Made by a program: the position numbers and the translations under genes. A DNA stretch of 64,000 nt from contig NZ_CP065377.1 in NCBI RefSeq assembly GCF_019967995.1, positions 1,240,001 through 1,304,000 on the forward strand, read 5' to 3'. Under the pieces are notes generated by a model. It was not told the origin of the DNA. It searched no databases and saw only the letters and a list, made by a program, of their open reading frames with translations. The first letter of the stretch is position 1; each line of letters starts with the position of its first letter. This DNA comes from Faecalibacterium prausnitzii. GTDB lineage: Bacteria > Bacillota > Clostridia > Oscillospirales > Ruminococcaceae. This document shows positions 1-64,000 of the stretch, in pieces.

Positions 1-207
1 AACTATTTGAAATGCCTGTTTGCGCTGGGTTTTCAGGGCTTTCTCATCCTCATCTGCGTAGCAATTTATGCGGTGCTGATCCAGAGCGTAGCGATTTCCG
101 GGGATGCCATCAACTCCATTTGGAGCATTGTGGGCTACACTGTTCTGCTCTGTTTCAGCCTGTTCAAGACCAGTTCCGTGACAAAATCCGTTCTCGGAGC
201 GCATTAA
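1..207 (+). CDS. C-terminus of TrbL/VirB6-like conjugation membrane protein (partial)
   Basis: The reading frame is open from the first base and ends at TAA 205-207, so only the last 68 codons are present. The visible part has two hydrophobic segments (about residues 8-27 and 40-55) and a short polar tail. This fits the C-terminus of the polytopic VirB6/TrbL-like inner-membrane channel component that precedes PrgI in Tn1549-type elements. The protein would sit in the cytoplasmic membrane as part of the type IV secretion channel. The assignment relies mainly on position directly upstream of prgI and virB4, because little sequence is available. Confidence 0.65.
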   Translation, partial: NYLKCLFALGFQGFLILICVAIYAVLIQSVAISGDAINSIWSIVGYTVLLCFSLFKTSSVTKSVLGAH

Positions 208-220
208 AGGAGGTGCTTTA

Positions 221-586
221 TTGGCTGCGTATATTTCCGTCCCCCGTGACCTGACGAAGGTGAAATCGAAGGTCGCATTCAATCTGACCAAACGGCAGCT
301 CGTCTGCTTTGGCACAGCGGCTCTCATTGGAGTGCCGCTATTTTTTGTTCTCCGGGACTCCGGCGGCAACACTGCCGCCACCCTCGGCATGATGGCGGTG
401 ATGCTGCCAGCGTTTTTCCTTGGGATGTACGAAAAAAACGGTCAGCCCATGGAAAAGCTGCTGTCGTACTATGTGCAGTCCCGGTTTGTCCGCCCGAAGA
501 TTCGCCCCTACAAGACCAACAACTACTATGCGATTTTGATGAAGGGAGGCGCAACCTATGATTCCGTTTTGGAAAAAGACCGGTAA
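221..586 (+). CDS. PrgI family conjugation membrane protein
   Basis: This 121-residue protein starts at TTG 221, seven bases after a strong AAAGGAGGT site at 206-214. The N-terminus is polar (SVPRDLTKVKSKV), followed by two adjacent membrane segments at about residues 28-45 and 50-68 and a basic tail. This is the layout of the PrgI family, small membrane proteins found next to VirB4 ATPases in Gram-positive conjugation systems and thought to be VirB3-like. Its 3' end overlaps the virB4 start by 29 bases, so the two are probably translationally coupled. No unusual features are seen. Confidence 0.85.
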   Translation: MAAYISVPRDLTKVKSKVAFNLTKRQLVCFGTAALIGVPLFFVLRDSGGNTAATLGMMAVMLPAFFLGMYEKNGQPMEKLLSYYVQSRFVRPKIRPYKTNNYYAILMKGGATYDSVLEKDR

Positions 587-2930
587 GGACGGCAAGAAAA
601 AACCGCAGAAACCCGCCGTGCCCCGGACCGCCCAGCAGTCCATCCCCATGCAGCGGATGTTTGAGGACGGCACCTGCCGTGTCCGTCCCGGCTACTACAC
701 CCGCACCATCCAGTATCAGGACATCAATTACCAGCTCGCCCAGCAGGAGGATAAGACGGCGATTTTCGAGGAATGGTGCAGTTTTCTGAACTTCTTCGAT
801 TCCAGCATCAAGTTTGAACTGTCCTTTGTGAACATGGCAACCGACAGCACCGAGTTTGAGAAAAGCATCCGTATCCCGTACCAGCGAGATGGTTTCGATG
901 ATGTTCGTGCGGAGTATTCCCAGATGCTGCGCCAGCAGCTTGCCAAGGGCAATAATGGTCTGACCAAGACCAAATTCATCACCTTTGGCGTAGAGGGCGA
1001 GAGCATGGCGCAGGTCAAGCCCCGGCTCGACCACATCCAGAACGATTTGCTCAACAACTTCCACCGGCTGGGGGTGCAGGCAAAGCCCCTGAACGGTGTC
1101 CAGCGGCTGAAACTCATGCACGATATGTTCAACATGGACGGCGCATCCAAGTTTCATTTCGACTGGAAAGACCTCGTAAAAAGTGGGCTTTCGGTGAAGG
1201 ATGCCATTGCGCCCACCGCCTTTGCCTTCAAAAATTCCCGGACGTTCCAGATGGGCGGCATCTTCTGCGCCGCCAGCTTTTTGAGCATTACGGCATCGGA
1301 CATCAGCGACCAGCTTTTGAAGGATTTTCTGGATATGGATTCCAGCCAGATCGTCACCATGCACATCCAGTCCGTTGACCAGAACCGTGCCATCAAAACC
1401 GTCAAGCGCACCATCACCGAACTGGATCGTAGTACCATTGAGGAACAGAAAAAAGCCATCCGTTCCGGTTATGATATCGACATTCTTCCGTCGGATCTGA
1501 AAACCTACGGCAGAGATGCCAAAGCCCTGCTGAAAGAATTGCAGAGCCAGAACGAGAGAATGTTTTTGGTGACATTCCTCGTTTTGAACACCGGGCGCAC
1601 GGAGCAGGAACTGGAAAACAACGTCTTTCAGGCAAGCTCCATCGCTCAGAAGCACAACTGCAACCTGTGCCGTCTGGATTTCCAGCAGGAGCAGGGGCTG
1701 ATGAGCAGTCTGCCGCTGGCAGATTGCCAGATTGAGATTCAGCGCGGTCTTACCACTAGCAGCACCGCCATCTTCATTCCGTTTACCACGCAGGAACTGT
1801 ACCAGTCCGGCAAAGAAAGTCTGTACTACGGACTGAACGCCCTGTCCAACAACCTCATCATGGTGGACCGGAAGAAGCTGAAGAACCCCAACGGCCTGAT
1901 CCTCGGCACTCCGGGAAGCGGCAAAAGTTTCTCGGCAAAGCGTGAAATCGCAAACGCTTTTTTGGTGACGGACGATGATATTATTGTGAACGATCCAGAG
2001 GGAGAGTATTCTCCTCTGGTGAATCGGCTGAAAGGTCAGGTTATCAAAATCAGCCCCAACAGCACCCAGTTCATCAATCCCATGGACATTAACGCCAACT
2101 ATTCGGAGGAAGATAATCCGCTTTCCCTGAAAGCTGACTTTATTCTTTCTTTGTGTGAACTGGTGGTGGGTGGCAAGGAAGGGCTTCTGCCGGTGGAGAA
2201 AACCGTCATTGACCGCTGTGTGCATCTGATCTACCGCAAATATTTTGCCGACCCCTGCCCGGAGAATATGCCCATCCTTGAGGACTTGTACAATGCCCTG
2301 CTCCAACAGGACGAGAAAGAAGCCCACCATGTTGCCACCGCACTGGAAATCTACGTCAAGGGCAGTCTGAACCTGTTCAACCACCGCACCAATGTGAACG
2401 TCAACAACCGCATCGTCTGCTATGACATCAAGGAACTGGGCAAACAGATGAAGAAGCTCGGTATGCTCATTGTGCAGGATCAGGTGTGGGGGCGTGTCAC
2501 GGCAAACCGTAGCAGCGGAAAGTCCACACGGTATTATATGGACGAGATGCACCTGCTTCTGAAAGAGGAGCAGACTGCGGCGTATTCCGTGGAGATCTGG
2601 AAGCGTTTCCGCAAGTGGGGCGGTATTCCCACAGGGCTGACTCAGAACGTGAAAGACCTTCTTTCTTCCCGTGAGGTCGAGAATATTTTTGAAAATTCGG
2701 ACATGATCATCATGCTGAATCAGGCGGCAGGCGACCGGCAAATTCTCGCAAAGCAGCTCAACATCTCGCCCCATCAGCTTTCCTATGTGACCCACTCCGG
2801 CGAGGGCGAGGGGCTGCTGTTTTTCGGCAATGTCATTCTGCCGTTTGTGGACCGTTTCCCCACCGATTTGGAACTCTACCGCATTATGACCACCAAGTTG
2901 GGTGAGGTTTCGGAGGGCACACAGAAATGA
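558..2930 (+). CDS. virB4: VirB4-family conjugative transfer ATPase
   Basis: This 790-residue cytoplasmic ATPase powers assembly and substrate transfer of the type IV secretion channel. The start ATG 558 follows GGGAGG at 544-549. A Walker A motif (GTPGSGKS) is at about residues 450-458 and a Walker B motif ending in DE (YYMDEMHLLL) at about 658-667. The N-terminal half matches the non-catalytic VirB4/TraE region. Length and domain order are normal for Tn916 Orf16/Tn1549-type VirB4 proteins. It overlaps prgI upstream, and its TGA overlaps the ATG of the next gene (ATGA at 2927-2930), which indicates one operon. A long antisense open frame across it is a composition artefact. Confidence 0.93.
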   Translation: MIPFWKKTGKDGKKKPQKPAVPRTAQQSIPMQRMFEDGTCRVRPGYYTRTIQYQDINYQLAQQEDKTAIFEEWCSFLNFFDSSIKFELSFVNMATDSTEFEKSIRIPYQRDGFDDVRAEYSQMLRQQLAKGNNGLTKTKFITFGVEGESMAQVKPRLDHIQNDLLNNFHRLGVQAKPLNGVQRLKLMHDMFNMDGASKFHFDWKDLVKSGLSVKDAIAPTAFAFKNSRTFQMGGIFCAASFLSITASDISDQLLKDFLDMDSSQIVTMHIQSVDQNRAIKTVKRTITELDRSTIEEQKKAIRSGYDIDILPSDLKTYGRDAKALLKELQSQNERMFLVTFLVLNTGRTEQELENNVFQASSIAQKHNCNLCRLDFQQEQGLMSSLPLADCQIEIQRGLTTSSTAIFIPFTTQELYQSGKESLYYGLNALSNNLIMVDRKKLKNPNGLILGTPGSGKSFSAKREIANAFLVTDDDIIVNDPEGEYSPLVNRLKGQVIKISPNSTQFINPMDINANYSEEDNPLSLKADFILSLCELVVGGKEGLLPVEKTVIDRCVHLIYRKYFADPCPENMPILEDLYNALLQQDEKEAHHVATALEIYVKGSLNLFNHRTNVNVNNRIVCYDIKELGKQMKKLGMLIVQDQVWGRVTANRSSGKSTRYYMDEMHLLLKEEQTAAYSVEIWKRFRKWGGIPTGLTQNVKDLLSSREVENIFENSDMIIMLNQAAGDRQILAKQLNISPHQLSYVTHSGEGEGLLFFGNVILPFVDRFPTDLELYRIMTTKLGEVSEGTQK

Positions 2931-4660
2931 GCAATCCGAAGCTGAATCACAAAGAGGAAACGTCAACCAAAAAGACCCGTTCTCCCCCGAAAAGAGCCAA
3001 GGTGGAGCAGTCGGTGCCCAAAAAGAAAAAGCTGAAAACCGATGCGGAAAAGGCAGCAGAAAAAGCCCAACACTTGAGGTTCGGCAAGGCGGAGCTGACC
3101 CCTGACGAGTTGAGCCGGTTGAGCAAGGCGCAGAAGCGGGAGATGTACGCTGCCCATGCCGCCCGCTCTGCGGTGCATCACGAAGTTGACCAGTACGAGG
3201 ATGAAAACGTCGGTGTGCAGGCGTTGAGCGAGGGCGAAAAAGCGGCAGGAAATGTCCGTGATATTTCCAAAAGCCGCTATGCCCGGAAGCTCAAGAAGAA
3301 AGCCAAGATGCAGGGCAAGAAGGGCACCAAAACCGCAAAATCTTCTGCACGAGAGCCGACTGCAACACAAGATGCAGGCGCATCCAGCACCGGCGAGGGC
3401 GGCTCCAACTGGCTTTCCCGGTGGCGGCAGAAACAGGACATCCGGCAGAGCTACTATGCCGCCGCCCGGTCAGGCACGGCGGCGCAGACCGCAGGTGGCA
3501 AAGCAGCATCCAACGGCGCATCTGCTGCTCGGTCCAGCATTGAACAGGCGGTAGAAAAGGGCAAAACTGCCGTCAGCACTGCCGTGAAAGGGCTGGTGAA
3601 TGCCGCCAAGGGCAACGCACACGTTCTGGTGATCGTGGGCGTTTTTCTTTTGCTCATTCTCATGGTGATGTCCGGCTTTTCCTCCTGCGGCATCCTCTTT
3701 TCCGGCGGCACACAGGTGTCCGGGCAGACCATGTACTCCGCCGAGGATCGGGATATTCGCGGTGCAGAGCAGGACTATAAGAAGCTGGAAAAGGAACTGG
3801 ACAAAAAGATCAAGCGAACTCCCGCCGATCACCCCGGCTACAACGAGTACCAGTACCATCTTGACCCCATCGAGCATGACCCGTGGCAGTTGACTTCTTT
3901 TCTCACGACCCTGTATGACGATTACACCCGGTCGGAGGTGCAGGGCAAGCTGAAGGAAACCTTCAAAAAGCAGTACAAGCTGACCACATGGGTAGAGGTG
4001 CAGACCCGGTATATGACCGTCTGGGTCATCAGCCCGGCAGGAATCCCGGTTCCCACGCAGGTGCCCTACGAGTACAAAATCTTCCACACCAAATTGGTGA
4101 ACCGAGGCTTGGAGGTGGTCATCCGGGAAGAACTGGACAACGACCAGTGGAAACGCTACGAGATTTTCCAAGACACCTTGGGCGGCAGACCCTACCTGTT
4201 CAACGGCGGTCTGCCGCCCGGTGGCTCTGATGGCTCCGGCACACCGGGCATTGATTATCAGATTCCGGCAGAAGCCCTGACCGACAGCGAATTTGCCGCC
4301 ATCTACAAGGAAGCCCAAAAGTATGTGGGCACACCTTACGTCTGGGGCGGCTCTACCCCGGAAACCGGGTTCGATTGCAGCGGTTATGTCTGCTGGGTCT
4401 ACAACCAGAACGGCTACGATGCGGGGCGCACCACCGCCAACGGTCTGTGGAACAAGAGCCAGCACATTTCCGAAGCCGAAGCAAAGCCTGGCGACCTTGT
4501 TTTCTTCGAGGGAACGTATGATACGCCGGGGAAAAGTCACGTTGGAATCTACCTCGGCAACGGCATGATGGTCAGTGCCGGAGACCCAATCAAGTACGCA
4601 AACATTCACTCGTCCTACTGGGAGAAGCATCTCGCCGGATTCGGACGGCTTTCAAAATGA
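2927..4660 (+). CDS. Membrane-anchored NlpC/P60 cell-wall hydrolase of the conjugation machinery
   Basis: This 577-residue protein is expected to open peptidoglycan for the mating channel. Residues 1-220 are very basic, Ala/Lys-rich and probably disordered in the cytoplasm. One membrane segment is at about 231-255. A central extracellular region (about 270-430) follows, and a C-terminal NlpC/P60 domain begins near residue 464. The catalytic cysteine lies in FDCSGYV (about residue 483) and the partner histidine in SHVGIYL. This is the Orf14/CwlT-like hydrolase position in Tn1549-type elements, but there is no second SLT lysozyme domain of the Tn916 type. It is coupled to virB4 by ATGA overlap. 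The assignment is secure; its necessity for transfer is inferred. Confidence 0.9.
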   Translation: MSNPKLNHKEETSTKKTRSPPKRAKVEQSVPKKKKLKTDAEKAAEKAQHLRFGKAELTPDELSRLSKAQKREMYAAHAARSAVHHEVDQYEDENVGVQALSEGEKAAGNVRDISKSRYARKLKKKAKMQGKKGTKTAKSSAREPTATQDAGASSTGEGGSNWLSRWRQKQDIRQSYYAAARSGTAAQTAGGKAASNGASAARSSIEQAVEKGKTAVSTAVKGLVNAAKGNAHVLVIVGVFLLLILMVMSGFSSCGILFSGGTQVSGQTMYSAEDRDIRGAEQDYKKLEKELDKKIKRTPADHPGYNEYQYHLDPIEHDPWQLTSFLTTLYDDYTRSEVQGKLKETFKKQYKLTTWVEVQTRYMTVWVISPAGIPVPTQVPYEYKIFHTKLVNRGLEVVIREELDNDQWKRYEIFQDTLGGRPYLFNGGLPPGGSDGSGTPGIDYQIPAEALTDSEFAAIYKEAQKYVGTPYVWGGSTPETGFDCSGYVCWVYNQNGYDAGRTTANGLWNKSQHISEAEAKPGDLVFFEGTYDTPGKSHVGIYLGNGMMVSAGDPIKYANIHSSYWEKHLAGFGRLSK

Positions 4661-4674
4661 TTGGAGGAGTTACT

Positions 4675-4938
4675 ATGAGCGAAAAATCGGATAAGCTGCG
4701 GGCAATGCTGGCAAAAGAGAAGGAGCGCCGCATCAAGCTGAACAACCGCATCGAGATCCTGGAGCGGCGCATTCAGGAGGAGGATTCCGCCGAGGTCAAC
4801 GAGATGGTACGGACTGCAAAGGTCACGCCGGAACAGCTCGCCGCCCTGCTGCGGCAGTCGGCCACCACCACCCCGAACCCGGCTGCGCTGTCTGCGGTCG
4901 GCGCAACTTTCGAGAAGGAGAATGCAGATGAAGATTAA
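4675..4938 (+). CDS. DUF4315 family small protein
   Basis: This 87-residue charged protein has a predicted N-terminal coiled coil (about residues 1-40, rich in Lys, Arg, Glu and Leu) and an Ala/Thr/Pro-rich tail. The start at ATG 4675 is chosen because GGAGG at 4663-4667 lies eight bases upstream; the in-frame ATG at 4657 has no such site. Small DUF4315 proteins occupy this place, between the NlpC/P60 hydrolase and a DUF4366 protein, in many Clostridial conjugative elements. The molecular role is unknown. It is most likely a cytoplasmic accessory of the transfer operon, and its 3' end overlaps the next gene. Confidence 0.75.
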   Translation: MSEKSDKLRAMLAKEKERRIKLNNRIEILERRIQEEDSAEVNEMVRTAKVTPEQLAALLRQSATTTPNPAALSAVGATFEKENADED

Positions 4939-5656
4939 GAAACTGGGCGCACTGCTGGTATCGGCGGTGCTATGCGCTGGCATGGCGGCTCCCGCTTTTG
5001 CCTTTGAGGGCGAAGCTACCCCGGTGGAACAGCCTGTTTTGCCGGAGGTGATGGAAGATGTTGTTACCATCACGGATGAAACCTCCGGCGCACTGACCCC
5101 GGAGGGCAATCTGACACTGGTGGACGATTACCACACCAATTATTCGGATGGTTCCGGGCAGCAGTTCATCACGCTGGTATCGAAATCGGGTGCGACATTT
5201 TATCTGGTAATCGACCGGAACAGTAAAGGCGCACAAACCGTACACTTTATGAACCTTGTGGACGAAGCCGACCTGCTGGCACTGATGGAGGAAGAAGATG
5301 CGGATGCTTATACCGCCGAAAAGGAAGCGGCGGCGCAGGCGGAACAGGACAGGCTGAAAGCCGAGGAAGAAGCCAAGAAAGCCGCAGAAGAAGCGGCGGC
5401 ATCCGGTACGGAACAGACTGGTGGCAACAAAGTTACGAAGTATGCCGCCACATTCTTAGGCGTTCTGGCTCTGGTCGGTCTGGCTGCTGGCGGCGGCATT
5501 TACACCTTTATGAAGCAGAAGCAGAAAAAGCAGGCTGAAAAAGAAGCTCTTGACCCCGATGCAAACTACACCGAGGACAAGGGCGATTTTGAGATTCCGA
5601 CCGATGTGCCGGACGAGGACGAAACCCCGGACGAGCAGGACACTGAACCCATCTGA
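4928..5656 (+). CDS. DUF4366 family secreted, membrane-anchored protein of the transfer operon
   Basis: The product is about 242 residues. It has a classical signal peptide ending near AFAFEG, an extracellular domain of about 100 residues, an Ala/Glu/Lys-rich coiled stalk (EEEAKKAAEEAAA), one membrane helix near residues 172-195 and an acidic cytoplasmic tail. This layout and position match the DUF4366 family of Clostridial conjugative elements. ATG 4928 is preferred over ATG 4922 because AAGGAG at 4914-4919 would be only two bases from 4922. It overlaps DUF4315. The likely role is a surface or channel accessory protein, and direct functional knowledge is lacking. Confidence 0.75.
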   Translation: MKIKKLGALLVSAVLCAGMAAPAFAFEGEATPVEQPVLPEVMEDVVTITDETSGALTPEGNLTLVDDYHTNYSDGSGQQFITLVSKSGATFYLVIDRNSKGAQTVHFMNLVDEADLLALMEEEDADAYTAEKEAAAQAEQDRLKAEEEAKKAAEEAAASGTEQTGGNKVTKYAATFLGVLALVGLAAGGGIYTFMKQKQKKQAEKEALDPDANYTEDKGDFEIPTDVPDEDETPDEQDTEPI

Positions 5657-5717
5657 TTTCAAGGCGGCGTTTTGCCGCCCTACATATTGCAATCCGAAAC
5701 AGAATGGAGGGATTCTT

Positions 5718-6038
5718 ATCGCAAAATTGATCGTGGCGGAAAAACCGTCCGTTGCCATGTCCTACGCCAAAGTCCTCGGTGCCACCAGCCGTCAGGATGG
5801 CTACCTTGAGGGCAACGGCTATCTGGTAAGCTGGTGCGTGGGGCATCTGGTTGAGCTTGCGCCGCCCAATGTCTACGATGCCAAATACGTCAAGTGGAAC
5901 ATTGCAGATCTGCCCATCCTGCCGCAAAAGTGGGAGTATCTGGTGTCTGCCAGTACCAAAAAACAGTTCGGCATCCTGCAAAAGCTGATGCACTGCCCGG
6001 ATGTTGACAGCGTGATCTGTGCTACGGATGCAGGGTAG
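5718..6038 (+). pseudogene. topB: topB 5' part: DNA topoisomerase III, interrupted by the nested element
   Basis: This is the N-terminal TOPRIM part of a type IA topoisomerase (AKLIVAEKPSVA onwards), ending in frame at CATDAG followed by a TAG contributed by the inserted element. The remainder resumes in the same frame at 17118 with DAGREGEL. No ATG, GTG or TTG lies at the expected start. GGAGG at 5706-5710 points to ATC 5718 (or ATT 5712) as a near-cognate start, which is unusual. Joined at the core repeats the protein would be about 695 residues, normal for element-encoded TopB. As it stands the gene cannot make an active enzyme, because the insertion falls in the acidic metal-binding motif of the active site. 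Confidence 0.88.
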
Positions 6039-6053
6039 TGCGGTTAGGTGACT
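6027..6053. other. attL of the nested element
   Basis: The junction holds the core GATGCAGG (6027-6034) at the end of the topB 5' part, followed by the element arm with AGGTGACT at 6046-6053. The arm is the inverted counterpart of AGTCACCT at 17093-17100 at the other end. With the ends joined, the dyad centre falls on the GA dinucleotide of the core, as expected for the crossover site of a large serine recombinase. The crossover assignment is inference from symmetry. Confidence 0.75.
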
Positions 6054-6123
6054 CAAGAGAAAGAAAAAAGAGACCTCATCTCGTCAAAAATCAAATTTCA
6101 AAATCATTAAAGGAGCTATTCAA

Positions 6124-6384
6124 ATGAAACGAAATCAGAATTTCGACCATAATCACTCTCAAAAACTGCTTTCCTTCCGCTACAACATAGACACCAACCG
6201 AGTGGAAGCCCGGTTCACGGATGGCTCTGCCGTCGCCAACAGGATGCCCAACTGCCTCAGAACATCCTCAACCCGCTACTTTACAGTGGGGTTGACACGG
6301 AGGATTGAGTGTCATCGTTTTTTCATGGCTACCGCCGAAAATCATTGTAACGTATTTTGTGTTACAAATTGGTCAAGCGAATGA
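6124..6384 (+). CDS. Small hypothetical protein, DUF6061-like N-terminus, possibly frameshifted
   Basis: This 86-residue open frame starts at ATG 6124 after AAAGGAGC at 6110-6117, and is the first gene inside the nested element. Residues 13-36 (SFRYNIDTNRVEARFTDGS) resemble the N-terminus of small DUF6061-type proteins common in Clostridial mobile elements. The remainder does not look conserved. The +1 frame after codon 36 reads more protein-like and ends at a TGA near 6308, so a frameshift is possible. Function is unknown, and the family match is tentative. Confidence 0.45.
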   Translation: MKRNQNFDHNHSQKLLSFRYNIDTNRVEARFTDGSAVANRMPNCLRTSSTRYFTVGLTRRIECHRFFMATAENHCNVFCVTNWSSE

Positions 6385-6481
6385 TTATGATTAAAATTCT
6401 CTTACTCGCACAATAAGTCATTTGATAAACTGGTTAAAATGCCAAATAATTTCAAATCATAGTCCAACACACAACAAATGT

Positions 6482-6489
6482 GGTATAAT
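6482..6489 (+). promoter_or_regulatory. Extended -10 promoter upstream of the 6543 gene
   Basis: TGGTATAAT at 6481-6489 is an extended -10 element 53 bases upstream of ATG 6543. No good -35 is visible, as expected for the extended -10 class. The surrounding 200 bases are markedly AT-rich. Confidence 0.5.
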
Positions 6490-6542
6490 AACAATATATT
6501 TAATGCTTTAACTGTGTTTGCAAAAAGGAAAAGAAGATAAGT

Positions 6543-6899
6543 ATGGAGATTACATGGTTGAAAAATGAAGATAATGCCATTCAATACGTCTATGCCTCTG
6601 CTGTTCCCCAAAAAATACCATTAGACATTTTTAAAGAAATTGTTCAGAGCAGTAAAGAAAACTGTCTACCTGAATTTTATGTGATATCTGAACAGGGAAA
6701 GTATATCGGATATATTTTATTATTGGCCGATAAAAAAGAAGACATCCCTAAACCTTTTACATTTCTTGCATGTCATAATGGCGATACTCTGCCAAAAGAA
6801 ACTCACAAAAAAATATTGGAATTTATCGGCAAACGGTGTCGTGTAAACAACTGGAATAAACTCGCTTGGTTGGCCGAACAAGAAATCCAGCAATTGTGA
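6543..6899 (+). CDS. Hypothetical 118-residue protein
   Basis: This gene is not recognised. It starts at ATG 6543 after a purine-rich AAAGGAAAAGAAG stretch. The product is a soluble, mixed alpha/beta-looking protein with a hydrophobic strand YIGYILLLAD near residues 53-62 and a cysteine pair near residues 76 and 99. The gene is AT-richer than the rest of the element, which suggests separate ancestry. It stands alone between an extended -10 promoter and a convergent bidirectional terminator, so it is probably monocistronic. The central part is faintly reminiscent of GNAT-type folds, but no acetyl-CoA motif is visible and no function is assigned. Confidence 0.55.
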   Translation: MEITWLKNEDNAIQYVYASAVPQKIPLDIFKEIVQSSKENCLPEFYVISEQGKYIGYILLLADKKEDIPKPFTFLACHNGDTLPKETHKKILEFIGKRCRVNNWNKLAWLAEQEIQQL

Positions 6900-6979
6900 T
6901 ATCATCGTTTTTTAAGCTATCTCTCTATAAAAACTCCTTAAAGACATAAAGGCAAACTTGAATAAATAAATTTATCTAA

Positions 6980-7034
6980 AAGCCCCACCTACAATAGATA
7001 TTCCAAATCGAAGAATCTACTGCAGGTGGGGCTT
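6980..7034. terminator. Bidirectional hairpin between convergent genes
   Basis: AAGCCCCACCT at 6980-6990 pairs with AGGTGGGGCTT at 7024-7034 across a 33-base loop. On the minus strand the stem is followed by TTTTAGATAAATTT. It lies between the plus-strand gene ending at 6899 and the minus-strand gene ending at 7090, so it can serve both. Confidence 0.7.
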
Positions 7035-7089
7035 GTTCTATGTGATAAGCTATTTTGTAAAAATCAAATACGTAGATTATATGGCAGAA

Positions 7090-7605
7090 TCATTTGGTGA
7101 CACTGAAAGCTAATGTTGCGCCATCAACGACACTATACATATCGCCGTTAGCCGCAGTAGCAATTCCAGTAAACTCAACCTCCCATTTTCCTTTAGAGAG
7201 TCCATATTTTACATCTTCCGTACCGATTGTGCCGTATGCAGAAATGGCATGATCAAAGGTTCCAAAGGGTGTACCAAGTTTATTGAAATGCAGGTTACCT
7301 TCAAAGGAAACAATTACTGCACCCGGAACGGTAATCGTCCATTGGATATACCCTTCAGACAGATAATCAAGTGTACATGAACCAGCATCGCCCCAGAAGG
7401 TTTCGCGAGAAATTGGGACAAGTTTGAATGTTGCAGAGTTTACAGTTGTTCCTTTATCAATTTCGATACTAGATTTTTTGGAAGAAAGTGCTACAACGCC
7501 TGGTTCAACTGCAACAGCAGCAGGCATCAAAACTGTGTTGAAAACAACCAACGCAGCACTCGTTCCAGCCATTTTAAGGAATTCATTTCGGGTCATCTTT
7601 TTCAT
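7090..7605 (-). CDS. Secreted hypothetical protein downstream of the agr locus
   Basis: This 171-residue protein has a signal peptide of about 32 residues (basic MKKMTRNEF, hydrophobic core, AVAVE cleavage region). The mature part is rich in Ser, Thr, Gly and aromatic residues and looks beta-rich; one cysteine is visible. The start is ATG 7605 with AAGGAG 10 bases upstream. The N-terminal TRNEFLKMAGTSAA is slightly Tat-like but lacks the twin arginine. It is the last minus-strand gene of the agr neighbourhood, separated by about 195 bases from the gene before it, so it may have its own promoter. No family is recognised. A secreted effector or bacteriocin-like role is conceivable but unsupported. 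Confidence 0.65.
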   Translation of the reverse strand: MKKMTRNEFLKMAGTSAALVVFNTVLMPAAVAVEPGVVALSSKKSSIEIDKGTTVNSATFKLVPISRETFWGDAGSCTLDYLSEGYIQWTITVPGAVIVSFEGNLHFNKLGTPFGTFDHAISAYGTIGTEDVKYGLSKGKWEVEFTGIATAANGDMYSVVDGATLAFSVTK

Positions 7606-7800
7606 GTCGATTTGCTCCTTATATTTTATTGACTGTTACAAGTCACCCAGCTACAATTTGGATTCTTTTTCGCTTAATTCTGCACTGGAATCACCTCTTA
7701 CAAAATTTTAGTATATTGGCATCATCGTGATCAAAAGCAATATCACTAACAGCCACCTCATCACACTATAAAGCCGCAAATTTTCAACTCAGGTGTATGC

Positions 7801-8190
7801 TCATCGGCAAATAAATGTGAACCATACGAATGCCGCTGTTAAACAACCTGCCAAAACCACTAAAATACAACTTGCCAACTTTGGCTCAATAGCAACTTTT
7901 TGATTTTCGCACAGCGCAAATTTCTGAAGTTCCTGAAATGTTGTTTGATTGACATTGCCGTGTATTGCTTTCCATGCAACGAAATGATTTGTAATCAGAA
8001 GATAATCTGAAACGATTCCTACAAAAACAATGGCAAAAAATGCTGCGGAAAAGAACCACATTCCATCGCATTGATTCACCGTCAGGATATCCTGAAGGCT
8101 TGCTGGCTTCAATGCCCATAAAGCCACAACATATAGCAATACTTCGCAGAAATCTCTTTGGAGTGGCCCTTTTTGCTTAAAGAATCCCAT
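7801..8190 (-). CDS. Hypothetical integral membrane protein in the agr-linked cluster
   Basis: The product is 129 residues with three hydrophobic segments at about 14-31, 45-65 and 107-126 and a polar, charged region between the second and third. ATG 8190 is preferred, with GGGAGA about eight bases upstream. A TTG at 8232 would add 14 residues and overlap the upstream gene by 11 bases, so coupling is possible. It follows the secreted 248-residue protein in the same direction. A membrane protein next to a secreted protein and agrBD suggests export, immunity or anchoring of a secreted product. That is inference from context only. Confidence 0.55.
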   Translation of the reverse strand: MGFFKQKGPLQRDFCEVLLYVVALWALKPASLQDILTVNQCDGMWFFSAAFFAIVFVGIVSDYLLITNHFVAWKAIHGNVNQTTFQELQKFALCENQKVAIEPKLASCILVVLAGCLTAAFVWFTFICR

Positions 8191-8221
8191 TACATGTTCT
8201 CCCTGTTCTTTGAAGTCACTA

Positions 8222-8968
8222 TCAGCCACCAATGGCCTGATAATAATCCGTTTTAGACCGAATCAAAGAGCCATTTGACTTATATTCCTTGACAGTTTGA
8301 TGATAGCAATGTGTATAGTAGCTATTGTCATAGGAAAATAGGACTTCATACGTAATAGAAGATATTGTCACTTTATAGCAGTCCGAGGACATACTCTGAA
8401 GCATCTGATCGAAAATAAACGATGCTGTAGAAGAAATAACTGCTGCTGGTGTGCTTCCCCATGCAGTTGCTAAAATACTGGCTACATCAGATGCTTTTTT
8501 GCATTTACGCAAATCACTAGCATAAACCGTATCGGTTGCACTTGTGCCAACATAGCGGTGCTTGAACTGCGACCCTGTCACCTCGCTTCCAGTGAGTGCA
8601 GGAATTTGTGCCAGCTGTCCGTTTTTGTAATTTTGCTGATCTTGATAAATTTCATAGAACAAGCTATAGTCACTTCTTGCAGTTGATGTTGTTGATTCAC
8701 CAGATGCACCTACAACAACAATGTCCATCACATCATTAGGATGCACCGTACGCGTAATTCGTGTGATACCTCCATCACGAATTGTAAGCTGTTCAACAAC
8801 ATCTTTTCCATTCATCGAGTACGAAACAGAATAATTTGATCCTGTCAAAAGAGATTCGCTATTGCCATGATTTGTTGAATCTGCAAAGGCAATGGGCATA
8901 ATGGAAGCAACACAAAGCAGCACCGCTAACACGCAGGAAATATAACGCAAATATGTTTTTGTTTTCAT
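8222..8968 (-). CDS. Secreted hypothetical protein in the agr-linked cluster
   Basis: This 248-residue protein starts at ATG 8968, with AAAGGA ten bases upstream; an in-frame ATG 18 bases earlier lacks a site. A clear signal peptide spans residues 1-30 (LLCVASIMPIAFAD). The mature part is Ser/Thr/Tyr-rich with a late region rich in Tyr, His and Cys (SYYTHCYHQTVKEY). It contains no recognisable catalytic motif. The gene lies downstream of agrB, agrD and a 31-codon frame in the same orientation, so it may be read from the agr promoter. I do not recognise a family. Confidence 0.65.
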   Translation of the reverse strand: MKTKTYLRYISCVLAVLLCVASIMPIAFADSTNHGNSESLLTGSNYSVSYSMNGKDVVEQLTIRDGGITRITRTVHPNDVMDIVVVGASGESTTSTARSDYSLFYEIYQDQQNYKNGQLAQIPALTGSEVTGSQFKHRYVGTSATDTVYASDLRKCKKASDVASILATAWGSTPAAVISSTASFIFDQMLQSMSSDCYKVTISSITYEVLFSYDNSYYTHCYHQTVKEYKSNGSLIRSKTDYYQAIGG

Positions 8969-9059
8969 TTTGTTTTTTCCTTTCATGCATTCCTATAGAA
9001 CAACGGACTCTCATCTGTGCATCGGAAACACCTCCGAAGTACATTGATTATCGATGCTC

Positions 9060-9155
9060 TCACTTTTTCAAGAGATATTTTCCAAATGCAAGGACGCCTA
9101 GAATATAGAAAAGCTGACGAACAATCAACATAATGAATGAAAGCAGCTCCAACAT
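9060..9155 (-). CDS. 31-residue hydrophobic peptide between agrD and the secreted protein gene
   Basis: This short frame reads MLELLSFIMLIVRQLFYILG and continues through a second hydrophobic stretch to a basic end, KYLLKK. It is a single amphipathic or membrane-spanning helix with a positive C-terminus, a composition typical of small membrane toxins, leaderless bacteriocins or phenol-soluble-modulin-like peptides. AAAAGGA lies about 11 bases before ATG 9155. It sits in the agrBD transcript direction, where agr-controlled peptides would be expected. It could also be a chance frame, and there is no family match by eye. Confidence 0.45.
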   Translation of the reverse strand: MLELLSFIMLIVRQLFYILGVLAFGKYLLKK

Positions 9156-9233
9156 AATCGAACAGTTCCTTTTAGAAAATTATCAAGAAATATATCCCGT
9201 AAGAGTATCGCTATCTTACCTTTCATATGAATT

Positions 9234-9368
9234 TCAGTCATGCTCAAGCGATTCCGGGACATCCGGCTGATATGCCGTAAAGCCACAGGTGCTGTTCACG
9301 CTCAAGACTGCGAGAGCCATTGCCATAATGCAAGTGACCTTGCTCAAGAGCAACATAATCTTTTTCAT
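9234..9368 (-). CDS. agrD: AgrD-type cyclic lactone autoinducer precursor
   Basis: This 44-residue propeptide starts at ATG 9368, nine bases after CGGAGG. It has the three AgrD parts: an amphipathic N-terminal leader (MKKIMLLLSKVTCIMAMALA), a peptide segment (NSTCGFTA) and an acidic recognition tail (YQPDVPESLEHD). The tail pattern [YH]QP(D/E)xPxSL is characteristic of Clostridial AgrD; the aligned C. perfringens sequence is CLWFT-HQPEEP. By that alignment the thiolactone ring is predicted as Cys28 to Ala32 (CGFTA), with some N-terminal residues possibly retained. AgrB encoded just upstream would process and export it. The family call is firm; the exact mature peptide is inference. Confidence 0.88.
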   Translation of the reverse strand: MKKIMLLLSKVTCIMAMALAVLSVNSTCGFTAYQPDVPESLEHD

Positions 9369-9436
9369 TTCTGTTACCTCCGTTTGATATTTTTTAGAGC
9401 ATTCATCTTCTGAAAACACATGAACGCCCTCGTACC

Positions 9437-10015
9437 TTAGGATATCTTCGCTTGTTTCTGAAAAAACGGAATGATTGCAAAAATCACTAAAACCCATTTT
9501 GAAATGTAGTATACCGTTATACTGCGGGTGTCCGGAAGCACATTGAAAATGGCAAACAGGAAATCTATTGACGAAAGAACAGATGCGACCATCTTATAGC
9601 TTAACCGCTTCTTTTTGCCTAAAGGCTTATTCGTTGCTTCTATCGGAGAGAAAAAGATAGCGATGCCCATAAGAGCTGCTGTTGTCAGGATACGAAAAAG
9701 GTGATTGGCTGCAATTACTTTACTCAGCAAAATGCAGATAAGTGCCAGTCCGGTAAATGCCAGATAGCATCTGGTGTGCGACGTTGCATGATATCCACCA
9801 ATGTAGATTCTCTGCGGGATAAACCCAATCAAAAATGAAAGTGAGTATCGAACATCACCACACACGGCAGAGACGAGGATGACAAGCAAAACACTTACAA
9901 CAGACGATATGAGCAACTCGTACCCATAGACATACGCATCCGCTTTTGATTCGTCTACCACTTTTTGTTCGCAGAAAAGACGGACTAATTTCTGAGACAG
10001 CGTGCGTTCCCACAT
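9437..10015 (-). CDS. agrB: AgrB peptide-processing membrane endopeptidase
   Basis: This 192-residue polytopic membrane protein cleaves the AgrD tail and forms the thiolactone. The motif GGYHATSHTRC places the catalytic histidine at residue 76 and the cysteine at residue 83, the seven-residue spacing seen in S. aureus AgrB. FSPIEATNKPL further on is another typical AgrB signature. About five or six hydrophobic segments follow the N-terminal cytoplasmic stretch. Length is normal. The start is ATG 10015 with a moderate AAGGTGG site. It is transcribed away from agrA and agrC, from a shared regulatory region that contains AgrA-type direct repeats, so autoinduction is expected. Confidence 0.92.
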   Translation of the reverse strand: MWERTLSQKLVRLFCEQKVVDESKADAYVYGYELLISSVVSVLLVILVSAVCGDVRYSLSFLIGFIPQRIYIGGYHATSHTRCYLAFTGLALICILLSKVIAANHLFRILTTAALMGIAIFFSPIEATNKPLGKKKRLSYKMVASVLSSIDFLFAIFNVLPDTRSITVYYISKWVLVIFAIIPFFQKQAKIS

Positions 10016-10085
10016 TGCAGTTGCGCCACCTTATCTTCTGATTTTTGCTTCACTGTATCATAAATTTCAACAAAATCAAGAGGTT

Positions 10086-10118
10086 TGGCAAAACCGGTCG
10101 TTCTGGTGACAAAAGTGG
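10086..10118. promoter_or_regulatory. Direct repeat with 21-bp period, candidate AgrA (LytTR) binding site
   Basis: TGGCAAAACCGG at 10086-10097 and TGACAAAAGTGG at 10107-10118 match at 9 of 12 positions and are exactly 21 bp apart. LytTR regulators such as AgrA bind two 9-bp repeats separated by about 12 bp, which gives the same period. The pair lies between the divergent agrB and agrA genes. The site assignment is inference from spacing and place. Confidence 0.6.
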
Positions 10119-10131
10119 TAAGTCAGGCTAC

Positions 10132-10160
10132 TTGTAAGGAGCCTTTGCACAGTCTATAAT
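10132..10160 (+). promoter_or_regulatory. Promoter of agrA-agrC
   Basis: TTGTAA at 10132-10137 and TATAAT at 10155-10160 are spaced by 17 bp, about 35 bases before ATG 10195. The -35 hexamer is imperfect, which is compatible with activation from the direct repeats just upstream. Confidence 0.65.
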
Positions 10161-10194
10161 AGTATCAGAACATTATTTTGTGGAGGTTGTCGAA

Positions 10195-10893
10195 ATGCTG
10201 AAGTACCACGTTGCAGTCTGCGATGATGAGAAGTCAGACCTTGATGGTATTGTTCAAAGCGTCCAGCGATACGATGTGCAAGGTTGCTTTGACATTGAAA
10301 CTTACATGGACGGAAACGAACTTCTGAGCGAATTGCAAATGCAGAAGAAATCCTTCGATTTGCTGCTGCTCGACATTGAGATGCCATCCAACGGTTTTCA
10401 GCTGGCACAATCCCTGATTCAAATGGAGAAGCATCCCTTGGTGGTATTTGTCACGAAGCGGCACGAGTATGCTGTGCAGGGATATGGCATTGCATTCCGC
10501 TACCTTGTCAAACCTTTGGATCAGACGCTGTTCGCTGCGGCGATGGACGCTGTCCTTCAGGAACTGAACTCCAAACATTTCACAATCGAATACGATGGTG
10601 TCACCATGTCCTTGGAAACATCAGATATTTACTTTCTGGAAAGCCACGGACATAAAGTTCTGATCCACTGCAAGGAGCAAGACCTTACATTGAGAATGAG
10701 CATTCCTGAAGCCTTGGAGCAGCTTCCCAAACGATGCTTCGTGTCGCCACACAAAAGTTATCTTGTCAATATGGAACACATTGTTTACGCTACTGGAACC
10801 GCTGTTTTTCTTTCCAGCGGACATCAGCTACCGATCAGCAGGAGGAAGCGTCAGGAGTTCAATCAGAACTTTAACGCTTATTTGGGAAGATGA
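10195..10893 (+). CDS. agrA: AgrA-type LytTR response regulator
   Basis: This 232-residue protein has a receiver domain (about 1-120, acidic pair DD at 10-11, phospho-acceptor Asp60 in LLLLDIEMP, conserved lysine in RYLVKPL) and a C-terminal LytTR DNA-binding domain (about 130-232; FVSPHKSYLVNM and LPISRRKR). The start is ATG 10195, eight bases after TGGAGG; the upstream in-frame GTG at 10180 has no site. It should be phosphorylated by the adjacent AgrC sensor and act at the repeats in the divergent promoter. Its TGA overlaps the ATG of agrC, indicating co-translation. All key residues are present. Confidence 0.9.
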   Translation: MLKYHVAVCDDEKSDLDGIVQSVQRYDVQGCFDIETYMDGNELLSELQMQKKSFDLLLLDIEMPSNGFQLAQSLIQMEKHPLVVFVTKRHEYAVQGYGIAFRYLVKPLDQTLFAAAMDAVLQELNSKHFTIEYDGVTMSLETSDIYFLESHGHKVLIHCKEQDLTLRMSIPEALEQLPKRCFVSPHKSYLVNMEHIVYATGTAVFLSSGHQLPISRRKRQEFNQNFNAYLGR

Positions 10894-12158
10894 TACTTTA
10901 TTATTTCGTTGAGTTTGCAGGGAGCTTTGCCAACATCGCTCTGTTGCTGCTTTTTATCGGTCGGCTATTTCCTAAAAAGGAGCCCGTTTCAAAATGGTTC
11001 TATGTGTATGTTGTGCTTATGATCGCTGGCCAGTGTGCACTAAGCTTATTCCCGGACTGGGTAACGCAGCGCACGATCTATCTTTTAGTTGGCGGATTTT
11101 TCCTCGCACTGCTGTTTTACGAAGTGCGACCATGGCAGGCGGTTTTTGCAAGCGGAGCTTTCTTTACGCTGATTGCTTTGGTGGAAGTGCTTGCAATGCT
11201 CCTGATCGGGCTGCGCATCCCTGATACCGATATTCTGATGCAGGCTGGGGCAGCACGGTTGGTTTATGTTGTTTTTTCAAACCTGATTCAAGTTCCACTT
11301 GTAGTCCTGATCTCACATTTTTTCAGTCGAAAGGGAAATGCTCTGCGCATCCTATGGCTGTTGCCAATTATTGCGATTCAAATCGCAAGCATCGCTGTCT
11401 GTTATGTGGCACAGTATCATGCTGCGGATGAGTATTTCCCGGATTATATGGTCGGCCTTATGGCTGTGCTTCTCCTTATAAACATCCTGATCGTGTTCTA
11501 TGTGGAAGCTCTCCGGGAAAATGAACTGGAAAAATTCAAAGCCAAGTTCAATGAGCAGCAGTACAATCTTCAAATGGAATACTACCAGCAGCTCAAAGAA
11601 CGTCAGGAAGAAGTCCGTTCTCTACGGCATGATGTGAAGAAATACATTCTGGCGATGCAGGCAGTTGCAGAACACGGCGATACCGAAGAACTTCACAAGA
11701 TTGCACAAGCTGCCACGGATATTTTTGAGCGTTCCACAAATGTTTCTGCTGTCGGAAACCCTGTTGTTGATGCTCTTTTGAATTATTACCTACGCATCGC
11801 AGAGAAGAATAACATCAAGGTCAAACTGGATGTGACGATTCCTGAAGTTCTGACGATCTCATCGCTGTCTTTGAGCATCATCCTCGGAAATACATTTGAC
11901 AATGCCATTGAAGCCTGTTGCAGTCTGCCAGCGGAACAGCGAACCATCCATTTACAGCTGCGCAAACAATATCGGAGCCTTTTCTATCGGCTGGAAAACC
12001 CATACAGTGATACTTCTCGCGGAATCCGCATCGGAGAACATCATGGTTACGGGCTAAAAAATATAAACCGTATCGTTCAGGAAAACCATGGTGACTTCTA
12101 CACGAAAAAGAAAGACGGTGTATTTACGGTTCAAGTTCGCTTGAACTGCGAAAATTAA
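10890..12158 (+). CDS. agrC: AgrC-type GHKL sensor histidine kinase
   Basis: This 422-residue receptor kinase has six hydrophobic segments in the N-terminal 210 residues, a coiled linker and a GHKL kinase domain. The phospho-accepting histidine is in SLRHDVKKY (about residue 247). The N box is GNTFDNAIEAC and the G box is HHGYGLKNI. This is the HPK10/AgrC architecture that senses cyclic peptides, so the ligand is expected to be the AgrD product encoded about 1.5 kb away. ATG 10890 overlaps the agrA stop. There is no truncation. The kinase call is certain; peptide specificity is inferred from linkage. Confidence 0.9.
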   Translation: MILYYFVEFAGSFANIALLLLFIGRLFPKKEPVSKWFYVYVVLMIAGQCALSLFPDWVTQRTIYLLVGGFFLALLFYEVRPWQAVFASGAFFTLIALVEVLAMLLIGLRIPDTDILMQAGAARLVYVVFSNLIQVPLVVLISHFFSRKGNALRILWLLPIIAIQIASIAVCYVAQYHAADEYFPDYMVGLMAVLLLINILIVFYVEALRENELEKFKAKFNEQQYNLQMEYYQQLKERQEEVRSLRHDVKKYILAMQAVAEHGDTEELHKIAQAATDIFERSTNVSAVGNPVVDALLNYYLRIAEKNNIKVKLDVTIPEVLTISSLSLSIILGNTFDNAIEACCSLPAEQRTIHLQLRKQYRSLFYRLENPYSDTSRGIRIGEHHGYGLKNINRIVQENHGDFYTKKKDGVFTVQVRLNCEN

Positions 12159-12233
12159 ATATGTTTCCACAGCCAAATGATCAGCCTTTATACTGATTGT
12201 TTGGCTCTTTATTTTGTAAAGGAGCGTGATGCT

Positions 12234-12551
12234 ATGACCCAGCCCAAATCCGACCTTGCCTATCTCCGCAGCGAAAAAGCCAAAGCGGAGCAGCAGCTAC
12301 GCTACTACAAGCACCGTGAGAAAATTCTGGAACATCAGATACCGGAGCTGACCCGCAAAGCCCGTGTGCATCGTCTGTGTACCCGTGCCGGAATGCTGGA
12401 AAGTTTTCTGATTGCGCCGGAAGAACTCACCAACGATCAGGTGATGGAGCTGCTGAAAATTGCGTTCCGTCAACCAGAAGTTGCGCTGGCACTTGCAAAG
12501 ATGATTCACGACTTGCAGGAACGCCGCAGCGTTTCAAACCCTTTAGAATAA
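12234..12551 (+). CDS. DUF3847 family protein, relaxase-linked
   Basis: This 105-residue protein has an N-terminal coiled coil (SEKAKAEQQLRYYKHREKILEHQ) and a helical C-terminal half. The start ATG 12234 follows AAAGGAG at 12218-12224. Small DUF3847 proteins lie immediately upstream of MobA/MobL relaxases in many Firmicute mobilizable elements, and this one ends one base before the predicted oriT. That position suggests a relaxosome accessory or DNA-binding role comparable to MobC, though this is inferred from context. The family call rests on length, the basic coiled coil and position. Confidence 0.72.
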   Translation: MTQPKSDLAYLRSEKAKAEQQLRYYKHREKILEHQIPELTRKARVHRLCTRAGMLESFLIAPEELTNDQVMELLKIAFRQPEVALALAKMIHDLQERRSVSNPLE

Positions 12552-12578
12552 AGGGCGCAATTATACACCGTTCCGGTG
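12552..12578 (-). other. oriT: Predicted origin of transfer (oriT) of MobQ/RSF1010 type
   Basis: On the minus strand the inverted repeat CACCG-GAA-CGGTG is followed by TATAATTGCGCCCT. This matches the RSF1010/pTA1060 layout, in which a hairpin precedes the nick region TAAxTGCGCCCT. It lies directly between the DUF3847 gene and the MobQ relaxase gene, the usual oriT location. The nick would be at the end of the GCGCCCT motif by homology. Confidence 0.7.
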
Positions 12579-12608
12579 AAATTGCGGTCTTGCAGACGGC
12601 TCGATGAA

Positions 12609-12740
12609 ATCGAAGCTGGCGTTTGTTCGCCAGCCCGATTCCATCCCAAGGAAAACTGCATTTTCCTTGCGCTGCCTTGCAGCTATCCTTTTGCGGATCC
12701 CGCCTTGCCCCGAAGTGCGCAGCACTCCGCATCAAGGCGG
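12609..12740. repeat. Three consecutive perfect hairpins between oriT and the relaxase gene
   Basis: Hairpin 1 is GCTGGCG/CGCCAGC (12615-12634, extended by ATCG/CGAT). Hairpin 2 is AAGGAAAA/TTTTCCTT (12648-12668). Hairpin 3 is CCGCCTTG/CAAGGCGG (12700-12740) with an inner AGTGC/GCACT stem. None has a downstream T-run, so they do not look like ordinary terminators. They could be structured leader RNA or folded single-stranded transfer DNA. The frame across this stretch is open, but it probably is not coding. Confidence 0.6.
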
Positions 12741-12814
12741 CGAGCAAAACCGAATACGATTTCCGACCGTTCAACAAGAACTATCTTGCTGGGCGGTCTT
12801 TTTGTTTGGGGGTG

Positions 12815-14395
12815 ATGCCTATTTCGTGTCCGCATTTCAAAATCACCATCGTAAAACGCAGCCAAGGGCAGTCCGCTGTTGCTGGCGCAGCCTACCAGAG
12901 CGGCGAACGGCTGTTCAGCGAATACGACCAGAAAACGAAATTCTACAACAAGAAGAAAGAACTCGTCCACTCCGAGATCATGCTGCCGCCCCATGCGCCG
13001 CCCGGATATGCAGACCGGGCAACGCTCTGGAACGCAGTAGAATCCGTTGAAAATCAATGGAACTCGCAGCTTGCCCGCCGCATCGTGCTGGCACTTCCGA
13101 GAGAAGTTCCGAAAGACCAGTATCTTCCCATGCTCAAAGAATTTTGCAAAGAGCAGTTCGTTTCCAAGGGCATGATTGCTGACTTCGCCATCCATGACAA
13201 AGGCGATGGGAACCCACACGCCCACATTCTGCTGACCATCCGGGCAATGGACGAACACGGCAAGTGGTTGCCGAAAGCCCGCAAGGTTTACGACCTTGAC
13301 GAAAACAGCGAGCGCATCCAGCTCCCATCCGGCAACTGGAAATGCCACAAGGAGAACACGGTGGACTGGAACGACCAGAAGTATGCCGAGGTCTGGCGGC
13401 ACAGTTGGGAAGTTGTTACAAACCACTATCTTGAAGCCGCTGGCAGACCGGAACGTGTTGACCTCCGCTCATTCGAGCGTCAGGGAGTGCAGCAGATTCC
13501 GACCGTCCATCTCGGCCCCGCTGCTCACCAGATGGAAAAGCGAGGAATCGAAACCTTTCTCGGAAATCTCAACCGGGATATTCGCGCGGCCAACAGCCTG
13601 ATGCAGTCCATTCGCAGCACTATCCGAGGTCTGCAACGCTGGATCGCAGACCTGACCGAAAAGAAGCAGATTCTTCTGGACGCACTGGAACAGGCCAAGG
13701 AGCCAACGCTGTCCGATCTTCTGGTGGACTATTTCAATCTCCGCAATGAGCAGCGCAGCGATTGGTCGAGCAAGGCGCAACTGAAATGTTCTGCCCGTGA
13801 CCTCAACGAAGTCATGCAGGCTGTTGATTATCTGAAAGCCCACTCGCTGAACACGGTCGAGGACTTGAACGCTGCAATCAAAGACCTGAGCCAGACCGCC
13901 GCCCCGTTGCGTAAGCAGTTGAAGCAGAACGAGAACCGGATGCGGGCAATCGCCCAGATCAAGGACGCTGCTGCCATCCATGCCAAGCTGAAGCCCATCC
14001 ACGATACCTTTCTAAAGAAGAACTTCAAGCTGACAAAGGATGCCTATGCAGCCCAGCACAAAGAAGAACTGGACGCTTTCAATAAAGCTGTCCGCACTCT
14101 GATGAAGCTGAACGGCGGCACGACCGTGGATTTTTCGGCATTGGATGCCGAATTTTCTGCGCTGCAATCGGGCAGCGCAGAGCTGCGCAGCCAGCTGGAA
14201 ACTTTGCAGCCTGACCTGACCGCACTGAAAAATGTGCGCAAGTATATCGACCTTGTGCTGAATAAGCAGCAGCTTTCCGCACCGGGCGGCAAGACCCCAG
14301 AGAAAGAATCTGTGCTGAAGCAGTTGGAGCAGCTTCAGCAAGAAAAATCAAAACACAAAGCGATTACCGCCATGAACCGCGAAGAATCGCTCTAA
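12815..14395 (+). CDS. mobA: MobA/MobL family (MobQ) relaxase
   Basis: This 526-residue relaxase would nick and pilot the nested element at its oriT. The N-terminus (FKITIVKRSQGQSAVAGAAYQSG) is the classic MobA/MobL motif I region. The metal-binding histidines are in GNPHAHILLT (about residues 130-140). The C-terminal half is long, helical and coiled-coil. ATG 12815 is chosen because family members begin just before HFKITIVKR; the ribosome site GGGGGT is close and atypical. The open frame extends 64 codons upstream through hairpins, but that part lacks conservation. DUF3847 and oriT precede it. It belongs to a different family from the MobP relaxase of the host element. Confidence 0.88.
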   Translation: MPISCPHFKITIVKRSQGQSAVAGAAYQSGERLFSEYDQKTKFYNKKKELVHSEIMLPPHAPPGYADRATLWNAVESVENQWNSQLARRIVLALPREVPKDQYLPMLKEFCKEQFVSKGMIADFAIHDKGDGNPHAHILLTIRAMDEHGKWLPKARKVYDLDENSERIQLPSGNWKCHKENTVDWNDQKYAEVWRHSWEVVTNHYLEAAGRPERVDLRSFERQGVQQIPTVHLGPAAHQMEKRGIETFLGNLNRDIRAANSLMQSIRSTIRGLQRWIADLTEKKQILLDALEQAKEPTLSDLLVDYFNLRNEQRSDWSSKAQLKCSARDLNEVMQAVDYLKAHSLNTVEDLNAAIKDLSQTAAPLRKQLKQNENRMRAIAQIKDAAAIHAKLKPIHDTFLKKNFKLTKDAYAAQHKEELDAFNKAVRTLMKLNGGTTVDFSALDAEFSALQSGSAELRSQLETLQPDLTALKNVRKYIDLVLNKQQLSAPGGKTPEKESVLKQLEQLQQEKSKHKAITAMNREESL

Positions 14396-14861
14396 ATCAT
14401 ATTTCTGCCACTGATGTGTCATTGCAGTCTGTGGCAGGAATACATAGATTTTTTTACATTGTAAAACAATCCAAATGTGACTTTTTTGTTAATTCTCAAA
14501 ATTATGGGTGTCTAAAGGTCTTTCTCGATGCCTACCAAGTGAGAGAAGAATTTCAAGGTGAGCATTTCTAAATGCAACAATTTGATTACAATCCTGCTTC
14601 GGATGCTACGAAACCGCTGTTCTCGTCGGCTACCTATTGAGCGATCTTTTTTTATTTCCGGCGTATGCAACGTCCCGGTTTCAGAAAACTCACGGCTAAG
14701 ACTACTTATGAACTTTTTGTGAATTCTTAAAAGCGAGGGTGTCTTTTAGCTCCTCTCGATGGCTCGTATATAGAAGCTGATTTTTTGGAAACCCAACTTC
14801 CGCAGATTTTCCATACGTTCTTTGACAACAGAATAGTTCAATCGTCCGGTACGTCACAAAA
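14396..14861. other. 466-base gap with two diverged copies of a 55-base sequence
   Basis: No convincing gene is present. A segment at 14479-14533 recurs with about 70 percent identity at 14710-14764. Both share CTTTTTxGTxAATTCTxAAAA, then GGGTGTCT and CTCGATGxCT. The copies are about 230 bases apart and may be regulatory or remnants of a repeated unit. The rest is AT-rich and featureless by eye, apart from an imperfect stem (CTGCCAC/GTGGCAG, 14405-14437) after the relaxase stop. Confidence 0.45.
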
Positions 14862-14986
14862 GGTACTTCTGTAACTCGCAGCCCGGTCATGACGAAGACG
14901 GGGTGGCTGAAATGCCAATGATGCGGTAAAAATCCGCTGCCGGACGATTCCCCACTCCTAGGGAGCCGAGGGCGAATATGGGAGAC
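14862..14986 (+). ncRNA. Structured RNA candidate, copy 1
   Basis: This segment is strongly similar to 42019-42139 in the other accessory region, whereas flanking DNA is not. Shared blocks include CCCGGTCA, GACGGGGTGGCTGA, ATGCCAATG and GCGG-loop-CCGC. A terminal hairpin is CTCC/GGAG here and CACC/GGTG in the second copy, a compensatory T-A to A-T change that supports base pairing. It precedes a small recombinase-linked gene. No named RNA family is recognised. It may be a cis-regulatory leader or an element-specific RNA. Confidence 0.6.
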
Positions 14987-15011
14987 CTATATCATATTAA
15001 CGCAGACGAGT

Positions 15012-15182
15012 TTGTTCAAGCCCGCCTGCGATGGGGAGCTGGAGGAGATGCCGGCTCTCGTTACATCCGCTTCCTCAACGGAACCTTCCGCCCAATCAGC
15101 GGGGGTAAAACAAGAGGAGAAAGACGATTGGAGTCCATTCCTTTCCGCACTTGCAGCACATGAACAGGAGGTTTGCCCTTGA
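15012..15182 (+). CDS. Possible small protein upstream of the TnpW-like gene
   Basis: This 56-codon frame from TTG 15012 ends at TGA 15180-15182, which overlaps the TTG start of the next gene. The translation (FKPACDGELEEMPALVTS, then a Ser/Ala/Glu-rich middle and DDWSPFLSALAAHEQ) looks more natural than the competing ATG frame at 14978-15163. The ribosome site is weak, so the start is uncertain and translation may begin within the preceding RNA candidate. Function is unknown. Confidence 0.3.
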   Translation: MFKPACDGELEEMPALVTSASSTEPSAQSAGVKQEEKDDWSPFLSALAAHEQEVCP

Positions 15183-15361
15183 ACAAAGAAAAATCCGAGA
15201 AGAAGTCTGCTGAACGCAGCCGTGCGCCGAGAAGTCCGAAGTCCGTGCGTCTGATCGTAGAACGCCACTATATTGGCAATGTGCCGATGAACACGCTTTT
15301 TCAACGGCTTGCAGAGGAAGAAATTCGGAAAACTGCCGAATCGTATCTTGCAGCTGGCTAA
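15179..15361 (+). CDS. Small recombinase-linked protein, TnpW-like
   Basis: This 60-residue protein starts at TTG 15179, seven bases after AGGAGG at 15166-15171. The N-terminus is very basic (NKEKSEKKSAERSRAPRSPK), followed by a beta strand RLIVERHYIG and an amphipathic helix (LFQRLAEEEIRKTAESYL). Short proteins of this form (transposon-encoded TnpW and relatives) sit directly upstream of serine recombinases in Clostridial elements. The recombinase begins 93 bases later behind its own promoter. The role may be DNA binding or recombination directionality, which is inferred from place only. Confidence 0.55.
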   Translation: MNKEKSEKKSAERSRAPRSPKSVRLIVERHYIGNVPMNTLFQRLAEEEIRKTAESYLAAG

Positions 15362-15387
15362 TTGGACGTTTTACTGCGGAAAAGAGC

Positions 15388-15416
15388 TTGCATCATCGCA
15401 CAGGTTTCGATACAAT
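15388..15416 (+). promoter_or_regulatory. Promoter of the serine recombinase gene
   Basis: TTGCAT at 15388-15393 and TACAAT at 15411-15416 are separated by 17 bp, about 39 bases before the ATG at 15455. No AgrA-like repeat is seen beside it. Confidence 0.55.
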
Positions 15417-15454
15417 GTGATTGATGAGGTCTCTTTTCCATTATGGAGGTACAC

Positions 15455-17080
15455 ATGGAAAAGGACAAAAAAGTAACCGCTTTATACTGCCGCCTGTCAA
15501 AAGATGACGGGTCAGCCCATGAAAGCCTGAGCATCCGCACACAAAAGGCGATGCTTATGGAGTATGCCACACGCAACGGTTTCGGAAATTGCCAGTACTA
15601 TGTCGATGATGGTTACAGTGGAACGAACTCTGACCGTCCTGCCTTTCAAGAACTGCTGGATGATATCCGGGATGGAAAGGTAGCGACCGTCATTACCAAA
15701 GACCAATCCAGACTTGGACGCAACCACATCGAAACCGGAACGTATATGGAAATCTTTTTTCCGGAACACGGTGTCCGCTATATTGCAATCAACGATGGTT
15801 ACGATTCCAACGAGCAATCCCAGATGGATATTGCTCCGTTCAGAAACATCATCAATGAAATGTATGCCAAGGATACTTCCCGTAAAATCAAGAGTGCTCT
15901 TCGGACACGCAAGAAAAGTGGGAAGTATATCTCCAGCGGCGCACCGTTTGGCTATCAGAAAGACCCTGCCGACCACAACCACCTTGTGATCGACCCGAAT
16001 ACCGCCCCTGTTGTTGAGTATCTCTATTCATTGGCGGAGGAAGGACTTGGGCTTCACCGTATCGCCAAACGGCTTCACGATGAGAAAATCCTGAAGCCGT
16101 GCTACTACAAAAAAGAGATGTTTGGTCGCTTTGTCGATGATGAAAAGATGTATGATTGGGATTCTGCCTATGTCAGTCAAATTCTGCACAGCCCGGTCTA
16201 CGCCGGACACATCATCTATGAAGCAAAACCTACTGTGTCCATGAAATCCAAGAAGCGACGTTATATCCCTTTTGAAGAACGTGCTATTGTTCCGAACACG
16301 CATGAAGCAATCATCCCACAAGACCGTTGGGAGAATGTGCAGCGAATCCTTTATAGCCGTTCCGGTAGTTTTATGTGCGATAAGACCGAATACGACAACA
16401 TCTTCAAAGGAATCGTTCGCTGCGCAGATTGTGGCAGAACAATGTTGGTCAAAGTTGAAGCCCGCCGCAAACGCAATAACATTTTGGATCAGACATTTTA
16501 TTGTTGCAGCACTTATCGGAAGTATGGTGCGAAAGCCTGCGCCTCTCACAACTTGGAAGCCCGTGTTTTGCATGAAGCTGTCCTTGCTGACATTCAGGCA
16601 CACGCAAAGGCCGCTGTGGGCAACCGAGACGCCCTTGTGCGAAAAATTGCAGACCAGATGCACCTTCGGGTATCTTCTGACCGGGCGCAGCACAAGCGGG
16701 AATTGAAACAGTGTAAAGCAAGAATCGCAGAAATCGAAGATTTGTACGCAAAACTTTATGAGGATGTGTCAAAGGGGCTTCTCCCGGAGAAACGTTTTCA
16801 AATGCTTGCAGATCGCTATGACAAGGAACAGGCTGAACTGACCGAAAAAATCGAGCAGTACGAACAGGAAGGTCGTGCTGAACACGATCAGATGGATAAG
16901 ATTCAGGATTTTATTGATGAAGTCAGCAAGTATGCTGGCATCACCGAACTGAACTATAAGATTCTGCACCAGCTGATCGACAAGATTCTGGTATCCAAAG
17001 CGGAAAAGGTCGATGGCGAATACGTCCAGAAAATCCAGATTTTCTACCGCTTTATCGGCCCATTGGATGCCATTGAGTAA
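15455..17080 (+). CDS. Large serine recombinase (integrase) of the nested element
   Basis: This 541-residue TndX-like recombinase would catalyse excision and insertion at the topB core. The N-terminal resolvase domain carries the nucleophilic serine in YCRLSKDDG (Ser15) and conserved arginines in KDQSRLGRN. A recombinase domain follows (about 165-290), then a zinc beta-ribbon (CADCGRTM to FYCCSTY, about 325-365) and a long C-terminal coiled coil (about 410-490). ATG 15455 is preferred over 15443 because TGGAGG occupies 15444-15449. The gene ends 37 bp from the right core repeat, the usual place for such integrases. It is intact and complete. Confidence 0.92.
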   Translation: MEKDKKVTALYCRLSKDDGSAHESLSIRTQKAMLMEYATRNGFGNCQYYVDDGYSGTNSDRPAFQELLDDIRDGKVATVITKDQSRLGRNHIETGTYMEIFFPEHGVRYIAINDGYDSNEQSQMDIAPFRNIINEMYAKDTSRKIKSALRTRKKSGKYISSGAPFGYQKDPADHNHLVIDPNTAPVVEYLYSLAEEGLGLHRIAKRLHDEKILKPCYYKKEMFGRFVDDEKMYDWDSAYVSQILHSPVYAGHIIYEAKPTVSMKSKKRRYIPFEERAIVPNTHEAIIPQDRWENVQRILYSRSGSFMCDKTEYDNIFKGIVRCADCGRTMLVKVEARRKRNNILDQTFYCCSTYRKYGAKACASHNLEARVLHEAVLADIQAHAKAAVGNRDALVRKIADQMHLRVSSDRAQHKRELKQCKARIAEIEDLYAKLYEDVSKGLLPEKRFQMLADRYDKEQAELTEKIEQYEQEGRAEHDQMDKIQDFIDEVSKYAGITELNYKILHQLIDKILVSKAEKVDGEYVQKIQIFYRFIGPLDAIE

Positions 17081-17092
17081 CAACGTCAGAAA

Positions 17093-17125
17093 AGTCACCT
17101 CCGAGAACTATCCAACAGATGCAGG
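17093..17125. other. attR of the nested element
   Basis: The element arm AGTCACCT (17093-17100) is followed after 17 bases by the core GATGCAGG (17118-17125), after which the topB frame continues. It is the mirror of the left arm at 6046-6053. Both arms are equidistant from the GA of the core when the ends are joined. Confidence 0.75.
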
Positions 17126-18893
17126 ACGCGAGGGAGAACTGATCTTCCGTTTGGTGTACCAGCAAGCAGGTTGCAAAAAGCCCTTTTCTCGCCTGTGGCT
17201 GTCCAGCATGGAGGAAAACGCTATCCGGGAGGGCTTCGCCAACCTGAAACCATCAACTGAATACGATGCGCTGTACAATGCAGCACTCTGCCGGGAACGT
17301 GCCGACTGGATGGTCGGCATCAATGCGTCCCGGCTTTTTTCGTGTCTGTACAACCAGCCCTTGGCGGTGGGACGTGTTATGACTCCGGTGCTTGCCATGA
17401 CGGTGGTGCGGGAAGCCGCCATCGCTGCCTTTGTGCCGGAGAAATTCTACACGGTGAATCTGGAACTGACCAGCGGCTGCACGGCATCCAGCCGCCGTAT
17501 TCCCGAAAAATCCGTTGCCGAAAACCTGCTGGAAGCCTGCCGAAAGGAGATGGTAGCAACGATCCAGCGCATCACCCGCAAGGAAAAATCCGAAAATCCG
17601 CCGCCGCTGTACGATCTGACCACCCTTCAGCGAGATGCCAACCGCCTGTTGGGATACAGCGCACAGCAGACGCTGGACTATGTGCAGAGCCTGTATGAGA
17701 AGAAACTTACCACTTATCCCAGAACTGATAGCTGCTATATCACCGACGATGACGAGGAAATGCTGGAGGAACTGACCGAGGAGTTGGAAAGTTTTCTCGA
17801 CATTGCCCCGGAAGATGTGGACGAGGCGGTGCCCCGGACACGGCGCACCGTCAACAGGGAAAAAGTCACCGACCACCACGCCATTCTGCCCACTCGCAGT
17901 ATGCTGCAAGCCGATCTGGGCTCACTGCCCAAGGGGGAGCAGAACGTCCTGAAGCTCATCATCGCCCGGACGCTGATGGCAGTCAGCAAGCCCTTCCGTT
18001 ATCTGGAAACCCTGCTGACCACCGAATGTGCCGGGGAGAAATTTACCGCCAAGGGCAAGGAGATTCTGGAGGAAGGCTGGAAAGCAGTGGAGCGCAAGGT
18101 GCTGGCAGACATCCTGAACCGGAAACAGGAACTCACCGCCCTGCCCAACGCAGCGGAAAACGAGTGCGGCATCCTCAACGCCGAACTGAAAGAGGGGCAG
18201 ACCTCGCCGCCGAAGCATTTTACCGAGGACCTTCTACTTCATGCGATGGAAACTGCCAGTGCGGATAGTATGCCGGAGGGTGTGGAGCGTCAGGGTATCG
18301 GCACTCCAGCAACCCGTGCCGCCACTATCGAAAAGCTGGTGCAGAAGGGCTTTCTGGAACGGAAAGGCACCAAGAAAACCAAGGTGCTGCTGCCCACGGA
18401 TAAGGGAAAAGCCCTCATCACTGTGATGCCCGAAGAAATCCAATCCCCGGAAATGACCGCTGATTGGGAAACAAAACTGCTGCAAATCGAGCGCAGCGAA
18501 ATGGAGCCAGAAACTTTTATGACTGAAATCAAAGAGATGATCTCCTCGCTGGTAACGACCACCGAGGCTGCGAAAGGAGCGAATGCGCTTATGAAAAACA
18601 AAATCATCGGTGTCTGCCCCAACTGTGGTGCAAATGTTGTGGAGCGTGAAAAGGGCTGGTTCTGCGAGAACCGGGAGTGCCGCTTTGTGCTGTGGAAGGA
18701 CAATGCGTTCTTTAAGCGGCTAGGCAAGCGGCTGGACGCTCATGTGGCGGACAAGCTGCTGCGGGATGGTCGGGTCCGCCTGAAGGACTGCAAGAGTGCC
18801 AAGGGCAAGACCTACAACGCCACCGTGCTGCTGTCCTGTGAAGCGGATGGCCGCAGCAAGTTCAGTCTGGAATTTGAGAATGGGGGCTGCTGA
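17118..18893 (+). pseudogene. topB: topB 3' part: DNA topoisomerase III, central and C-terminal domains
   Basis: This continues topB in frame from DAGREGEL (the TOPRIM glutamate region) through the catalytic tyrosine motif YPRTDS, the GIGTPATRA motif and a C-terminal zinc ribbon (CPNCGANVV to CENRECRF). It contributes 591 codons. Without the first 103 codons upstream of the nested element it has no start and lacks the first TOPRIM strand, so it should be inactive until excision. Type III topoisomerases are standard in Tn1549-type elements, where they help resolve DNA during conjugative processing. Its TGA overlaps the next ATG (TGATG), so expression of the downstream gene may also depend on reading through this part. 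Confidence 0.88.
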
Positions 18894-20164
18894 TGAAGGA
18901 TGATGCCGTGATAAAGGACAACGAGGCGGTCTACCTCCTCAACGAGCAGACGTATCTGCATCTGCGGGAAAATCTCCAAGGTGTCGGGTACGAGGTTTTT
19001 GACAAGAATAGCCCGCTCCCGGTGGAGGAAGGGCAGATTCCGCGGGAAGCTCTGGGCAACACCCAGCGGCGCATCGAGACTGCCCGTGCGTACTATCTGG
19101 CAGAGCATCAGGATGAGCCTGTGGGGAGGATTCAGAATGTTGCGGTTACGACCTTAGAGAAGTTTCGCTCCGGGGTTCGCAGGCGCAGGAATCTAGCCCC
19201 GCGCTCTCTGCCGGAGAACGATGTGCGGTTCATTGACCCGCAGTACAATGAGCTGTTCCGGGTGCCGGACGGCAGCGTGGTGCAGATGACCTACCCGGAT
19301 GGGCACCAGCGTTCCGAGAAGGTCGAATATCTCGATGACTATCACATGAAGATTGGTTCCTCTGTGCAGCACATCTGCGAATTTGCAGAGCGCATGGCAC
19401 GCAGTCATGCCATCGTAGAGCCGGAACCTTTAACGCAGCAGGAGCAGCGGGCGTGGAATCTGGAATACGACTATTATCTCACTGTGCAGGCGGCAGATAA
19501 TGGCTCGTGGGAGTATGCGCTCTATCAGGGCGACTGCTGCCTGTTGGAGCGTGGGAAAATTGACGCGCCCGAACTGATGATCGAAGAAGTGCGGGACGAA
19601 ATTATGTACACTCACAACCTACGGAACAAGGACTGCATCACGCTCACGCAAGAGGAGTTTGCCCAGAAGCTCGCAGACCGAAACGAGATCCAGTCATACC
19701 GGATGAAGCAATTCCAGCAAAGCGGCCACGACTGCTATCTGGTCATGCAGCTGCATCAGGATGCAGACCCTGCGCTGCGCTTTGCCGCCATGCGCTATCT
19801 GAACAAGCAGAACATCGCTCCGTCCATTGAAAATTACGAGATCCTTTACCGGGGCAATCTCCCGGAAGGAAAGCGCAGCGTTCCGCAGGCAGAGCTGTTG
19901 GAACAGTTGTACCAGAAATTCAACTGTGCCCGCCCTCTGAATTACCATGGGCACAGCCTGTCGGTCAGTGATGTGATCATGCTGAATCAGGATGGGAAAA
20001 TTTCAGCGCATTATGTGGACAGCATCGGCTTCAAGGAACTGCCGCGGTTTCTGGATAAAAAGCAGGAGCGCACCTCGGTGCTGATGAATCTCAGGGAAAA
20101 GTGCGATGCCCCGGAGTGCAATCCCACGGTATGCCGGAAAGTGAGGGATGCCCATGAACTTTAA
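18893..20164 (+). CDS. YodL / DUF4316 domain protein of the conjugative element
   Basis: This 423-residue cytoplasmic protein overlaps the topB stop (TGATG). Its N-terminal half includes a short DUF4316-like region (about 40-75). The central stretch YLVMQLHQDADPALRFAAMR with the following LNKQNIAPSIENYEILYRG matches the YodL domain found in Clostridial conjugative elements. The function is unknown; proteins of this type always sit between topB and the TTRAP gene. No catalytic residues are apparent. The conserved neighbourhood is the main support for assignment. Confidence 0.75.
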   Translation: MKDDAVIKDNEAVYLLNEQTYLHLRENLQGVGYEVFDKNSPLPVEEGQIPREALGNTQRRIETARAYYLAEHQDEPVGRIQNVAVTTLEKFRSGVRRRRNLAPRSLPENDVRFIDPQYNELFRVPDGSVVQMTYPDGHQRSEKVEYLDDYHMKIGSSVQHICEFAERMARSHAIVEPEPLTQQEQRAWNLEYDYYLTVQAADNGSWEYALYQGDCCLLERGKIDAPELMIEEVRDEIMYTHNLRNKDCITLTQEEFAQKLADRNEIQSYRMKQFQQSGHDCYLVMQLHQDADPALRFAAMRYLNKQNIAPSIENYEILYRGNLPEGKRSVPQAELLEQLYQKFNCARPLNYHGHSLSVSDVIMLNQDGKISAHYVDSIGFKELPRFLDKKQERTSVLMNLREKCDAPECNPTVCRKVRDAHEL

Positions 20165-20357
20165 CCACGAAGAACTGATGCTGATGATGCTCTACAATAC
20201 CGGCACCCGGCAGGGGCTAGTGCGGGAGCTGCGGCTGATGCAGTGCTACCTGATGCCGGATGAAACTGCTTTGCGGGAACTGTCAGAGCAGGTCATTGAA
20301 AAGCTGAAACGGCTGACGGATGCCGAGTTTGCAGGACTGGAATTTCCAATGAACTGA
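20154..20357 (+). CDS. Transposon-transfer assisting protein (TTRAP family)
   Basis: This 67-residue helical protein starts at ATG 20154 (GAGGGAT just upstream) and overlaps the preceding gene by 11 bases. The pattern FNHEELMLMMLYNTGTRQ followed by TDAEFAGLEF at the C-terminus is typical of the TTRAP family (Pfam PF14203), named for association with conjugative transposons. A biochemical role is not established. A GC-rich inverted repeat (GCCGCC/GGCGGC at 20368-20383) follows and may end the operon, which fits the switch to cargo genes downstream. Confidence 0.8.
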   Translation: MNFNHEELMLMMLYNTGTRQGLVRELRLMQCYLMPDETALRELSEQVIEKLKRLTDAEFAGLEFPMN

Positions 20358-20467
20358 TTTTTGCCGCCTGCGGGCGGCGTACATAAGAGCTTTCGCATCC
20401 TGCAAAGGTATGATATACTGAAGCTGACAGCTTTCAGGTCGCAGATAAAAGATAAGAGGTGCTTTTT

Positions 20468-21217
20468 ATGGCAGGTTTGAAGGGAAAGACCGGTATCGTG
20501 ACCGGCGGCAGCAGCGGGATCGGTTTCCAGATCGCAAATGTGCTGGCTCAGGCCGGCGCGACAGTTTATGTCATCAGCCGCACCGGCAAGCCCAAAGAGG
20601 GTGTAGGCGAAAGTGCACCGGGCGTTGTCCATCTGCAGGGGGACATCGGCAATGCAGAAGCTATGAAAACACTGGTGGCGGAGCTGGCCGCAAAGCATAA
20701 CGACTGCCTGAATTTTCTGGTAAACAACGCAGGCGTCAGCTATAAATGCCGGGCCGAGGACTTTCCCATGGAGCAGTTTGATAATATCATGAATGTGAAT
20801 GTCAAATATCTGTTCCAGATGAGTGTGATTTGCTACCCCTATCTGAAGAAAAGTGCGGACAAGGGCCGCATCATCAACATCACCAGCATGAGCGCCCATC
20901 TGGGCTTCAGCGAGGTGGTGCCGTACTGTGCCAGCAAGGGCGCTGTGCTGGCGATGACCCGCGCTCTGGCCGTGGAGTGGGCGCAGGACAACATCACCGT
21001 CAACAGCATCGCGCCGGGGTGGTTCCGCAGCAAAATGAACGAGCAGGTAGTGGACGCAGCCCGGGAGCAGAAAATTCTGAACCGGATGCCGCTGCACGCC
21101 TACGGTGACACCCGCGACTTGGGTAAGATGGCCGAGTTCCTGGTGGGCGATGGTGCCGCTTACATCACCGGACAGGATTTTGCCGTGGATGGCGGCGCAC
21201 TGGCTTTCGGTTATTGA
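20468..21217 (+). CDS. Short-chain dehydrogenase/reductase, cargo gene
   Basis: This 249-residue NAD(P)-dependent oxidoreductase has every classical SDR signature: TGGSSGIG cofactor loop (about residues 11-18), NNAG, the catalytic serine in ITSMSAH and YCASK. It ends in GQDFAVDGG, typical of the 3-ketoacyl-ACP reductase/gluconate 5-dehydrogenase group. ATG 20468 follows AAGAGGTG. A promoter-like GATATACT is 44-50 bases upstream. It is the first gene of a cargo block between TTRAP and the methylase-helicase and has no evident role in transfer. The substrate cannot be told from sequence. Confidence 0.85.
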   Translation: MAGLKGKTGIVTGGSSGIGFQIANVLAQAGATVYVISRTGKPKEGVGESAPGVVHLQGDIGNAEAMKTLVAELAAKHNDCLNFLVNNAGVSYKCRAEDFPMEQFDNIMNVNVKYLFQMSVICYPYLKKSADKGRIINITSMSAHLGFSEVVPYCASKGAVLAMTRALAVEWAQDNITVNSIAPGWFRSKMNEQVVDAAREQKILNRMPLHAYGDTRDLGKMAEFLVGDGAAYITGQDFAVDGGALAFGY

Positions 21218-21303
21218 GAGGAGCTTCTCTGCAATTTTTCGGCAGCTTCGCTCGTATTCCAGATAAAGGAACCGAATTTCGTTGGCATAACGGAGGAACC
21301 ATT

Positions 21304-21651
21304 ATGGCAATCTTTGAAAAGACCATCCGAAACAAGAATTTTGACAAACTGCTTCGGAAGCTGGAACAGGAAATTCCGGACAGCAGTTGGTCGGCAGATT
21401 TAGAGGCAGGCAGTGATTTCAAAGAGGGCGATGCTCGGTGCAGTGTCCGTGTATTTGAGCGGTACAGCATGATGGGCGGCAACCGCCTGAGCCTGACGTT
21501 GACCATGTTCCAGAATGGGGACGGCCCCATCCGGCTGTCTGCGATTACGGCGGGCGGCAGTCAGGCAGTGTTTTTCAAAGTGAATACCATCGGAGAAGAA
21601 TCCTTTCTGGAGGACGTAAAGAACCTGCTGGAAGAAATTTTGGAGGAATAA
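21304..21651 (+). CDS. DUF6054 family protein
   Basis: This 115-residue cytoplasmic protein starts at ATG 21304 after GGAGG at 21293-21297. The stretch RCSVRVFERYSMMGGNRLSL and later SAITAGGSQA(V)FFKVNT match what I recall of DUF6054 proteins of gut Clostridia. Function is unknown. It is followed one base later by the DUF2500 gene in the same direction, so the two are probably co-transcribed, and it lies in the cargo block of the element. Confidence 0.65.
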   Translation: MAIFEKTIRNKNFDKLLRKLEQEIPDSSWSADLEAGSDFKEGDARCSVRVFERYSMMGGNRLSLTLTMFQNGDGPIRLSAITAGGSQAVFFKVNTIGEESFLEDVKNLLEEILEE

Positions 21652-21652
21652 G

Positions 21653-22012
21653 ATGTTTTACGCTGGAATTGATATGCTGTTCAGCATTCTGTTTCCCATC
21701 CTGTTCCTTGTGGTTTTGGGTATGATCCTATACACCATCATCGGAAATATCAGCACATGGAATAAAAACAACCATTCGCCGCGGCTGACCGTTCCGGCAA
21801 CGGTGGTGGCAAAGCGAACGGAAGTTTCTCGCCACCATACAGACAATACGATGGCGCACACGTTCACGACCTATTATGTGACCTTTCAGGTAGAGAGCGG
21901 CGACCGCATGGAGCTTACCGTAAGTGGTTCGGACTACGGAATGCTTGTGGAGGGCGACATTGGAAAGCTGAGTTTTCAGGGCACCCGCTATCTTGGGTTT
22001 GAGCGGAGCTAA
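21653..22012 (+). CDS. DUF2500 family membrane protein
   Basis: This 119-residue protein has one N-terminal membrane helix (about 8-30) followed by an extracytoplasmic or cytosolic beta-rich domain. The block LTVPATVVAKRTEVSRHH followed by TYYVTFQVESGDRMELTV is typical of DUF2500. The function of the family is unknown. GGAGG is nine bases upstream of ATG 21653. It is tightly linked to the DUF6054 gene. Confidence 0.75.
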   Translation: MFYAGIDMLFSILFPILFLVVLGMILYTIIGNISTWNKNNHSPRLTVPATVVAKRTEVSRHHTDNTMAHTFTTYYVTFQVESGDRMELTVSGSDYGMLVEGDIGKLSFQGTRYLGFERS

Positions 22013-22045
22013 GTGTTTCTTACATTATATAGTATGGAGTGCTGT

Positions 22046-22768
22046 ATGAACGATTTGTTTATCCAAGGGCTGACCATCGACTGGAACAGAGTTCGCCCAT
22101 ACAATTATGTTCGTCAGATTCCTGCCATCAGTGGAATCGACACTTTTACATTCCATAAGCCCATTACGTTCTTTGTTGGCGAAAATGGAAGTGGAAAATC
22201 TACGCTTCTGGAAGCAATCGCTGTTGCTTACGGCTTCAACGCAGAGGGTGGAACGAAGAACTATTCATTTTCCACATACAACTCCCATTCGGAACTATGT
22301 GAGGCTATGACGATTTCCAAGGGGTATCGCAGACCAAAGTTCGGGTATTTTCTCCGAGCAGAGAGTTTCTATAATGTAGCCACCAAGGAAATCGACTATT
22401 CCGATGACGATCATCCATCCAAAGGCTATCACCAAAAATCACACGGTGAAAGTTTCCTCGCCATTGCGCAGGACTACATGGGTGCAGATGGAGTCTATAT
22501 TTTTGACGAGCCGGAAGCCGCTTTATCCCCGCAGCGGCAGCTCACGTTACTGATCAACATTTATCGGTGTGCCCAAGAAGGGGCGCAATTCATTATCGTA
22601 TCACATTCACCCATTCTCCTCGGAATGCCTGATGCTGAGATTTTTAGCTTCGACAATGGCACGATTCATCCTTGTCAGTATGAAGATACGGACAGCTACG
22701 TTATCACCAAAACATTTGTAAATAATCGGCAGCATTTTTTGAACCAGCTTCTGAACGAAGAAACATAA
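22046..22768 (+). CDS. AAA family ATPase (ABC/OLD-like, soluble)
   Basis: This 240-residue ATPase has a Walker A motif GENGSGKST (residues 45-53), a Q-loop region, a divergent signature (SHGESFLAI) and Walker B VYIFDEPEAALS with a switch histidine in IVSHSPILLG. There are no membrane segments, so it belongs to the single-domain AAA_21/OLD-like group rather than a transporter. ATG 22046 has GGAG six bases upstream; the longer GTG frame at 22013 lacks a site. It is followed by a coiled-coil protein gene, a pairing reminiscent of SMC- or OLD-type defence modules. A defence role is only a suggestion. Confidence 0.8.
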   Translation: MNDLFIQGLTIDWNRVRPYNYVRQIPAISGIDTFTFHKPITFFVGENGSGKSTLLEAIAVAYGFNAEGGTKNYSFSTYNSHSELCEAMTISKGYRRPKFGYFLRAESFYNVATKEIDYSDDDHPSKGYHQKSHGESFLAIAQDYMGADGVYIFDEPEAALSPQRQLTLLINIYRCAQEGAQFIIVSHSPILLGMPDAEIFSFDNGTIHPCQYEDTDSYVITKTFVNNRQHFLNQLLNEET

Positions 22769-22789
22769 TGCCGGGAAAGGACATTCCAT

Positions 22790-23725
22790 ATGAGTGATTC
22801 TACGTTGAAAGAGCTTTGGCAGCAGGTCGCTGAAAAGAAAAGCTGCGAAGCAAAACAGAAAGAACTGACCGCCCAGAGAGATACGCTTGCTGACCGCCTG
22901 AAAAAGCTGGAAAAATCCAAGCTGGCAGAGCAGGCTGATGTGGACCGTCTGGAGGAACACAGCCTTGCCGCATTTTTCTATCAGGTCATCGGAAAGATGG
23001 ATGAAAAGCTGGACAAAGAACGGCAGGAAGCCTATGCAGCCCGTGTCAAGTACGATGCGGCTCTCCATGACCTTTCTTCCGTTGATGCTGATTTAGCACA
23101 AATTCAAAATAGGTTGGCACGGCTGTCCGATTGCGAAAGGCAGTATCAAGCTGCTCTTTCCGAAAAAATCAAAAGCATCAAAGCATCTGCCCACCCTGCC
23201 GCACAGCAGGTTGCGGAAAGCGAAAGCCGTATTGCCGCGCTGAAAGTCCAAAAACGGGAGCTGCTGGAAGCTATCAACGCCGGAAAGACCGCCCTGCATA
23301 CGGTCAATGAAGTTCTGGAAACCCTCGACAATGCCGAGGGCTGGAGTACATGGGACGTAATGGGCGGCGGTTTGATGGCCGATCTTGCCAAGTATGAGGA
23401 ACTGGACGATGCACAGGAACAAATCGAACAGCTCCAAGTGGAACTGCGGCGGTTCAAAACTGAACTTTCCGATGTTGAAATCACCGCAGACCTTCAGGTT
23501 ACGGTGGACAGCTTTTTGAAATTTGCGGATTTCTTCTTTGACGGCCTCTTTGCAGACTGGGCAGTTCTGGATCACATCAATCAGGCACAGAGCAGGGTGG
23601 AAAACACCAAGGGTCAAATCAAGCGAGTCCTCGCACTTCTGAAAAAGATGCGCGAAGATATTGACGTCCAAATCGCTGACGAAAAAGAAAAGCAGGAGCA
23701 GCTTGCGGTGGAAACTGAGCTGTAA
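22790..23725 (+). CDS. Coiled-coil protein of unknown function next to the AAA ATPase
   Basis: This 311-residue, highly helical protein has long coiled coils at about residues 1-60, 70-170 and 270-311. A hydrophobic, glycine-rich patch (WDVMGGGLMADLAKYEELDD) is near 190, and an aromatic stretch (FLKFADFFFDGLFADWAVLD) is near 245. There is no signal peptide or obvious membrane span, although the central hydrophobic patches could contact membranes. It starts 21 bases after the ATPase gene in the same orientation. A structural partner of the ATPase is possible. No family is recognised. Confidence 0.6.
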   Translation: MSDSTLKELWQQVAEKKSCEAKQKELTAQRDTLADRLKKLEKSKLAEQADVDRLEEHSLAAFFYQVIGKMDEKLDKERQEAYAARVKYDAALHDLSSVDADLAQIQNRLARLSDCERQYQAALSEKIKSIKASAHPAAQQVAESESRIAALKVQKRELLEAINAGKTALHTVNEVLETLDNAEGWSTWDVMGGGLMADLAKYEELDDAQEQIEQLQVELRRFKTELSDVEITADLQVTVDSFLKFADFFFDGLFADWAVLDHINQAQSRVENTKGQIKRVLALLKKMREDIDVQIADEKEKQEQLAVETEL

Positions 23726-23786
23726 GTTTGAAGAGTCCGCTTATGTGATATGATTCGATAAAACCGAATTTGCAGGAGGTGTTTCG

Positions 23787-24116
23787 ATGAAAACAAGAAG
23801 GTTTGCTTTATGTCTGGCAACGGTTTTTCTGGTGGCGATTTATATCAATATTCAGAGAAGCCATACTTTCACCCTTTCAAACGATGAAGGCACCATAAAG
23901 ACAGAACAAATACAGCCACTTTGGGGAACTGTAAAAGTGAGCGGTGATTGTGATACTGAGGTGGTCTTTACCGATGTAGAGACTGGAGAAAAATATAGAA
24001 TCGGATATATTACACAGGGCGTAACGGAAAGAATCAAACTCGAAAGAGGCAAATGGTATAAGGTGGCGAGCGGAGGCAACCTTACACTGAATCCGGTAAA
24101 CATTCGAGTCGAATAA
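23787..24116 (+). CDS. Small exported or membrane-anchored hypothetical protein
   Basis: This 109-residue protein has a basic N-terminus and a single hydrophobic segment (residues 7-20), then a beta-rich, Thr/Val-rich domain with one cysteine. It starts at ATG 23787 after AGGAGG at 23775-23780. The N-terminal segment may be an uncleaved anchor. It is an orphan cargo gene of unknown function. Confidence 0.55.
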   Translation: MKTRRFALCLATVFLVAIYINIQRSHTFTLSNDEGTIKTEQIQPLWGTVKVSGDCDTEVVFTDVETGEKYRIGYITQGVTERIKLERGKWYKVASGGNLTLNPVNIRVE

Positions 24117-24198
24117 ATGTGAGTTCCTTGCGGGCAGCTATGAAAGCTGAAGCTGAGAAGAGAGTTTTGAATATTCACATATAAAGGAGTACAGTTCT

Positions 24199-24360
24199 AT
24201 GAGTTACGGTTGGGCAACTGTTTTCACTTTAGCGGCATGGTTTGCAGGACTTGTGATTGATGCAAATGTGCGGGTCGGCGACCTCGGTTTACGAACAGTG
24301 CTTCCTGTCATCGTGATGGGGTGCTGCGTTATGAAGTACATAAAGGACAATAGCAAATAA
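24199..24360 (+). CDS. 53-residue small membrane protein
   Basis: This short frame starts at ATG 24199, ten bases after AAAGGAG, and ends at TAA 24358-24360. The product has two hydrophobic segments (TVFTLAAWFAGLVI and TVLPVIVMGCCVM) and a charged C-terminus (KYIKDNSK). The good ribosome site and composition support a real gene. Function is unknown; it is the last cargo gene before the methylase-helicase. Confidence 0.5.
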   Translation: MSYGWATVFTLAAWFAGLVIDANVRVGDLGLRTVLPVIVMGCCVMKYIKDNSK

Positions 24361-24446
24361 TCTTATCTCAATACACTTTCCAGCGGGCAGCCCCAAAACG
24401 GTTGCCCGCTATTTTTATACTCTAAAATCTGGAAAAGGAGGCTAAA

Positions 24447-27400
24447 ATGCCAAGCAAAACCGAAGAATATCTCGCCCTTGCCCAGCGCACGGCGAACGGC
24501 TTGACCCGGTACTGGGAAAGCTGGACGGACTACCTGACCACTGCATCCCGACTGTACAAGTATCCCTTTGCAGCCCAACTGATGATCTATGCCCAGCGCC
24601 CGGATGCCACCGCCTGCGCCGACTTTGACATCTGGAACAATCGGATGAACCGTTATGTGCGCCGGGGTGCCAAGGGCATCGCCCTGCTGGACGAATCCAG
24701 CGGATTCCCCCGGCTGCACTACGTCTTTGACGTAAGCGACACCGGGGTGCGCCGCAATTCCCGTGACCCGGAAGTGTGGCAACTCGGTCCCGATTTGGTG
24801 CAGCCGGTTTCGGAAATGTTGAGCAAGACCTACGGCATCAGCGGAGAGCGTGTCATCCAGCAGCTTGCGGATGTTGCGGGGAAACTGGTGGCGGATTACT
24901 GGGACAACAACGGCGGGGACATTCGTGCCATCGTTGACGGTTCGCTCTTGATGGATTATGATGATGTCGGGGTGGAGATGCAGTTCAAGTCCGCCGCCGC
25001 CATCAGCGTCACCTACACGCTGCTGGAACGCTGCGGCTTTGAGCCTGCCGGGTGGTTCGACAAGGACGACTTCCGAGCCATCCACGAGTTTTCCACCCCA
25101 GACAGTGTTTACGCCCTCGGCGCAGCCGTCAGCGACATGAGCCGGGAGGTGCTGCGGAACATCGAGCGCACCGTCAAAACAACCATTCGCCGCCGCAATG
25201 CAGAAAGGAGCCAATATGAATACGAACAGCAGGAACGTGACCTACTCGACCGTCGGGGACTACCAGCTCCCGAACCTGATTCTGAACCAGTCCCGGAAGC
25301 CGCTGGGCAAGTACGGCAGGCTGCGCCGGACGTACCTGAAGGAGCATCGCCCGGTGCTGTACAACACGATGCTCCTGAACGGGAGCCTGTACCCACACCT
25401 GATGGAGGTGGAGCAGACAGCAGAGAACCGGATGCAACAGACCATGGCGCAGCTTCTGAAACAGACCCCAGCCCCGGACAAGGAGCAGAATCAGATGGCA
25501 TGGGTGCAGCACATGAACAGCCTGAAAGCGCAAGCCGAGGAACTGGTGCTGACGGAGCTGATCTACAGCTAAGTTTTCTGGATGCCGTCCTCCCCACCGA
25601 AGCCCAGCAAATCGAAAAAATCGACCGAGCGGAGAGCGAAAAAACGCCCTCCGCTTTTGTCTTGTCGCAGGCTGAAATTAAAAACGAACTGCGTAAGCAC
25701 GGTTCGGGATTTACGGGCGGCAAGCAGCGCATTATGGCGCTGTACCAGACCCAGCCTGACCGCAAACTCCGTGCCAAAGCACTGGCAAAGGAGTACGGCA
25801 TTGGTGGGCACTCCCACGATTTTCTGGACGGGAGCCGGGGTTTTGTGAACCACGACTGGAAGGGACTGGAATTTGACCATTACCCTGACCACCAGAAAAT
25901 CACCCTGAAATGGGCGCAGGTGGAAAAGTATATCGACCTGATGATCCAGTCCGACCGCTACCTGACCGACAAGGAAAAGGAACACTACGCACCGCTTGCG
26001 CTGGTCAGCGCAAAGCCGGACGCCACCCTGACCCGTGCAAAGAACCTGCTCCGGGAGTTTTGTCAGGAGGAGTACGACTCCGAGCCGGACTTTTCCGACC
26101 TGTCCAAGATCGGTATTGCCTACACCCACGCCACCGATGAGGATATTCCCATTCAAGTTAATGTGGATTTGGTGGGATACCGGGTGGAACGGTATCTGGG
26201 TGAAGTGCTGATCGACGAGCGGCAGTACGAAAGTCTGGAAGATCTGACCGAGACCGAGTTGGAGGCTCTGGACTTTTCGGAATTGATCAGCGTCACGGAC
26301 GAGGAACTGGAGCACTACCACAGCAAGGCGAAGGAATACCCGGCACTGCTGCCGCTGGGCACTACCATCCACATGGAGGGACGAGCCTTCCGAGTGGATA
26401 GCGTCAATTTCGATAAGGACAGTGTGTCCCTGCAGGATGTGGCATTGGCAGAAATGCGGATGCCTGTTTTCCGGCAGGAACCGCTGGCGGTGGTGCGAAG
26501 CCTGTACGAACAGGAACAGACCGAACCGGAACTTTCCGACGAGGAACTAGGCGAACTGCCCATCTCTACGGTGATTGACGGCGAGGTGCAGACCTTCCCG
26601 GATGCCGCTGCCTTAGATGAAGCCCTGAACGCTGTGCCTGCCGGGAACTTCCGCATCACGGACGACCGTTTAGGCGAAGGCGGCGCAAAGCAGAAATATG
26701 CCCGGAACATTGAAGCCATCCGCACCTTGTTCAAGCTGGAACAGGAGCATCGTGGTGCCACCGCCGAGGAGCAGCAGGTGCTTTCGCAATATGTGGGCTG
26801 GGGCGGTCTGGCGGATGCCTTTGACCCCAGCAAAGATAGTTGGGCAAAAGAGTACGCCGAATTGAAAGGGCTGCTTTCCGAGGATGAGTACGCTGCTGCC
26901 CGTTCCAGCACCCTGAATGCCCACTACACCAGCCCCACCGTCATCCGTGGCATCTACGATGCCGTGGAGCGCATGGGTTTCCGCAGTGGTAACATTCTGG
27001 AACCGTCCATGGGTGTAGGCAACTTCTTTGGAATGCTGCCGGATAGCATGGCGGACAGTCGCCTATATGGTGTGGAACTGGACAGCATCACCGGGCGCAT
27101 TGCGAAAAAACTGTACCCGCAGGCTGACATTACCGTAGCCGGTTTTGAGACCACCGACAGGCGTGACTTTTATGATCTAGCCGTGGGCAACGTACCTTTT
27201 GGTCAGTATAAAGTCAACGACAAGGCGTACAACAAGCTGGGATTTTCTATCCACAACTACTTTTTCGCCAAAGCCATCGACCAAGTGCGTCCGGGCGGCG
27301 TGGTGGCGTTTGTTACCAGTCGTTACACGCTGGACAGTAAAGATTCTTCTGCCCGCAAGCACATGGCAGAACGAGCCGATTTGCTGGGGGCCATTCGTCT

Positions 27401-30400
27401 GCCCAACAACGCTTTCCGCGCCAACGCTGGCACGGATGTTGTCAGCGATATTATCTTTTTGCAGAAGCGTGACCGCCCTGCGGACATCGAACTTGCATGG
27501 GTGCAGTTGGGCAAGACCGAGGACGGCTTTGCCATCAACCAGTATTTTGTGGACCACCCGGAGATGGTTCTGGGCGTACTCTCCACCGAAAGCACCCAGT
27601 ATGGACGAGAGGAACTGACGGTTGCGCCCCTTGAGGGCATCAGCCTTGCCGACCAGCTTGCAGAAGCGGTACAGCATATTGAGGGGCAATACACCGAAGT
27701 TGAGGTAGAAACACCAGATATTGCGGATGCCGAAAATGAGAAGCACATTCTCCCGGCTGACCCGGAGGTCAAAAACTTCTCCTATACCGTAGTGGACGGC
27801 GAAGTTTTCTACCGGGAAAATTCCGTGATGACGCAGGTAGAACTGTCCGACACCGCCAAGGGGCGCGTCACCGGCATGGTGGAGCTGCGGCAGATCGTCA
27901 ACGAACTGATTCAGCAACAGTTGGAGGATTACCCCGATGCCGACATCAAGGCAACGCAGGAGCGTTTGAACACCGCCTATGATGCCTTTACCGCAAAGTA
28001 CGGTCTGCTGAACGACCGCAAAAATGGGCGGCTGTTTGAGCAGGATTCCTCCTACTATCTGCTCTGTTCGCTGGAAAATCTGGACGAGCAGGGACAGCTC
28101 AAGAGCAAGGCTGCGATGTTCACCAAGCGCACCATTCGCCCGGAGCGTACCGTTACCAGTGTGGATACCCCCAGCGAAGCGTTGGCGGTATCTATTGGTG
28201 AGCATGGCAAAGTGGATTTGCCCTATATGGCAGAACTGCTGGGCACTCCCGGTGAGTACGGGCGCATTACCACCGAACTTTCCGGTGTGATCTTCAAAGA
28301 CCCTGCCGCCGACCCCACCGACCCGGAAGCGGGCTGGCAGATGGCAGACGAGTACCTGTCTGGCGATGTCCGGGCAAAGCTGCGGATGGCGCAGTTTGCG
28401 GCAGAGATCAACCCGGAGTTTGCCGTCAATGTGGATGCGCTGACCAAAGCGCAGCCCAGAGAACTGGAAGCCTCCGAAATTGATGTGCGCTTGGGTGCAA
28501 CGTGGCTGGACCCGGATATTATCCAGAAGTTTATGACCGAGACCTTCCAAATTCCCTACTATCTGCGCCACGCGGTCAAGGTGAGATATTCTCCGTATAC
28601 CGCCGAGTGGCGTGTAGAGGGCAAGACCGCCACCGGGCGGAGTGACATTATTTCCTCCGAGACCTACGGCACCAGCCGTGCCAATGCCTATAAGATTCTG
28701 GAAGAGACCCTGAATCTGAAGGATGTCCGCATCTATGACACCATCGAGGATGCCGAGGGCAAGCCCAAGCGTGTGCTGAACAAGCGGGAGACCATGCTGG
28801 CGCAGCAGAAACAGCAGGTCATCAAAGATGCTTTTGCCAACTGGGTCTGGCAAGACCCCCAGCGGCGCATTGCGCTGGTGAAACAGTATAACGAGTTGTT
28901 CAACTCTACCCGCCCCCGTGAGTATGACGGAAGCCACATCAAATTCGTGGGCATGAACCCGGAGATCACCCTCCGGGAGCACCAGCGCAACGCCATCGCT
29001 CATGTGCTTTATGGCGGTAATACGTTGCTTGCGCACGAAGTGGGTGCAGGCAAGACCTACGAAATGGCGGCATCTGCTATGGAAGCAAAACGCCTTGGTT
29101 TGTGCCAGAAAAGCCTTTTTGTCGTGCCCAACCATTTGACAGAGCAGTGGGCTTCGGAGTTTCTGAACCTCTACCCCAATGCCAAGCTGTTGGTGGCACG
29201 GCGCAAGGACTTTGAGACCGCCAACCGCAAAAAATTCTGCGCCCGCATCGCCACCGGGGACTACGATGCCGTCATCATCGGGCACAGCCAGTTTGAGCGC
29301 ATTCCGCTGTCCTTTGAGCGGCAAGAGCGTATCATTCAGGAGCAAATTTATGAAACGCTTGCCGCCATCAACGAGCTGAAAGTCCACGCAGGCGAGAATT
29401 TCTCCATCAAGCAGATGGAAAAGACCCGGAAAACGCTGGAAGCCAAGCTGGAAAAACTGCGCTCCGATGAACGCAAGGACGATGTGATTACCTTTGAACA
29501 ACTGGGCGTTGACAGGCTCTTTGTGGACGAAAGTCATTTTTACAAGAACCTCTTTTTGACCACAAAAATGCGAAATGTCGCAGGATTATCCACCAGCGAA
29601 GCCCAGAAGTCCAGCGATATGTTCGGCAAGTGCCGCTATCTGGATGAGATCACCGGCGGGCGGGGCGTGGTGTTCGCCACGGGTACGCCCGTGAGCAATT
29701 CCATGACCGAGCTGTACACGGTCATGCGGTATTTGCAGTACAGCACCTTGCAGCAGAAAAAGCTGACCCACTTCGACTGTTGGGCATCCACCTTTGGTGA
29801 GACCACCACCGCCATTGAGCTTGCCCCGGAAGGTACAGGGTACCGTGCCCGCACCCGGTTCGCCAAGTTTTTCAATCTGCCGGAGCTGATGTCCATGTTC
29901 AAGGAGGTTGCGGACATTAAAACCAGTGACCAGCTTCACCTGCCTGTGCCGGAGGCAAAGTTTGAGACCGTGGTGGCAAAGCCGTCCGACCTCCAAAAGG
30001 AAATGGTGCAGGAGTTGAGCAAACGTGCTGCGGAAATTCACTCCGGCAATGTGGATGCGTCTGTGGACAATATGCTCTGCGTCACCAACGATGGGCGCAA
30101 GATTGGTCTGGACGTTCGCCTGATGAATCCCATGCTCCCGGACGACCCCAACAGCAAACTCAACGTCTGTGTGCAGAACGTGCTGAAGATCTGGGAGGAG
30201 GGCAAAGACCAGAAGCTGACCCAACTTTTGTTCTGCGACCTCTCCACCCCGAAAAACGATGGCAATTTCAACGTCTACGATGATATTCGCAAAAAGTTAG
30301 TCGCCGCCGGTGTGCCGGAAAATGAGATCGAGTTTATCCACAACGCCGACACCGAAGCAAAAAAGGCGGCACTGTTCTCGAAAGTGCGCTCCGGCGATGT

Positions 30401-31505
30401 GCGGGTTTTGCTCGGAAGTACGGCAAAAATGGGAGCAGGCACCAACGTGCAATCCCGGCTTGTGGCGGTGCATCACTTGGACGTTGGCTGGAAGCCCAGC
30501 GACATGACTCAGCGCAATGGTCGCATCATCCGGCAGGGCAATATGAATAAGGAAGTCAAGGTGTTCAATTACGTCACGGAAGGGACATTTGATGCCTATT
30601 TGTGGCAGACCCTTGAGAATAAACAGCGATTTATCAGTCAAATCATGACTTCCAAATCCCCGGTGCGCTCCTGCGAGGATGTGGACGAGCAGGCACTTTC
30701 TTATGCAGAGATCAAGGCACTGTGTGCCGGAAATCCGCTCATCAAGGAGAAGATGGACTTGGATGTGCAGGTGGCAAAGCTGAAGGTGCTGAAAGCCGAC
30801 CACCAGAGCCAGAAATTCCGCTTGCAGGACAAATTGCTGACCAAGTTCCCGGCTGACATTCAGGAAACGAACGCCCACATTGCCGGGTTGAAAGCCGATG
30901 CACAGCTTGCCGCCGCCCATCCGCAGGGCAAGGAGGAGTTTTGCGGCATGGTCATCAAGGGCGTTGCCTACGACGAGAAAAAGACCGCCGGTGAACGTTT
31001 GGTGCTTGCCTGTTCCGAACTGCCCAACGCCGAGGAAAAAGTCATCGGCAGCTACCGGGGCTTTGAGCTTTCTCTGCGGTTCGATGCTTTCCGCACGGAG
31101 TATCAGGCACTTTTGAAGGGGCAGCGAAAGTACACTGTGCCTTTGGGCACCGACCCACTGGGCAACATTATCCGGCTGGATAATTCGTTGAACAGCTTCC
31201 CGGAGCGCATCACCGCCGCCGAGAACGAGCTGACCACCCTGCATCAGCAGCAGGCGGCAGCGCAGATCGAGGTGGAAAAGCCCTTCCCTCAAGAGGAAGA
31301 GCTGGCAGAAAAGTCCGCACGGCTTGCAGAACTGAACGCCCAGTTGGATGTGGACGAAAAGAGCCACGAGCCGGAACAGGAGGAAGAACAGGAGGATGCA
31401 CCTCGCCGCCCCTCGGTGCTGGCGGCACTGGAGGAAAAATCGGATAAGCCGGAGCCGGTGAAGCCCTTCAAAAGCTATCTGGACAAGGATGGTGATGCCC
31501 GGTGA
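24447..31505 (+). CDS. Giant fused N-6 DNA methylase and SNF2-type helicase of the conjugative element
   Basis: This 2352-residue protein starts at ATG 24447 after AAAGGAGG. The N-terminal part (1-250) resembles the ArdC/zeta-like region of element proteins. Residues about 250-375 form a Pro/Glu/Ala-rich linker encoded by the same DNA as tnpV. A methylase-like domain has EPSMGVGNF (about 848) and a divergent catalytic motif GNVPFG (about 913). The helicase has Walker A HEVGAGKT (about 1530), DESH (about 1692), ATGTPVSNS, and motif VI QRNGRIIRQGN (about 2020). The C-terminus is helical and coiled. Such proteins are universal in Tn1549-like elements and may protect or process transferred DNA. 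Its stop overlaps mobC (GTGA). Confidence 0.88.
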   Translation: MPSKTEEYLALAQRTANGLTRYWESWTDYLTTASRLYKYPFAAQLMIYAQRPDATACADFDIWNNRMNRYVRRGAKGIALLDESSGFPRLHYVFDVSDTGVRRNSRDPEVWQLGPDLVQPVSEMLSKTYGISGERVIQQLADVAGKLVADYWDNNGGDIRAIVDGSLLMDYDDVGVEMQFKSAAAISVTYTLLERCGFEPAGWFDKDDFRAIHEFSTPDSVYALGAAVSDMSREVLRNIERTVKTTIRRRNAERSQYEYEQQERDLLDRRGLPAPEPDSEPVPEAAGQVRQAAPDVPEGASPGAVQHDAPEREPVPTPDGGGADSREPDATDHGAASETDPSPGQGAESDGMGAAHEQPESASRGTGADGADLQLSFLDAVLPTEAQQIEKIDRAESEKTPSAFVLSQAEIKNELRKHGSGFTGGKQRIMALYQTQPDRKLRAKALAKEYGIGGHSHDFLDGSRGFVNHDWKGLEFDHYPDHQKITLKWAQVEKYIDLMIQSDRYLTDKEKEHYAPLALVSAKPDATLTRAKNLLREFCQEEYDSEPDFSDLSKIGIAYTHATDEDIPIQVNVDLVGYRVERYLGEVLIDERQYESLEDLTETELEALDFSELISVTDEELEHYHSKAKEYPALLPLGTTIHMEGRAFRVDSVNFDKDSVSLQDVALAEMRMPVFRQEPLAVVRSLYEQEQTEPELSDEELGELPISTVIDGEVQTFPDAAALDEALNAVPAGNFRITDDRLGEGGAKQKYARNIEAIRTLFKLEQEHRGATAEEQQVLSQYVGWGGLADAFDPSKDSWAKEYAELKGLLSEDEYAAARSSTLNAHYTSPTVIRGIYDAVERMGFRSGNILEPSMGVGNFFGMLPDSMADSRLYGVELDSITGRIAKKLYPQADITVAGFETTDRRDFYDLAVGNVPFGQYKVNDKAYNKLGFSIHNYFFAKAIDQVRPGGVVAFVTSRYTLDSKDSSARKHMAERADLLGAIRLPNNAFRANAGTDVVSDIIFLQKRDRPADIELAWVQLGKTEDGFAINQYFVDHPEMVLGVLSTESTQYGREELTVAPLEGISLADQLAEAVQHIEGQYTEVEVETPDIADAENEKHILPADPEVKNFSYTVVDGEVFYRENSVMTQVELSDTAKGRVTGMVELRQIVNELIQQQLEDYPDADIKATQERLNTAYDAFTAKYGLLNDRKNGRLFEQDSSYYLLCSLENLDEQGQLKSKAAMFTKRTIRPERTVTSVDTPSEALAVSIGEHGKVDLPYMAELLGTPGEYGRITTELSGVIFKDPAADPTDPEAGWQMADEYLSGDVRAKLRMAQFAAEINPEFAVNVDALTKAQPRELEASEIDVRLGATWLDPDIIQKFMTETFQIPYYLRHAVKVRYSPYTAEWRVEGKTATGRSDIISSETYGTSRANAYKILEETLNLKDVRIYDTIEDAEGKPKRVLNKRETMLAQQKQQVIKDAFANWVWQDPQRRIALVKQYNELFNSTRPREYDGSHIKFVGMNPEITLREHQRNAIAHVLYGGNTLLAHEVGAGKTYEMAASAMEAKRLGLCQKSLFVVPNHLTEQWASEFLNLYPNAKLLVARRKDFETANRKKFCARIATGDYDAVIIGHSQFERIPLSFERQERIIQEQIYETLAAINELKVHAGENFSIKQMEKTRKTLEAKLEKLRSDERKDDVITFEQLGVDRLFVDESHFYKNLFLTTKMRNVAGLSTSEAQKSSDMFGKCRYLDEITGGRGVVFATGTPVSNSMTELYTVMRYLQYSTLQQKKLTHFDCWASTFGETTTAIELAPEGTGYRARTRFAKFFNLPELMSMFKEVADIKTSDQLHLPVPEAKFETVVAKPSDLQKEMVQELSKRAAEIHSGNVDASVDNMLCVTNDGRKIGLDVRLMNPMLPDDPNSKLNVCVQNVLKIWEEGKDQKLTQLLFCDLSTPKNDGNFNVYDDIRKKLVAAGVPENEIEFIHNADTEAKKAALFSKVRSGDVRVLLGSTAKMGAGTNVQSRLVAVHHLDVGWKPSDMTQRNGRIIRQGNMNKEVKVFNYVTEGTFDAYLWQTLENKQRFISQIMTSKSPVRSCEDVDEQALSYAEIKALCAGNPLIKEKMDLDVQVAKLKVLKADHQSQKFRLQDKLLTKFPADIQETNAHIAGLKADAQLAAAHPQGKEEFCGMVIKGVAYDEKKTAGERLVLACSELPNAEEKVIGSYRGFELSLRFDAFRTEYQALLKGQRKYTVPLGTDPLGNIIRLDNSLNSFPERITAAENELTTLHQQQAAAQIEVEKPFPQEEELAEKSARLAELNAQLDVDEKSHEPEQEEEQEDAPRRPSVLAALEEKSDKPEPVKPFKSYLDKDGDAR
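25216..25572 (+). CDS. tnpV: TnpV-type protein encoded entirely inside the helicase gene in another frame
   Basis: This 118-residue protein starts at ATG 25216, eight bases after AAAGGAG. Its sequence (GDYQLPNLILNQ, GKYGRLRRTYLKEHRP, LLNGSLYPHLMEVE) matches transposon-encoded TnpV (Pfam PF14198). It lies in the +1 frame relative to the 24447-31505 frame, which stays open across it but encodes a low-complexity linker there. TnpV is therefore the ancestral, conserved frame and the helicase linker is overprinted, or the two genes were once separate. Function is unknown. The clear ribosome site supports internal translation. Confidence 0.8.
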   Translation: MNTNSRNVTYSTVGDYQLPNLILNQSRKPLGKYGRLRRTYLKEHRPVLYNTMLLNGSLYPHLMEVEQTAENRMQQTMAQLLKQTPAPDKEQNQMAWVQHMNSLKAQAEELVLTELIYS

Positions 31506-31834
31506 AAGAAAAGCGGGACGAGATCATCATCCTGAGAACCACAAAAACCGAGAAGAACCGCATTTATGAAAAGATGCTGGGCATGGGCATCCGCAGCCTG
31601 AGCGCCTATATCCGCAAGATGGCACTGGATGGCTACTGCCTGAACCTTGACCTGCCGCAACTGCGGCGCATGGCATATCTTTTGCAGATGTGTAGCAACA
31701 ACCTGAACCAGTACGCCAAAGCCGCCAATGAAAATGGTCGGGTCTACGCCGCCGACATGGAGGACCTGCGGCAGCGGCTGGATGAACTGATCGACATTGG
31801 TCGGCAGATTCTTTCCCGGCTGGCTGAACTCTAA
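31502..31834 (+). CDS. mobC: MobC family relaxosome accessory protein
   Basis: This 110-residue protein starts at GTG 31502, overlapping the helicase stop (GTGA). The N-terminus (ILRTTKTEKNRIYEKMLGMG) and the block IRSLSAYIRKMALDGY form a ribbon-helix-helix-like DNA-binding region. The later NNLNQYAKAANENG motif is characteristic of MobC proteins that help relaxases open oriT. It precedes the relaxase gene by about 440 bases with a small membrane protein gene between. All family hallmarks are present. Confidence 0.88.
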   Translation: MKEKRDEIIILRTTKTEKNRIYEKMLGMGIRSLSAYIRKMALDGYCLNLDLPQLRRMAYLLQMCSNNLNQYAKAANENGRVYAADMEDLRQRLDELIDIGRQILSRLAEL

Positions 31835-31943
31835 AATTTTCTCCGCAGTTGGAGGACTGCGGGGCTACATAAGGGGGCGACATCCTTGCAATGCAGTGGC
31901 TGCCACCTTTATAATAGGGGTGAAAGAAAGGCAGGTGCTGGAT

Positions 31944-32219
31944 ATGAGGTTCGTTTTTAAGATAATCGTTTTTCCGTTTTGGCTGATTACTGCTTTCCTT
32001 GCGCTGATGCTGAAATGGACGCTGAACCTGTCAGCGTTTGTGCTGGCTCTGCCCATGCTGTATATTTTCGGCTGCGGTCTTTATACGCTGTACTGCCGGG
32101 AGTGGCTGCAGTTTTTGATCTTGCTGGTGGCAGAGTTTGGATGCTTCCTGCTCATCACCGCCGGAACAGTCATTGTAGAAGCCGTGGAATGGTTCAGTGG
32201 CTGGGTTGCAGAATTATAA
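31944..32219 (+). CDS. CD1845-like small membrane protein
   Basis: This 91-residue protein is almost entirely hydrophobic, with three membrane segments at about 5-25, 30-50 and 55-80 and an acidic end (VEAVEWFSGWVAEL). ATG 31944 is chosen; the in-frame GTG/ATG further upstream overlap mobC without a site. Small membrane proteins of the CD1845 type occur between MobC and the relaxase in this element family. The role is unknown. The assignment rests on topology and position. Confidence 0.65.
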   Translation: MRFVFKIIVFPFWLITAFLALMLKWTLNLSAFVLALPMLYIFGCGLYTLYCREWLQFLILLVAEFGCFLLITAGTVIVEAVEWFSGWVAEL

Positions 32220-32272
32220 AATCTTTATGCCGCCATTGTGCGGCATTTTCTTTTTGCCGGGAGGTGGTAGAA

Positions 32273-33658
32273 TTGGCTGCAACACGTTTGATTGCACTGC
32301 ACAAAAACAAGGGCAAGTCGGTTGCGGCCTGCTTGAAAAGCCGCACGGACTATGCGCAGAATCCTGACAAAACGAACAAGGGAGAGTTGGTCAGCAGCTA
32401 TGAGTGCAGCCCATTGACCGCAGACGAAGAATTTATGCTCTCCAAACGCCAGTATGAGTTGATGACTGGGCGCAGACAAAAAAATGATGTGATTGCTTAT
32501 CAGATTCGACAGTCCTTCAAGCCCGGTGAGATCACCGCCGAGGAAGCTAATAAGGTGGGCTATGAACTGGCCATGCGGTTTACAAAAGGCAAGTATGCGT
32601 TTATTGTCGCAACGCATACTGACCGGGAACACATTCACAATCATATTATTTACAACTCCACTGCGCTAGACAGCACCCGGAAATTCCGTGATTTTCTATT
32701 GTCCGGGCTGGCTGTGCAACGGTTGAGCGATTTGATTTGTCTGGAACATCAACTGTCTGTCATTGAAATCAAGCCGTACCGAGAGCGACAGGAGCGCACC
32801 CTTTATCCACCCAGAGAAAGTAATCGAGATAAGTTGTGTGCCGTAATTGACAACATTCTGCTGAACGAGAAACCTGCAAGTTTCGAGGGCTTCCTTCAAA
32901 AGCTGGAACAGCAGGGCTACGAAATCAAACGGGGAAAGTACACTTCGGTCAAAGGAACACGGCAGAAACGCTTTATCCGTTTTCGGACACTGGGCGCAGG
33001 ATACAGTGAAGATGAAATCAAGGCGGTCATTGCCGGAGAAGCCGAACACCGCCCGCATCAGAAGCAGCCACCGAAAGAGCAGCCGTTCCACCTGTTGGTG
33101 GACATTCAGGCAAAGCTCTCCGAGGGCAAAAGCGAAGGCTATGCACGGTGGGCGAAACGCTACAATTTGAAAGAGATGTCCAAGACCCTGATTTTTTTGC
33201 AGGAAAATAAAATCGGCAGCATCGAAGAAATGCAGGAGCGTGTGGATGCCGCTACTGCTCACTATCACGAACTGGGCGATTCCATTAAAGCCTCTGAGAA
33301 GCGGTTGGCAGAAATTGCAGTGCTGAAAGCACACATCATCAACTATGCCAAGACGCGACCAGTCTATGATGCCTACCTCAAGACCGGATACAGCAAGCTC
33401 TTTCTGGAAACGCACCGCACGGAGATCACGCTGCACAAGGCAGCGAAGGCAGCATTTGATGAATCCAATTTGAGAACGCTTCCCAAGGTCAAAGAGTTAG
33501 ACGCGGAATATTCCAACCTGCTGACAGAAAAGAAAGCACGCTACCCGGACTATCGAAAAGCGAAAGAAGAAATGCAGGAGCTTCTTCGTGCAAAGAGAAA
33601 TGTAGAACTGTTCTTTGCAGAGGAAAAGAGCAGCGCAGAAAAAACGAAGTCCCGATAA
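32273..33658 (+). CDS. MobP-type relaxase/mobilization nuclease of the host element
   Basis: This 461-residue protein starts at TTG 32273 after GGGAGGTGG at 32260-32268. Residues 1-200 form a relaxase domain, with the metal-binding histidine triad in HTDREHIHNHIIYN (about residues 117-130) and YPPRESNRDK further on. The C-terminal half is helical. It would nick the conjugative element at its own oriT (not located here) and pilot the strand through the VirB4-type channel. A strong terminator follows at once. The family differs from the MobQ relaxase of the nested element, so the window holds two independent relaxase systems. Confidence 0.9.
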   Translation: MAATRLIALHKNKGKSVAACLKSRTDYAQNPDKTNKGELVSSYECSPLTADEEFMLSKRQYELMTGRRQKNDVIAYQIRQSFKPGEITAEEANKVGYELAMRFTKGKYAFIVATHTDREHIHNHIIYNSTALDSTRKFRDFLLSGLAVQRLSDLICLEHQLSVIEIKPYRERQERTLYPPRESNRDKLCAVIDNILLNEKPASFEGFLQKLEQQGYEIKRGKYTSVKGTRQKRFIRFRTLGAGYSEDEIKAVIAGEAEHRPHQKQPPKEQPFHLLVDIQAKLSEGKSEGYARWAKRYNLKEMSKTLIFLQENKIGSIEEMQERVDAATAHYHELGDSIKASEKRLAEIAVLKAHIINYAKTRPVYDAYLKTGYSKLFLETHRTEITLHKAAKAAFDESNLRTLPKVKELDAEYSNLLTEKKARYPDYRKAKEEMQELLRAKRNVELFFAEEKSSAEKTKSR

Positions 33659-33661
33659 ATG

Positions 33662-33712
33662 AAGATAGCCTAGGATTCTTCCCTCGTGGAAGAGCCCTAG
33701 GCTATCTTTTTT
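33662..33712 (+). terminator. Strong intrinsic terminator after the relaxase gene
   Basis: AAGATAGCCTAGG at 33662-33674 pairs with CCTAGGCTATCTT at 33696-33708, followed by a run of six T. It closes the transfer operon. Confidence 0.9.
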
Positions 33713-33743
33713 GTTATAAAAGTGTTTAGAACAAACGCGCAGC

Positions 33744-33811
33744 CTGCATCAGCACGATGCAGAACAAATGGGGTTTGGGCACAGCCCAACAAGCATTTTG
33801 CAACGCAAAAT
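33744..33811. repeat. Three short perfect hairpins upstream of the methyltransferase remnant
   Basis: Stems are CTGCATC/GATGCAG (33744-33762), TTGGGC/GCCCAA with a 3-base loop (33775-33789) and ATTTTGC/GCAAAAT with a 3-base loop (33795-33811). They follow one another within 68 bases in the 240-base gap between the relaxase terminator and ATG 33901. No T-run follows. They recall the triple hairpins at 12609-12740 in layout but not in sequence. Confidence 0.5.
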
Positions 33812-33900
33812 AGCATTTGTATAGACGAATGCCCTGCTTGCCTACAACAATGCGTCCTTTTTGTCCGCAGTTTGAAATTTTTAGATTGGAGAAAAACGCC

Positions 33901-34114
33901 ATGCTAACCTTGGAATGGATCGGTAAAAATAAAGTCGTGAACCATCATCAGGAAGTTCCCTTCCGGGTGCTGGAGCGGCAATACAGTTTTGATGAGCAGG
34001 GGCAGCACACCGAGAACAACGACAGTGAAAACACGATCATCCACGGCGATAATCTTGAAGCACTGAAAGCCCTATTGCCGCAGTATGAGGGCAAGGTGAA
34101 GTGCATCTATATCG
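33901..34114 (+). pseudogene. Type III restriction-modification methyltransferase, N-terminal remnant
   Basis: ATG 33901 opens a frame (MLTLEWIGKNKVVNHHQEVP, later NTIIHGDNLEALKALLPQYE, then KVKCIYI) that is the start of Mod-type N-6 adenine methyltransferases. In those proteins the next residues are DPPYNTGN, the catalytic motif. Here the frame turns into an unrelated AT-rich sequence after about base 34114, so the gene is truncated by an insertion and lacks the catalytic motif. The frame continues meaninglessly to 34257. No downstream continuation was found after the island at 39131. Confidence 0.75.
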
Positions 34115-34195
34115 TTATCTTAACCCCCATTCTAATGAGTATCCTAAGTTCAGAGAATGCAGTAAGATTAAACTTTATAATTCATATTATGTTTC

Positions 34196-34224
34196 TTGCA
34201 TTATTCGAGATGAGGAACTATAAT
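34196..34224 (+). promoter_or_regulatory. Promoter of the regulator operon
   Basis: TTGCAT at 34196-34201 and TATAAT at 34219-34224 with a 17-bp spacer lie 20 bases before ATG 34245, with GGAGG at 34234-34238. Confidence 0.7.
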
Positions 34225-34244
34225 GTACTTTGTGGAGGTGCGAA

Positions 34245-34433
34245 ATGGACTATATGACATTGAAAGAGGCCGCCGAGAAGTGGGGCGTGACACCTCGTAG
34301 AGTAAATTACTATTGCGCTGCTGGGCGTATCCCCGGCGCTGTAAAGATGGCTGGTGTTTGGCTGATCCCAAAGAACGCAGAAAAGCCGATTGACGGAAGG
34401 ACAAAACAAGGGAAGGGGTTGCACCATGAATAA
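34245..34433 (+). CDS. Small helix-turn-helix (excisionase/MerR-like) protein
   Basis: This 62-residue protein is a single winged helix: MTLKEAAEKWGVTPRRVNYY, then RIPGAVKMAGVWLIPKNAEKP, the pattern of MerR-like/excisionase DNA-binding proteins. It starts at ATG 34245 and overlaps the response regulator start by eight bases. Similar small proteins precede regulator operons and recombinases on mobile DNA. It may be a regulator of the island or a relic of its mobility functions. Confidence 0.75.
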   Translation: MDYMTLKEAAEKWGVTPRRVNYYCAAGRIPGAVKMAGVWLIPKNAEKPIDGRTKQGKGLHHE

Positions 34434-35118
34434 AATCCTGATTATAGATGATGACAGAGAACTGTGCGCTTTGATTAAACGTAGCGTACAAGCAGAAAAC
34501 ATAGAAGCTGATTTTTGTAATACCGGAAAAGAGGGCTTACAAAAATTAAGAGAGCAGGAGTATCAGCTCGTGGTGCTGGATGTGATGATGCCTGGTATGG
34601 ATGGCTTTGAAACGCTGGAAGAAATCCGCAAAGAGAACAGTCTGCCGATTTTGATGTTCACATCTAAAAATGACAGCATTTCTAAAGTACGGGGCTTACG
34701 GGCCGGAGCGGACGATTATCTTACAAAACCGTTTGATATGGATGAACTGATTGCCCGTATTGCGTCTCTTATTCGCCGCTACACTCGCTTTAATCAGCAA
34801 GCTGGAGCCATACAAAAGCTAAATTTTGACGGATTGCAGATTGACCTTGAAAATCGTTCTGTTACTACATCAAACGGTACTTTTGAACTGCCCCCAAAGG
34901 AATTTGATTTGCTCCTGTACTGTGCAAAACATCAAGGGAAAATTTTGACCAAACAGCAGATTTATGAGGAAGTATGGGGCGAAGAATATTTCTATGATGA
35001 CAGTAACATTATGGCGATTATCAGCCGACTGCGTAAAAAATTAGAAGTCAATCCTTCAAGCCCAAAGTATATACAAACGGTCAAAGGGATTGGCTACCGG
35101 TTTAATAAGGAGGTGTAG
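34426..35118 (+). CDS. OmpR/PhoB family response regulator
   Basis: This 230-residue regulator has a receiver domain (DDD at residues 8-10, phospho-acceptor in LVVLDVMMPGMDG, threonine in FTSKND, lysine in DYLTKPFD) and a C-terminal winged helix (about 130-228; KEFDLLLYCAKHQGKILTK, IQTVKGIGYRFN). ATG 34426 follows GGAAGGGG. It is partnered with the adjacent kinase and probably binds the four 11-bp repeats before the ABC genes. The organisation matches regulators of lantibiotic and bacitracin resistance such as VanR/CprR-like proteins. Confidence 0.9.
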   Translation: MNKILIIDDDRELCALIKRSVQAENIEADFCNTGKEGLQKLREQEYQLVVLDVMMPGMDGFETLEEIRKENSLPILMFTSKNDSISKVRGLRAGADDYLTKPFDMDELIARIASLIRRYTRFNQQAGAIQKLNFDGLQIDLENRSVTTSNGTFELPPKEFDLLLYCAKHQGKILTKQQIYEEVWGEEYFYDDSNIMAIISRLRKKLEVNPSSPKYIQTVKGIGYRFNKEV

Positions 35119-35123
35119 TCAGC

Positions 35124-36041
35124 ATGGAAATTATCGTATTCTTGTCCATTGTGATTGCTGTTGTGGCTGTATTGACTTCCATCGTTCTCGTTCGGCGTGT
35201 AAAAAAACAAATAGCAGAAATGACCGATGTGCTGGTTGATGTGAAAAACGGAAATGGCAACCGGCGTATTCTATCTGCAACAAATGAACTGACAGCACCT
35301 CTTGCCTATGAAATCAATGAGATCGTTGTGGCCTATGAAAGCAGACTTTCAACTGTACGGCAGACAGAAGAAACCAACCGCCAGCTTATGACGAGCCTTT
35401 CCCATGATGTGCGAACGCCCCTTACTACTCTGATTGGGTATCTTGACGCTGCACACAAAGGACTGGTCACAGGAAAAGACCGGGATGATTATATTGAAAC
35501 CGCCCGCCGGAAAGCCCATGATCTGAAAGAATATATTGATGTACTCTTTGACTGGTTCAAGTTAAATTCTAACGAGTTTGCTTTGGAGATCCAGAGTGTT
35601 GAGGCCGCAGAGCTGACAAGAAATATCCTCATTGACTGGATACCGATTTTTGAGGATAAACAGGTTGAGTATGACATTGATATTCCCGAACATCCTGTCC
35701 GGGTAAGATTGGATATGGACAGCTATATGAGGATTGTCAATAATCTCATTCAAAATGTAATCGCTCACAGCCATGCAGACAAAATCAAAATTGCCCTGTC
35801 AAAGAAGGAAAATAACATGGAGCTGCTGCTGGCGGATAATGGAGTGGGAATTGAGAAGGAAGATTTGAAACACATTTTTGAACGGCTCTATAAGTGTGAC
35901 AAAGGACGGTCTGAAAAAGGAAGCGGTCTTGGTCTTTCTATTGTCCATCAGCTTGTAGAAAAGATGGGTGGGAGTATAACAGTTGAAAGTTTGCCGGGAA
36001 AAGGAACTGAATTTATGTTGCTTTTTCCTTTGGAGAGTTAA
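35124..36041 (+). CDS. Sensor histidine kinase
   Basis: This 305-residue kinase has one N-terminal membrane helix (residues 3-22) and no sizeable extracellular loop. A HisKA domain has SLSHDVRTPLTTLIGYL (His near residue 94). The HATPase domain has NNLIQNVIAHS, ADNGVGI and KGSGLGLSIV boxes. The lack of an extracellular sensor places it with intramembrane-type kinases that act with ABC transporters in sensing antimicrobial peptides. It starts five bases after the regulator stop, with AAGGAGG overlapping that stop region. Confidence 0.88.
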   Translation: MEIIVFLSIVIAVVAVLTSIVLVRRVKKQIAEMTDVLVDVKNGNGNRRILSATNELTAPLAYEINEIVVAYESRLSTVRQTEETNRQLMTSLSHDVRTPLTTLIGYLDAAHKGLVTGKDRDDYIETARRKAHDLKEYIDVLFDWFKLNSNEFALEIQSVEAAELTRNILIDWIPIFEDKQVEYDIDIPEHPVRVRLDMDSYMRIVNNLIQNVIAHSHADKIKIALSKKENNMELLLADNGVGIEKEDLKHIFERLYKCDKGRSEKGSGLGLSIVHQLVEKMGGSITVESLPGKGTEFMLLFPLES

Positions 36042-36095
36042 GCGGGTTCCCGTCTTTATGGCGGGAGCCTTTGTCATTTTACTGGATTTCAAATT

Positions 36096-36149
36096 GCAAG
36101 GTTAATGCAAGGTTGCGGCAAGGTTAATGCAAGGTTGGCATGATAGAAT
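36096..36149 (+). promoter_or_regulatory. Four direct repeats with 11-bp period and promoter of the ABC operon
   Basis: GCAAGGTT occurs at 36096, 36107, 36118 and 36129, each exactly 11 bp apart. TAGAAT at 36144-36149 is a -10 box, so the -35 position falls on the third and fourth repeats. OmpR/PhoB regulators bind 11-bp direct repeats overlapping the -35 region, so this is the likely site of the regulator encoded at 34426. Confidence 0.75.
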
Positions 36150-36175
36150 ACCTTACAGAACAGGAGGTTTTGAAT

Positions 36176-37102
36176 ATGGATACAAATTATATCATTGAAA
36201 CAAAAAATCTGACGAAGCAATACGGCTCACAAAAGAGTGTGGCTGACTTAAATATCCATGTGAAGTTTGGGAGAATTTACGGTCTGCTGGGCAGAAACGG
36301 AGCCGGAAAAACCACTACCATGAAAATGCTGTTGGGCTTAACGAAGCCGACTTCCGGGGAGGTCAAAATCTGGGGAAAGTCTTTGCAAGGGAACGAAAAG
36401 AAACTGTTGCCCCGTATCGGAAGCCTGATTGAGTCCCCCGGTTTTTATCCCAATCTGACCGGCACAGAGAACCTGCGTATCTTTGCTACTCTGCGGGGCG
36501 TACCAAACAATCATGCTATCAAAGATGCTCTGGATCTGGTAGGACTGCCCTACAAAGATAAAAAGCTCTTTTCACAGTATTCTCTTGGTATGAAGCAGCG
36601 GCTTGCCATCGCCCTTGCCGTTATGCACGATCCGGAGCTTTTGATTTTGGATGAGCCGATCAACGGCCTCGATCCCATCGGTATTGCAGAAGTACGCTCC
36701 TTTATTCGGGAGCTTTGCGACGCAAGAGGAAAAACTATTTTGATTTCCAGTCACATTCTTTCGGAGATTTCTTTGCTGGCTGACGATATTGGAATTATCG
36801 ACCACGGCGCGTTGCTGGAAGAAGAAAGCCTTGCTGAGCTGGAGCAAAAAAGCAGTAAGCATATCCGTTTTACGCTCTCTGATACTGCACAGGCAGCAAG
36901 AATTTTGGAACGCAATTTCCATGAAAACCATTTTTCCATACAGGACGACCACAATCTGCGTCTACACAATATGGAGCTACCCGTGGAGAAAATTGTAACT
37001 GCTTTTGTAGAAAACGGATTGGAGGTATCAGAAGCACATACCTGTGAAGAAAGTCTTGAAGATTACTTCAAGCGTGTGACAGGGGGCGAAGGAATTGCTT
37101 AA
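36176..37102 (+). CDS. ABC transporter ATPase, lantibiotic/bacitracin-resistance type
   Basis: This 308-residue ATPase has Walker A GRNGAGKTT (about residues 40-48), signature YSLGMKQRLAIA, Walker B LLILDEPINGLDP and a switch histidine in ISSHIL. The C-terminal extension (about 220-308) is typical of BcrA/SpaF/MutF-type ATPases. ATG 36176 follows AGGAGG at 36162-36167. It would drive the two following permeases to remove cationic peptides from the membrane. Its stop overlaps the next start. Confidence 0.9.
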   Translation: MDTNYIIETKNLTKQYGSQKSVADLNIHVKFGRIYGLLGRNGAGKTTTMKMLLGLTKPTSGEVKIWGKSLQGNEKKLLPRIGSLIESPGFYPNLTGTENLRIFATLRGVPNNHAIKDALDLVGLPYKDKKLFSQYSLGMKQRLAIALAVMHDPELLILDEPINGLDPIGIAEVRSFIRELCDARGKTILISSHILSEISLLADDIGIIDHGALLEEESLAELEQKSSKHIRFTLSDTAQAARILERNFHENHFSIQDDHNLRLHNMELPVEKIVTAFVENGLEVSEAHTCEESLEDYFKRVTGGEGIA

Positions 37103-37880
37103 ACTAATCAAATGCGAATTTTTGAAATTGAAACGGAAGAAATTTATTCCGCTGATTATTTTGGCTGCGTTCCTGTTTCCAATCCCGCTGACTTATCTGA
37201 TGACAACGCCCTCTATGATGGAGCGATATACGGATCGGGCAGATGCTTTCGATGGACTATTTAACATGGTGTTGGGATATGGTATCCAGTTTTTACTGCC
37301 CTGCATTATCGGAGTGATTGCCGCTATTCTGTTTTTTATGGAACGCGACAACGATACATTCAAAAATCTGCGTACAATTCCCGTAACCAGCACGCAAATG
37401 GTACTTGCAAAGATTATTGTCCTGTTTATCTTTGGAATTGTTTTTTGCGTAGCTTCTACCATTGCAACAATTCTTTGCGGAATTGGAACATTAGAAGTTT
37501 ATGGAATTGGTTATAAGCTGTTTTTGGCGGTTGAAACGGGGATCTTCATTACGGCAGGAACACTCCCGTTGATTGTCCTTGTTGTCTTTTTCAGTAAGAC
37601 CTATGTTTTTTCCATTTTGTTGTGTGTCTTTTACAGCGTTCTGAACATGAGTGCTACGGCATTGTTTGACACACTGCCTAAAACTATGTTATGGCTTCTG
37701 CCCACGCCACTGACTACATTTTGGAGTGCGGGAGATATGGCGGCTCATGGAATAAAAATGGACTTGGAGCAAATGACAGGGCTAATTCCCTCAACATTTC
37801 AAGTTGTATTCATTCTTGGGATTATGGCATTCGTTTCGTTCTTACTGATTGACAGATTATATAAGCAGAGGGGGGAATAA
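37095..37880 (+). CDS. ABC transporter permease (SpaE/MutE-like)
   Basis: This 261-residue membrane protein has six hydrophobic segments and the characteristic N-terminus LIKCEFLKLKRKKFIPL of lantibiotic-immunity permeases. It starts at TTG 37095, eight bases inside the ATPase gene, which implies translational coupling. The partner permease follows two bases after its stop. The substrate is probably an antimicrobial peptide, judged from family and regulator context. Confidence 0.85.
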   Translation: MLKLIKCEFLKLKRKKFIPLIILAAFLFPIPLTYLMTTPSMMERYTDRADAFDGLFNMVLGYGIQFLLPCIIGVIAAILFFMERDNDTFKNLRTIPVTSTQMVLAKIIVLFIFGIVFCVASTIATILCGIGTLEVYGIGYKLFLAVETGIFITAGTLPLIVLVVFFSKTYVFSILLCVFYSVLNMSATALFDTLPKTMLWLLPTPLTTFWSAGDMAAHGIKMDLEQMTGLIPSTFQVVFILGIMAFVSFLLIDRLYKQRGE

Positions 37881-37882
37881 AC

Positions 37883-38662
37883 ATGGTTCGCATTGTAAAA
37901 ACAGAATTTTATAAATTGAAAAGGTATCATATCCTTTGGGCGGGCGTTGCACTCATGCTCCTATCCGTCCTGCTGACCTTGTTTACCTCTATGGCGAATG
38001 ATGGTTCCGTTTGGGATTTTGCCTATCTTACAGAACAGGTCATCAAAAACAATATGTCCATGATTTTTCCGATGTGTATCAGCCTAATTGCTGGATATAT
38101 GATTTCTCGTGAGCAGACGGATGACACATTGAAAAATATTCTGACTGTGCCGATTTCTTTTAAGAAACTGTTGACCGGAAAATTGATTGTGTGCGGCGTA
38201 TTGTCTATTATTTTCGGGCTGATATGCAGTCTGTTTACAATCATAGCAGAAATGATTGTGGGATTTCCCGGCTTTGAGATTTCCTTAGCTCTAAAAGCAA
38301 CCTTGCAGATTACTGCGGTTAATTTCTTTTTATATCTTGCGGTTCTGCCGATTATCGCTCTTACTTGTCGGAGGGCAGGCAGCTTTTTAGTCGGTGTAAT
38401 CATTGCTTTTGTCTATGGATATGGAGGGATGTTTGCCGCAGGAAATATGACATTAGCAAACCTTTATCCGATTACCGCAAGTCTTGGAATGGTAGGCTAC
38501 CGTAGCTATGATACCGCAGTCAACTGGAATATCGGAACCTGTTCTTGCAGTCTTGCGCTTGCTGTCGTTATTTCTGCCATCTTGATTTTGTGCATGAAAG
38601 AACGAGAAGCAACCCAAACAAAGAAAAAGGCCAAAAAGGTAGCTCCAAAGAAAGGCTGGTGA
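37883..38662 (+). CDS. ABC transporter permease (SpaG/MutG-like)
   Basis: This 259-residue, six-segment membrane protein has an N-terminus (IVKTEFYKLKRYHILW) like the first permease and a very basic C-terminal tail (KKKAKKVAPKKGW). It has low similarity to the first permease, as usual for heterodimeric immunity transporters of the CprABC/SpaFEG class. GGGGGGA is just upstream of ATG 37883. Confidence 0.85.
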   Translation: MVRIVKTEFYKLKRYHILWAGVALMLLSVLLTLFTSMANDGSVWDFAYLTEQVIKNNMSMIFPMCISLIAGYMISREQTDDTLKNILTVPISFKKLLTGKLIVCGVLSIIFGLICSLFTIIAEMIVGFPGFEISLALKATLQITAVNFFLYLAVLPIIALTCRRAGSFLVGVIIAFVYGYGGMFAAGNMTLANLYPITASLGMVGYRSYDTAVNWNIGTCSCSLALAVVISAILILCMKEREATQTKKKAKKVAPKKGW

Positions 38663-38669
38663 TGATTTT

Positions 38670-39131
38670 ATGAAGAAAATAGTTTTAGCATTGGCATTTG
38701 TCCTTTTGGGAAGTTTTATGCTTTCTGACTGTTCAAAAGATGAAATTCTCGATCATTATAATAATATCGTTCAGTCGGCTGGAGCCATAGAGCTTACAGG
38801 AAAGTCATCTTTGGAAGGAACAAAAGAAAAAGGAATCGATGATTATACGGGAACTTATACGGCTGATTATGAGGATTTTTCAGATACAGAGTATTTGTTC
38901 GGAGGAACTTCCATAAAAAGAGAAGCCGGTAAGGAACTGTCTATTGACTGCACTTTGGAGGTTACGGAAGGTACTGCAAAAGTATTTTGGATTTCTGGAT
39001 CTGATAAAGCAGTCACTTTGATTGAAACAACCGGAACTTATAGTGACACAATTACACTTCCTGATGGTGGAAATTATATCGGAATTGAATGCGAGAGTTT
39101 CACAGGAAGCATTGAATTAAATATTGAATAA
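38670..39131 (+). CDS. Exported hypothetical protein at the end of the ABC operon
   Basis: This 153-residue protein has a signal peptide (KKIVLALAFVLLGSFML) and a cysteine at LSDC that resembles a lipobox, but aspartate at the -1 position makes lipidation doubtful. The mature part is acidic, Thr/Ser-rich and probably beta-structured (GTYTADYEDFSDTEY; GIECESFTGSIELNI). It starts seven bases after the permease gene. A surface immunity or ligand-binding protein is a reasonable guess, since lantibiotic immunity operons often include a secreted protein. Confidence 0.7.
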   Translation: MKKIVLALAFVLLGSFMLSDCSKDEILDHYNNIVQSAGAIELTGKSSLEGTKEKGIDDYTGTYTADYEDFSDTEYLFGGTSIKREAGKELSIDCTLEVTEGTAKVFWISGSDKAVTLIETTGTYSDTITLPDGGNYIGIECESFTGSIELNIE

Positions 39132-39170
39132 CATTCTGCCGGACGACGGCAAAAGAAAAAAAGCCGTCGT

Positions 39171-39338
39171 ATGGCGGAAAACAATATTCCCTACAAGGTG
39201 CGGGCGGCACTGCTTCTGGTGCCGCTGAATACACCAATGCCTACCGGAGCAGTGACTCGATCCTTGTGGTACATTGCAGTTCGTTCCGGGGACGTCCACC
39301 GGGTGCAGCACTATCTTCGCACAGAAAGGGATACCTAA
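39171..39338 (+). CDS. Doubtful 55-codon frame
   Basis: The frame runs from ATG 39171 to TAA 39336-39338, right after an inverted repeat (ACGACGGC/GCCGTCGT, 39143-39170). No ribosome site is present; translation (AENNIPYKVRAALLLVPLN) is not recognised. It ends two bases before the ATG of the next gene. It may be a remnant of a gene cut by the island. Confidence 0.25.
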   Translation: MAENNIPYKVRAALLLVPLNTPMPTGAVTRSLWYIAVRSGDVHRVQHYLRTERDT

Positions 39339-39339
39339 G

Positions 39340-39513
39340 ATGGAGCAGTTATCGGCACGTCTGCTGTTAACGGCTGGCATCCTGCAGCTGATCGCAGGAG
39401 TGATTTTTGCCATTCTCCAAGTATGGCTCTATACCGACCTTCTCTGGGCAGGCGCGTTTGGATGCCTGCTGGCGGCTCTGAACTTTTGGGATTCCAAAAA
39501 CGACGGCGGCTAA
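39340..39513 (+). CDS. Small membrane protein of the accessory region
   Basis: This 57-residue protein has two membrane segments (LLLTAGILQLIAGVIFAIL and LLWAGAFGCLLAALNFW) and a polar tail. ATG 39340 follows AAAGGG; the longer in-frame start at 39274 would add a polar, unlikely N-terminus. Similar two-helix proteins are common in Clostridial elements. Function is unknown. Confidence 0.5.
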   Translation: MEQLSARLLLTAGILQLIAGVIFAILQVWLYTDLLWAGAFGCLLAALNFWDSKNDGG

Positions 39514-39617
39514 AGCATACGGCATCGTAGTACACAGTCAATGCGGAAATACGAGCTACACCCGATTTTCCATATCGAGTGATATAGATTTGGCTTTGGG
39601 GGAGGATTGTCTATTGT

Positions 39618-40049
39618 ATGCAAAGAATTGAAGTTGTTGTTCGCATCACGAAGGATCACTGCCCACCGCAAGAGCAGACGATTTTTGAATGGTTCGATTT
39701 GATGCGGAATCCCACAGACGTTCTGAGAAGTCCCGGTCTGGAGATCAACTTGGAACACCACCGTGTTTTCAAACACGGAACGGAGGTGTATATGAGCCGT
39801 TATGAATACGGTGTTTTGAGTTTGATGGCACAGCATCCGGGCAAACTGTTTACAAAGGAGCAGATTTTTGAAGCAGTTTGGCATAAGGATAGCGATAGCT
39901 ATTTGAGAGCCGTCACCAGCACAATCGGTCGAATCCGCCAGAAAATAGAGGATGACAAAGATCACCCCCGTTATATTAAAACGGTTTCCAACATTGGATA
40001 TCAATTTGTCCCATCATCGGAATTGGTGCAATCGAATCGCAATCTGTAA
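39618..40049 (+). CDS. Winged-helix transcriptional regulator without receiver domain
   Basis: This 143-residue protein has a C-terminal OmpR-type winged helix (EYGVLSLMAQHPGKLFTKEQ, then IKTVSNIGYQFVP) preceded by a short N-terminal domain (about 1-40) that is not a receiver: it has no aspartate pocket. ATG 39618 follows GGGGGAGG. A dyad ATATC-GAGT-GATAT at 39572-39585 lies in its promoter region and could be an autoregulatory operator. A strong terminator follows directly, so it is monocistronic. Confidence 0.75.
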   Translation: MQRIEVVVRITKDHCPPQEQTIFEWFDLMRNPTDVLRSPGLEINLEHHRVFKHGTEVYMSRYEYGVLSLMAQHPGKLFTKEQIFEAVWHKDSDSYLRAVTSTIGRIRQKIEDDKDHPRYIKTVSNIGYQFVPSSELVQSNRNL

Positions 40050-40050
40050 T

Positions 40051-40097
40051 AAAAGCCATACCGTGAGATCCCAGCAGGATCTTTCGGTATGGCTTTT
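40051..40097 (+). terminator. Intrinsic terminator after the winged-helix gene
   Basis: AAAAGCCATACCG at 40051-40063 pairs with CGGTATGGCTTTT at 40085-40097. The hairpin has A- and T-rich flanks on both sides, so it can also act on the minus strand. Confidence 0.85.
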
Positions 40098-40187
40098 GCG
40101 TTTTCTACGCTGTACGAAATCGGCATCCTTGCATAGATGACCATGAATATTCTAAAATAGAGATGACTTAATTCAGGAGGTCAGACC

Positions 40188-40406
40188 ATGCGAACATTTG
40201 AAGAAGTATTGACCCACTTCCATAGCTTTTTAGAGTCTGCGACCTATTTGGACGTTGTTCCATGCCGCTGGGGATATGTAAGGCTTTTTAATGAGGGCGA
40301 CCCTATCAATTTCAATGCAATTCTTTGCCGTACACCACAAGAACTATATACGGCATTGGAAAATGATTTGGAAACAGAGATTCAGGTCAGCTTGGAAATC
40401 GACTGA
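40188..40406 (+). CDS. Hypothetical 72-residue protein
   Basis: This short soluble protein starts at ATG 40188 after CAGGAGG at 40175-40181. It looks alpha/beta (TFEEVLTHFHSFLESATY, then DVVPCRWGYVRLFNEGDP) and has two cysteines. It is convergent with the XRE regulator gene. No family is recognised. Confidence 0.55.
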   Translation: MRTFEEVLTHFHSFLESATYLDVVPCRWGYVRLFNEGDPINFNAILCRTPQELYTALENDLETEIQVSLEID

Positions 40407-40493
40407 ATTGGTATAAAATTGGTTTGCTTTTGGGTTCGTTTTGGTATAGTGACTTTGAAAAATGTGCTATACTGTACCACAAGCAAAACATTT

Positions 40494-40853
40494 TCAGGGA
40501 TTTTCAATCTTACTGTAAAACTCTGTCAGATGCTTTGCCAGTGTGCGGGTCGAGTCCATTAAGGTTTCCCGCACTGCTTCTGGACAGGAAAGATAGATTA
40601 GATTGAACTCTTTTAATTCTATTTCCGTCTTGTCCATCCCCGGAGTGATCAGCGCATCAAGCGAAATCGGCAGAACACGAGCAATCGCCAAAAGAATTTC
40701 GTAAGACGGATTCATGCTGCCTTTTTCAATGTTGGCGATATGCTTCGTTGAAACATGGCAGCGTTCAGCAAGCTGTTCTTGGGTTAAACCTGCCAGCTTG
40801 CGCTCCTTGCGAACCTTTTCTCCAAGTACTTTCAAGTCAGAATTCGGCATCAT
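40494..40853 (-). CDS. XRE-family helix-turn-helix repressor
   Basis: This 119-residue protein has an N-terminal HTH_XRE domain (KVRKERKLAGLTQEQLAERC, then STKHIANIEKGSMNPSYEIL) and a helical C-terminal part that could mediate dimerisation. Start ATG 40853 or the adjacent ATG 40850 follows GAGGTGA. It is divergent from a promoter at 40904-40932 whose spacer is a perfect dyad, so autoregulation and control of the RNA candidate beyond it are plausible. Confidence 0.85.
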   Translation of the reverse strand: MMPNSDLKVLGEKVRKERKLAGLTQEQLAERCHVSTKHIANIEKGSMNPSYEILLAIARVLPISLDALITPGMDKTEIELKEFNLIYLSCPEAVRETLMDSTRTLAKHLTEFYSKIENP

Positions 40854-40903
40854 CGTTCACCTCAATAGTATTGTATCGTTCTGGTGAATGACGCGGTATA
40901 ACC

Positions 40904-40932
40904 TTGTATTTCCTGTGAGCAGGAAGTATAAT
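40904..40932 (+). promoter_or_regulatory. Promoter with an operator-like dyad filling its spacer
   Basis: TTGTAT at 40904-40909 and TATAAT at 40927-40932 have a 17-bp spacer. The spacer contains TTCCTG-TGAG-CAGGAA (40910-40925), a perfect 6-bp dyad. A repressor bound there would block RNA polymerase. The divergent XRE gene product is the obvious candidate. Confidence 0.7.
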
Positions 40933-40938
40933 GCCGAT

Positions 40939-41043
40939 TTTTGCGTTTCCCGGTCGAGTTATAAAAAAACGGTAACTCGTCCGGGCGATTCTACGCGCCA
41001 TCCGATCACAGTTGCCGTTTGTGGAGGTAACTGTGATTTTTTA
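40939..41043 (+). ncRNA. Candidate small RNA of about 105 nt
   Basis: No gene follows the promoter at 40904-40932 before a strong terminator. The expected transcript contains hairpin CCCGG-T-CGAGTTA paired with TAACTCG-T-CCGGG (40949-40986) and a terminator stem ATCACAGTTGCC/GGTAACTGTGAT followed by six T (41005-41043). Two hairpins, a good promoter and a T-run make a compact small RNA likely. Alternatively it is an attenuated leader for the genes at 41276. Confidence 0.6.
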
Positions 41044-41152
41044 TTGGGGTAACGCATCAAAAAAAGCCTGTCTGCTGCCGTAGACCAGAATGCCAACAAA
41101 CCGGCACAATCGTTCTGCTCTACCATCCACAATCGTGCTGATATGCTATATT

Positions 41153-41187
41153 GCGCCAGCTTCCCGCTATGGGAGGCTGGCGTTTTT
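41153..41187 (+). terminator. Second intrinsic terminator downstream of the RNA candidate
   Basis: CGCCAGCTTCCC (41154-41165) pairs with GGGAGGCTGGCG (41171-41182), followed by five T. It lies about 90 bases before ATG 41276 and may act as an attenuator for the following genes. The 110 bases between the two terminators hold nothing recognisable. Confidence 0.75.
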
Positions 41188-41275
41188 GCGCTTTTGGAGC
41201 CAAAGTGCCGCAGTCCGCCAGTTTTCCTTGTCCGAATGACCACTTTACAAGAAGATAACTGGAGGATTATTGATA

Positions 41276-41500
41276 ATGAAATCGACCTATTTGCTTCCGT
41301 GGTTCAAGATGACCACATGGTACTTCCGAATGTCTCGATTGCTGGAAGTTTCCAGCGTCAAAAAGCGCACCAAAAATCATAGTGCTGATGCCGACCGTAT
41401 TTTCATGTTGGTGAAAAATCATGTGCTGGCCGTATCCGGCATGGGAGATGAAGCTCCGCCCACTCCCGGCGGAAGAAACGGAGGGAGTGATGTATTATGA
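41276..41500 (+). CDS. Hypothetical 74-residue basic protein upstream of an XRE regulator
   Basis: This frame starts at ATG 41276, ten bases after GGAGG at 41261-41265. Its N-terminal half is aromatic and basic (STYLLPWFKMTTWYFRMSRL, then SSVKKRTKNHS), and the C-terminus is Gly/Pro-rich. It overlaps the next gene start by 11 bases. An alternative frame at 41236-41382 is less convincing. Function is unknown; the gene pair with an XRE regulator is typical of mobile-element control regions. Confidence 0.5.
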   Translation: MKSTYLLPWFKMTTWYFRMSRLLEVSSVKKRTKNHSADADRIFMLVKNHVLAVSGMGDEAPPTPGGRNGGSDVL

Positions 41501-41816
41501 TCCTGCTGCAACGGGTGAACGAATCCAAAACCTCCGCAAAGACCGTGAAGTGACACAGGAGCAGCTCGCCATTGATTTGAACATCAGTGACCGCTACATG
41601 AGAAATCTGGAAAAGGGTGAGAAAGTTCCGTCTGTTGACCTCTTTGTGGAACTGCGGGAACGCTTTGGCTCCTCGCTGGACTACATCGTTTTGGGTGTGT
41701 CGGCATCCCAGCGGGAGCAGGAGTTGCAAGATCAACTGCATATGCTCCGCAAAGAGCTGAAAGAGATGCAGCGGCGGATTCTGGTCATGCTGGAAATGCT
41801 GGGCGAATCTGCTTAG
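41490..41816 (+). CDS. XRE-family transcriptional regulator with C-terminal coiled coil
   Basis: This 108-residue protein has an HTH_XRE domain (GERIQNLRKDREVTQEQLAI, then SDRYMRNLEKGEKVPSVDLF) followed by a coiled-coil dimerisation tail (QREQELQDQLHMLRKELKEM). ATG 41490 follows GGAGGG at 41480-41485. Two operator-like dyads lie just downstream at 41836-41886 and may be its targets. Confidence 0.82.
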   Translation: MYYDPAATGERIQNLRKDREVTQEQLAIDLNISDRYMRNLEKGEKVPSVDLFVELRERFGSSLDYIVLGVSASQREQELQDQLHMLRKELKEMQRRILVMLEMLGESA

Positions 41817-41835
41817 CGTCACTTTACTGCTCTGA

Positions 41836-41886
41836 ACCGGAACGATTGGTTCCGGTCAAAATCGCAAAACCGGAACTACTGGTTCC
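41836..41886. promoter_or_regulatory. Two operator-like dyads 33 bp apart
   Basis: ACCGGAAC-GATT-GGTTCCGGT (41836-41856) is a near-perfect palindrome, and ACCGGAAC-TACT-GGTTCC (41869-41886) repeats it. The offset of 33 bp equals three helical turns. They sit between the XRE gene and the structured RNA candidate and suggest co-operative repressor binding. Confidence 0.55.
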
Positions 41887-41898
41887 TAACGAGAATTT

Positions 41899-41987
41899 CA
41901 GTTTTCAAGTACACTATGGTCACAGCAAGGGCAGCTCCCTGATAGGGGCCGACAAGCCCGAAACTGTACCGTGTACCTTGAAAATTG
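41899..41987. repeat. Long-range inverted repeat with TTTTCAAG arms
   Basis: CAGTTTTCAAGTACAC (41899-41914) and GTGTACCTTGAAAATTG (41971-41987) are inverted repeats with one mismatch and one extra base around a 56-base loop. The right arm resembles the ACCTTGAAAA motif in the rRNA leader and spacer and at 44831. No coding frame fits. Confidence 0.5.
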
Positions 41988-42018
41988 AAGAAGCAGCTTT
42001 TCGGCACTTCCAGACAAT

Positions 42019-42139
42019 GATACTTCCGTAATTCGCGGCCCGGTCAGAAAGCAGACGGGGTGGCTGAGATGCCAATGGAGCGGTGCAAATCCGCCGCCGA
42101 AAAGTTCCCACCTCCGGGGTGTCGAGGACAAATAGGAGA
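42019..42139 (+). ncRNA. Structured RNA candidate, copy 2
   Basis: This is homologous to 14862-14986 as described there: CCCGGTCA, GACGGGGTGGCTGA, ATGCCAATG, GCGG-loop-CCGC (42080-42094) and a CACC/GGTG hairpin (42109-42121). It is followed by an intrinsic terminator and then the small zinc-ribbon gene, an arrangement like a riboswitch or attenuator. It does not fit cobalamin or TPP riboswitch consensus on inspection. Confidence 0.6.
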
Positions 42140-42154
42140 AAAACAGTATTTTTC

Positions 42155-42190
42155 AAACCACCAGTTGAGGATTTCTCGGCTGGTGGTTTT
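42155..42190 (+). terminator. Intrinsic terminator between RNA candidate and the 42229 gene
   Basis: AAACCACCAG at 42155-42164 pairs with CTGGTGGTTT at 42180-42189, followed by T residues. It is well placed to control read-through from the structured RNA into the ParB-like operon. Confidence 0.8.
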
Positions 42191-42228
42191 ACATTTTCCA
42201 TCAAAATACCGATATGGAGGAAATCTAT

Positions 42229-42474
42229 ATGAGTCGATTTCATAACAAAAGCGTAGATGAAGCCAATCTGACCACCCTCTGCCCGATTTGTCTGGATTCC
42301 TTTCGGGGGGCAAAGGGCGTTCGTGTCCGGCGCGCAGACCCTAAGCAGAAGATCAAGGATGTCTGCACCTACTGCCAGATTCGCTATGGTTTCGATTATT
42401 ATGTACAGCCCGACAAGAACGCTGGGCAGTATATGAAGCGAGGCCATTTCGATGATGAATCTGAATGCGCTTAA
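42229..42474 (+). CDS. Small zinc-ribbon-like protein
   Basis: This 81-residue protein starts at ATG 42229 after ATGGAGG at 42214-42220. It contains two CxxC pairs (LCPICLDSF and DVCTYCQIRYG) spaced by about 30 residues, a probable structural zinc site, within a basic region. It overlaps the ParB-like gene by 23 bases. Proteins of this kind head ParB-like/DUF6551 operons on Clostridial elements. Its role is unknown and may be nucleic acid binding. Confidence 0.65.
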   Translation: MSRFHNKSVDEANLTTLCPICLDSFRGAKGVRVRRADPKQKIKDVCTYCQIRYGFDYYVQPDKNAGQYMKRGHFDDESECA

Positions 42475-43441
42475 AATCGACCCGGAGTTTCAGGGCAAGA
42501 TTCCACCCCTGAACTTTGAAGAAGAACAACAGCTTGAGCAGAACATTCTCCATGAGGGACGGCTGCTGAATCCCATTATCATCTGGAATGGCTTTATTTT
42601 GGACGGACACACTCGCTACCGCATTCTGCGGAAGCATCCGTTCATTGCTTTCCAGATACAGGAAATTGAGCTGGATAACCGCTACGCAGCTCTCTCATGG
42701 ATCTGCCAGAACCAGCTTGGACGCAGAAATCTTGACCCGGAGCGGAAGAAGTTCCTGATGGGCAAGCTGTATGAATCCGAAAAGCTGGCACGGGGCGGCT
42801 CCAAAGAGCGGGCACACGATGAGAACGGACGGTTCACCTCAATGGTTCAAAATGATCCATTGAGGGCAAAGCAGCTCTCCACCTGTGAGCGCATTGCCGC
42901 ACAAAACGGCGTTGGGGCGGCTACCGTAAAGCGAGCAGAAAAATATGCCAAAGGCGTGGACGCAGCGGAAGATGCAGTCCCCGGTGCAAGAGAGGAAATC
43001 CTGACCGGGCGCATCAAGGCAACGGACGCAGAAATCACCGCCTTGGCAAAAATGCCAAAAGCAGAAATTCCTGCTGCTCTTGCAGAATTGCGGAAGCCAA
43101 AGCAGGAACGTCAGCCCCGAAAAGCGGAAACAACTTCTTCAAAACAAACGCTTTCTGAAATCAGCAAAACCATCCAAAGGCATCAACGCCAGCTTACCGA
43201 AGAAGAAAAGACTTTTCTGCAAGCATCCATTGACAATCGTTATCAGGAACGAGCCGTTGCAAACGGCTCCCTGATGATGTGCGAGGTGCAGGGTGCCAAA
43301 GAGGACTTCATTCGCCGCTGGAATACGATTTTCAAAGAATACCCGGATGTTTTTGAAGATTCGGACTGCCGCAAGATCATTCACGACTTGACCGAAGATG
43401 CTGTGCAGTATCTTCTGAAAATAAAGGAGAAAACGCTATGA
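42452..43441 (+). CDS. ParB/Srx-fold nuclease-like protein
   Basis: This 329-residue protein has an N-terminal ParB-like domain: LEQNILHEGRLLNPIIIWNG, then FILDGHTRYRIL and the RRNLDPERKKFLMGKLYE helix-turn-helix region (about residues 15-140). The C-terminal half is a charged linker plus a helical domain. It would bind DNA or nucleotide in a partition- or regulation-like role. Starts ATG 42452 and 42455 are both possible. It overlaps its neighbours on both sides, indicating a tight operon. Confidence 0.78.
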   Translation: MMNLNALKIDPEFQGKIPPLNFEEEQQLEQNILHEGRLLNPIIIWNGFILDGHTRYRILRKHPFIAFQIQEIELDNRYAALSWICQNQLGRRNLDPERKKFLMGKLYESEKLARGGSKERAHDENGRFTSMVQNDPLRAKQLSTCERIAAQNGVGAATVKRAEKYAKGVDAAEDAVPGAREEILTGRIKATDAEITALAKMPKAEIPAALAELRKPKQERQPRKAETTSSKQTLSEISKTIQRHQRQLTEEEKTFLQASIDNRYQERAVANGSLMMCEVQGAKEDFIRRWNTIFKEYPDVFEDSDCRKIIHDLTEDAVQYLLKIKEKTL

Positions 43442-44235
43442 TGCTTTCTAACCTGAACCTTTCCAGTCTGCCGGAGTGCAACTTCGAGGTGCGGTACGTT
43501 GACAGCGTTCTGCTGAACCCCTGCGCCGAATATCAGCGGCTGCTCCGCATGGGCAAGGTTGCACGAATCGCAGCAAACTTTTCGGAGTACATCGCCAATG
43601 AGCCGAAGGTCAGCTACCGGGATGGCCGCTACTTCGTCTTTGATGGTCAGAACACCATTGAGGCACGGAAAACGTGCAACGGTGGGCGTGACCTCCCGAT
43701 TCGCTGCAAGGTATTCTACGGCCTTTCTAAAGAGCATGAAGCTCTGCTGTTTGCTGTGCAGACAGGCATTTCCAGCGAACTGACCGCTGGTGAACAGCTT
43801 CGTGCCAAACTGGTGGCACACGAAGAAAACGCCTGCGATTTTGTTTCGGTAACGGAGGACACAGGTGTCCGCTTTGCACTGGATGGGATTCGTGCCCCGT
43901 GGAAAATCTACTGCATCCGCTCGGCTTACTACATCTACAAGAGTTACGGCGCTGCCCTTTACCGGGAAATGCTGAGTATCCTTGTGGATGCGTGGGATGG
44001 AGATTCGGATTCGTTCCTGTCTGGCATCCTGCACGGCATGGCTCGTTTTCTGGCTCTGTATCAGGGCGAATACAGCCGGGAGCGGCTGGTTGGCCGGCTG
44101 CGCACGGTGCATCCCAAGACCATCACCCGGCTGGCACAGAACGGCACTGGCAACGTGGCGGACCGCCACATGAAAAAGATCCTGTCCATTTACAACGGTG
44201 CTGGTCGTGCCCACAGTCTGCCTTGCAAGCGGTGA
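43438..44235 (+). CDS. DUF6551 family ParB-like protein
   Basis: This 265-residue protein belongs to the ParB/Srx-like fold group: ARIAANFSEYIANEPKVSYR followed by DGRYFVFDGQNTIEARK (about residues 40-80), then a helical domain. ATG 43438 or 43441 overlaps the end of the upstream gene. Pairs of ParB-like and DUF6551 proteins are recurrent in Firmicute elements; the role may be element maintenance. The stop overlaps the MazF start (TGATG at 44233-44237). Confidence 0.75.
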   Translation: MMLSNLNLSSLPECNFEVRYVDSVLLNPCAEYQRLLRMGKVARIAANFSEYIANEPKVSYRDGRYFVFDGQNTIEARKTCNGGRDLPIRCKVFYGLSKEHEALLFAVQTGISSELTAGEQLRAKLVAHEENACDFVSVTEDTGVRFALDGIRAPWKIYCIRSAYYIYKSYGAALYREMLSILVDAWDGDSDSFLSGILHGMARFLALYQGEYSRERLVGRLRTVHPKTITRLAQNGTGNVADRHMKKILSIYNGAGRAHSLPCKR

Positions 44236-44651
44236 TGAGCATGATCCCAGTCAACCGAAAATTTTTGCGCGGTGATATTTACTACGCCAATCTGGAGCCG
44301 CACCTTGGCTCCGAGCAGGGCGGTATCCGCCCTGTTGTCGTGGTGCAGAACAACACCGCAAACTGCTATTCGCCCAACCTCATTGTTGCGCCTGTCACAT
44401 CCAATACTGCAAAGAAGCCCGATCACCAAGCCCACGTTCTTGTGGACGGTAATCGGGCTTTTTTGCAGCCCTCTATGATCTTGGCAGAATCTGTCCAGAC
44501 CATCAGCAAGGGACGGCTGATCCGCCCGATGGGGCGGTTGAGCATCCCGGAACTCATTCGGCTCAATTATGCGCTGCTGTATCAGCTCGATCTGAACGAA
44601 TGGGTATGGAGAAAGGAGGCCTATGAACGCTATCTGCGATACCACCGCTAA
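44235..44651 (+). CDS. PemK/MazF family endoribonuclease toxin without adjacent MazE
   Basis: This 138-residue protein has the MazF hallmarks FLRGDIYYANLEPHLGSEQG and GIRPVVVVQNN, plus the APVTSNT strand. Family members cleave mRNA. The start is taken as ATG 44235 in the TGATG overlap; ATG 44241 is the alternative. No MazE-like antitoxin gene is seen on either side. The next gene is a 53-residue protein overlapping its 3' end, which could be a non-canonical partner. The operon position behind ParB-like genes suggests a role in element stability. Confidence 0.85.
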   Translation: MSMIPVNRKFLRGDIYYANLEPHLGSEQGGIRPVVVVQNNTANCYSPNLIVAPVTSNTAKKPDHQAHVLVDGNRAFLQPSMILAESVQTISKGRLIRPMGRLSIPELIRLNYALLYQLDLNEWVWRKEAYERYLRYHR

Positions 44652-44784
44652 ATCTGAAACACTTTCCGTCAAAGGCTGCAAAGTCAAGATCACTTATGCG
44701 TCTGCGGATACGGACTGTCTGGATGCGATCCAGAAGCTGCTGCAAACCACCATCCTGCGCACGGCAGGGCACACCGCTGCCTGA
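44623..44784 (+). CDS. 53-residue recombinase-linked small protein
   Basis: This frame starts at ATG 44623 after GAAAGGAGG at 44611-44619 and overlaps the MazF gene by 29 bases. It reads TLSVKGCKVKITYASADTDC, then an amphipathic helix (LDAIQKLLQTTIL). The strong ribosome site and the place just before a serine recombinase match the small TnpW-like proteins of such elements. It could alternatively act with the MazF protein. Function is unknown. Confidence 0.6.
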   Translation: MNAICDTTAKSETLSVKGCKVKITYASADTDCLDAIQKLLQTTILRTAGHTAA

Positions 44785-44901
44785 CATCCTTGTGTTCCTT
44801 GAATGCGTGAGATAAGATAAAATCGAACTGAACCTTGAAAACAAAATATGGACGAAACACGTTTGATTTTTCCTTTCTCACTCAAAGAAAGAGAGATTGA
44901 A

Positions 44902-46514
44902 ATGAAAAAACGTGTCTATACCTTATACCGTGTTTCGACAAAGGGACAGGTCGAGAAAGACGACATCCCCATGCAGAAAGAAGCCTGCCGCAACTTTGCA
45001 GAAAGTCAGGGCTGGGAGATCGTCAAGGAATTTTCCGAAAAAGGCGTTTCCGGCTTCAAAAAATCTGCCAAAGAGCGTGACGAACTCCAGAAAATTCAAC
45101 AGGCTGCGATGGAAGGCAAGTTTGACATCCTGCTGGTGTTCATGTTTGACCGTCTCGGTCGCCGTGACGATGAAACGCCCTTTATCGTGGAATGGTTCAC
45201 GAAGCAGGGCATCGAAGTCTGGAGCGTGAACGAAGGACAGCAGCGATTTGACACCCATGTGGACAAGCTGATGAACTACATCCGCTACTGGCAGGCATCC
45301 GGCGAGAGCCTGAAAACCTCTGTCCGTACCCGGACAAGGCTGGAACAGCTCACCGGGGAAGGCCACTATACAGGCGGCACCGTGGCTTTTGGCTACAAGC
45401 GTGTCCGCCTTGGTCGGGTGAACAAGAAGAATCAGGAAGTCTGCGACCTTGTGGTTGACGAAGCAGAAGCTGAGATCGTCCGGCTGATTTTCCACAAGTA
45501 CGTTTACGAGGGCTACGGCGCACAGAAGCTGAGCCACTATCTTTATGAACAGGGAGTCGTAGGACGGAACAACAAAAATATCCCCAACACCAGCATCTTC
45601 GGATGATCAAGAATAAAGGATACACGGGGTACCTCTTCTACGGTGCGGTGGAGACGGAGTGTCCGCAGCTCCGCATCATCGAACCAGAGCTGTTCGAGCA
45701 GGCGCAGGAACTGCGGCAGGCACGCACTTGTGAGCGTGGCGGTACTTCACTGGGCACCAGCTCCAAAGCCCTGTTGACCGGGCTGGTCTACTGTGCCCAC
45801 TGTGGTAACCGCTTGAGCCTGACCAGCAGCGGACGGACACACACCTACGCCGATGGGCATACGGTGAAAGAAGTCCGGCCGCGGTATAGCTGCTTTTATA
45901 AGATTCGGCATCCGGGTGACTGCGATGGGCAGTCCGGCTATGGTGTTTCCAAGCTGGATTCCATCGTGGAAGAAGTTGTCCGGCAGATCTTCGCGCAGTT
46001 CCGGGAGGTTTCCCGGAAGAAGCTGCTGGAATCGGTCAAGACCAACGATGCCGCCCGCATCCAGAAGAAAATCAAGAAATTTCAGAAGGACTTGGAAGCC
46101 AAACAGAAAGAGCTGGACGACCTGAAAGCCGAAACCATCCTTGTCATCCGGGGCGTAAGTGCCTTGGACAAAGAACTGCTGGGCACACTGGTAGCCGAGG
46201 CAAGAGAGGCTTTGGAAACTCTGGAAAAGCAGCTCGTGCAGGCACAGGAAGAATACGAAGAAGCCACCAAAACAGCAAAGCGTAGCAACTACATCTGCAA
46301 CGAGCTGTTTACATGGGCGGATGTTTACGACACCGCCAACCACGATGAACGCCGCGCCATTTTGCAGCAGTTCATTAAGGAGATTCACGTCCGAAAAGAC
46401 TATGAGATCTCGATTACGCTGAACGCCAGCTTCAATCAAGTGGAGCAGCTCAAGGCTGTGTCAATCTACGATGGTGCGGAAATTTTTGAAGAAATATCCG
46501 AGAAGGGGGCATAA
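44902..46514 (+). pseudogene. Serine recombinase gene split by a one-base frameshift
   Basis: ATG 44902 begins a large serine recombinase (YTLYRVSTKGQ with nucleophile Ser12; FDRLGRRDDE). The frame stops at TGA 45604-45606 after NIPNTSIFG. The second frame (from 45603, MIKNKGYTGYLF) continues the recombinase domain, the zinc ribbon (YCAHCGNRLSLTSSG) and the C-terminal coiled coil to 46514. A missing C in TTCGG near 45598-45602 (expected TTCCGG) would explain the shift. The ATGA overlap at 45603 could allow re-initiation, but MIKNKGY is internal in intact homologues. It is probably an inactivated integrase, or a sequencing error. Confidence 0.8.
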
Positions 46515-46529
46515 AAGCGATGCGCTTGC
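46507..46529 (+). repeat. 23-bp element-end motif, copy 1
   Basis: GGGCATAAAAGCGATGCGCT plus TGC directly after the recombinase gene matches 46849-46871 at 21 of 23 positions. The second copy abuts a duplicated tRNA-Ala 5' segment. Both are probably ends of related elements. Confidence 0.6.
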
Positions 46530-46673
46530 CCGCAGCACTCTGCAAAATGCAAAGAAAGAAGCGTGAAACCGATGGATTTTCAAAAAGTACATGGATGACC
46601 CCGCCCGGTTCGCATCCGACTTCAGGGTTCGGAGCCCGGCACGGTCTGCCAAAGTTTTTTAAACATAAAAAAC

Positions 46674-46698
46674 GCCGCATCGTACAAAACGATGCGGC
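46674..46698 (-). terminator. Intrinsic terminator of the tRNA-Ala transcript
   Basis: On the minus strand GCCGCATCG and CGATGCGGC form a 9-bp stem followed by GTTTTTT. It lies five bases beyond the tRNA 3' end. Confidence 0.85.
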
Positions 46699-46702
46699 AA
46701 AT

Positions 46703-46778
46703 TGGTGGACCTAGAGGGATTCGAACCCTTGACCTCTCGGATGCGAACCGAACGCTCTCCCAGCTGAGCTATAGGCCC
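46703..46778 (-). tRNA. tRNA-Ala (anticodon CGC)
   Basis: The minus strand reads GGGCCTATAGCTCAGCTGGG onward and folds into a cloverleaf. The acceptor is GGGCCTA/TAGGTCC, the D stem GCTC/GAGC, and the anticodon stem TTCGG/CCGAG with loop TTCGCAT; the T arm is GGGTTCGAATCCC with an encoded CCA end. Anticodon CGC reads the GCG alanine codon. The T-stem base has one A-C mismatch. Its 5' 22 bases are duplicated upstream at 46873-46898. Its promoter lies beyond that duplication. Confidence 0.9.
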
Positions 46779-46782
46779 ATAT

Positions 46783-46898
46783 TTAGGGGCGTGACTCGGT
46801 TGGGCGACCAACCGACATACTCCCCATTCTAAAGCCCATAACTCTGTGGGGCACAAAAGCGATACGCTTGCACTCCCAGCTGAGCTATAGGCCCATAT
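46783..46898 (-). repeat. Duplicated tRNA-Ala 5' end with element-end motif: integration footprint
   Basis: A 26-bp segment covering the first 22 bases of the tRNA and its upstream ATAT occurs at 46757-46782 (functional gene) and again at 46873-46898, offset by 116 bp. Between them are a 23-bp motif shared with the recombinase end (46849-46871) and a hairpin TCGGTTGG-GCGA-CCAACCGA (46796-46815). This looks like the scar of an element that entered the tRNA 5' half and rebuilt the gene. Confidence 0.65.
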
Positions 46899-46923
46899 TG
46901 ACAAGATGATTTGCGACGCTGTT

Positions 46924-46952
46924 AGTTTACCTCTTTTTGGAGAGTTTGTCAA
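46924..46952 (-). promoter_or_regulatory. Promoter of the tRNA-Ala gene
   Basis: On the minus strand TTGACA (46952-46947) and TAAACT (46929-46924) have a 17-bp spacer. The promoter immediately precedes the truncated tRNA copy and then the complete gene. Confidence 0.8.
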
Positions 46953-47087
46953 GGAGTTTTGTGAGGCGGCGAAGGGAAGCAGATGAAAATGGTTGTAATT
47001 TCCGGAAAAGTGCGGTAAGCTGGAAGCAATCCAATCAAAACTGCACGGCCCCGGCGGGCCGTCAAACCGGAAGTGAGGAGAACCAGG

Positions 47088-47834
47088 ATGCTCAAACAAA
47101 GTCAGATCGACCTCTGCGGGCGGGTGGATTTTACCCGCGAAGTGCCGCTGCTGGGGCGGGACGAGGCGTTTTCGTTTGCCTGCGCGGGCTGCGGGGATTG
47201 CTGCCGGGGGCGGGAGGACATCGTGCTGTCCGGATTCGATCTATGGCGGATCGCGGCGCGGCTGCGGCTGCCGACGCGGACGGTGGCGCGGGCGTTCTGC
47301 AAGGCGTCCATCGGGCAGGTGAGCCGTCTGCCGGTGCTGCGGCTGGCCCCGGTGCGGGAGGAGGGGAACAACTGCCCCTTCCTGACCGAAGACCACTGCG
47401 CCATCCATGAGGCAGAACCGCTGGTCTGTGCGCTCTACCCGCTGGCGCAGGAGATCACCAGGGAAGGGGAGGTCGGCTACTTTTTGCAGCCCACCCGCTG
47501 CGGCGGGCAGGTGTTTGAGGCAAAGGTGGGGGACTATCTGGCCCGGTACGATGTCCAGGCGCGGGAGGCGACGGATGTGCGCTGGGCGCAGACCTGCCTT
47601 GCGTTGGAAGACCGGGTGGAGGCGCTGGAAGCGCTCTTTGAGCCGGTCTTCCTCCGGCGGATGCAGCAGAAATTGTGGCAGGCGCTCTATTATCAATATG
47701 AGATCACGCAGCCGTTCCTGCCGCAACTGGAGAAAAATCTCGTCTGGCTGGAGGCGGAACTCGAAAAGCTGTCCGCGCTGCAACGGCGAAGGAACGCGCG
47801 TTTTGACGAATCCATCGAAAAAATCGAACGATAA
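47088..47834 (+). CDS. YkgJ family cysteine-cluster protein
   Basis: This 248-residue cytoplasmic protein has the CxxCxxCC cluster (CAGCGDCCRG, Cys32, 35, 38, 39) and further cysteines in CPFLTEDHCAIHEAEPLVC, the YkgJ/UPF0153 signature for a zinc or iron-sulfur site. The C-terminal third is helical. ATG 47088 follows GAGGAG. It is the first chromosomal gene after the tRNA-Ala locus. The family has no settled function; a metal-chelating or redox role is assumed. Confidence 0.85.
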   Translation: MLKQSQIDLCGRVDFTREVPLLGRDEAFSFACAGCGDCCRGREDIVLSGFDLWRIAARLRLPTRTVARAFCKASIGQVSRLPVLRLAPVREEGNNCPFLTEDHCAIHEAEPLVCALYPLAQEITREGEVGYFLQPTRCGGQVFEAKVGDYLARYDVQAREATDVRWAQTCLALEDRVEALEALFEPVFLRRMQQKLWQALYYQYEITQPFLPQLEKNLVWLEAELEKLSALQRRRNARFDESIEKIER

Positions 47835-47869
47835 AATTACTTCCATCGATAACTTGGGCTGCGGACGGA

Positions 47870-47898
47870 TTGTATTCGGGCAGGAAATGTGATATACT
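47870..47898 (+). promoter_or_regulatory. Promoter of the ABC transporter operon
   Basis: TTGTAT (47870-47875) and TATACT (47893-47898) with a 17-bp spacer lie 95 bases before ATG 47993. The leader contains only a short GCGGC/GCCGC hairpin and no T-box or riboswitch that I can recognise. Confidence 0.75.
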
Positions 47899-47992
47899 TC
47901 ACGAGTGTAAAGCGGACGTGAAAAGCCGCTTGAGAAAACGCTTTCCTGCGGCATCCTGTGGCCGCAAAACGGAAATTGAGGGAGTAATCATT

Positions 47993-49006
47993 ATGCGTAA
48001 AATCACTCGTCGTTCGTTCCTGTCTGCTGCCGCTGTCTGCGGCGCAGCGGCTGCTCTGACTGCCTGCGGCGCAGCCTCCTCCACGGCTTCGTCTGTGGCT
48101 TCCACGGCCGCTTCGGCCGCAGCTGACGGCAAGAGCTATACCATCGGCATCTGCCAGCTGGTCGAGCATGCCGCTCTGGACGCTGCAACGCAGGGCTTTG
48201 AAGACGCCCTGACCGAGCAGTTCGGCGACAACGTGAAGTTCGATTTCCAGAATGCACAGAACGACTCCGCGACCTGTGCCACCATCGCCAACGGCTTTGT
48301 CTCCGCAAGCGTGGACCTGATCATGGCAAATGCAACGCCCGCCCTGCAGGCTGCACAGGCCGCCACCAACAGCATTCCCATTCTGGGCACCTCCGTCACC
48401 GAATACGGCGTGGCACTGGGCCTGACCGACTTTGACGGCACCGTGGGCGGCAATGTCTCCGGTACTTCCGACCTGGCCCCGCTGGACCAGCAGGCGGAGA
48501 TGATCACCGAGTGGCTGCCCGACGCCAAGAAGGTCGGCCTGCTCTACTGCTCCGCTGAGGCCAACAGCCAGTACCAGGTGGATGAGGTCCAGAAGTATCT
48601 GGAGGCTGCCGGTGTCACCGCTACCCAGTATTCCTTCTCCGACTCCAACGACCTGGCTTCCGTCTGCCAGAAGGCTGCGGACGAGAACGATGCCGTCTAT
48701 GTCCCCACTGACAACACCTGCGCTGCCAACACCGGCATCATCGACGGCATCTGCCGCCCGGCCAAGAAGCCCGTGTTCGCCGGTGAAGAGGGCATCTGCT
48801 CCGGCTGCGGCGTGGCCACCCTGTCCATCAGCTACTACGATCTGGGCTACACCACCGGTGAGATGGCTGCCAAGATCCTGACCGGCGAGGCCGACATTTC
48901 GGAGATGCCCATCGAGTACACCGATGTGACCAAGAAATACAACAAGACCATCTGCGAGGACCTGGGCCTGACTGCTCCGGAAGGCTACGAGGCCATCGAG
49001 GGGTGA
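47993..49006 (+). CDS. ABC transporter substrate-binding lipoprotein (TrpX/DUF534 type)
   Basis: This 337-residue lipoprotein has a signal sequence (RKITRRSFLSAAAVCG) with lipobox LTAC, a Ser/Ala-rich tether and a periplasmic-binding fold. The ligand domain begins GKSYTIGICQLVEHAALDAA and has the typical PF04392 stretches SIPILGTSVTEYGVALGL and PVFAGEEGIC. The family includes TrpX-like importers of aromatic amino acids, but the ligand here cannot be told from sequence. The following permease and ATPase genes complete the system. ATG 47993 follows GGGAG. Confidence 0.88.
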   Translation: MRKITRRSFLSAAAVCGAAAALTACGAASSTASSVASTAASAAADGKSYTIGICQLVEHAALDAATQGFEDALTEQFGDNVKFDFQNAQNDSATCATIANGFVSASVDLIMANATPALQAAQAATNSIPILGTSVTEYGVALGLTDFDGTVGGNVSGTSDLAPLDQQAEMITEWLPDAKKVGLLYCSAEANSQYQVDEVQKYLEAAGVTATQYSFSDSNDLASVCQKAADENDAVYVPTDNTCAANTGIIDGICRPAKKPVFAGEEGICSGCGVATLSISYYDLGYTTGEMAAKILTGEADISEMPIEYTDVTKKYNKTICEDLGLTAPEGYEAIEG

Positions 49007-49148
49007 TCCGCACAGCAGGCGGCAGAGCAAAGGCTCCGCTGCTGCGGAAAACAGGATAAAATACAGCGGAGGAGAGCGGAAAACGTGCTTCTCCGCTTTT
49101 CCCGTATGAACGCGGGAACAAAAAAGTGTATCGTTTGGAGGTTTTATT

Positions 49149-50090
49149 TTGGAACTGCTTGCTAGACTTGCCAACCTGCCCGGTGCGCTGCCCGGCGCCT
49201 GTGCGCAGGGCCTCATCTGGGGCATCATGGCCATTGGTGTGTACCTGACCTACCGCATCCTCGATGTCGCAGACCTGACCGTGGACGGCTCCTTCGGCAC
49301 CGGCGGCGCGGTCTGCGTCATGTGCCTGCTCTCCGGCATGAACGTCTGGGCGGCGCTCTTCGTGGCGCTGCTGGCGGGCCTTGCCACTGGTCTGGTCACC
49401 GGCCTGCTCCATACCTTTATGGGCATCCCGGCCATCCTTGCCGGCATCCTGACCCAGCTGGCCCTCTATTCCATCAATCTGAAGATCATGGGCAAGGCCA
49501 ACCAGTCCATCAATGTGGACAAGTACGACCTGCTCCTCTCGCTGCGCTGGGTCAAGGAATTTGCCCTGCACAACCCCATCGTGATGGTCATCCTCGTCAC
49601 GGCGGCACTCATCGGGGTGCTGTACTGGTTCTTCGGTACCGAGCTGGGCTGCGGCATCCGTGCCACCGGCTCCAACCCCGCCATGTCCCGCGCACAGGGC
49701 ATCAACACCAGCTTCAATGTGGTGCTGGGTCTGGCCGTCTCCAATGGTCTGGTCGCACTGTCCGGTGCGCTGCTGAGCCAGTATCAGGGCTTTGCAGATG
49801 TCAGCATGGGCCGCGGTGCCATCGTCATCGGTCTGGCTGCTGTCATCATCGGTGAGGCCGTGTTTGGCCGCATCTTCCAGAACTTTGCACTCAAGCTGGT
49901 GTCCGTTTCGCTGGGTGCGATCATCTATTACATCGTCATCCAGCTGGTGCTGACCCTCGGCTTTGACGCAAACCTGCTCAAGCTGCTCAGCGCCTCCGTG
50001 GTGGCCATCTTCCTGGCGGTGCCTTACTGGAAGAGCCGGTACTTCGCAAAGCCGACTGCAAAAAAGAAGGAGGGTGCGAAAAATGCTTGA
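49149..50090 (+). CDS. ABC transporter permease (TrpY type)
   Basis: This 313-residue integral membrane protein has about eight to nine membrane segments and the conserved DLTVDGSFGTGGAV and GIRATGSNPAMSRAQGI loops of this permease family. TTG 49149 follows TTTGGAGG at 49134-49141. The 142-base gap before it has a weak hairpin (AGCGGA/TCCGCT followed by TTTTCC, 49075-49104) that may reduce expression relative to the binding protein. It overlaps the ATPase gene by eight bases. Confidence 0.88.
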   Translation: MELLARLANLPGALPGACAQGLIWGIMAIGVYLTYRILDVADLTVDGSFGTGGAVCVMCLLSGMNVWAALFVALLAGLATGLVTGLLHTFMGIPAILAGILTQLALYSINLKIMGKANQSINVDKYDLLLSLRWVKEFALHNPIVMVILVTAALIGVLYWFFGTELGCGIRATGSNPAMSRAQGINTSFNVVLGLAVSNGLVALSGALLSQYQGFADVSMGRGAIVIGLAAVIIGEAVFGRIFQNFALKLVSVSLGAIIYYIVIQLVLTLGFDANLLKLLSASVVAIFLAVPYWKSRYFAKPTAKKKEGAKNA

Positions 50091-50877
50091 AATCCAGAAT
50101 GTCTCCAAGACCTTCAATGCAGGTACCGTCAATGAGAAAACGGCCCTGAACGGGCTGAACCTGAAGCTGAACGAGGGCGACTTCGTCACCGTCATCGGCG
50201 GCAACGGTGCGGGTAAATCCACCATGCTGAACGCGGTGGCTGGTGTCTGGCCCATAGACGAGGGCAAGATTTTGATCGACGGCATCGACGTCACCAAACT
50301 GGGCGAGCACCAGCGCGCCGCCTACATCGGCCGCGTCTTTCAGGACCCCATGACCGGCACGGCCGCCACCATGCAGATCGAAGAAAACCTCGCCCTGGCC
50401 GCCCGGCGCGGCAAGCGGCGCGGCCTGCGGATCGGCATCACCAAGGCCGAACGGGAGCGCTACCGCGAACTGCTCAAGAGCCTGGACCTGGGCCTGGAAG
50501 ACCGCCTGACCGCCCGCGTGGGTCTGCTGTCCGGCGGTCAGCGCCAGGCGCTGACCCTGCTGATGGCGACCATGAACAAGCCCAAGCTCCTGCTGCTGGA
50601 CGAGCACACCGCCGCCCTTGACCCGAAGACGGCGCTCAAGGTGCTGACCCTCTCGGCCAAGATCGTGGAGGAGAACCACCTGACCACCATGATGATCACC
50701 CACAATATGAAGGATGCCATTAAGTACGGCAACCGCCTCATCATGATGTACGAGGGCCACATCATCTACGATGTCTCCGGGGAGGAGAAGAAGAATCTGC
50801 AAGTCTCCGACCTGCTGGCCAAGTTCCAGATCGCCAGCGGCGGCGAGTTTGCAAACGACCGCATGATCCTGTCCTGA
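50083..50877 (+). CDS. ABC transporter ATPase (TrpZ type)
   Basis: This 264-residue ATPase has Walker A GGNGAGKST, signature LLSGGQRQALTLL, Walker B KLLLLDEHTAALD and a switch histidine in MITHNM. ATG 50083 follows AAGGAGGG within the end of the permease gene. With the two preceding genes it forms a complete uptake transporter. A terminator follows within 20 bases. Confidence 0.9.
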   Translation: MLEIQNVSKTFNAGTVNEKTALNGLNLKLNEGDFVTVIGGNGAGKSTMLNAVAGVWPIDEGKILIDGIDVTKLGEHQRAAYIGRVFQDPMTGTAATMQIEENLALAARRGKRRGLRIGITKAERERYRELLKSLDLGLEDRLTARVGLLSGGQRQALTLLMATMNKPKLLLLDEHTAALDPKTALKVLTLSAKIVEENHLTTMMITHNMKDAIKYGNRLIMMYEGHIIYDVSGEEKKNLQVSDLLAKFQIASGGEFANDRMILS

Positions 50878-50893
50878 TTTGATTCTGAGGAAG

Positions 50894-50930
50894 GGGCGTC
50901 CTGCCTGTGTATGAGTGGGACGCCCTTTTT
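50894..50930 (+). terminator. Terminator of the ABC operon, overlapping the GGDEF gene start
   Basis: GGGCGTCC (50894-50901) pairs with GGACGCCC (50918-50925), followed by five T. The loop contains the ATG (50911) of the next annotated frame. Confidence 0.85.
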
Positions 50931-52398
50931 CCTCGTGGAGCTGACGCTGCTGTTTTTTCACTATTACATCTGTGCAATGCTCCTGACGCCGGAAGAAAAC
51001 GCAGCCCTCAAGCGGGTGAAAGTGGTGCGGGCCATTTGCTGTGTGGGCCTTGCACTGGTGATCGTATCGCAGTTCACCGGGCTGTACTATACGTTCGATG
51101 CGTCCAATGTCTACCACCGCACTGCAGGATATCCCATTTCCATGATCGTTCCGACGGTGGCCATGGCGCTGGACGGCAGCCTGCTGCTGCAATACCGGGC
51201 GCGCATCAGCCGGGGCATGTTTCTGGCGACGGGGTCCTATCTGGTGCTGCCGCTGCTCGCGATCTCGATCCAGGTCGTGCACTACGGTCTGGCGCTGGTC
51301 GATCTGGCCATCAGCGTTGCGATGGTCCTGATGTTCCTGGTCTCCATCAAGGAGCAGAACGAAGAGATGCTCCGGCTGGAAACGAGCCGGGCGCATCTGG
51401 CGGAAAAGCTGGACATCGCCACGGTGCTGAACCGCTGCGTCGAGAAGCTCTCCGGCGGCGGGCACGATCTGGACAAGGCGACCCATGACCTGCTGGGCGT
51501 CATCAATGACTATTTTTGTGCAGACCGCAGCTATGTTTATGAGCTGGACGCAGCCCACGGCATCGCTGTGAATACCCACGAGTTCGTCCGGGACGGTGTG
51601 AGCGCCGAAAAGGACAACTTGCAGAAAGTTCCGGTGGAGATCATTGCCTCCTGGCTGGAGGCCTTTGAACGGGACGGGATCTATTTCATGGAGGATGTCG
51701 GGCAGGTAAAAGGCACGGAGCTGTACGCGATGATGCAGCAGCAGAATGTGCAGCGCCTGCTGGCGGTGCCACTGCGGCGGGAAACGCGCATCATCGGTTT
51801 TCTGGGCGTCGATAACCCCAGAGAGCATTCGCATGACCCGACGCTGCTGTCCTCTATCCAGTTCTTCGTCACCAACAGTCTGGAACAGAAAAAGGTGCAG
51901 GAAAAGCTGTATCGCCTGAGCTATCGGGATACCCTGACCGGGCTGGACAACCGCAACCGGTATATGGAGCTGCTGGAGGCAGGGAAGGAGAACGCGCTGA
52001 AACCGGTGGGCGGCATTTACATGGATCTCAACGGCCTGAAGCGCTGCAACGACTGCTTCGGCCATGCAGCGGGCGACGCCCTGATCTGCCGTGCAGCGGA
52101 TGCGCTGAACGATGTGTTCCCCCGTAAAGCCTGCCGCATTGGCGGGGACGAGTTCGTGGTCATCTGCTGCCCGGTCACGCAGGAAAAATTTGAACAGCAG
52201 GTGGAAGCTCTGCGGGCGGCACTGGTCCGCCATCAGGTGGATGCAGCCATCGGCTCGTTCTGGCAGTCGTTGGTCGAAGACCTGCCCGCCTTCCTCCGCG
52301 AAGCCGACGACCGGATGTACAGGGAAAAGGAACGTCAGAAGCGCGCAGCGCGGCCCTCGGTTCAGGCGGACGGTTCTGGATCCAATACCATACAATAA
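50911..52398 (+). CDS. Membrane-bound GGDEF diguanylate cyclase with GAF-like domain
   Basis: This 495-residue protein has about six N-terminal membrane segments (residues 5-150), a short coiled coil, a GAF-like domain (about 180-310) and a GGDEF domain (about 330-475; LTGLDNRNRY, IYMDLNGLKRCND, and GGDEF near residue 409). The intact GGDEF motif suggests cyclic di-GMP synthesis. ATG 50911 lies inside the preceding terminator hairpin and the membrane domain looks shorter than usual for this architecture. Translation may start later (GTG 50935) or the 5' end may be lost. No good ribosome site is visible. Confidence 0.82.
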   Translation: MSGTPFFLVELTLLFFHYYICAMLLTPEENAALKRVKVVRAICCVGLALVIVSQFTGLYYTFDASNVYHRTAGYPISMIVPTVAMALDGSLLLQYRARISRGMFLATGSYLVLPLLAISIQVVHYGLALVDLAISVAMVLMFLVSIKEQNEEMLRLETSRAHLAEKLDIATVLNRCVEKLSGGGHDLDKATHDLLGVINDYFCADRSYVYELDAAHGIAVNTHEFVRDGVSAEKDNLQKVPVEIIASWLEAFERDGIYFMEDVGQVKGTELYAMMQQQNVQRLLAVPLRRETRIIGFLGVDNPREHSHDPTLLSSIQFFVTNSLEQKKVQEKLYRLSYRDTLTGLDNRNRYMELLEAGKENALKPVGGIYMDLNGLKRCNDCFGHAAGDALICRAADALNDVFPRKACRIGGDEFVVICCPVTQEKFEQQVEALRAALVRHQVDAAIGSFWQSLVEDLPAFLREADDRMYREKERQKRAARPSVQADGSGSNTIQ

Positions 52399-52436
52399 AG
52401 CAGCGCCCGCCGGGAGATCTCCCGGCGGGCGCTGCT
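52399..52436. terminator. Perfect 19-bp stem, bidirectional terminator
   Basis: AGCAGCGCCCGCCGGGAGA (52399-52417) is followed directly by its exact reverse complement (52418-52436). It separates the convergent GGDEF and FMN-binding lipoprotein genes. Confidence 0.85.
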
Positions 52437-52465
52437 GTGTTCAGAGGAACGTTATTTTTCTTGCC

Positions 52466-53803
52466 TTACTTTGCGGCATCCACCAGCACACCAACGTAGC
52501 CGGCAGTATCCGCCAGCGTGGCACCGGAAACGGCGTCCACAGCCTTTTCATCTTTGCTCAGAGCCTCGGCGTCGGCAATGCTCATGCCGTTCACGTGATT
52601 CTGGATGGCGTCGTAGTTGGCATCCAGCGAAACGGTGGAACCAGCCTTTTCGGCCATCATCTTGCTGTAGTAATCGGCGTTGACTCGCTTGGACATCAGC
52701 ACCTTGCCCTCGGCGTAGCCTGCGCCGAAGTCGGAGTCGGAGTTGGGCACACCGACGACCCCGGCGTCCGAACCGGCAAACTGGAACTCGTCAATGTAGC
52801 TCAGTACGATGGTGTTCCCGGCGGTGGCGACAGCGCCGGAGGTGAAGCACTTGGTGCCGTGGGCAGCCCCATAGACCACGTTCAGCTTCAGGTCCTCGGA
52901 GCTGCCGTTGAACTCCACGGCCTGCGTGGTCTGGGCGTTTTTGGCGGCATCCACGATGGCAGAGAGATAACCGGCGGTATCCACCAGCGTTGCGCCGGAG
53001 ACGGCGTCCACAGCCTCGGCACCCTTGGCGGCCACATCCTCCAGCTCGGAGATGGTCTTGCCGACAGCAAAGTTCTGGATGGCGTCGAAGTTTGCATCCA
53101 GAGCGACCGTGGAGCCGCCCTTTTCGGCCATCATCTTGCTGTAATAATCAGCGTTGGCCCGCTTGGACATCAGAACCTTGCCCTCGGCGTAGCCTGCGGC
53201 AAAGTCGGAGTCGGAGTTGGGCACGGCGGTCACGCCTGCATCGGTGCTGGCGAACTGGAAATCGTCCAGGTAGGCGGCGAGGATGACGTCATCCTTCACC
53301 ACAGCCACCGCTTCGGTGAAGCACTTGGTGCCGTGGGCGGAAGCATAGGCCTGACCGATCTGGATGCCGCCTTCCACCGGGACGATGGCGGCGGGCTCAG
53401 CGGGGGCTGCGGCAGCAGAGTCGGCGGGGGCTTCTTCGGCCAGCTCCACACCCAGTGCGGCGGCAACGGCCTTCCGGACGGCCTTGGTGGTCACCGTGGC
53501 ACCGGCAACGCCGTCGATGGCGGGGCCGTTGGCGGCCACGACCTGCTTGGACAGCTCTTCCAGTGCAGCGCCGCCGATGCTCTCGGTCTCCTGTGCACCT
53601 TCCAGCTTGCAGTCGGTAACGGTGCCGTTGGCATCCACGGTCAGGGTGGCGGTGACAGCACCGCCAAAGCCTTCGGCAGAGCCGGTCTTAGTCACACCGG
53701 CAGCGGTGGAGCTGCTGCTGCCGCCGCAGGCGGCCAGAGAGACGCCAACAACGAGGCTCATGGCCACGGCAGCGCTCAGTTTGCGGATGATCTCCTGTTT
53801 CAT
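52466..53803 (-). CDS. Lipoprotein with FMN-binding domain and two tandem repeats, possibly triply flavinylated
   Basis: This 445-residue protein starts at ATG 53803 after GGAGG. Its signal peptide ends in lipobox LAAC (Cys26). An FMN-bind domain (about 35-118) contains DGVAGAT with Thr103. Two repeats of about 140 residues follow (about 148-290 and 300-445). They share AHGTKCFT, PNSDSDF and AGYAEGKVLMSKR, and each ends in DAVSGATL (threonines near 268 and 426). DxxSGAT-type motifs are sites of covalent FMN attachment by ApbE, so three flavins are possible. A surface electron-transfer role, like Listeria PplA, is inferred. Faecalibacterium is known for flavin-dependent extracellular electron transfer. 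Confidence 0.8.
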   Translation of the reverse strand: MKQEIIRKLSAAVAMSLVVGVSLAACGGSSSSTAAGVTKTGSAEGFGGAVTATLTVDANGTVTDCKLEGAQETESIGGAALEELSKQVVAANGPAIDGVAGATVTTKAVRKAVAAALGVELAEEAPADSAAAAPAEPAAIVPVEGGIQIGQAYASAHGTKCFTEAVAVVKDDVILAAYLDDFQFASTDAGVTAVPNSDSDFAAGYAEGKVLMSKRANADYYSKMMAEKGGSTVALDANFDAIQNFAVGKTISELEDVAAKGAEAVDAVSGATLVDTAGYLSAIVDAAKNAQTTQAVEFNGSSEDLKLNVVYGAAHGTKCFTSGAVATAGNTIVLSYIDEFQFAGSDAGVVGVPNSDSDFGAGYAEGKVLMSKRVNADYYSKMMAEKAGSTVSLDANYDAIQNHVNGMSIADAEALSKDEKAVDAVSGATLADTAGYVGVLVDAAK

Positions 53804-53880
53804 GGGTCTTTCCTCCAGAGAAAAATCGGCTTGTGTTCGGTCCCCAGAAAAGGTCATACCTTTTCAAGGATGTTTACAAA

Positions 53881-53909
53881 AGATAACATATTTTGTAAGG
53901 TTCTGTCAA
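53881..53909 (-). promoter_or_regulatory. Strong promoter of the FMN-binding lipoprotein gene
   Basis: On the minus strand TTGACA (53909-53904) and TTATCT (53886-53881) have a 17-bp spacer, about 78 bases before the start codon. Confidence 0.8.
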
Positions 53910-53972
53910 GAGATTTTGGCACATCCTTCGTGAAGAATGATAAATTGGGGTCAATTCGTGACGCTGACGGTA

Positions 53973-54014
53973 TAAAAAAAGCCGGAAACCAACGTACAGC
54001 GGTCGATTCCCGGC
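53973..54014 (-). terminator. Intrinsic terminator of the sugar kinase gene
   Basis: On the minus strand GCCGGGAA (54014-54007) pairs with TTTCCGGC (53988-53981) and is followed by seven T. Confidence 0.85.
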
Positions 54015-54037
54015 AGACGGAAGCGCTGAGGCGAAAC

Positions 54038-55126
54038 TCAACGCTTGATGTCGTAGTTCATGTTCATCAGGTTGCGGATGGAGCTTACATCGTCGGTGAT
54101 GTTGGCATCGCCGTGGATGGTGTGCTTGATGGCGCTGCTGGCCACGGCAAAGTTGATCATATCCATGGCCTTGTAGTCGTGCAGCATGGCGTAGATGAGG
54201 CCGCTGGCGAAGGCATCACCGCCGCCCACACGGTCGAGGATATTAAAGGTGAACAGCTTGCTCTCGAAGGTGTGGCCCTCGTACCACATAAAAGCCTTCA
54301 GGCTGTTCTCGCTGCCGCTGTGGGCATAGCGTACATGGCGGGCGATGCACTTCAGGTTGGGGTAGCGCTCAATGAAGTGCTGGAAGATCTCGTCCTGCTG
54401 CTCATAGCTGGGCTGCAGGGGCACACCGTCCTTCCAGTCGCCCTTGGAGTGGTCGGTCTCGTCCTTCCACAGGTGGTAAGGCTCGATGCCCAGCAGCACA
54501 TCCACATAGGGCAGGCACTCGGTGCAGAAGTCGCGGGCTTCCTCCCAGCTCCACAGGGTGGAACGGAAGTTGCCGTCGAAGCTGACGGTCAGGCCCTTCT
54601 TCTTGGCGGTCTTGAGCATGTCGATGATGAGGCCGCGGCAGTTGGGGGCCAGAGCCGGGGTGATGCCGCTCAGGTGCAGCCAGTCGAAGCCATCCAGCAG
54701 AGCGTCCAGATCGACCTGCGAGAAGTCATACTCCGTGATGACGCTGTGCTTGCGGTCGTAGATGACCTTGGAAGCGCGGATGCCGTAGCCGGTCTCCAGA
54801 TAGTAGGTGCCCAGCCGGTTCGAGGGGGTCTCGTCCGGCTCGGTCAGGATCATGGGGGTGCAGTGGACATCGTTGGAGCGCAGCCAGCGCACGGCGCTCT
54901 TGCCCAGACTGTTGTTGGGCACGACGCTGAAGAAGGTGCTGTCCACGCCCAGGTTTGCCAGCGCCAGTGCGATGTTGGCCTCGCTGCCGCCGTAGCTGGC
55001 CTCGAAGCTGGAAGCCATGCGGATCTTTTCGTAGTTCGGCGGGGTCAGGCGCAGCATGATCTCACCGCAGGTGATGAACTTCTGCCCGCTGGTCTCACTG
55101 CCAAGGATCGGATTGTAGTGTTCCAT
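54038..55126 (-). CDS. kdgK: PfkB family sugar kinase, probably 2-keto-3-deoxygluconate kinase
   Basis: This 362-residue cytosolic kinase has the PfkB signatures GGSEANIALALANLG near the N-terminus and DRVGGGDAFASGLIYA near the C-terminus (catalytic aspartate in GGGDAF). The N-terminal FITCGEIMLRLTPP and the overall length fit KDG kinases, which phosphorylate 2-keto-3-deoxygluconate in uronate breakdown. Other PfkB sugars cannot be excluded. ATG 55126 follows TTAGGAGGA. A dyad lies between promoter and gene, indicating repression by a sugar-responsive regulator. It is monocistronic. Confidence 0.8.
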   Translation of the reverse strand: MEHYNPILGSETSGQKFITCGEIMLRLTPPNYEKIRMASSFEASYGGSEANIALALANLGVDSTFFSVVPNNSLGKSAVRWLRSNDVHCTPMILTEPDETPSNRLGTYYLETGYGIRASKVIYDRKHSVITEYDFSQVDLDALLDGFDWLHLSGITPALAPNCRGLIIDMLKTAKKKGLTVSFDGNFRSTLWSWEEARDFCTECLPYVDVLLGIEPYHLWKDETDHSKGDWKDGVPLQPSYEQQDEIFQHFIERYPNLKCIARHVRYAHSGSENSLKAFMWYEGHTFESKLFTFNILDRVGGGDAFASGLIYAMLHDYKAMDMINFAVASSAIKHTIHGDANITDDVSSIRNLMNMNYDIKR

Positions 55127-55161
55127 AACGCTCCTCCTAAAAAGTCGTTGCTTTATACCGT

Positions 55162-55195
55162 AACGATGTGAGAACACATTGTTGTATCCATTATA
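55162..55195 (-). promoter_or_regulatory. kdgK promoter -10 and operator dyad
   Basis: TATAAT lies at 55195-55190 on the minus strand. Just downstream AACGATGTG (55162-55170) and CACATTGTT (55175-55183) form a 9-bp dyad with one mismatch around AGAA, in the transcribed leader. This looks like a repressor site of the LacI/GntR kind. Confidence 0.6.
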
Positions 55196-55263
55196 CCGCA
55201 CCCCGAAACAGATAGCAAGCAAATGCCGCGGATGAAAAGAGAAAATAAGCGGGGATTTTTGGC

Positions 55264-55571
55264 GGTTTTGACGAACCCTCTCCGTCACCTTCGGTGACAG
55301 CTCCCCCAAAGGGGGAGCCCTTGGCAGGCCGGGCAAGGTGTGCTGTTCGCTTGGGCCCAATTGGGCGCAAAGCGCCGGGCCCTGCCCGAATGGGCAGCAA
55401 CAGCGGAACAATGCTCTGACAAAGGGCACTTGGCAAACAGCCGTGAATCTCAACAGCGGAGCCCGGTCGTTTCCGGACGCGAAAAACTTTGCTCGTCCAG
55501 CACGGCCACTACCAGCTCGCCAGTGGCTCCCCTACCAGGGGAGCTGGCGCGAAGCGCCTGAGAGGTTGTAC
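55264..55571. repeat. Palindromic repeat unit, partial left and right ends
   Basis: The segment begins with ACCCTCTCCGTCACC and nested palindromes (CACCTTCGGTG; GCTCCCCC/GGGGGAGC) and ends with GAGAGGTTGTAC at 55560-55571. It shares its ends and the GGAGCTGGCG motif with the 135-bp unit at 55624-55758. The inner 200 bases hold no gene. Confidence 0.55.
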
Positions 55572-55623
55572 CACATGCCGCGTTTCCGTTTCGCTTTACC
55601 GTTTTCCGGCAGGCTTATCCTTT

Positions 55624-55758
55624 GTACAACCTCTCCGTCACCTTCGGTGACACCTCTCCTGGTAGGAGAGGCTTTGGCATTGCGCAAACTTCATCTCTTC
55701 GCCAGTGGCTCTCCTACAAGGAGAGCTGGCGGGCGTAAGCCCGACTGAGAGGTTGTAC
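55624..55758. repeat. 135-bp MITE-like element with 12-bp terminal inverted repeats
   Basis: GTACAACCTCTC (55624-55635) and GAGAGGTTGTAC (55747-55758) are perfect inverted repeats. Inside are CACCTTCGGTG, CTCTCCT/AGGAGAG and CTCTCCT...AGGAGAG hairpins. Related units lie at 55264-55571 and 60434-60516, all in intergenic DNA. The whole stretch 55200-55810 has no gene. Confidence 0.7.
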
Positions 55759-55813
55759 GAAGGGAAACCTGCCCTCTGAGAACAGGCTGACTGCGAAGCG
55801 CCGACGGAGCGTG

Positions 55814-56731
55814 TTACACCCCCGTCAGATCAAAGCTGGGGGTATACTCTTCTTTGGCACTGCTCTTCTGCTGCATGTAGCCGTCCGAAAGGCCGAGGTC
55901 CATGGCGTAGTTGACCACCCGGCGGTATTCGTAGGTGGTGATGCGCCGCCCGATGCCGTGGTCGGCGGCTTTATAAAAAGGTGTGTACTGGCTCATGACG
56001 CTGGGCAGGAAACAGCCGGGGTCGGCGCGATTCCAGGCGGCCATCTGGTCCAGTACGGCGAAGCTGTCGTCCACGTGGCCGGGCAGGGCCAGATGCCGCA
56101 GGATGACGCCTTTTTGCAGGATGCCGTCTGCATCGAAGACCGGGTGCCCGGCCTGCGCCATCATGGCTTCGATGCCGGGTCTGGCCACCGCAAAGTAATC
56201 CGGCGCGGCCGAAAGCTCGGCGGACAGGGCAGGGGAGACGTACTTCAGGTCGGCCAGCCAGATGTCGATATACCCACGCCAGCGCTCAATGCTCTCCAGC
56301 GTCTCATAGCCGCCGGTGTTGCAGACAATGGGGAGGTGCAGCCCCTGCGCCCGCGCCAGGTCGAGCGCAGCGATGATCCACGGCTGCCACTGGCCGGGCG
56401 TGACCAGATTGATGTTGTGCGCGCCCTGCGCCTGCAGGTCCAGAAAGATCTCGGCCAGATGCCCGACGGAGATCTCCTTGCCGAGCCCCTCGGCGCTGAT
56501 GGGGTAGTTCTGGCAGAAGCAGCACTTGAGGGTGCAGCCGGAAAAGAACACCGTGCCGCTGCCCCGTGTGCCGCTGATGCAGGGCTCTTCCCAGAAATGG
56601 AGGGCGGCGCGGGCGGCTTTCAGCGCACCGCCTGCCCCGCAGAAGCCGATCCGCCCGGCGGCGCGGTCCGCGCGGCACTGCCGGGGGCAAAGCGTGCAGG
56701 CTTCGGGTGCGAAGTGGGTGGTTTTGGGCAT
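55814..56731 (-). CDS. Radical SAM protein, PflX/COG1313 type
   Basis: This 305-residue enzyme starts at ATG 56731, ten bases after AAAGGA. The radical SAM cluster is SGCTLKCCFCQN (Cys66, Cys70, Cys73). An additional N-terminal cysteine set (CTLCPRQCRADR, then GFCGAGG) is typical of the PflX group related to pyruvate formate-lyase activases. The substrate is unknown. It is divergent from fbp, with both promoters in the 134-base gap (TATAAT on the minus strand at 56779-56774). Confidence 0.85.
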   Translation of the reverse strand: MPKTTHFAPEACTLCPRQCRADRAAGRIGFCGAGGALKAARAALHFWEEPCISGTRGSGTVFFSGCTLKCCFCQNYPISAEGLGKEISVGHLAEIFLDLQAQGAHNINLVTPGQWQPWIIAALDLARAQGLHLPIVCNTGGYETLESIERWRGYIDIWLADLKYVSPALSAELSAAPDYFAVARPGIEAMMAQAGHPVFDADGILQKGVILRHLALPGHVDDSFAVLDQMAAWNRADPGCFLPSVMSQYTPFYKAADHGIGRRITTYEYRRVVNYAMDLGLSDGYMQQKSSAKEEYTPSFDLTGV

Positions 56732-56865
56732 ACTATCTAAGTCCTTTGCGAAAGTTTTGAACAAATTGCTCGCTTCTATTATACCATTTTTGGGCGCAGT
56801 TGTGGTATACTATGGTTGAATATTTCATGCGATGAAAGAATACTGCATAATTTGGGGAGGACGCT

Positions 56866-58872
56866 ATGCGCACTGAAAATGAGGAGATCCGAGACCACCT
56901 GAAATATCTGGCTCTGCTGGCGCGGGATTACCCCTCGCAGGCGGCAGCAGCCAGCGAGATTATCAGCACACAGGCTTTGCTCAAGCTGCCCAAGGGTACG
57001 GAGCACTTTATGAGCGATCTGCACGGCGAGAACGAGGCCTTTGTCCACATCCTGAACTCGGCGTCCGGCGTCATCCGCGAAAAAGTCGATATCGTGCTGG
57101 GAGATACCATCCCGGAGGCGGCCCGCGCCGAGCTGGCCACCCTCATCTATTATCCCAACGAAAAGCTGCCCCAGCTCAAGGCCCGCTGCGCCGATGAGGA
57201 CGGGCTGGACCAGTGGTATACCGAGACGCTCCTGCGCCTCATCGACATCTGCCGTCTGGTCTCCTCCAAACATACCCGTGAACACGTCCGCGAATGCCTG
57301 CCCGCAAGCTGCGGCTACATTCTGGATGAGCTGCTCCACGCCCACTTCGAAGACCACGATAAAGATCTGTACTACGGCCAGATCGTGGGCAGCATCATCG
57401 AGAACGGCCGGGCTGACAAGTTCATCGTTCGCCTGTGCGAACTCATCAAGCGGCTGGCTGTGGACAAGTTACATATCGTCGGCGACCTGTTCGACCGCGG
57501 CCCCCGCCCGGACATCATCCTGGACCTGCTCATGCGCCACCACAATGTCGATATCCAGTGGGGCAACCACGACGTGGTCTGGATGGGCGCGGCTGCGGGC
57601 AGTCCCATCTGCATCTGCACCGTGCTCAAGACCACGTTGGCCTACCACAACCACGGGATGCTCGAAGACTGCTATGGCATCAACCTGCGGCATTTGCAGC
57701 GGATGGCGGAGCAGTTCTATGGCGACGACGACCTGTCCCTCTGGATGCCCCACACCGATGCGGCCCGCGGCCCCTATACGCCCGGTATGCTCCACCGCTG
57801 CGCCGTCATGCACAAGGCCGTCACCATCCTCATGCTCAAGATGGAGTGCTGCGTCATCGACCGCAACCCCGATTTTAAGATGAAGGGCCGCGACTTCCTC
57901 CGCCATATCGACTGGGAGAAGGGGACCGTCACCGTAAACGGCAGTTCCTACCCCCTGCGGGATACGAGCTTCCCCACCGTAGACCCCACCGACCCCGCCC
58001 GGCTCAATCCGGACGAGCAGGTGGTGCTGGACAAGCTGGTCCAGTCCTTCCGCCAGAGCGAGAAATTGCAGCAGCACATCGAGTTCCTCTACGCCAAGGG
58101 CAGCGTCTACCACATCGAGAACGGCAACCTGCTCTATCACGGCGTCGTGCCCATGACCCGCAGCGGCAGCTTTGCCGTGGAGCGGTTCGAGGGGCACAGC
58201 TACTCCGGACGCGCCCTTATGGATTATTGCGACGAGCGCGCCCGCCGGGGCTACTTTGGACCGGAAGGCTCTCTTGTGCGCCAGAGCGGGCAGGACTTTT
58301 TGTGGTATCTGTGGTGCGGCAAGCTGTCGCCGCTGTTCGGCCGCAGCGCTATGACCACCTTTGAGCGGCTCTACATTGCCGACCCCGCCACCCACGAGGA
58401 GGTCAAGGACCCCTATTATACCTGGTACAACGAGGAGGCCGCCTGCCGCCGCATCCTGTCCGAGTTTGGCCTGCCCGGCGCGAGCCACATCGTCAACGGC
58501 CATGTGCCCGTCCGCGAAAAGAGCGGCGAGAGCCCGGTCAAGGGCGGGGGCCGTCTCGTCGTCATCGACGGCGGCTTCTGCCGCGCCTACCACGACAAGA
58601 CCGGCATCGCGGGCTATACGCTGGTCTACTCCAGCCGCACCATGTCTCTGCGCACCCACCAGCCCTTCGAAAGCACCGAAAAAGCCGTAAATGAGAACAT
58701 CGACATCCTCTCGCAGAAAAACATCCTGGAGACCGAGAACCACCGCATCCTCGTGGAGGAGACCGATGAGGGTGAGGTGCTGCGGGAGCGGGTGTATGAC
58801 CTGAAACAGCTGGTCAAGGCCTATCAGTTGGGCTGGCTCAAGGAGACACATTGCGAAGACTGCATCTGGTAA
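56866..58872 (+). CDS. fbp: Fructose-1,6-bisphosphatase class III
   Basis: This 668-residue gluconeogenic phosphatase is typical of Firmicutes. Metallophosphatase motifs are SDLHGENEAF (about residues 50-59), HIVGDLFDRGPRPD and WGNHDVVWMGA, and later histidines lie in VNGHVPVR. Full length matches the class III family. ATG 56866 follows GGGGAGG at 56853-56859. A TATACT box at 56807-56812 is a plausible -10. No truncation or other anomaly is seen. Confidence 0.93.
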   Translation: MRTENEEIRDHLKYLALLARDYPSQAAAASEIISTQALLKLPKGTEHFMSDLHGENEAFVHILNSASGVIREKVDIVLGDTIPEAARAELATLIYYPNEKLPQLKARCADEDGLDQWYTETLLRLIDICRLVSSKHTREHVRECLPASCGYILDELLHAHFEDHDKDLYYGQIVGSIIENGRADKFIVRLCELIKRLAVDKLHIVGDLFDRGPRPDIILDLLMRHHNVDIQWGNHDVVWMGAAAGSPICICTVLKTTLAYHNHGMLEDCYGINLRHLQRMAEQFYGDDDLSLWMPHTDAARGPYTPGMLHRCAVMHKAVTILMLKMECCVIDRNPDFKMKGRDFLRHIDWEKGTVTVNGSSYPLRDTSFPTVDPTDPARLNPDEQVVLDKLVQSFRQSEKLQQHIEFLYAKGSVYHIENGNLLYHGVVPMTRSGSFAVERFEGHSYSGRALMDYCDERARRGYFGPEGSLVRQSGQDFLWYLWCGKLSPLFGRSAMTTFERLYIADPATHEEVKDPYYTWYNEEAACRRILSEFGLPGASHIVNGHVPVREKSGESPVKGGGRLVVIDGGFCRAYHDKTGIAGYTLVYSSRTMSLRTHQPFESTEKAVNENIDILSQKNILETENHRILVEETDEGEVLRERVYDLKQLVKAYQLGWLKETHCEDCIW

Positions 58873-58998
58873 AGGTGGCCTGCTTCGTGCAGCCTGACAA
58901 GATTTTTGTAAAATTTTTGAAAAAACAAACAAAATAACTGAATATCTGCGTTTTTTCTGGGCAAAACAGAAAATAATCCCTGCTGTGCAAATGGGTCT

Positions 58999-59026
58999 TT
59001 GCTTTTTGGCCGAAGTCGTGTATAAT
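58999..59026 (+). promoter_or_regulatory. Promoter of murA
   Basis: TTGCTT (58999-59004) and TATAAT (59021-59026) with a 16-bp spacer lie 117 bases before TTG 59143. The leader between has no recognised structure. Confidence 0.55.
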
Positions 59027-59142
59027 AAGATAGCATATCTTGAGAGCGTATGCCCAATGGAATGCATCGGATTTTAATGTGACGAGAAACAAAAGCCCTT
59101 TGGGGGCGCACACGCAAGCCCCACGACAAGGAGATCATAAAA

Positions 59143-60429
59143 TTGGAAAAATTTGTTATTACGGGCGGTAAGCCCCTGCACGGTGCGGTCACCATTTCGG
59201 GTGCCAAAAATGCGGCTGTGGGCATCCTGCCTGCCACCATTCTGGCAGGGGACGTCTGTGTCATCGAGAACCTGCCCGACATCAGCGATGTGGCCGTCAG
59301 CCTGAAGATCCTGAGCGTCCTGGGGGCCCGGATCAAGATGCTGAACCGGAACACCTACGAGATCGACACCACCCACATCAGCTGCACCAATGTGCCGGAC
59401 GATCTGTCCCGCCAAATGCGCGCCAGCTATTATTTCCTGGGTGCGCTGCTCTCCCGCTTCGGCAAGGCGCAGGTGGCCATGCCCGGCGGCTGCAACCTTG
59501 GCCCCCGCCCCATCGACCAGCACCTCAAGGCCTTCAGCGCTCTGGGGGCCGAGGACAGTGTGGACTACGGCATGATCACCGTCCGCGCCAAGGAGGGCCT
59601 GACCGGTGCCCACATCTTCTTTGATAAGGTCAGCGTCGGCGCGACCATGAACGGTATGCTGTCCGCTGTCATGGCCGAAGGCCAGACCATTCTGGAAAAC
59701 TGCGCCAAGGAACCCCATGTGGTTGATCTGGCGAACTTCCTGAACATGTGCGGTGCCGATGTGCGCGGTGCGGGCACCGATGTCATCAAGGTGCGCGGCG
59801 TTCAGCAGATGCACGGCTGCACCTACAGCATCATCCCGGACCAGATCGAGGCGGGCAGCTATATGGTGGCTGCTGCAGCCACCGGCGGCGATGTCCTCAT
59901 TGAGAACGTCACTCCGAAGCATCTGGAGCCGATCACAGCCAAGCTCCGCCGCGCGGGCGTGGAAGTGGAGGAGTTCGATGACTCTGTCCGTGTCCGCCGC
60001 ACCGGCGACATCCTGCCCCTGAAGATCAACACCATGCCGCACCCTGGCTTCCCGACTGACATGCAGCCCCTGATGGGTGTGCTGCTCAGCGTGGCAAAGG
60101 GCACCTCTACCATCACGGAGAGCGTGTGGGACAACCGCTTCCGCTATGTGGACGAGCTGCGCAAGATGGGCGCAAACGTGCAGGTGGACGGCCAGGTCGC
60201 CGTATTCGAGGGCGTGGACAAGCTCAGCCCGGCCCCGCTGCGCGCTTCCGACCTGCGTGCAGGTGCTGCTATGGTCGTGGCGGCCCTGATGGCAGACGGC
60301 ACCAGCGAGATCGAGGAGATCGGCCACATCGAGCGCGGCTACGAGAACATCGTGGAGAAACTGCGCGGTCTGGGTGCCGACATCAGCAAGGTGGACCGTG
60401 CGCCTGCTGCGCTGGAATCGGCCATGTAA
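59143..60429 (+). CDS. murA: UDP-N-acetylglucosamine 1-carboxyvinyltransferase
   Basis: This 428-residue cytosolic enzyme catalyses the first committed step of peptidoglycan synthesis, transfer of enolpyruvate to UDP-GlcNAc. The N-terminal GAKNAAVGILPATIL and the active loop PGGCNLGPRPIDQH (catalytic Cys near residue 117, the fosfomycin target) are diagnostic. The C-terminal domain has TMPHPGFPTDMQPLMG. TTG 59143 follows AAGGAG at 59128-59133. Length is normal. Confidence 0.95.
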   Translation: MEKFVITGGKPLHGAVTISGAKNAAVGILPATILAGDVCVIENLPDISDVAVSLKILSVLGARIKMLNRNTYEIDTTHISCTNVPDDLSRQMRASYYFLGALLSRFGKAQVAMPGGCNLGPRPIDQHLKAFSALGAEDSVDYGMITVRAKEGLTGAHIFFDKVSVGATMNGMLSAVMAEGQTILENCAKEPHVVDLANFLNMCGADVRGAGTDVIKVRGVQQMHGCTYSIIPDQIEAGSYMVAAAATGGDVLIENVTPKHLEPITAKLRRAGVEVEEFDDSVRVRRTGDILPLKINTMPHPGFPTDMQPLMGVLLSVAKGTSTITESVWDNRFRYVDELRKMGANVQVDGQVAVFEGVDKLSPAPLRASDLRAGAAMVVAALMADGTSEIEEIGHIERGYENIVEKLRGLGADISKVDRAPAALESAM

Positions 60430-60433
60430 CGGA

Positions 60434-60516
60434 ATAACCCTCTCCGTCATCGCTGATGGGATGCCGCTTCTCCTGATAGGGGAGCTGGCGGACGAAGCCA
60501 GACGGAGAGGTTGTAC
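60434..60516. repeat. Palindromic repeat unit after murA
   Basis: It begins ACCCTCTCCGTCA and ends GGAGAGGTTGTAC, with inner CTCCTGATAGGGGAG and GCTGGCGGACGAAGCCAG palindromes. It is a shorter relative of the 135-bp unit at 55624-55758. Confidence 0.6.
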
Positions 60517-60537
60517 AGAGAATCACAGAATTTGAAC

Positions 60538-60570
60538 CAGCCTGCTGCGTCTTTGCAGCGGGCTGCTTTT
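60538..60570 (+). terminator. Intrinsic terminator downstream of murA
   Basis: CAGCCTGCTGC (60538-60548) pairs with GCAGCGGGCTG (60555-60565), followed by CTTTT. Confidence 0.75.
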
Positions 60571-60582
60571 ATGAGGAGACCA

Positions 60583-61371
60583 ATGGCAGAATTTATCTCA
60601 TTATACTCCGGCTCGTCCGGCAACAGCAGCGTGGTGCGCTGCGGCGAACGATATCTCATCGTGGATATGGGAAAAGGCGTCCGCACCACAGGCGCGGCCC
60701 TCAAAGCACTGGATCTGAACATCAGCGACTGTGCGGGCATCCTCGTCACCCACGAGCACAGCGACCATGTGAAGGGACTTTCCACCTTCCTGAAAAAGAA
60801 CCCGCTGCCGGTCTACGGCGCAGCGGCTACGCTGGATTTTCTGGACGCCAACGGCATCGTGCCCGTTTCGTGCGAGATGCACAGCGTCTCCGGCGGGGAA
60901 GAGGACATCGGCGATTTCGGCGTCACGGCTTTTCCCACCAGCCACGATGTGCCCTGCGTGGGCTATCGCATCCATACCCCGGACGGCAAGACTATGACCA
61001 TCGCCACCGACCTCGGCGTCCTGACGCCGCCGGTGCACGAGGCGCTTTCCGGCTGTGACCTTGTTGCGCTGGAAAGCAACTACGACCTGCACATGCTGCG
61101 CAGCGGGCCGTACCCTTATTACTTACGCTCCCGCATCGAGTCTACCCGCGGCCACCTCTCCAACGACGAGTGCGCAGCAAAGCTCCTGGAACTGGTGCAG
61201 GAGGGGTGCAAGAAGTTTGCCCTCTGCCATCTTTCGCAGGAAAATAATACCCCCATGCTCGCGCTGCAGACGGTCTTCAACACCTTTGGTGCGGCCGGTG
61301 TCATCCCCGAAAAGGACTGCGTCGTCCAGACCCAGCGGCGGAATGAGGTCAGCCCGGTACTGGAATTTTGA
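60583..61371 (+). CDS. walJ: YycJ/WalJ-type metallo-beta-lactamase fold hydrolase
   Basis: This 262-residue protein has the metal-binding motif [10 protein letters not shown] (about residues 55-63), SHDVPCVGY and DLGVLT, with a late histidine in GHLSNDECA. This is the YycJ/WalJ pattern, a putative 5'-3' exonuclease linked in Firmicutes with the WalRK cell-wall system and DNA replication coordination. The WalRK genes are not adjacent here. ATG 60583 follows TGAGGAG. The start is unambiguous. Confidence 0.87.
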
Positions 61372-61496
61372 GAAATAACGTTAGAAAAACACCGAAAAAT
61401 GGCCCAACTGATACACTTTGCCGCGATTGGATGGAAGATGAGACCCAAGAAAATGAAGGAAATTCAAATTTCCTTGAAAAAACTTGTAAAAAAGTG

Positions 61497-61525
61497 TTGA
61501 CATCCACCCCAGTGTATGGTATTAT
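61497..61525 (+). promoter_or_regulatory. rRNA operon promoter P1
   Basis: TTGACA (61497-61502) and TATTAT (61520-61525) with a 17-bp spacer, about 380 bases before 16S. Confidence 0.85.
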
Positions 61526-61681
61526 ATTTGAGCGCCAAGCGCTGAGACAAAAGAATGACTTCTGAAGTTCCAGCTGAGAAGCGAAAGAAAAGAACCAATA
61601 GACGCTGAAAGATTCCAGTCAGTTCTGAGGAATCGGAAGCGGACCAAGTTCAGAACGTTCGAAACGCTTCGAAAAAAGTGC

Positions 61682-61710
61682 TTGACAAAAAATCACTTCT
61701 GTGATAAAAT
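61682..61710 (+). promoter_or_regulatory. rRNA operon promoter P2
   Basis: TTGACA (61682-61687) and TAAAAT (61705-61710) with a 17-bp spacer. The leader contains ACCTTGAAAATTGAAC at 61749-61764, similar to the spacer motif at 63532 and resembling Gram-positive boxA-type antitermination sequence. Confidence 0.85.
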
Positions 61711-61903
61711 AATCAAGTCGTCAGCCGGTCGGCTAAGGCGCACAGGACCTTGAAAATTGAACAATATCGAAAAACTTGTAACGGAACCTATTTTCGTGTT
61801 GGAAAAACACGGTAAACAATTCCAAACAAAGTAATTCACACAGGACGCAAGCGATTGCGTGCTGAGCGAAAAAGATTTAACACTTTTAAGTGATAAATAT
61901 CAT

Positions 61904-63678
<1,775 letters not shown>

Positions 63679-64000
63679 AGGTCAAGCGAACAAGGGCGCA
63701 GGGCGAATGCCTTGGCACTGGGAGCCGATGAAAGACGTGATAAGCTGCGATAAGCTTCGGGGAGCTGCAAATAAGCATTGATCCGGAGATTTCTGAATGA
63801 GGAAACTCACCTGGGTTCATACTCAGGTACGATCTACTGAACTTCAAAATAGGTAGATCGAGGGAACCGCCTGAACTGAAACATCTAAGTAGGGCGAGGA
63901 AGAGACATCAAACGAGATTCCGTAAGTAGTGGCGAGCGAACGCGGAAGAGGGCAAACCGGGAGTCGAAAGACTTCCGGGGTACGGACTGCTTTTAGGACT
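63679..64000 (+). rRNA. rrl: 23S ribosomal RNA, 5' part
   Basis: The sequence from GGTCAAGCGAACAAGGGCGC through GAATGCCTTGGCACTGGGAG is the conserved start of 23S rRNA. The gene runs off the window. The 5' end is approximate. Confidence 0.95.

Follow-up and report, generated by a model that had tools for sequence, protein, structure and literature searches.

A predicted mobilizable element with swappable signalling cargo docks at the aspartate codon of the topB TOPRIM motif in Faecalibacterium

The window analysed here, a stretch of 64,000 nucleotides from Faecalibacterium prausnitzii (NZ_CP065377.1, positions 1,240,001 to 1,304,000), contains a topB gene that is split by an 11,091-bp insert (6027-17125) inside the aspartate codon of its DAGREGE motif. 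Its sequence marks it as an integrative and mobilizable element (IME) with a TnpX-like recombinase and a MobQ relaxase, and relatives occupy the identical codon in 10 more topB genes of the genus. We take the element to be a likely hitchhiker that is specific to topB and exchanges its signalling cargo. Very probably, it entered the topB of a larger, predicted conjugative element, and would leave it, by a crossover at the dinucleotide GA, with topB left intact. The split gene and its insert comprise the following features (window coordinates).

5718..6028, + strand: topB 5′ part, TOPRIM half (TIGR01056, E 3.9e-39; PF01751 Toprim); its final 2 bases begin the Asp codon
6027..6051, + strand: attL, GA crossover plus the element's right attP arm (TGCAGG-G-TAGT...GGTGACT), from copy comparison and attP reconstruction
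6124..6384, + strand: DUF6061 gene, probable remnant, intact in relatives
6543..6899, + strand: 118-aa ORF without Pfam, NCBIfam or PADLOC match
7090..7605, − strand: 171-aa ORF, N-terminus secreted-looking by eye
7801..8232, − strand: 143-aa ORF
8222..8986, − strand: 254-aa ORF, N-terminus secreted-looking by eye
9060..9155, − strand: hydrophobic peptide ORF, 31 aa, identical in G028a, the other agr-bearing copy
9234..9368, − strand: agrD (44 aa), predicted to encode the precursor of a cyclic-lactone autoinducer (TIGR04223, E 2.8e-10, above cut-off)
9437..10015, − strand: agrB (PF04647, E 1.1e-32)
10089..10119, − strand: direct repeat ACCACTTTTG / ACCGGTTTTG with a 21-base period upstream of agrBD, predicted candidate AgrA site
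10180..10893, + strand: agrA, LytTR response regulator (PF04397, E 8.8e-19; PF00072)
10890..12158, + strand: agrC, GHKL histidine kinase (PF14501, E 4.4e-16)
12177..12551, + strand: DUF3847 protein (PF12958), adjoining the relaxase
12623..14395, + strand: MobQ / MobA-MobL relaxase (NF041496, above cut-off; PF03389, E 9.5e-91)
15173..15361, + strand: 62-aa ORF ahead of the recombinase gene; identity of 92-94% across the 7 other copies that include it, no counterpart found in Acetivibrio
15443..17080, + strand: TnpX-like large serine recombinase, 545 aa (PF00239, PF07508, PF13408, PF14287; TnpX chain 2mhc, E 1.3e-34)
17093..17119, + strand: attR, left attP arm (AGTCACC...ACTATCC) plus GA crossover
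17120..18893, + strand: topB 3′ part, rest of DAGREGE and topoisomerase domains (TIGR01056, E 5e-125; PF01131, E 4.1e-110)

Profile matches place topB 5′ and 3′ parts on either side of the insert, bearing out the 11.1-kb element in topB described in the initial annotation. The insertion point, thought to fall between codons of DAGREGE, lies within the Asp codon (GA|T), and in the integrated state the topB 5′ reading frame meets a TAG 8 bases past the junction. Joining the flanks without the insert gives SVICATDAGREGELIF with the frame kept; by coordinates, the joined topB comprises 691-694 codons, according to which start is used, in keeping with the roughly 695-residue frame predicted earlier. 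Excision would restore the frame, a feature of excision switches of the comK / sigK prophage type, as judged from these joined flanks and from the empty allele of a second copy in the genome. Over 302 of 302 and 300 of 300 bases, this natural empty allele is identical to the sequences flanking the second copy; no empty allele of the window copy was found.

The sequence GATGCAGG is found twice, at 6027 and 17118, and this 8-bp repeat had been taken as the recombination core. We rejected that assignment because other copies occupy GACGCAGG, GATTCCGG and GATGCCGG alleles and because attP is centred on GA; the left-hand GATGCAGG is the element's own sequence. With element ends set by comparing copies, attP could be reconstructed; its arms mirror each other around GA at 17 of 25 positions, against a mean of 5.6 and a maximum of 13 in 2000 mononucleotide shuffles. 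GA is also the sole sequence common to all junctions read, except that of the copy G009:C17. Since GA is both the shared sequence and the centre of attP symmetry, the crossover is likely these 2 bp, as in the TnpX / Tn4451 group. In G009:C17, CAGA including the crossover is missing at the right junction (1 of 10 right junctions), and this copy would fail to excise cleanly.

The IME assignment draws on a site-specific integrase of the element's own, with four serine-recombinase Pfam domains and a match to a TnpX chain, on its MobQ relaxase, and on precise ends with an empty site, the latter being that of the second copy. No secretion genes were present among the element ORFs scanned, the small ORFs being covered in part. 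A VirB4 of the CD1110 family and a CD1108-family protein adjoin the split topB, and the window's host element, the one annotated gene by gene here, is predicted to be conjugative. The initial reading of a mobilizable element nested in another element's topB, scarless by its sequence, is supported. A PADLOC scan of five cargo proteins gave no match. Pattern scans yielded 26 promoter-like sites (shuffled mean 16.6, sd 4.1) and 11 terminator-like sites (shuffled mean 12.7), counts that were kept out of the evidence.

We propose that crossover at GA inserts the element in the TOPRIM aspartate codon, where the docked insert would disable its topB copy and the conjugative element would carry it along. 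The relaxase of the insert would give it access to the host element's transfer machinery, and excision would rejoin topB.

Comparison of topB genes with and without the insert, a check proposed in the initial annotation, covered 31 genomes of the genus and 71 topB 5′ parts, 11 of them occupied at this codon. An adjacent 3′ part is missing for 12 of the 71, and 11 of these 12, the window's included, break at the DAGREGE Asp codon with the left end of the element family, so that the insertion pattern is not attributable to chance. The 3′ parts of interrupted genes are 44-100% identical to the window's and lie scattered on the topB tree (34 uninterrupted and 11 interrupted rows, Acetivibrio included, these being the rows with an available locus). 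On this tree the insertions amount to 9 changes, 8 of them forced (shuffled mean 9.9). With at least 8 changes, most insertions are therefore independent, and a single inherited insertion was rejected. Repeated insertion into 11 topB genes of the genus is the behaviour of an IME that uses a conserved ICE gene. In Acetivibrio ethanolgignens, read on the right side only, a more distant relative of the element has its recombinase (69%) directly against topB (57%), again at this codon. The topB break at residue 63 in G027 is a separate event, and 10 of 59 contiguous topB pairs have an open frame below 690, some being broken and some cut.

Among 14 insertions with a readable flank, 12 lie in topB and 2 elsewhere (G017:2915k, complete, and F. 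hattorii, decayed), contrary to the possibility, raised at the outset, that homologues lie mostly outside topB. The low target specificity reported for Tn4451 (PMC5704250), a trait of the TnpX / Tn4451 group, is not seen here, with 12 of 14 insertions at one topB codon, and low-specificity insertion was rejected. The second copy in the genome and G017:2915k are 99.7% identical and occupy different sites; therefore, the element moves. Not counted in the 14 were L016/L032, where contig ends fall short of the junction, the recombinase fragments L019 and L020, and L033, with a 47% recombinase. A topB 5′ piece (residues 3-55) lies alongside the L020 fragment, and the right flank of L033 gives a weak SNF2-helicase match (E 2.8e-4) without a Pfam match. 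For the left-junction copy G017:883k, neither a recombinase nor a topB 3′ part was present within the 13.3 kb fetched. Wider draws at E 1e-150, with few candidates scored per genome (mostly three), added no close relative: matches came from 2 of 396 genomes in a wider family draw (the genome itself and one at 47%); class and phylum draws, also mostly with three candidates per genome, returned the genome itself only (1 of 391 and 1 of 398). Viral contigs gave no match to patterns of one protein, and at E 1e-60 plasmids and phages gave 34 and 16 records, each below 60% identity.

The element encodes AgrB, AgrD, AgrC and AgrA together, a full agr system by its genes, confirming, with the relaxase and recombinase matches, the gene content first annotated. 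Its agr proteins are identical or nearly so in G028a. A complete agr is present in 2 of the 10 elements whose cargo was read, and in the remaining 8 its place is taken by sigma-factor, LytTR or OmpR-type modules; cargo has been exchanged on a common backbone. We discarded the idea that agr directs targeting, because cargo varies and the same codon is hit without agr. A quorum-controlled switch, in which the element's own peptide would activate AgrA to drive the recombinase and restore topB at high cell density, would accord with a complete agr system and its near-identity in G028a. However, most elements read lack a complete agr, the sole strong AgrA-like repeat is the one upstream of agrBD (kept in the relative G017:883k), and a sequence scan whose pattern was taken from that repeat itself placed 0 of 6 sites before the recombinase (14396-15442). 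Such a switch is thus highly improbable, and cell density, earlier suggested as an input, is not supported. The agr genes are swappable cargo, and what they regulate is probably agrBD together with the genes that follow it rather than the recombinase. More generally, the sensor cassettes (agr, sigma/anti-sigma, LytTR, OmpR-type) might time release of the catalytic codon of the helper topB, which we consider quite doubtful; if true, the time at which topB returns to the conjugative element, and transfer becomes possible, would be set by an outside signal.

Induction of the host element could instead trigger exit, such that topB and the operon genes behind it work only then, with re-docking after transfer. 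Several observations are consistent with this reading: the insertion appears scarless, each half of the window's topB keeps an open frame, the element sits among transfer genes, following VirB4 and the CD1108-family protein, and recombinase and topB share an orientation. Coluzzi et al. proposed a like excision-on-conjugation model for streptococcal IMEs in other ICE genes (PMC5357655), and in the account of helper-embedded PICIs, excision follows helper induction (PMC10111431). However, the genome's two other topB genes are intact and may supply the enzyme in trans, and one copy (G009:C17) has lost its crossover bases. We therefore regard induction-triggered exit as a tentative possibility; it is the best explanation with timing added, its input being host-element induction and not cell density. 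Between the regulated switch and the hitchhiker originally suggested, a hitchhiker that disables its host gene until exit fits better, and a strict on/off role is weakened because the two other topB genes are intact. The window copy could also be immobile and its topB a dead gene of the conjugative element: the left-end DUF6061 gene looks broken, the RepA_N gene of relatives is missing, and related copies show decay. Against this, the recombinase and relaxase of the window copy, its two attP arms and the two halves of topB are all open or intact, making a fixed insertion unlikely.

The topB hitchhiker resembles streptococcal serine-integrase IMEs, which are described in the ICE genes traG, snf2, maff2, PPI and a COG4646 gene (PMC5357655, PMC7168690), in having its own serine integrase and relaxase and in disrupting a conserved ICE gene from inside; it differs in its topB TOPRIM codon, Faecalibacterium host and exchangeable signalling cargo. 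IME_Rho_tet, as reported (PMC12904643), is likewise an IME of gut Bacillota that encodes a serine recombinase and is known with a natural empty ICE and near-identical copies within diverged alleles of a single ICE gene, but its target is maff2 and its cargo tetracycline resistance. Tn4451/Tn4453 and Tn6104 share a TnpX-like recombinase, a 2-bp crossover and a MobA/MobL-type gene according to their descriptions, and Tn6104 is also nested in a conjugative transposon and carries regulatory cargo (PMC3158075, PMC5704250). Helper-embedded PICIs are satellites in a helper gene that works only after excision, as measured there and proposed here, although they are phage satellites in prophage late genes rather than IMEs in an ICE (PMC10111431). 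The phage phiCDHM1 likewise brings agr genes into a clostridial host on mobile DNA, reported as agrD, agrB and agrC, whereas agrB, D, C and A lie on an IME here (PMC3901668).

The TOPRIM aspartate codon of topB is an addition to the known IME docking genes of ICEs (traG, snf2, maff2, PPI). Its host is a major gut commensal, its use is documented by numerous independent insertions, and an empty allele occurs naturally. Because close relatives hold intact, interrupted and empty topB alleles, whether the element is a parasite or times its exit to helper transfer is directly testable. Its mobile backbone swaps whole signalling cassettes, a full agr system being one of them.

The element at 6027-17125 lies within topB. 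GATGCAGG occurs twice in the window sequence, at 6027 and 17118; the start of topB adjoins the left copy and the remainder of the gene adjoins the right one, which bears out, with two corrections, the initial annotation's claim that an element splits this gene. Joining the flanks gives SVICATDAGREGELIF, and the predicted excised circle is 11,091 bp (17118 minus 6027). A TAG codon just within the insert stops the left part of topB. Alignment of an intact topB from the same genome placed the interrupted Asp at residue 103 of topoisomerase III chain 11yy_A, a solved structure; we take this aspartate to bind the catalytic metal. From left to right, the element contains the following features.

Left end: probable DUF6061 remnant, then a 118-aa ORF
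Next, minus strand: three ORFs without known function, two of which appear secreted by eye
9060-9155, minus strand: ORF for a 31-aa hydrophobic peptide, immediately behind agrD and identical in the related element G028a; its product may be secreted or sit in the membrane
After the peptide ORF, minus strand like the preceding ORFs: agrD and agrB
After agrB, plus strand: agrA and agrC
Right part, plus strand: DUF3847, MobQ relaxase, a conserved 62-aa ORF and a TnpX-like serine recombinase

A RepA_N-type gene that precedes the recombinase in relatives is absent at 14395-15172, where comparison with the second copy in the same genome (G000b) shows a gap of ~480 bases.

GATGCAGG followed by element sequence forms the left end in every left junction read. 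Across the 10 right junctions read, the right flanks in other copies start with GACGCAGG, GATTCCGG or GATGCCGG, and that of G009:C17 lacks CAGA, crossover included; GA is the part common to the other junctions. The reconstructed attP (the joined element ends) has inverted arms centered on GA, the arm running AGTCACC, seven bases, ACTATCC; the arms pair at 17 of 25 positions, whereas 2000 shuffles averaged 5.6 and reached at most 13. Thus, the repeat at both ends was confirmed, but its earlier designation as the core was not, as the other copies and the attP symmetry point to GA. A 2-bp crossover is described for Tn4451/TnpX in PMC5704250 and PMC3158075.

Searches of 31 genomes of the genus returned 71 rows for the 5' part of topB and 73 for the 3' part; the halves were contiguous in 59 pairs, and the 5' part stood alone in 12. 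The comparison of topB genes with and without the insert that the initial annotation had proposed showed that 11 of the 71 5' parts, all among the 12 lone ones, break off in the motif at its DAG (residue 106) and run into the left end of the window element's family (two each in the window's own genome, G028, G014 and G009; one each in G013, G017 and G029). In the remaining lone 5' part (G027), the break falls at residue 63. The 3' parts of the interrupted genes are 44-100% identical to that of the window; for G017:883k, neither the recombinase nor the 3' part was found within the 13.3 kb fetched. In an Acetivibrio ethanolgignens record, of which the right side was read, the same codon is where a 69% recombinase meets a topB of 57%. 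The initial annotation would have been undermined by homologues lying mostly outside topB, and the reverse was found: topB holds 12 of the 14 insertions with a readable flank. Outside it are G017:2915k, which is complete, and a Faecalibacterium hattorii copy, in which the start of the recombinase is cut off, a stop lies within, and the left end was sought and not found. G017:2915k (L030) may itself lie within the remains of another such element, because it sits behind a reading frame closely resembling a cargo protein of the G014:C26 element. On a 45-row tree of topB 3' parts, the 11 interrupted rows need 9 changes, 8 of them forced by well-supported branches (shuffled labels: mean 9.9; equally low in 135 of 500 shuffles), and by this sequence tree the interrupted genes form no single lineage. 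The neighboring interrupted pairs are the two of G028, and G014:C2 with G009:C17.

The second copy in the same genome lies on the minus strand between G000:C1:869565 and 880455, within a different conjugative-type element. Its uninterrupted counterpart, G029:C1:723k, matches it at 302/302 bases left and 300/300 right of the crossover, with zero bases gained or lost, and at 98.2% and 95.2% over stretches of ~4 kb. The G029 insertion has a less similar empty counterpart at G003:403k (~95%); an empty allele of the window copy was sought and not found. The other topB genes of this genome include two intact ones and one contiguous copy with a broken frame. Four loci (L028, L029, L107 in G028 and L108 in G014:C68) share a frameshift at the same T-run, around residue 74 in the 3' part, where they have five T and the window has six; this may be real slippage rather than sequencing error, because a short-contig assembly shows the shift too.

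DUF3847, the relaxase and the recombinase form a right module that the copies share, as they do ~210 bases at the left end; the middle is swapped. Cargo was read in 10 elements, with domains scanned in one representative of each cargo type and G009:C38 and G013:C52 excluded as too short. All 10 carry a signaling module of some sort: a full agr set in two (the window and G028a); a sigma factor, DUF4367 protein and trypsin-like protein in five (G000b, G028b, G017:2915k, G014:C20 and G009:C8); and, in one each, divergent agrA/agrC with a short agrB (G017:883k), a different LytTR/GHKL pair (G014:C26), and an OmpR-type pair with an ABC transporter (G029). Targeting of topB is therefore independent of agr. 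G000b and G017:2915k are 99.7% identical, and their sites differ.

Upstream of agrBD lies a direct repeat of 21-base period (10119-10089, minus strand), also kept in G017:883k, presumably with the appearance of an AgrA site. Scanning the whole element gave 6 sites scoring at least 12/16, versus a mean of 1.1 in 30 shuffles; as the pattern was drawn from the agrBD repeat itself, only the absence of sites elsewhere is informative, and none of the six precedes the recombinase. The likely role of agr is control of agrBD and of the genes that follow it on the same strand. The quorum-controlled switch suggested earlier thus gains no support, given the lack of a candidate AgrA-type site before the recombinase and a complete agr in two of 10 elements.

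VirB4 (CD1110 family) and a CD1108-family protein precede topB, and the host of the window insert is therefore a predicted conjugative element, which we take to be of the Tn1549/CTn4 type. Its maff2 gene is split by a second element of ~9 kb (L013; G000:C1 ~1229898-1239040, just before the window), whose serine recombinase is 37% related to that of the window; the uninterrupted counterpart of the target gene matches Maff2 at E 9.5e-42. maff2 is a docking site already known for other integrative and mobilizable elements (IMEs). With insertions in both genes, the host carries two nested elements.

We propose that, most likely, the recombinase inserts the circle into the topB gene of a conjugative element already present in the cell. 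There, the insert would knock out that topB copy and travel with the conjugative element, or alternatively exploit its machinery through its own relaxase. Loss of one topB may cost little, because two others are intact in this genome. A rather unlikely rival reading has excision follow induction of the host element; Coluzzi et al. propose such timing for IMEs in genes of integrative and conjugative elements (ICEs), citing prophage precedents (PMC5357655), and helper-embedded PICIs show it in phages (PMC10111431).

Literature searches, which took in few subscription papers and supplements, turned up no description of IMEs docking in topB; in the text searched, "topo" occurs 0 times in PMC12904643, PMC7168690, PMC5704250, PMC5357655 and PMC7563491, and "topoisomerase" 0 times in PMC3158075 and PMC6907783. 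PMC12942858 describes Tn1806 as nested in snf2 of another ICE. The next recombinase (47%; L033 in G208) adjoins a stretch reading DLEQRNGRIIRQGN that has a weak SNF2-helicase match, and GA again marks the junction. This pattern suggests snf2 as a docking gene for neighboring recombinases. The kind of element is already known; topB and its codon are the new docking gene and site.
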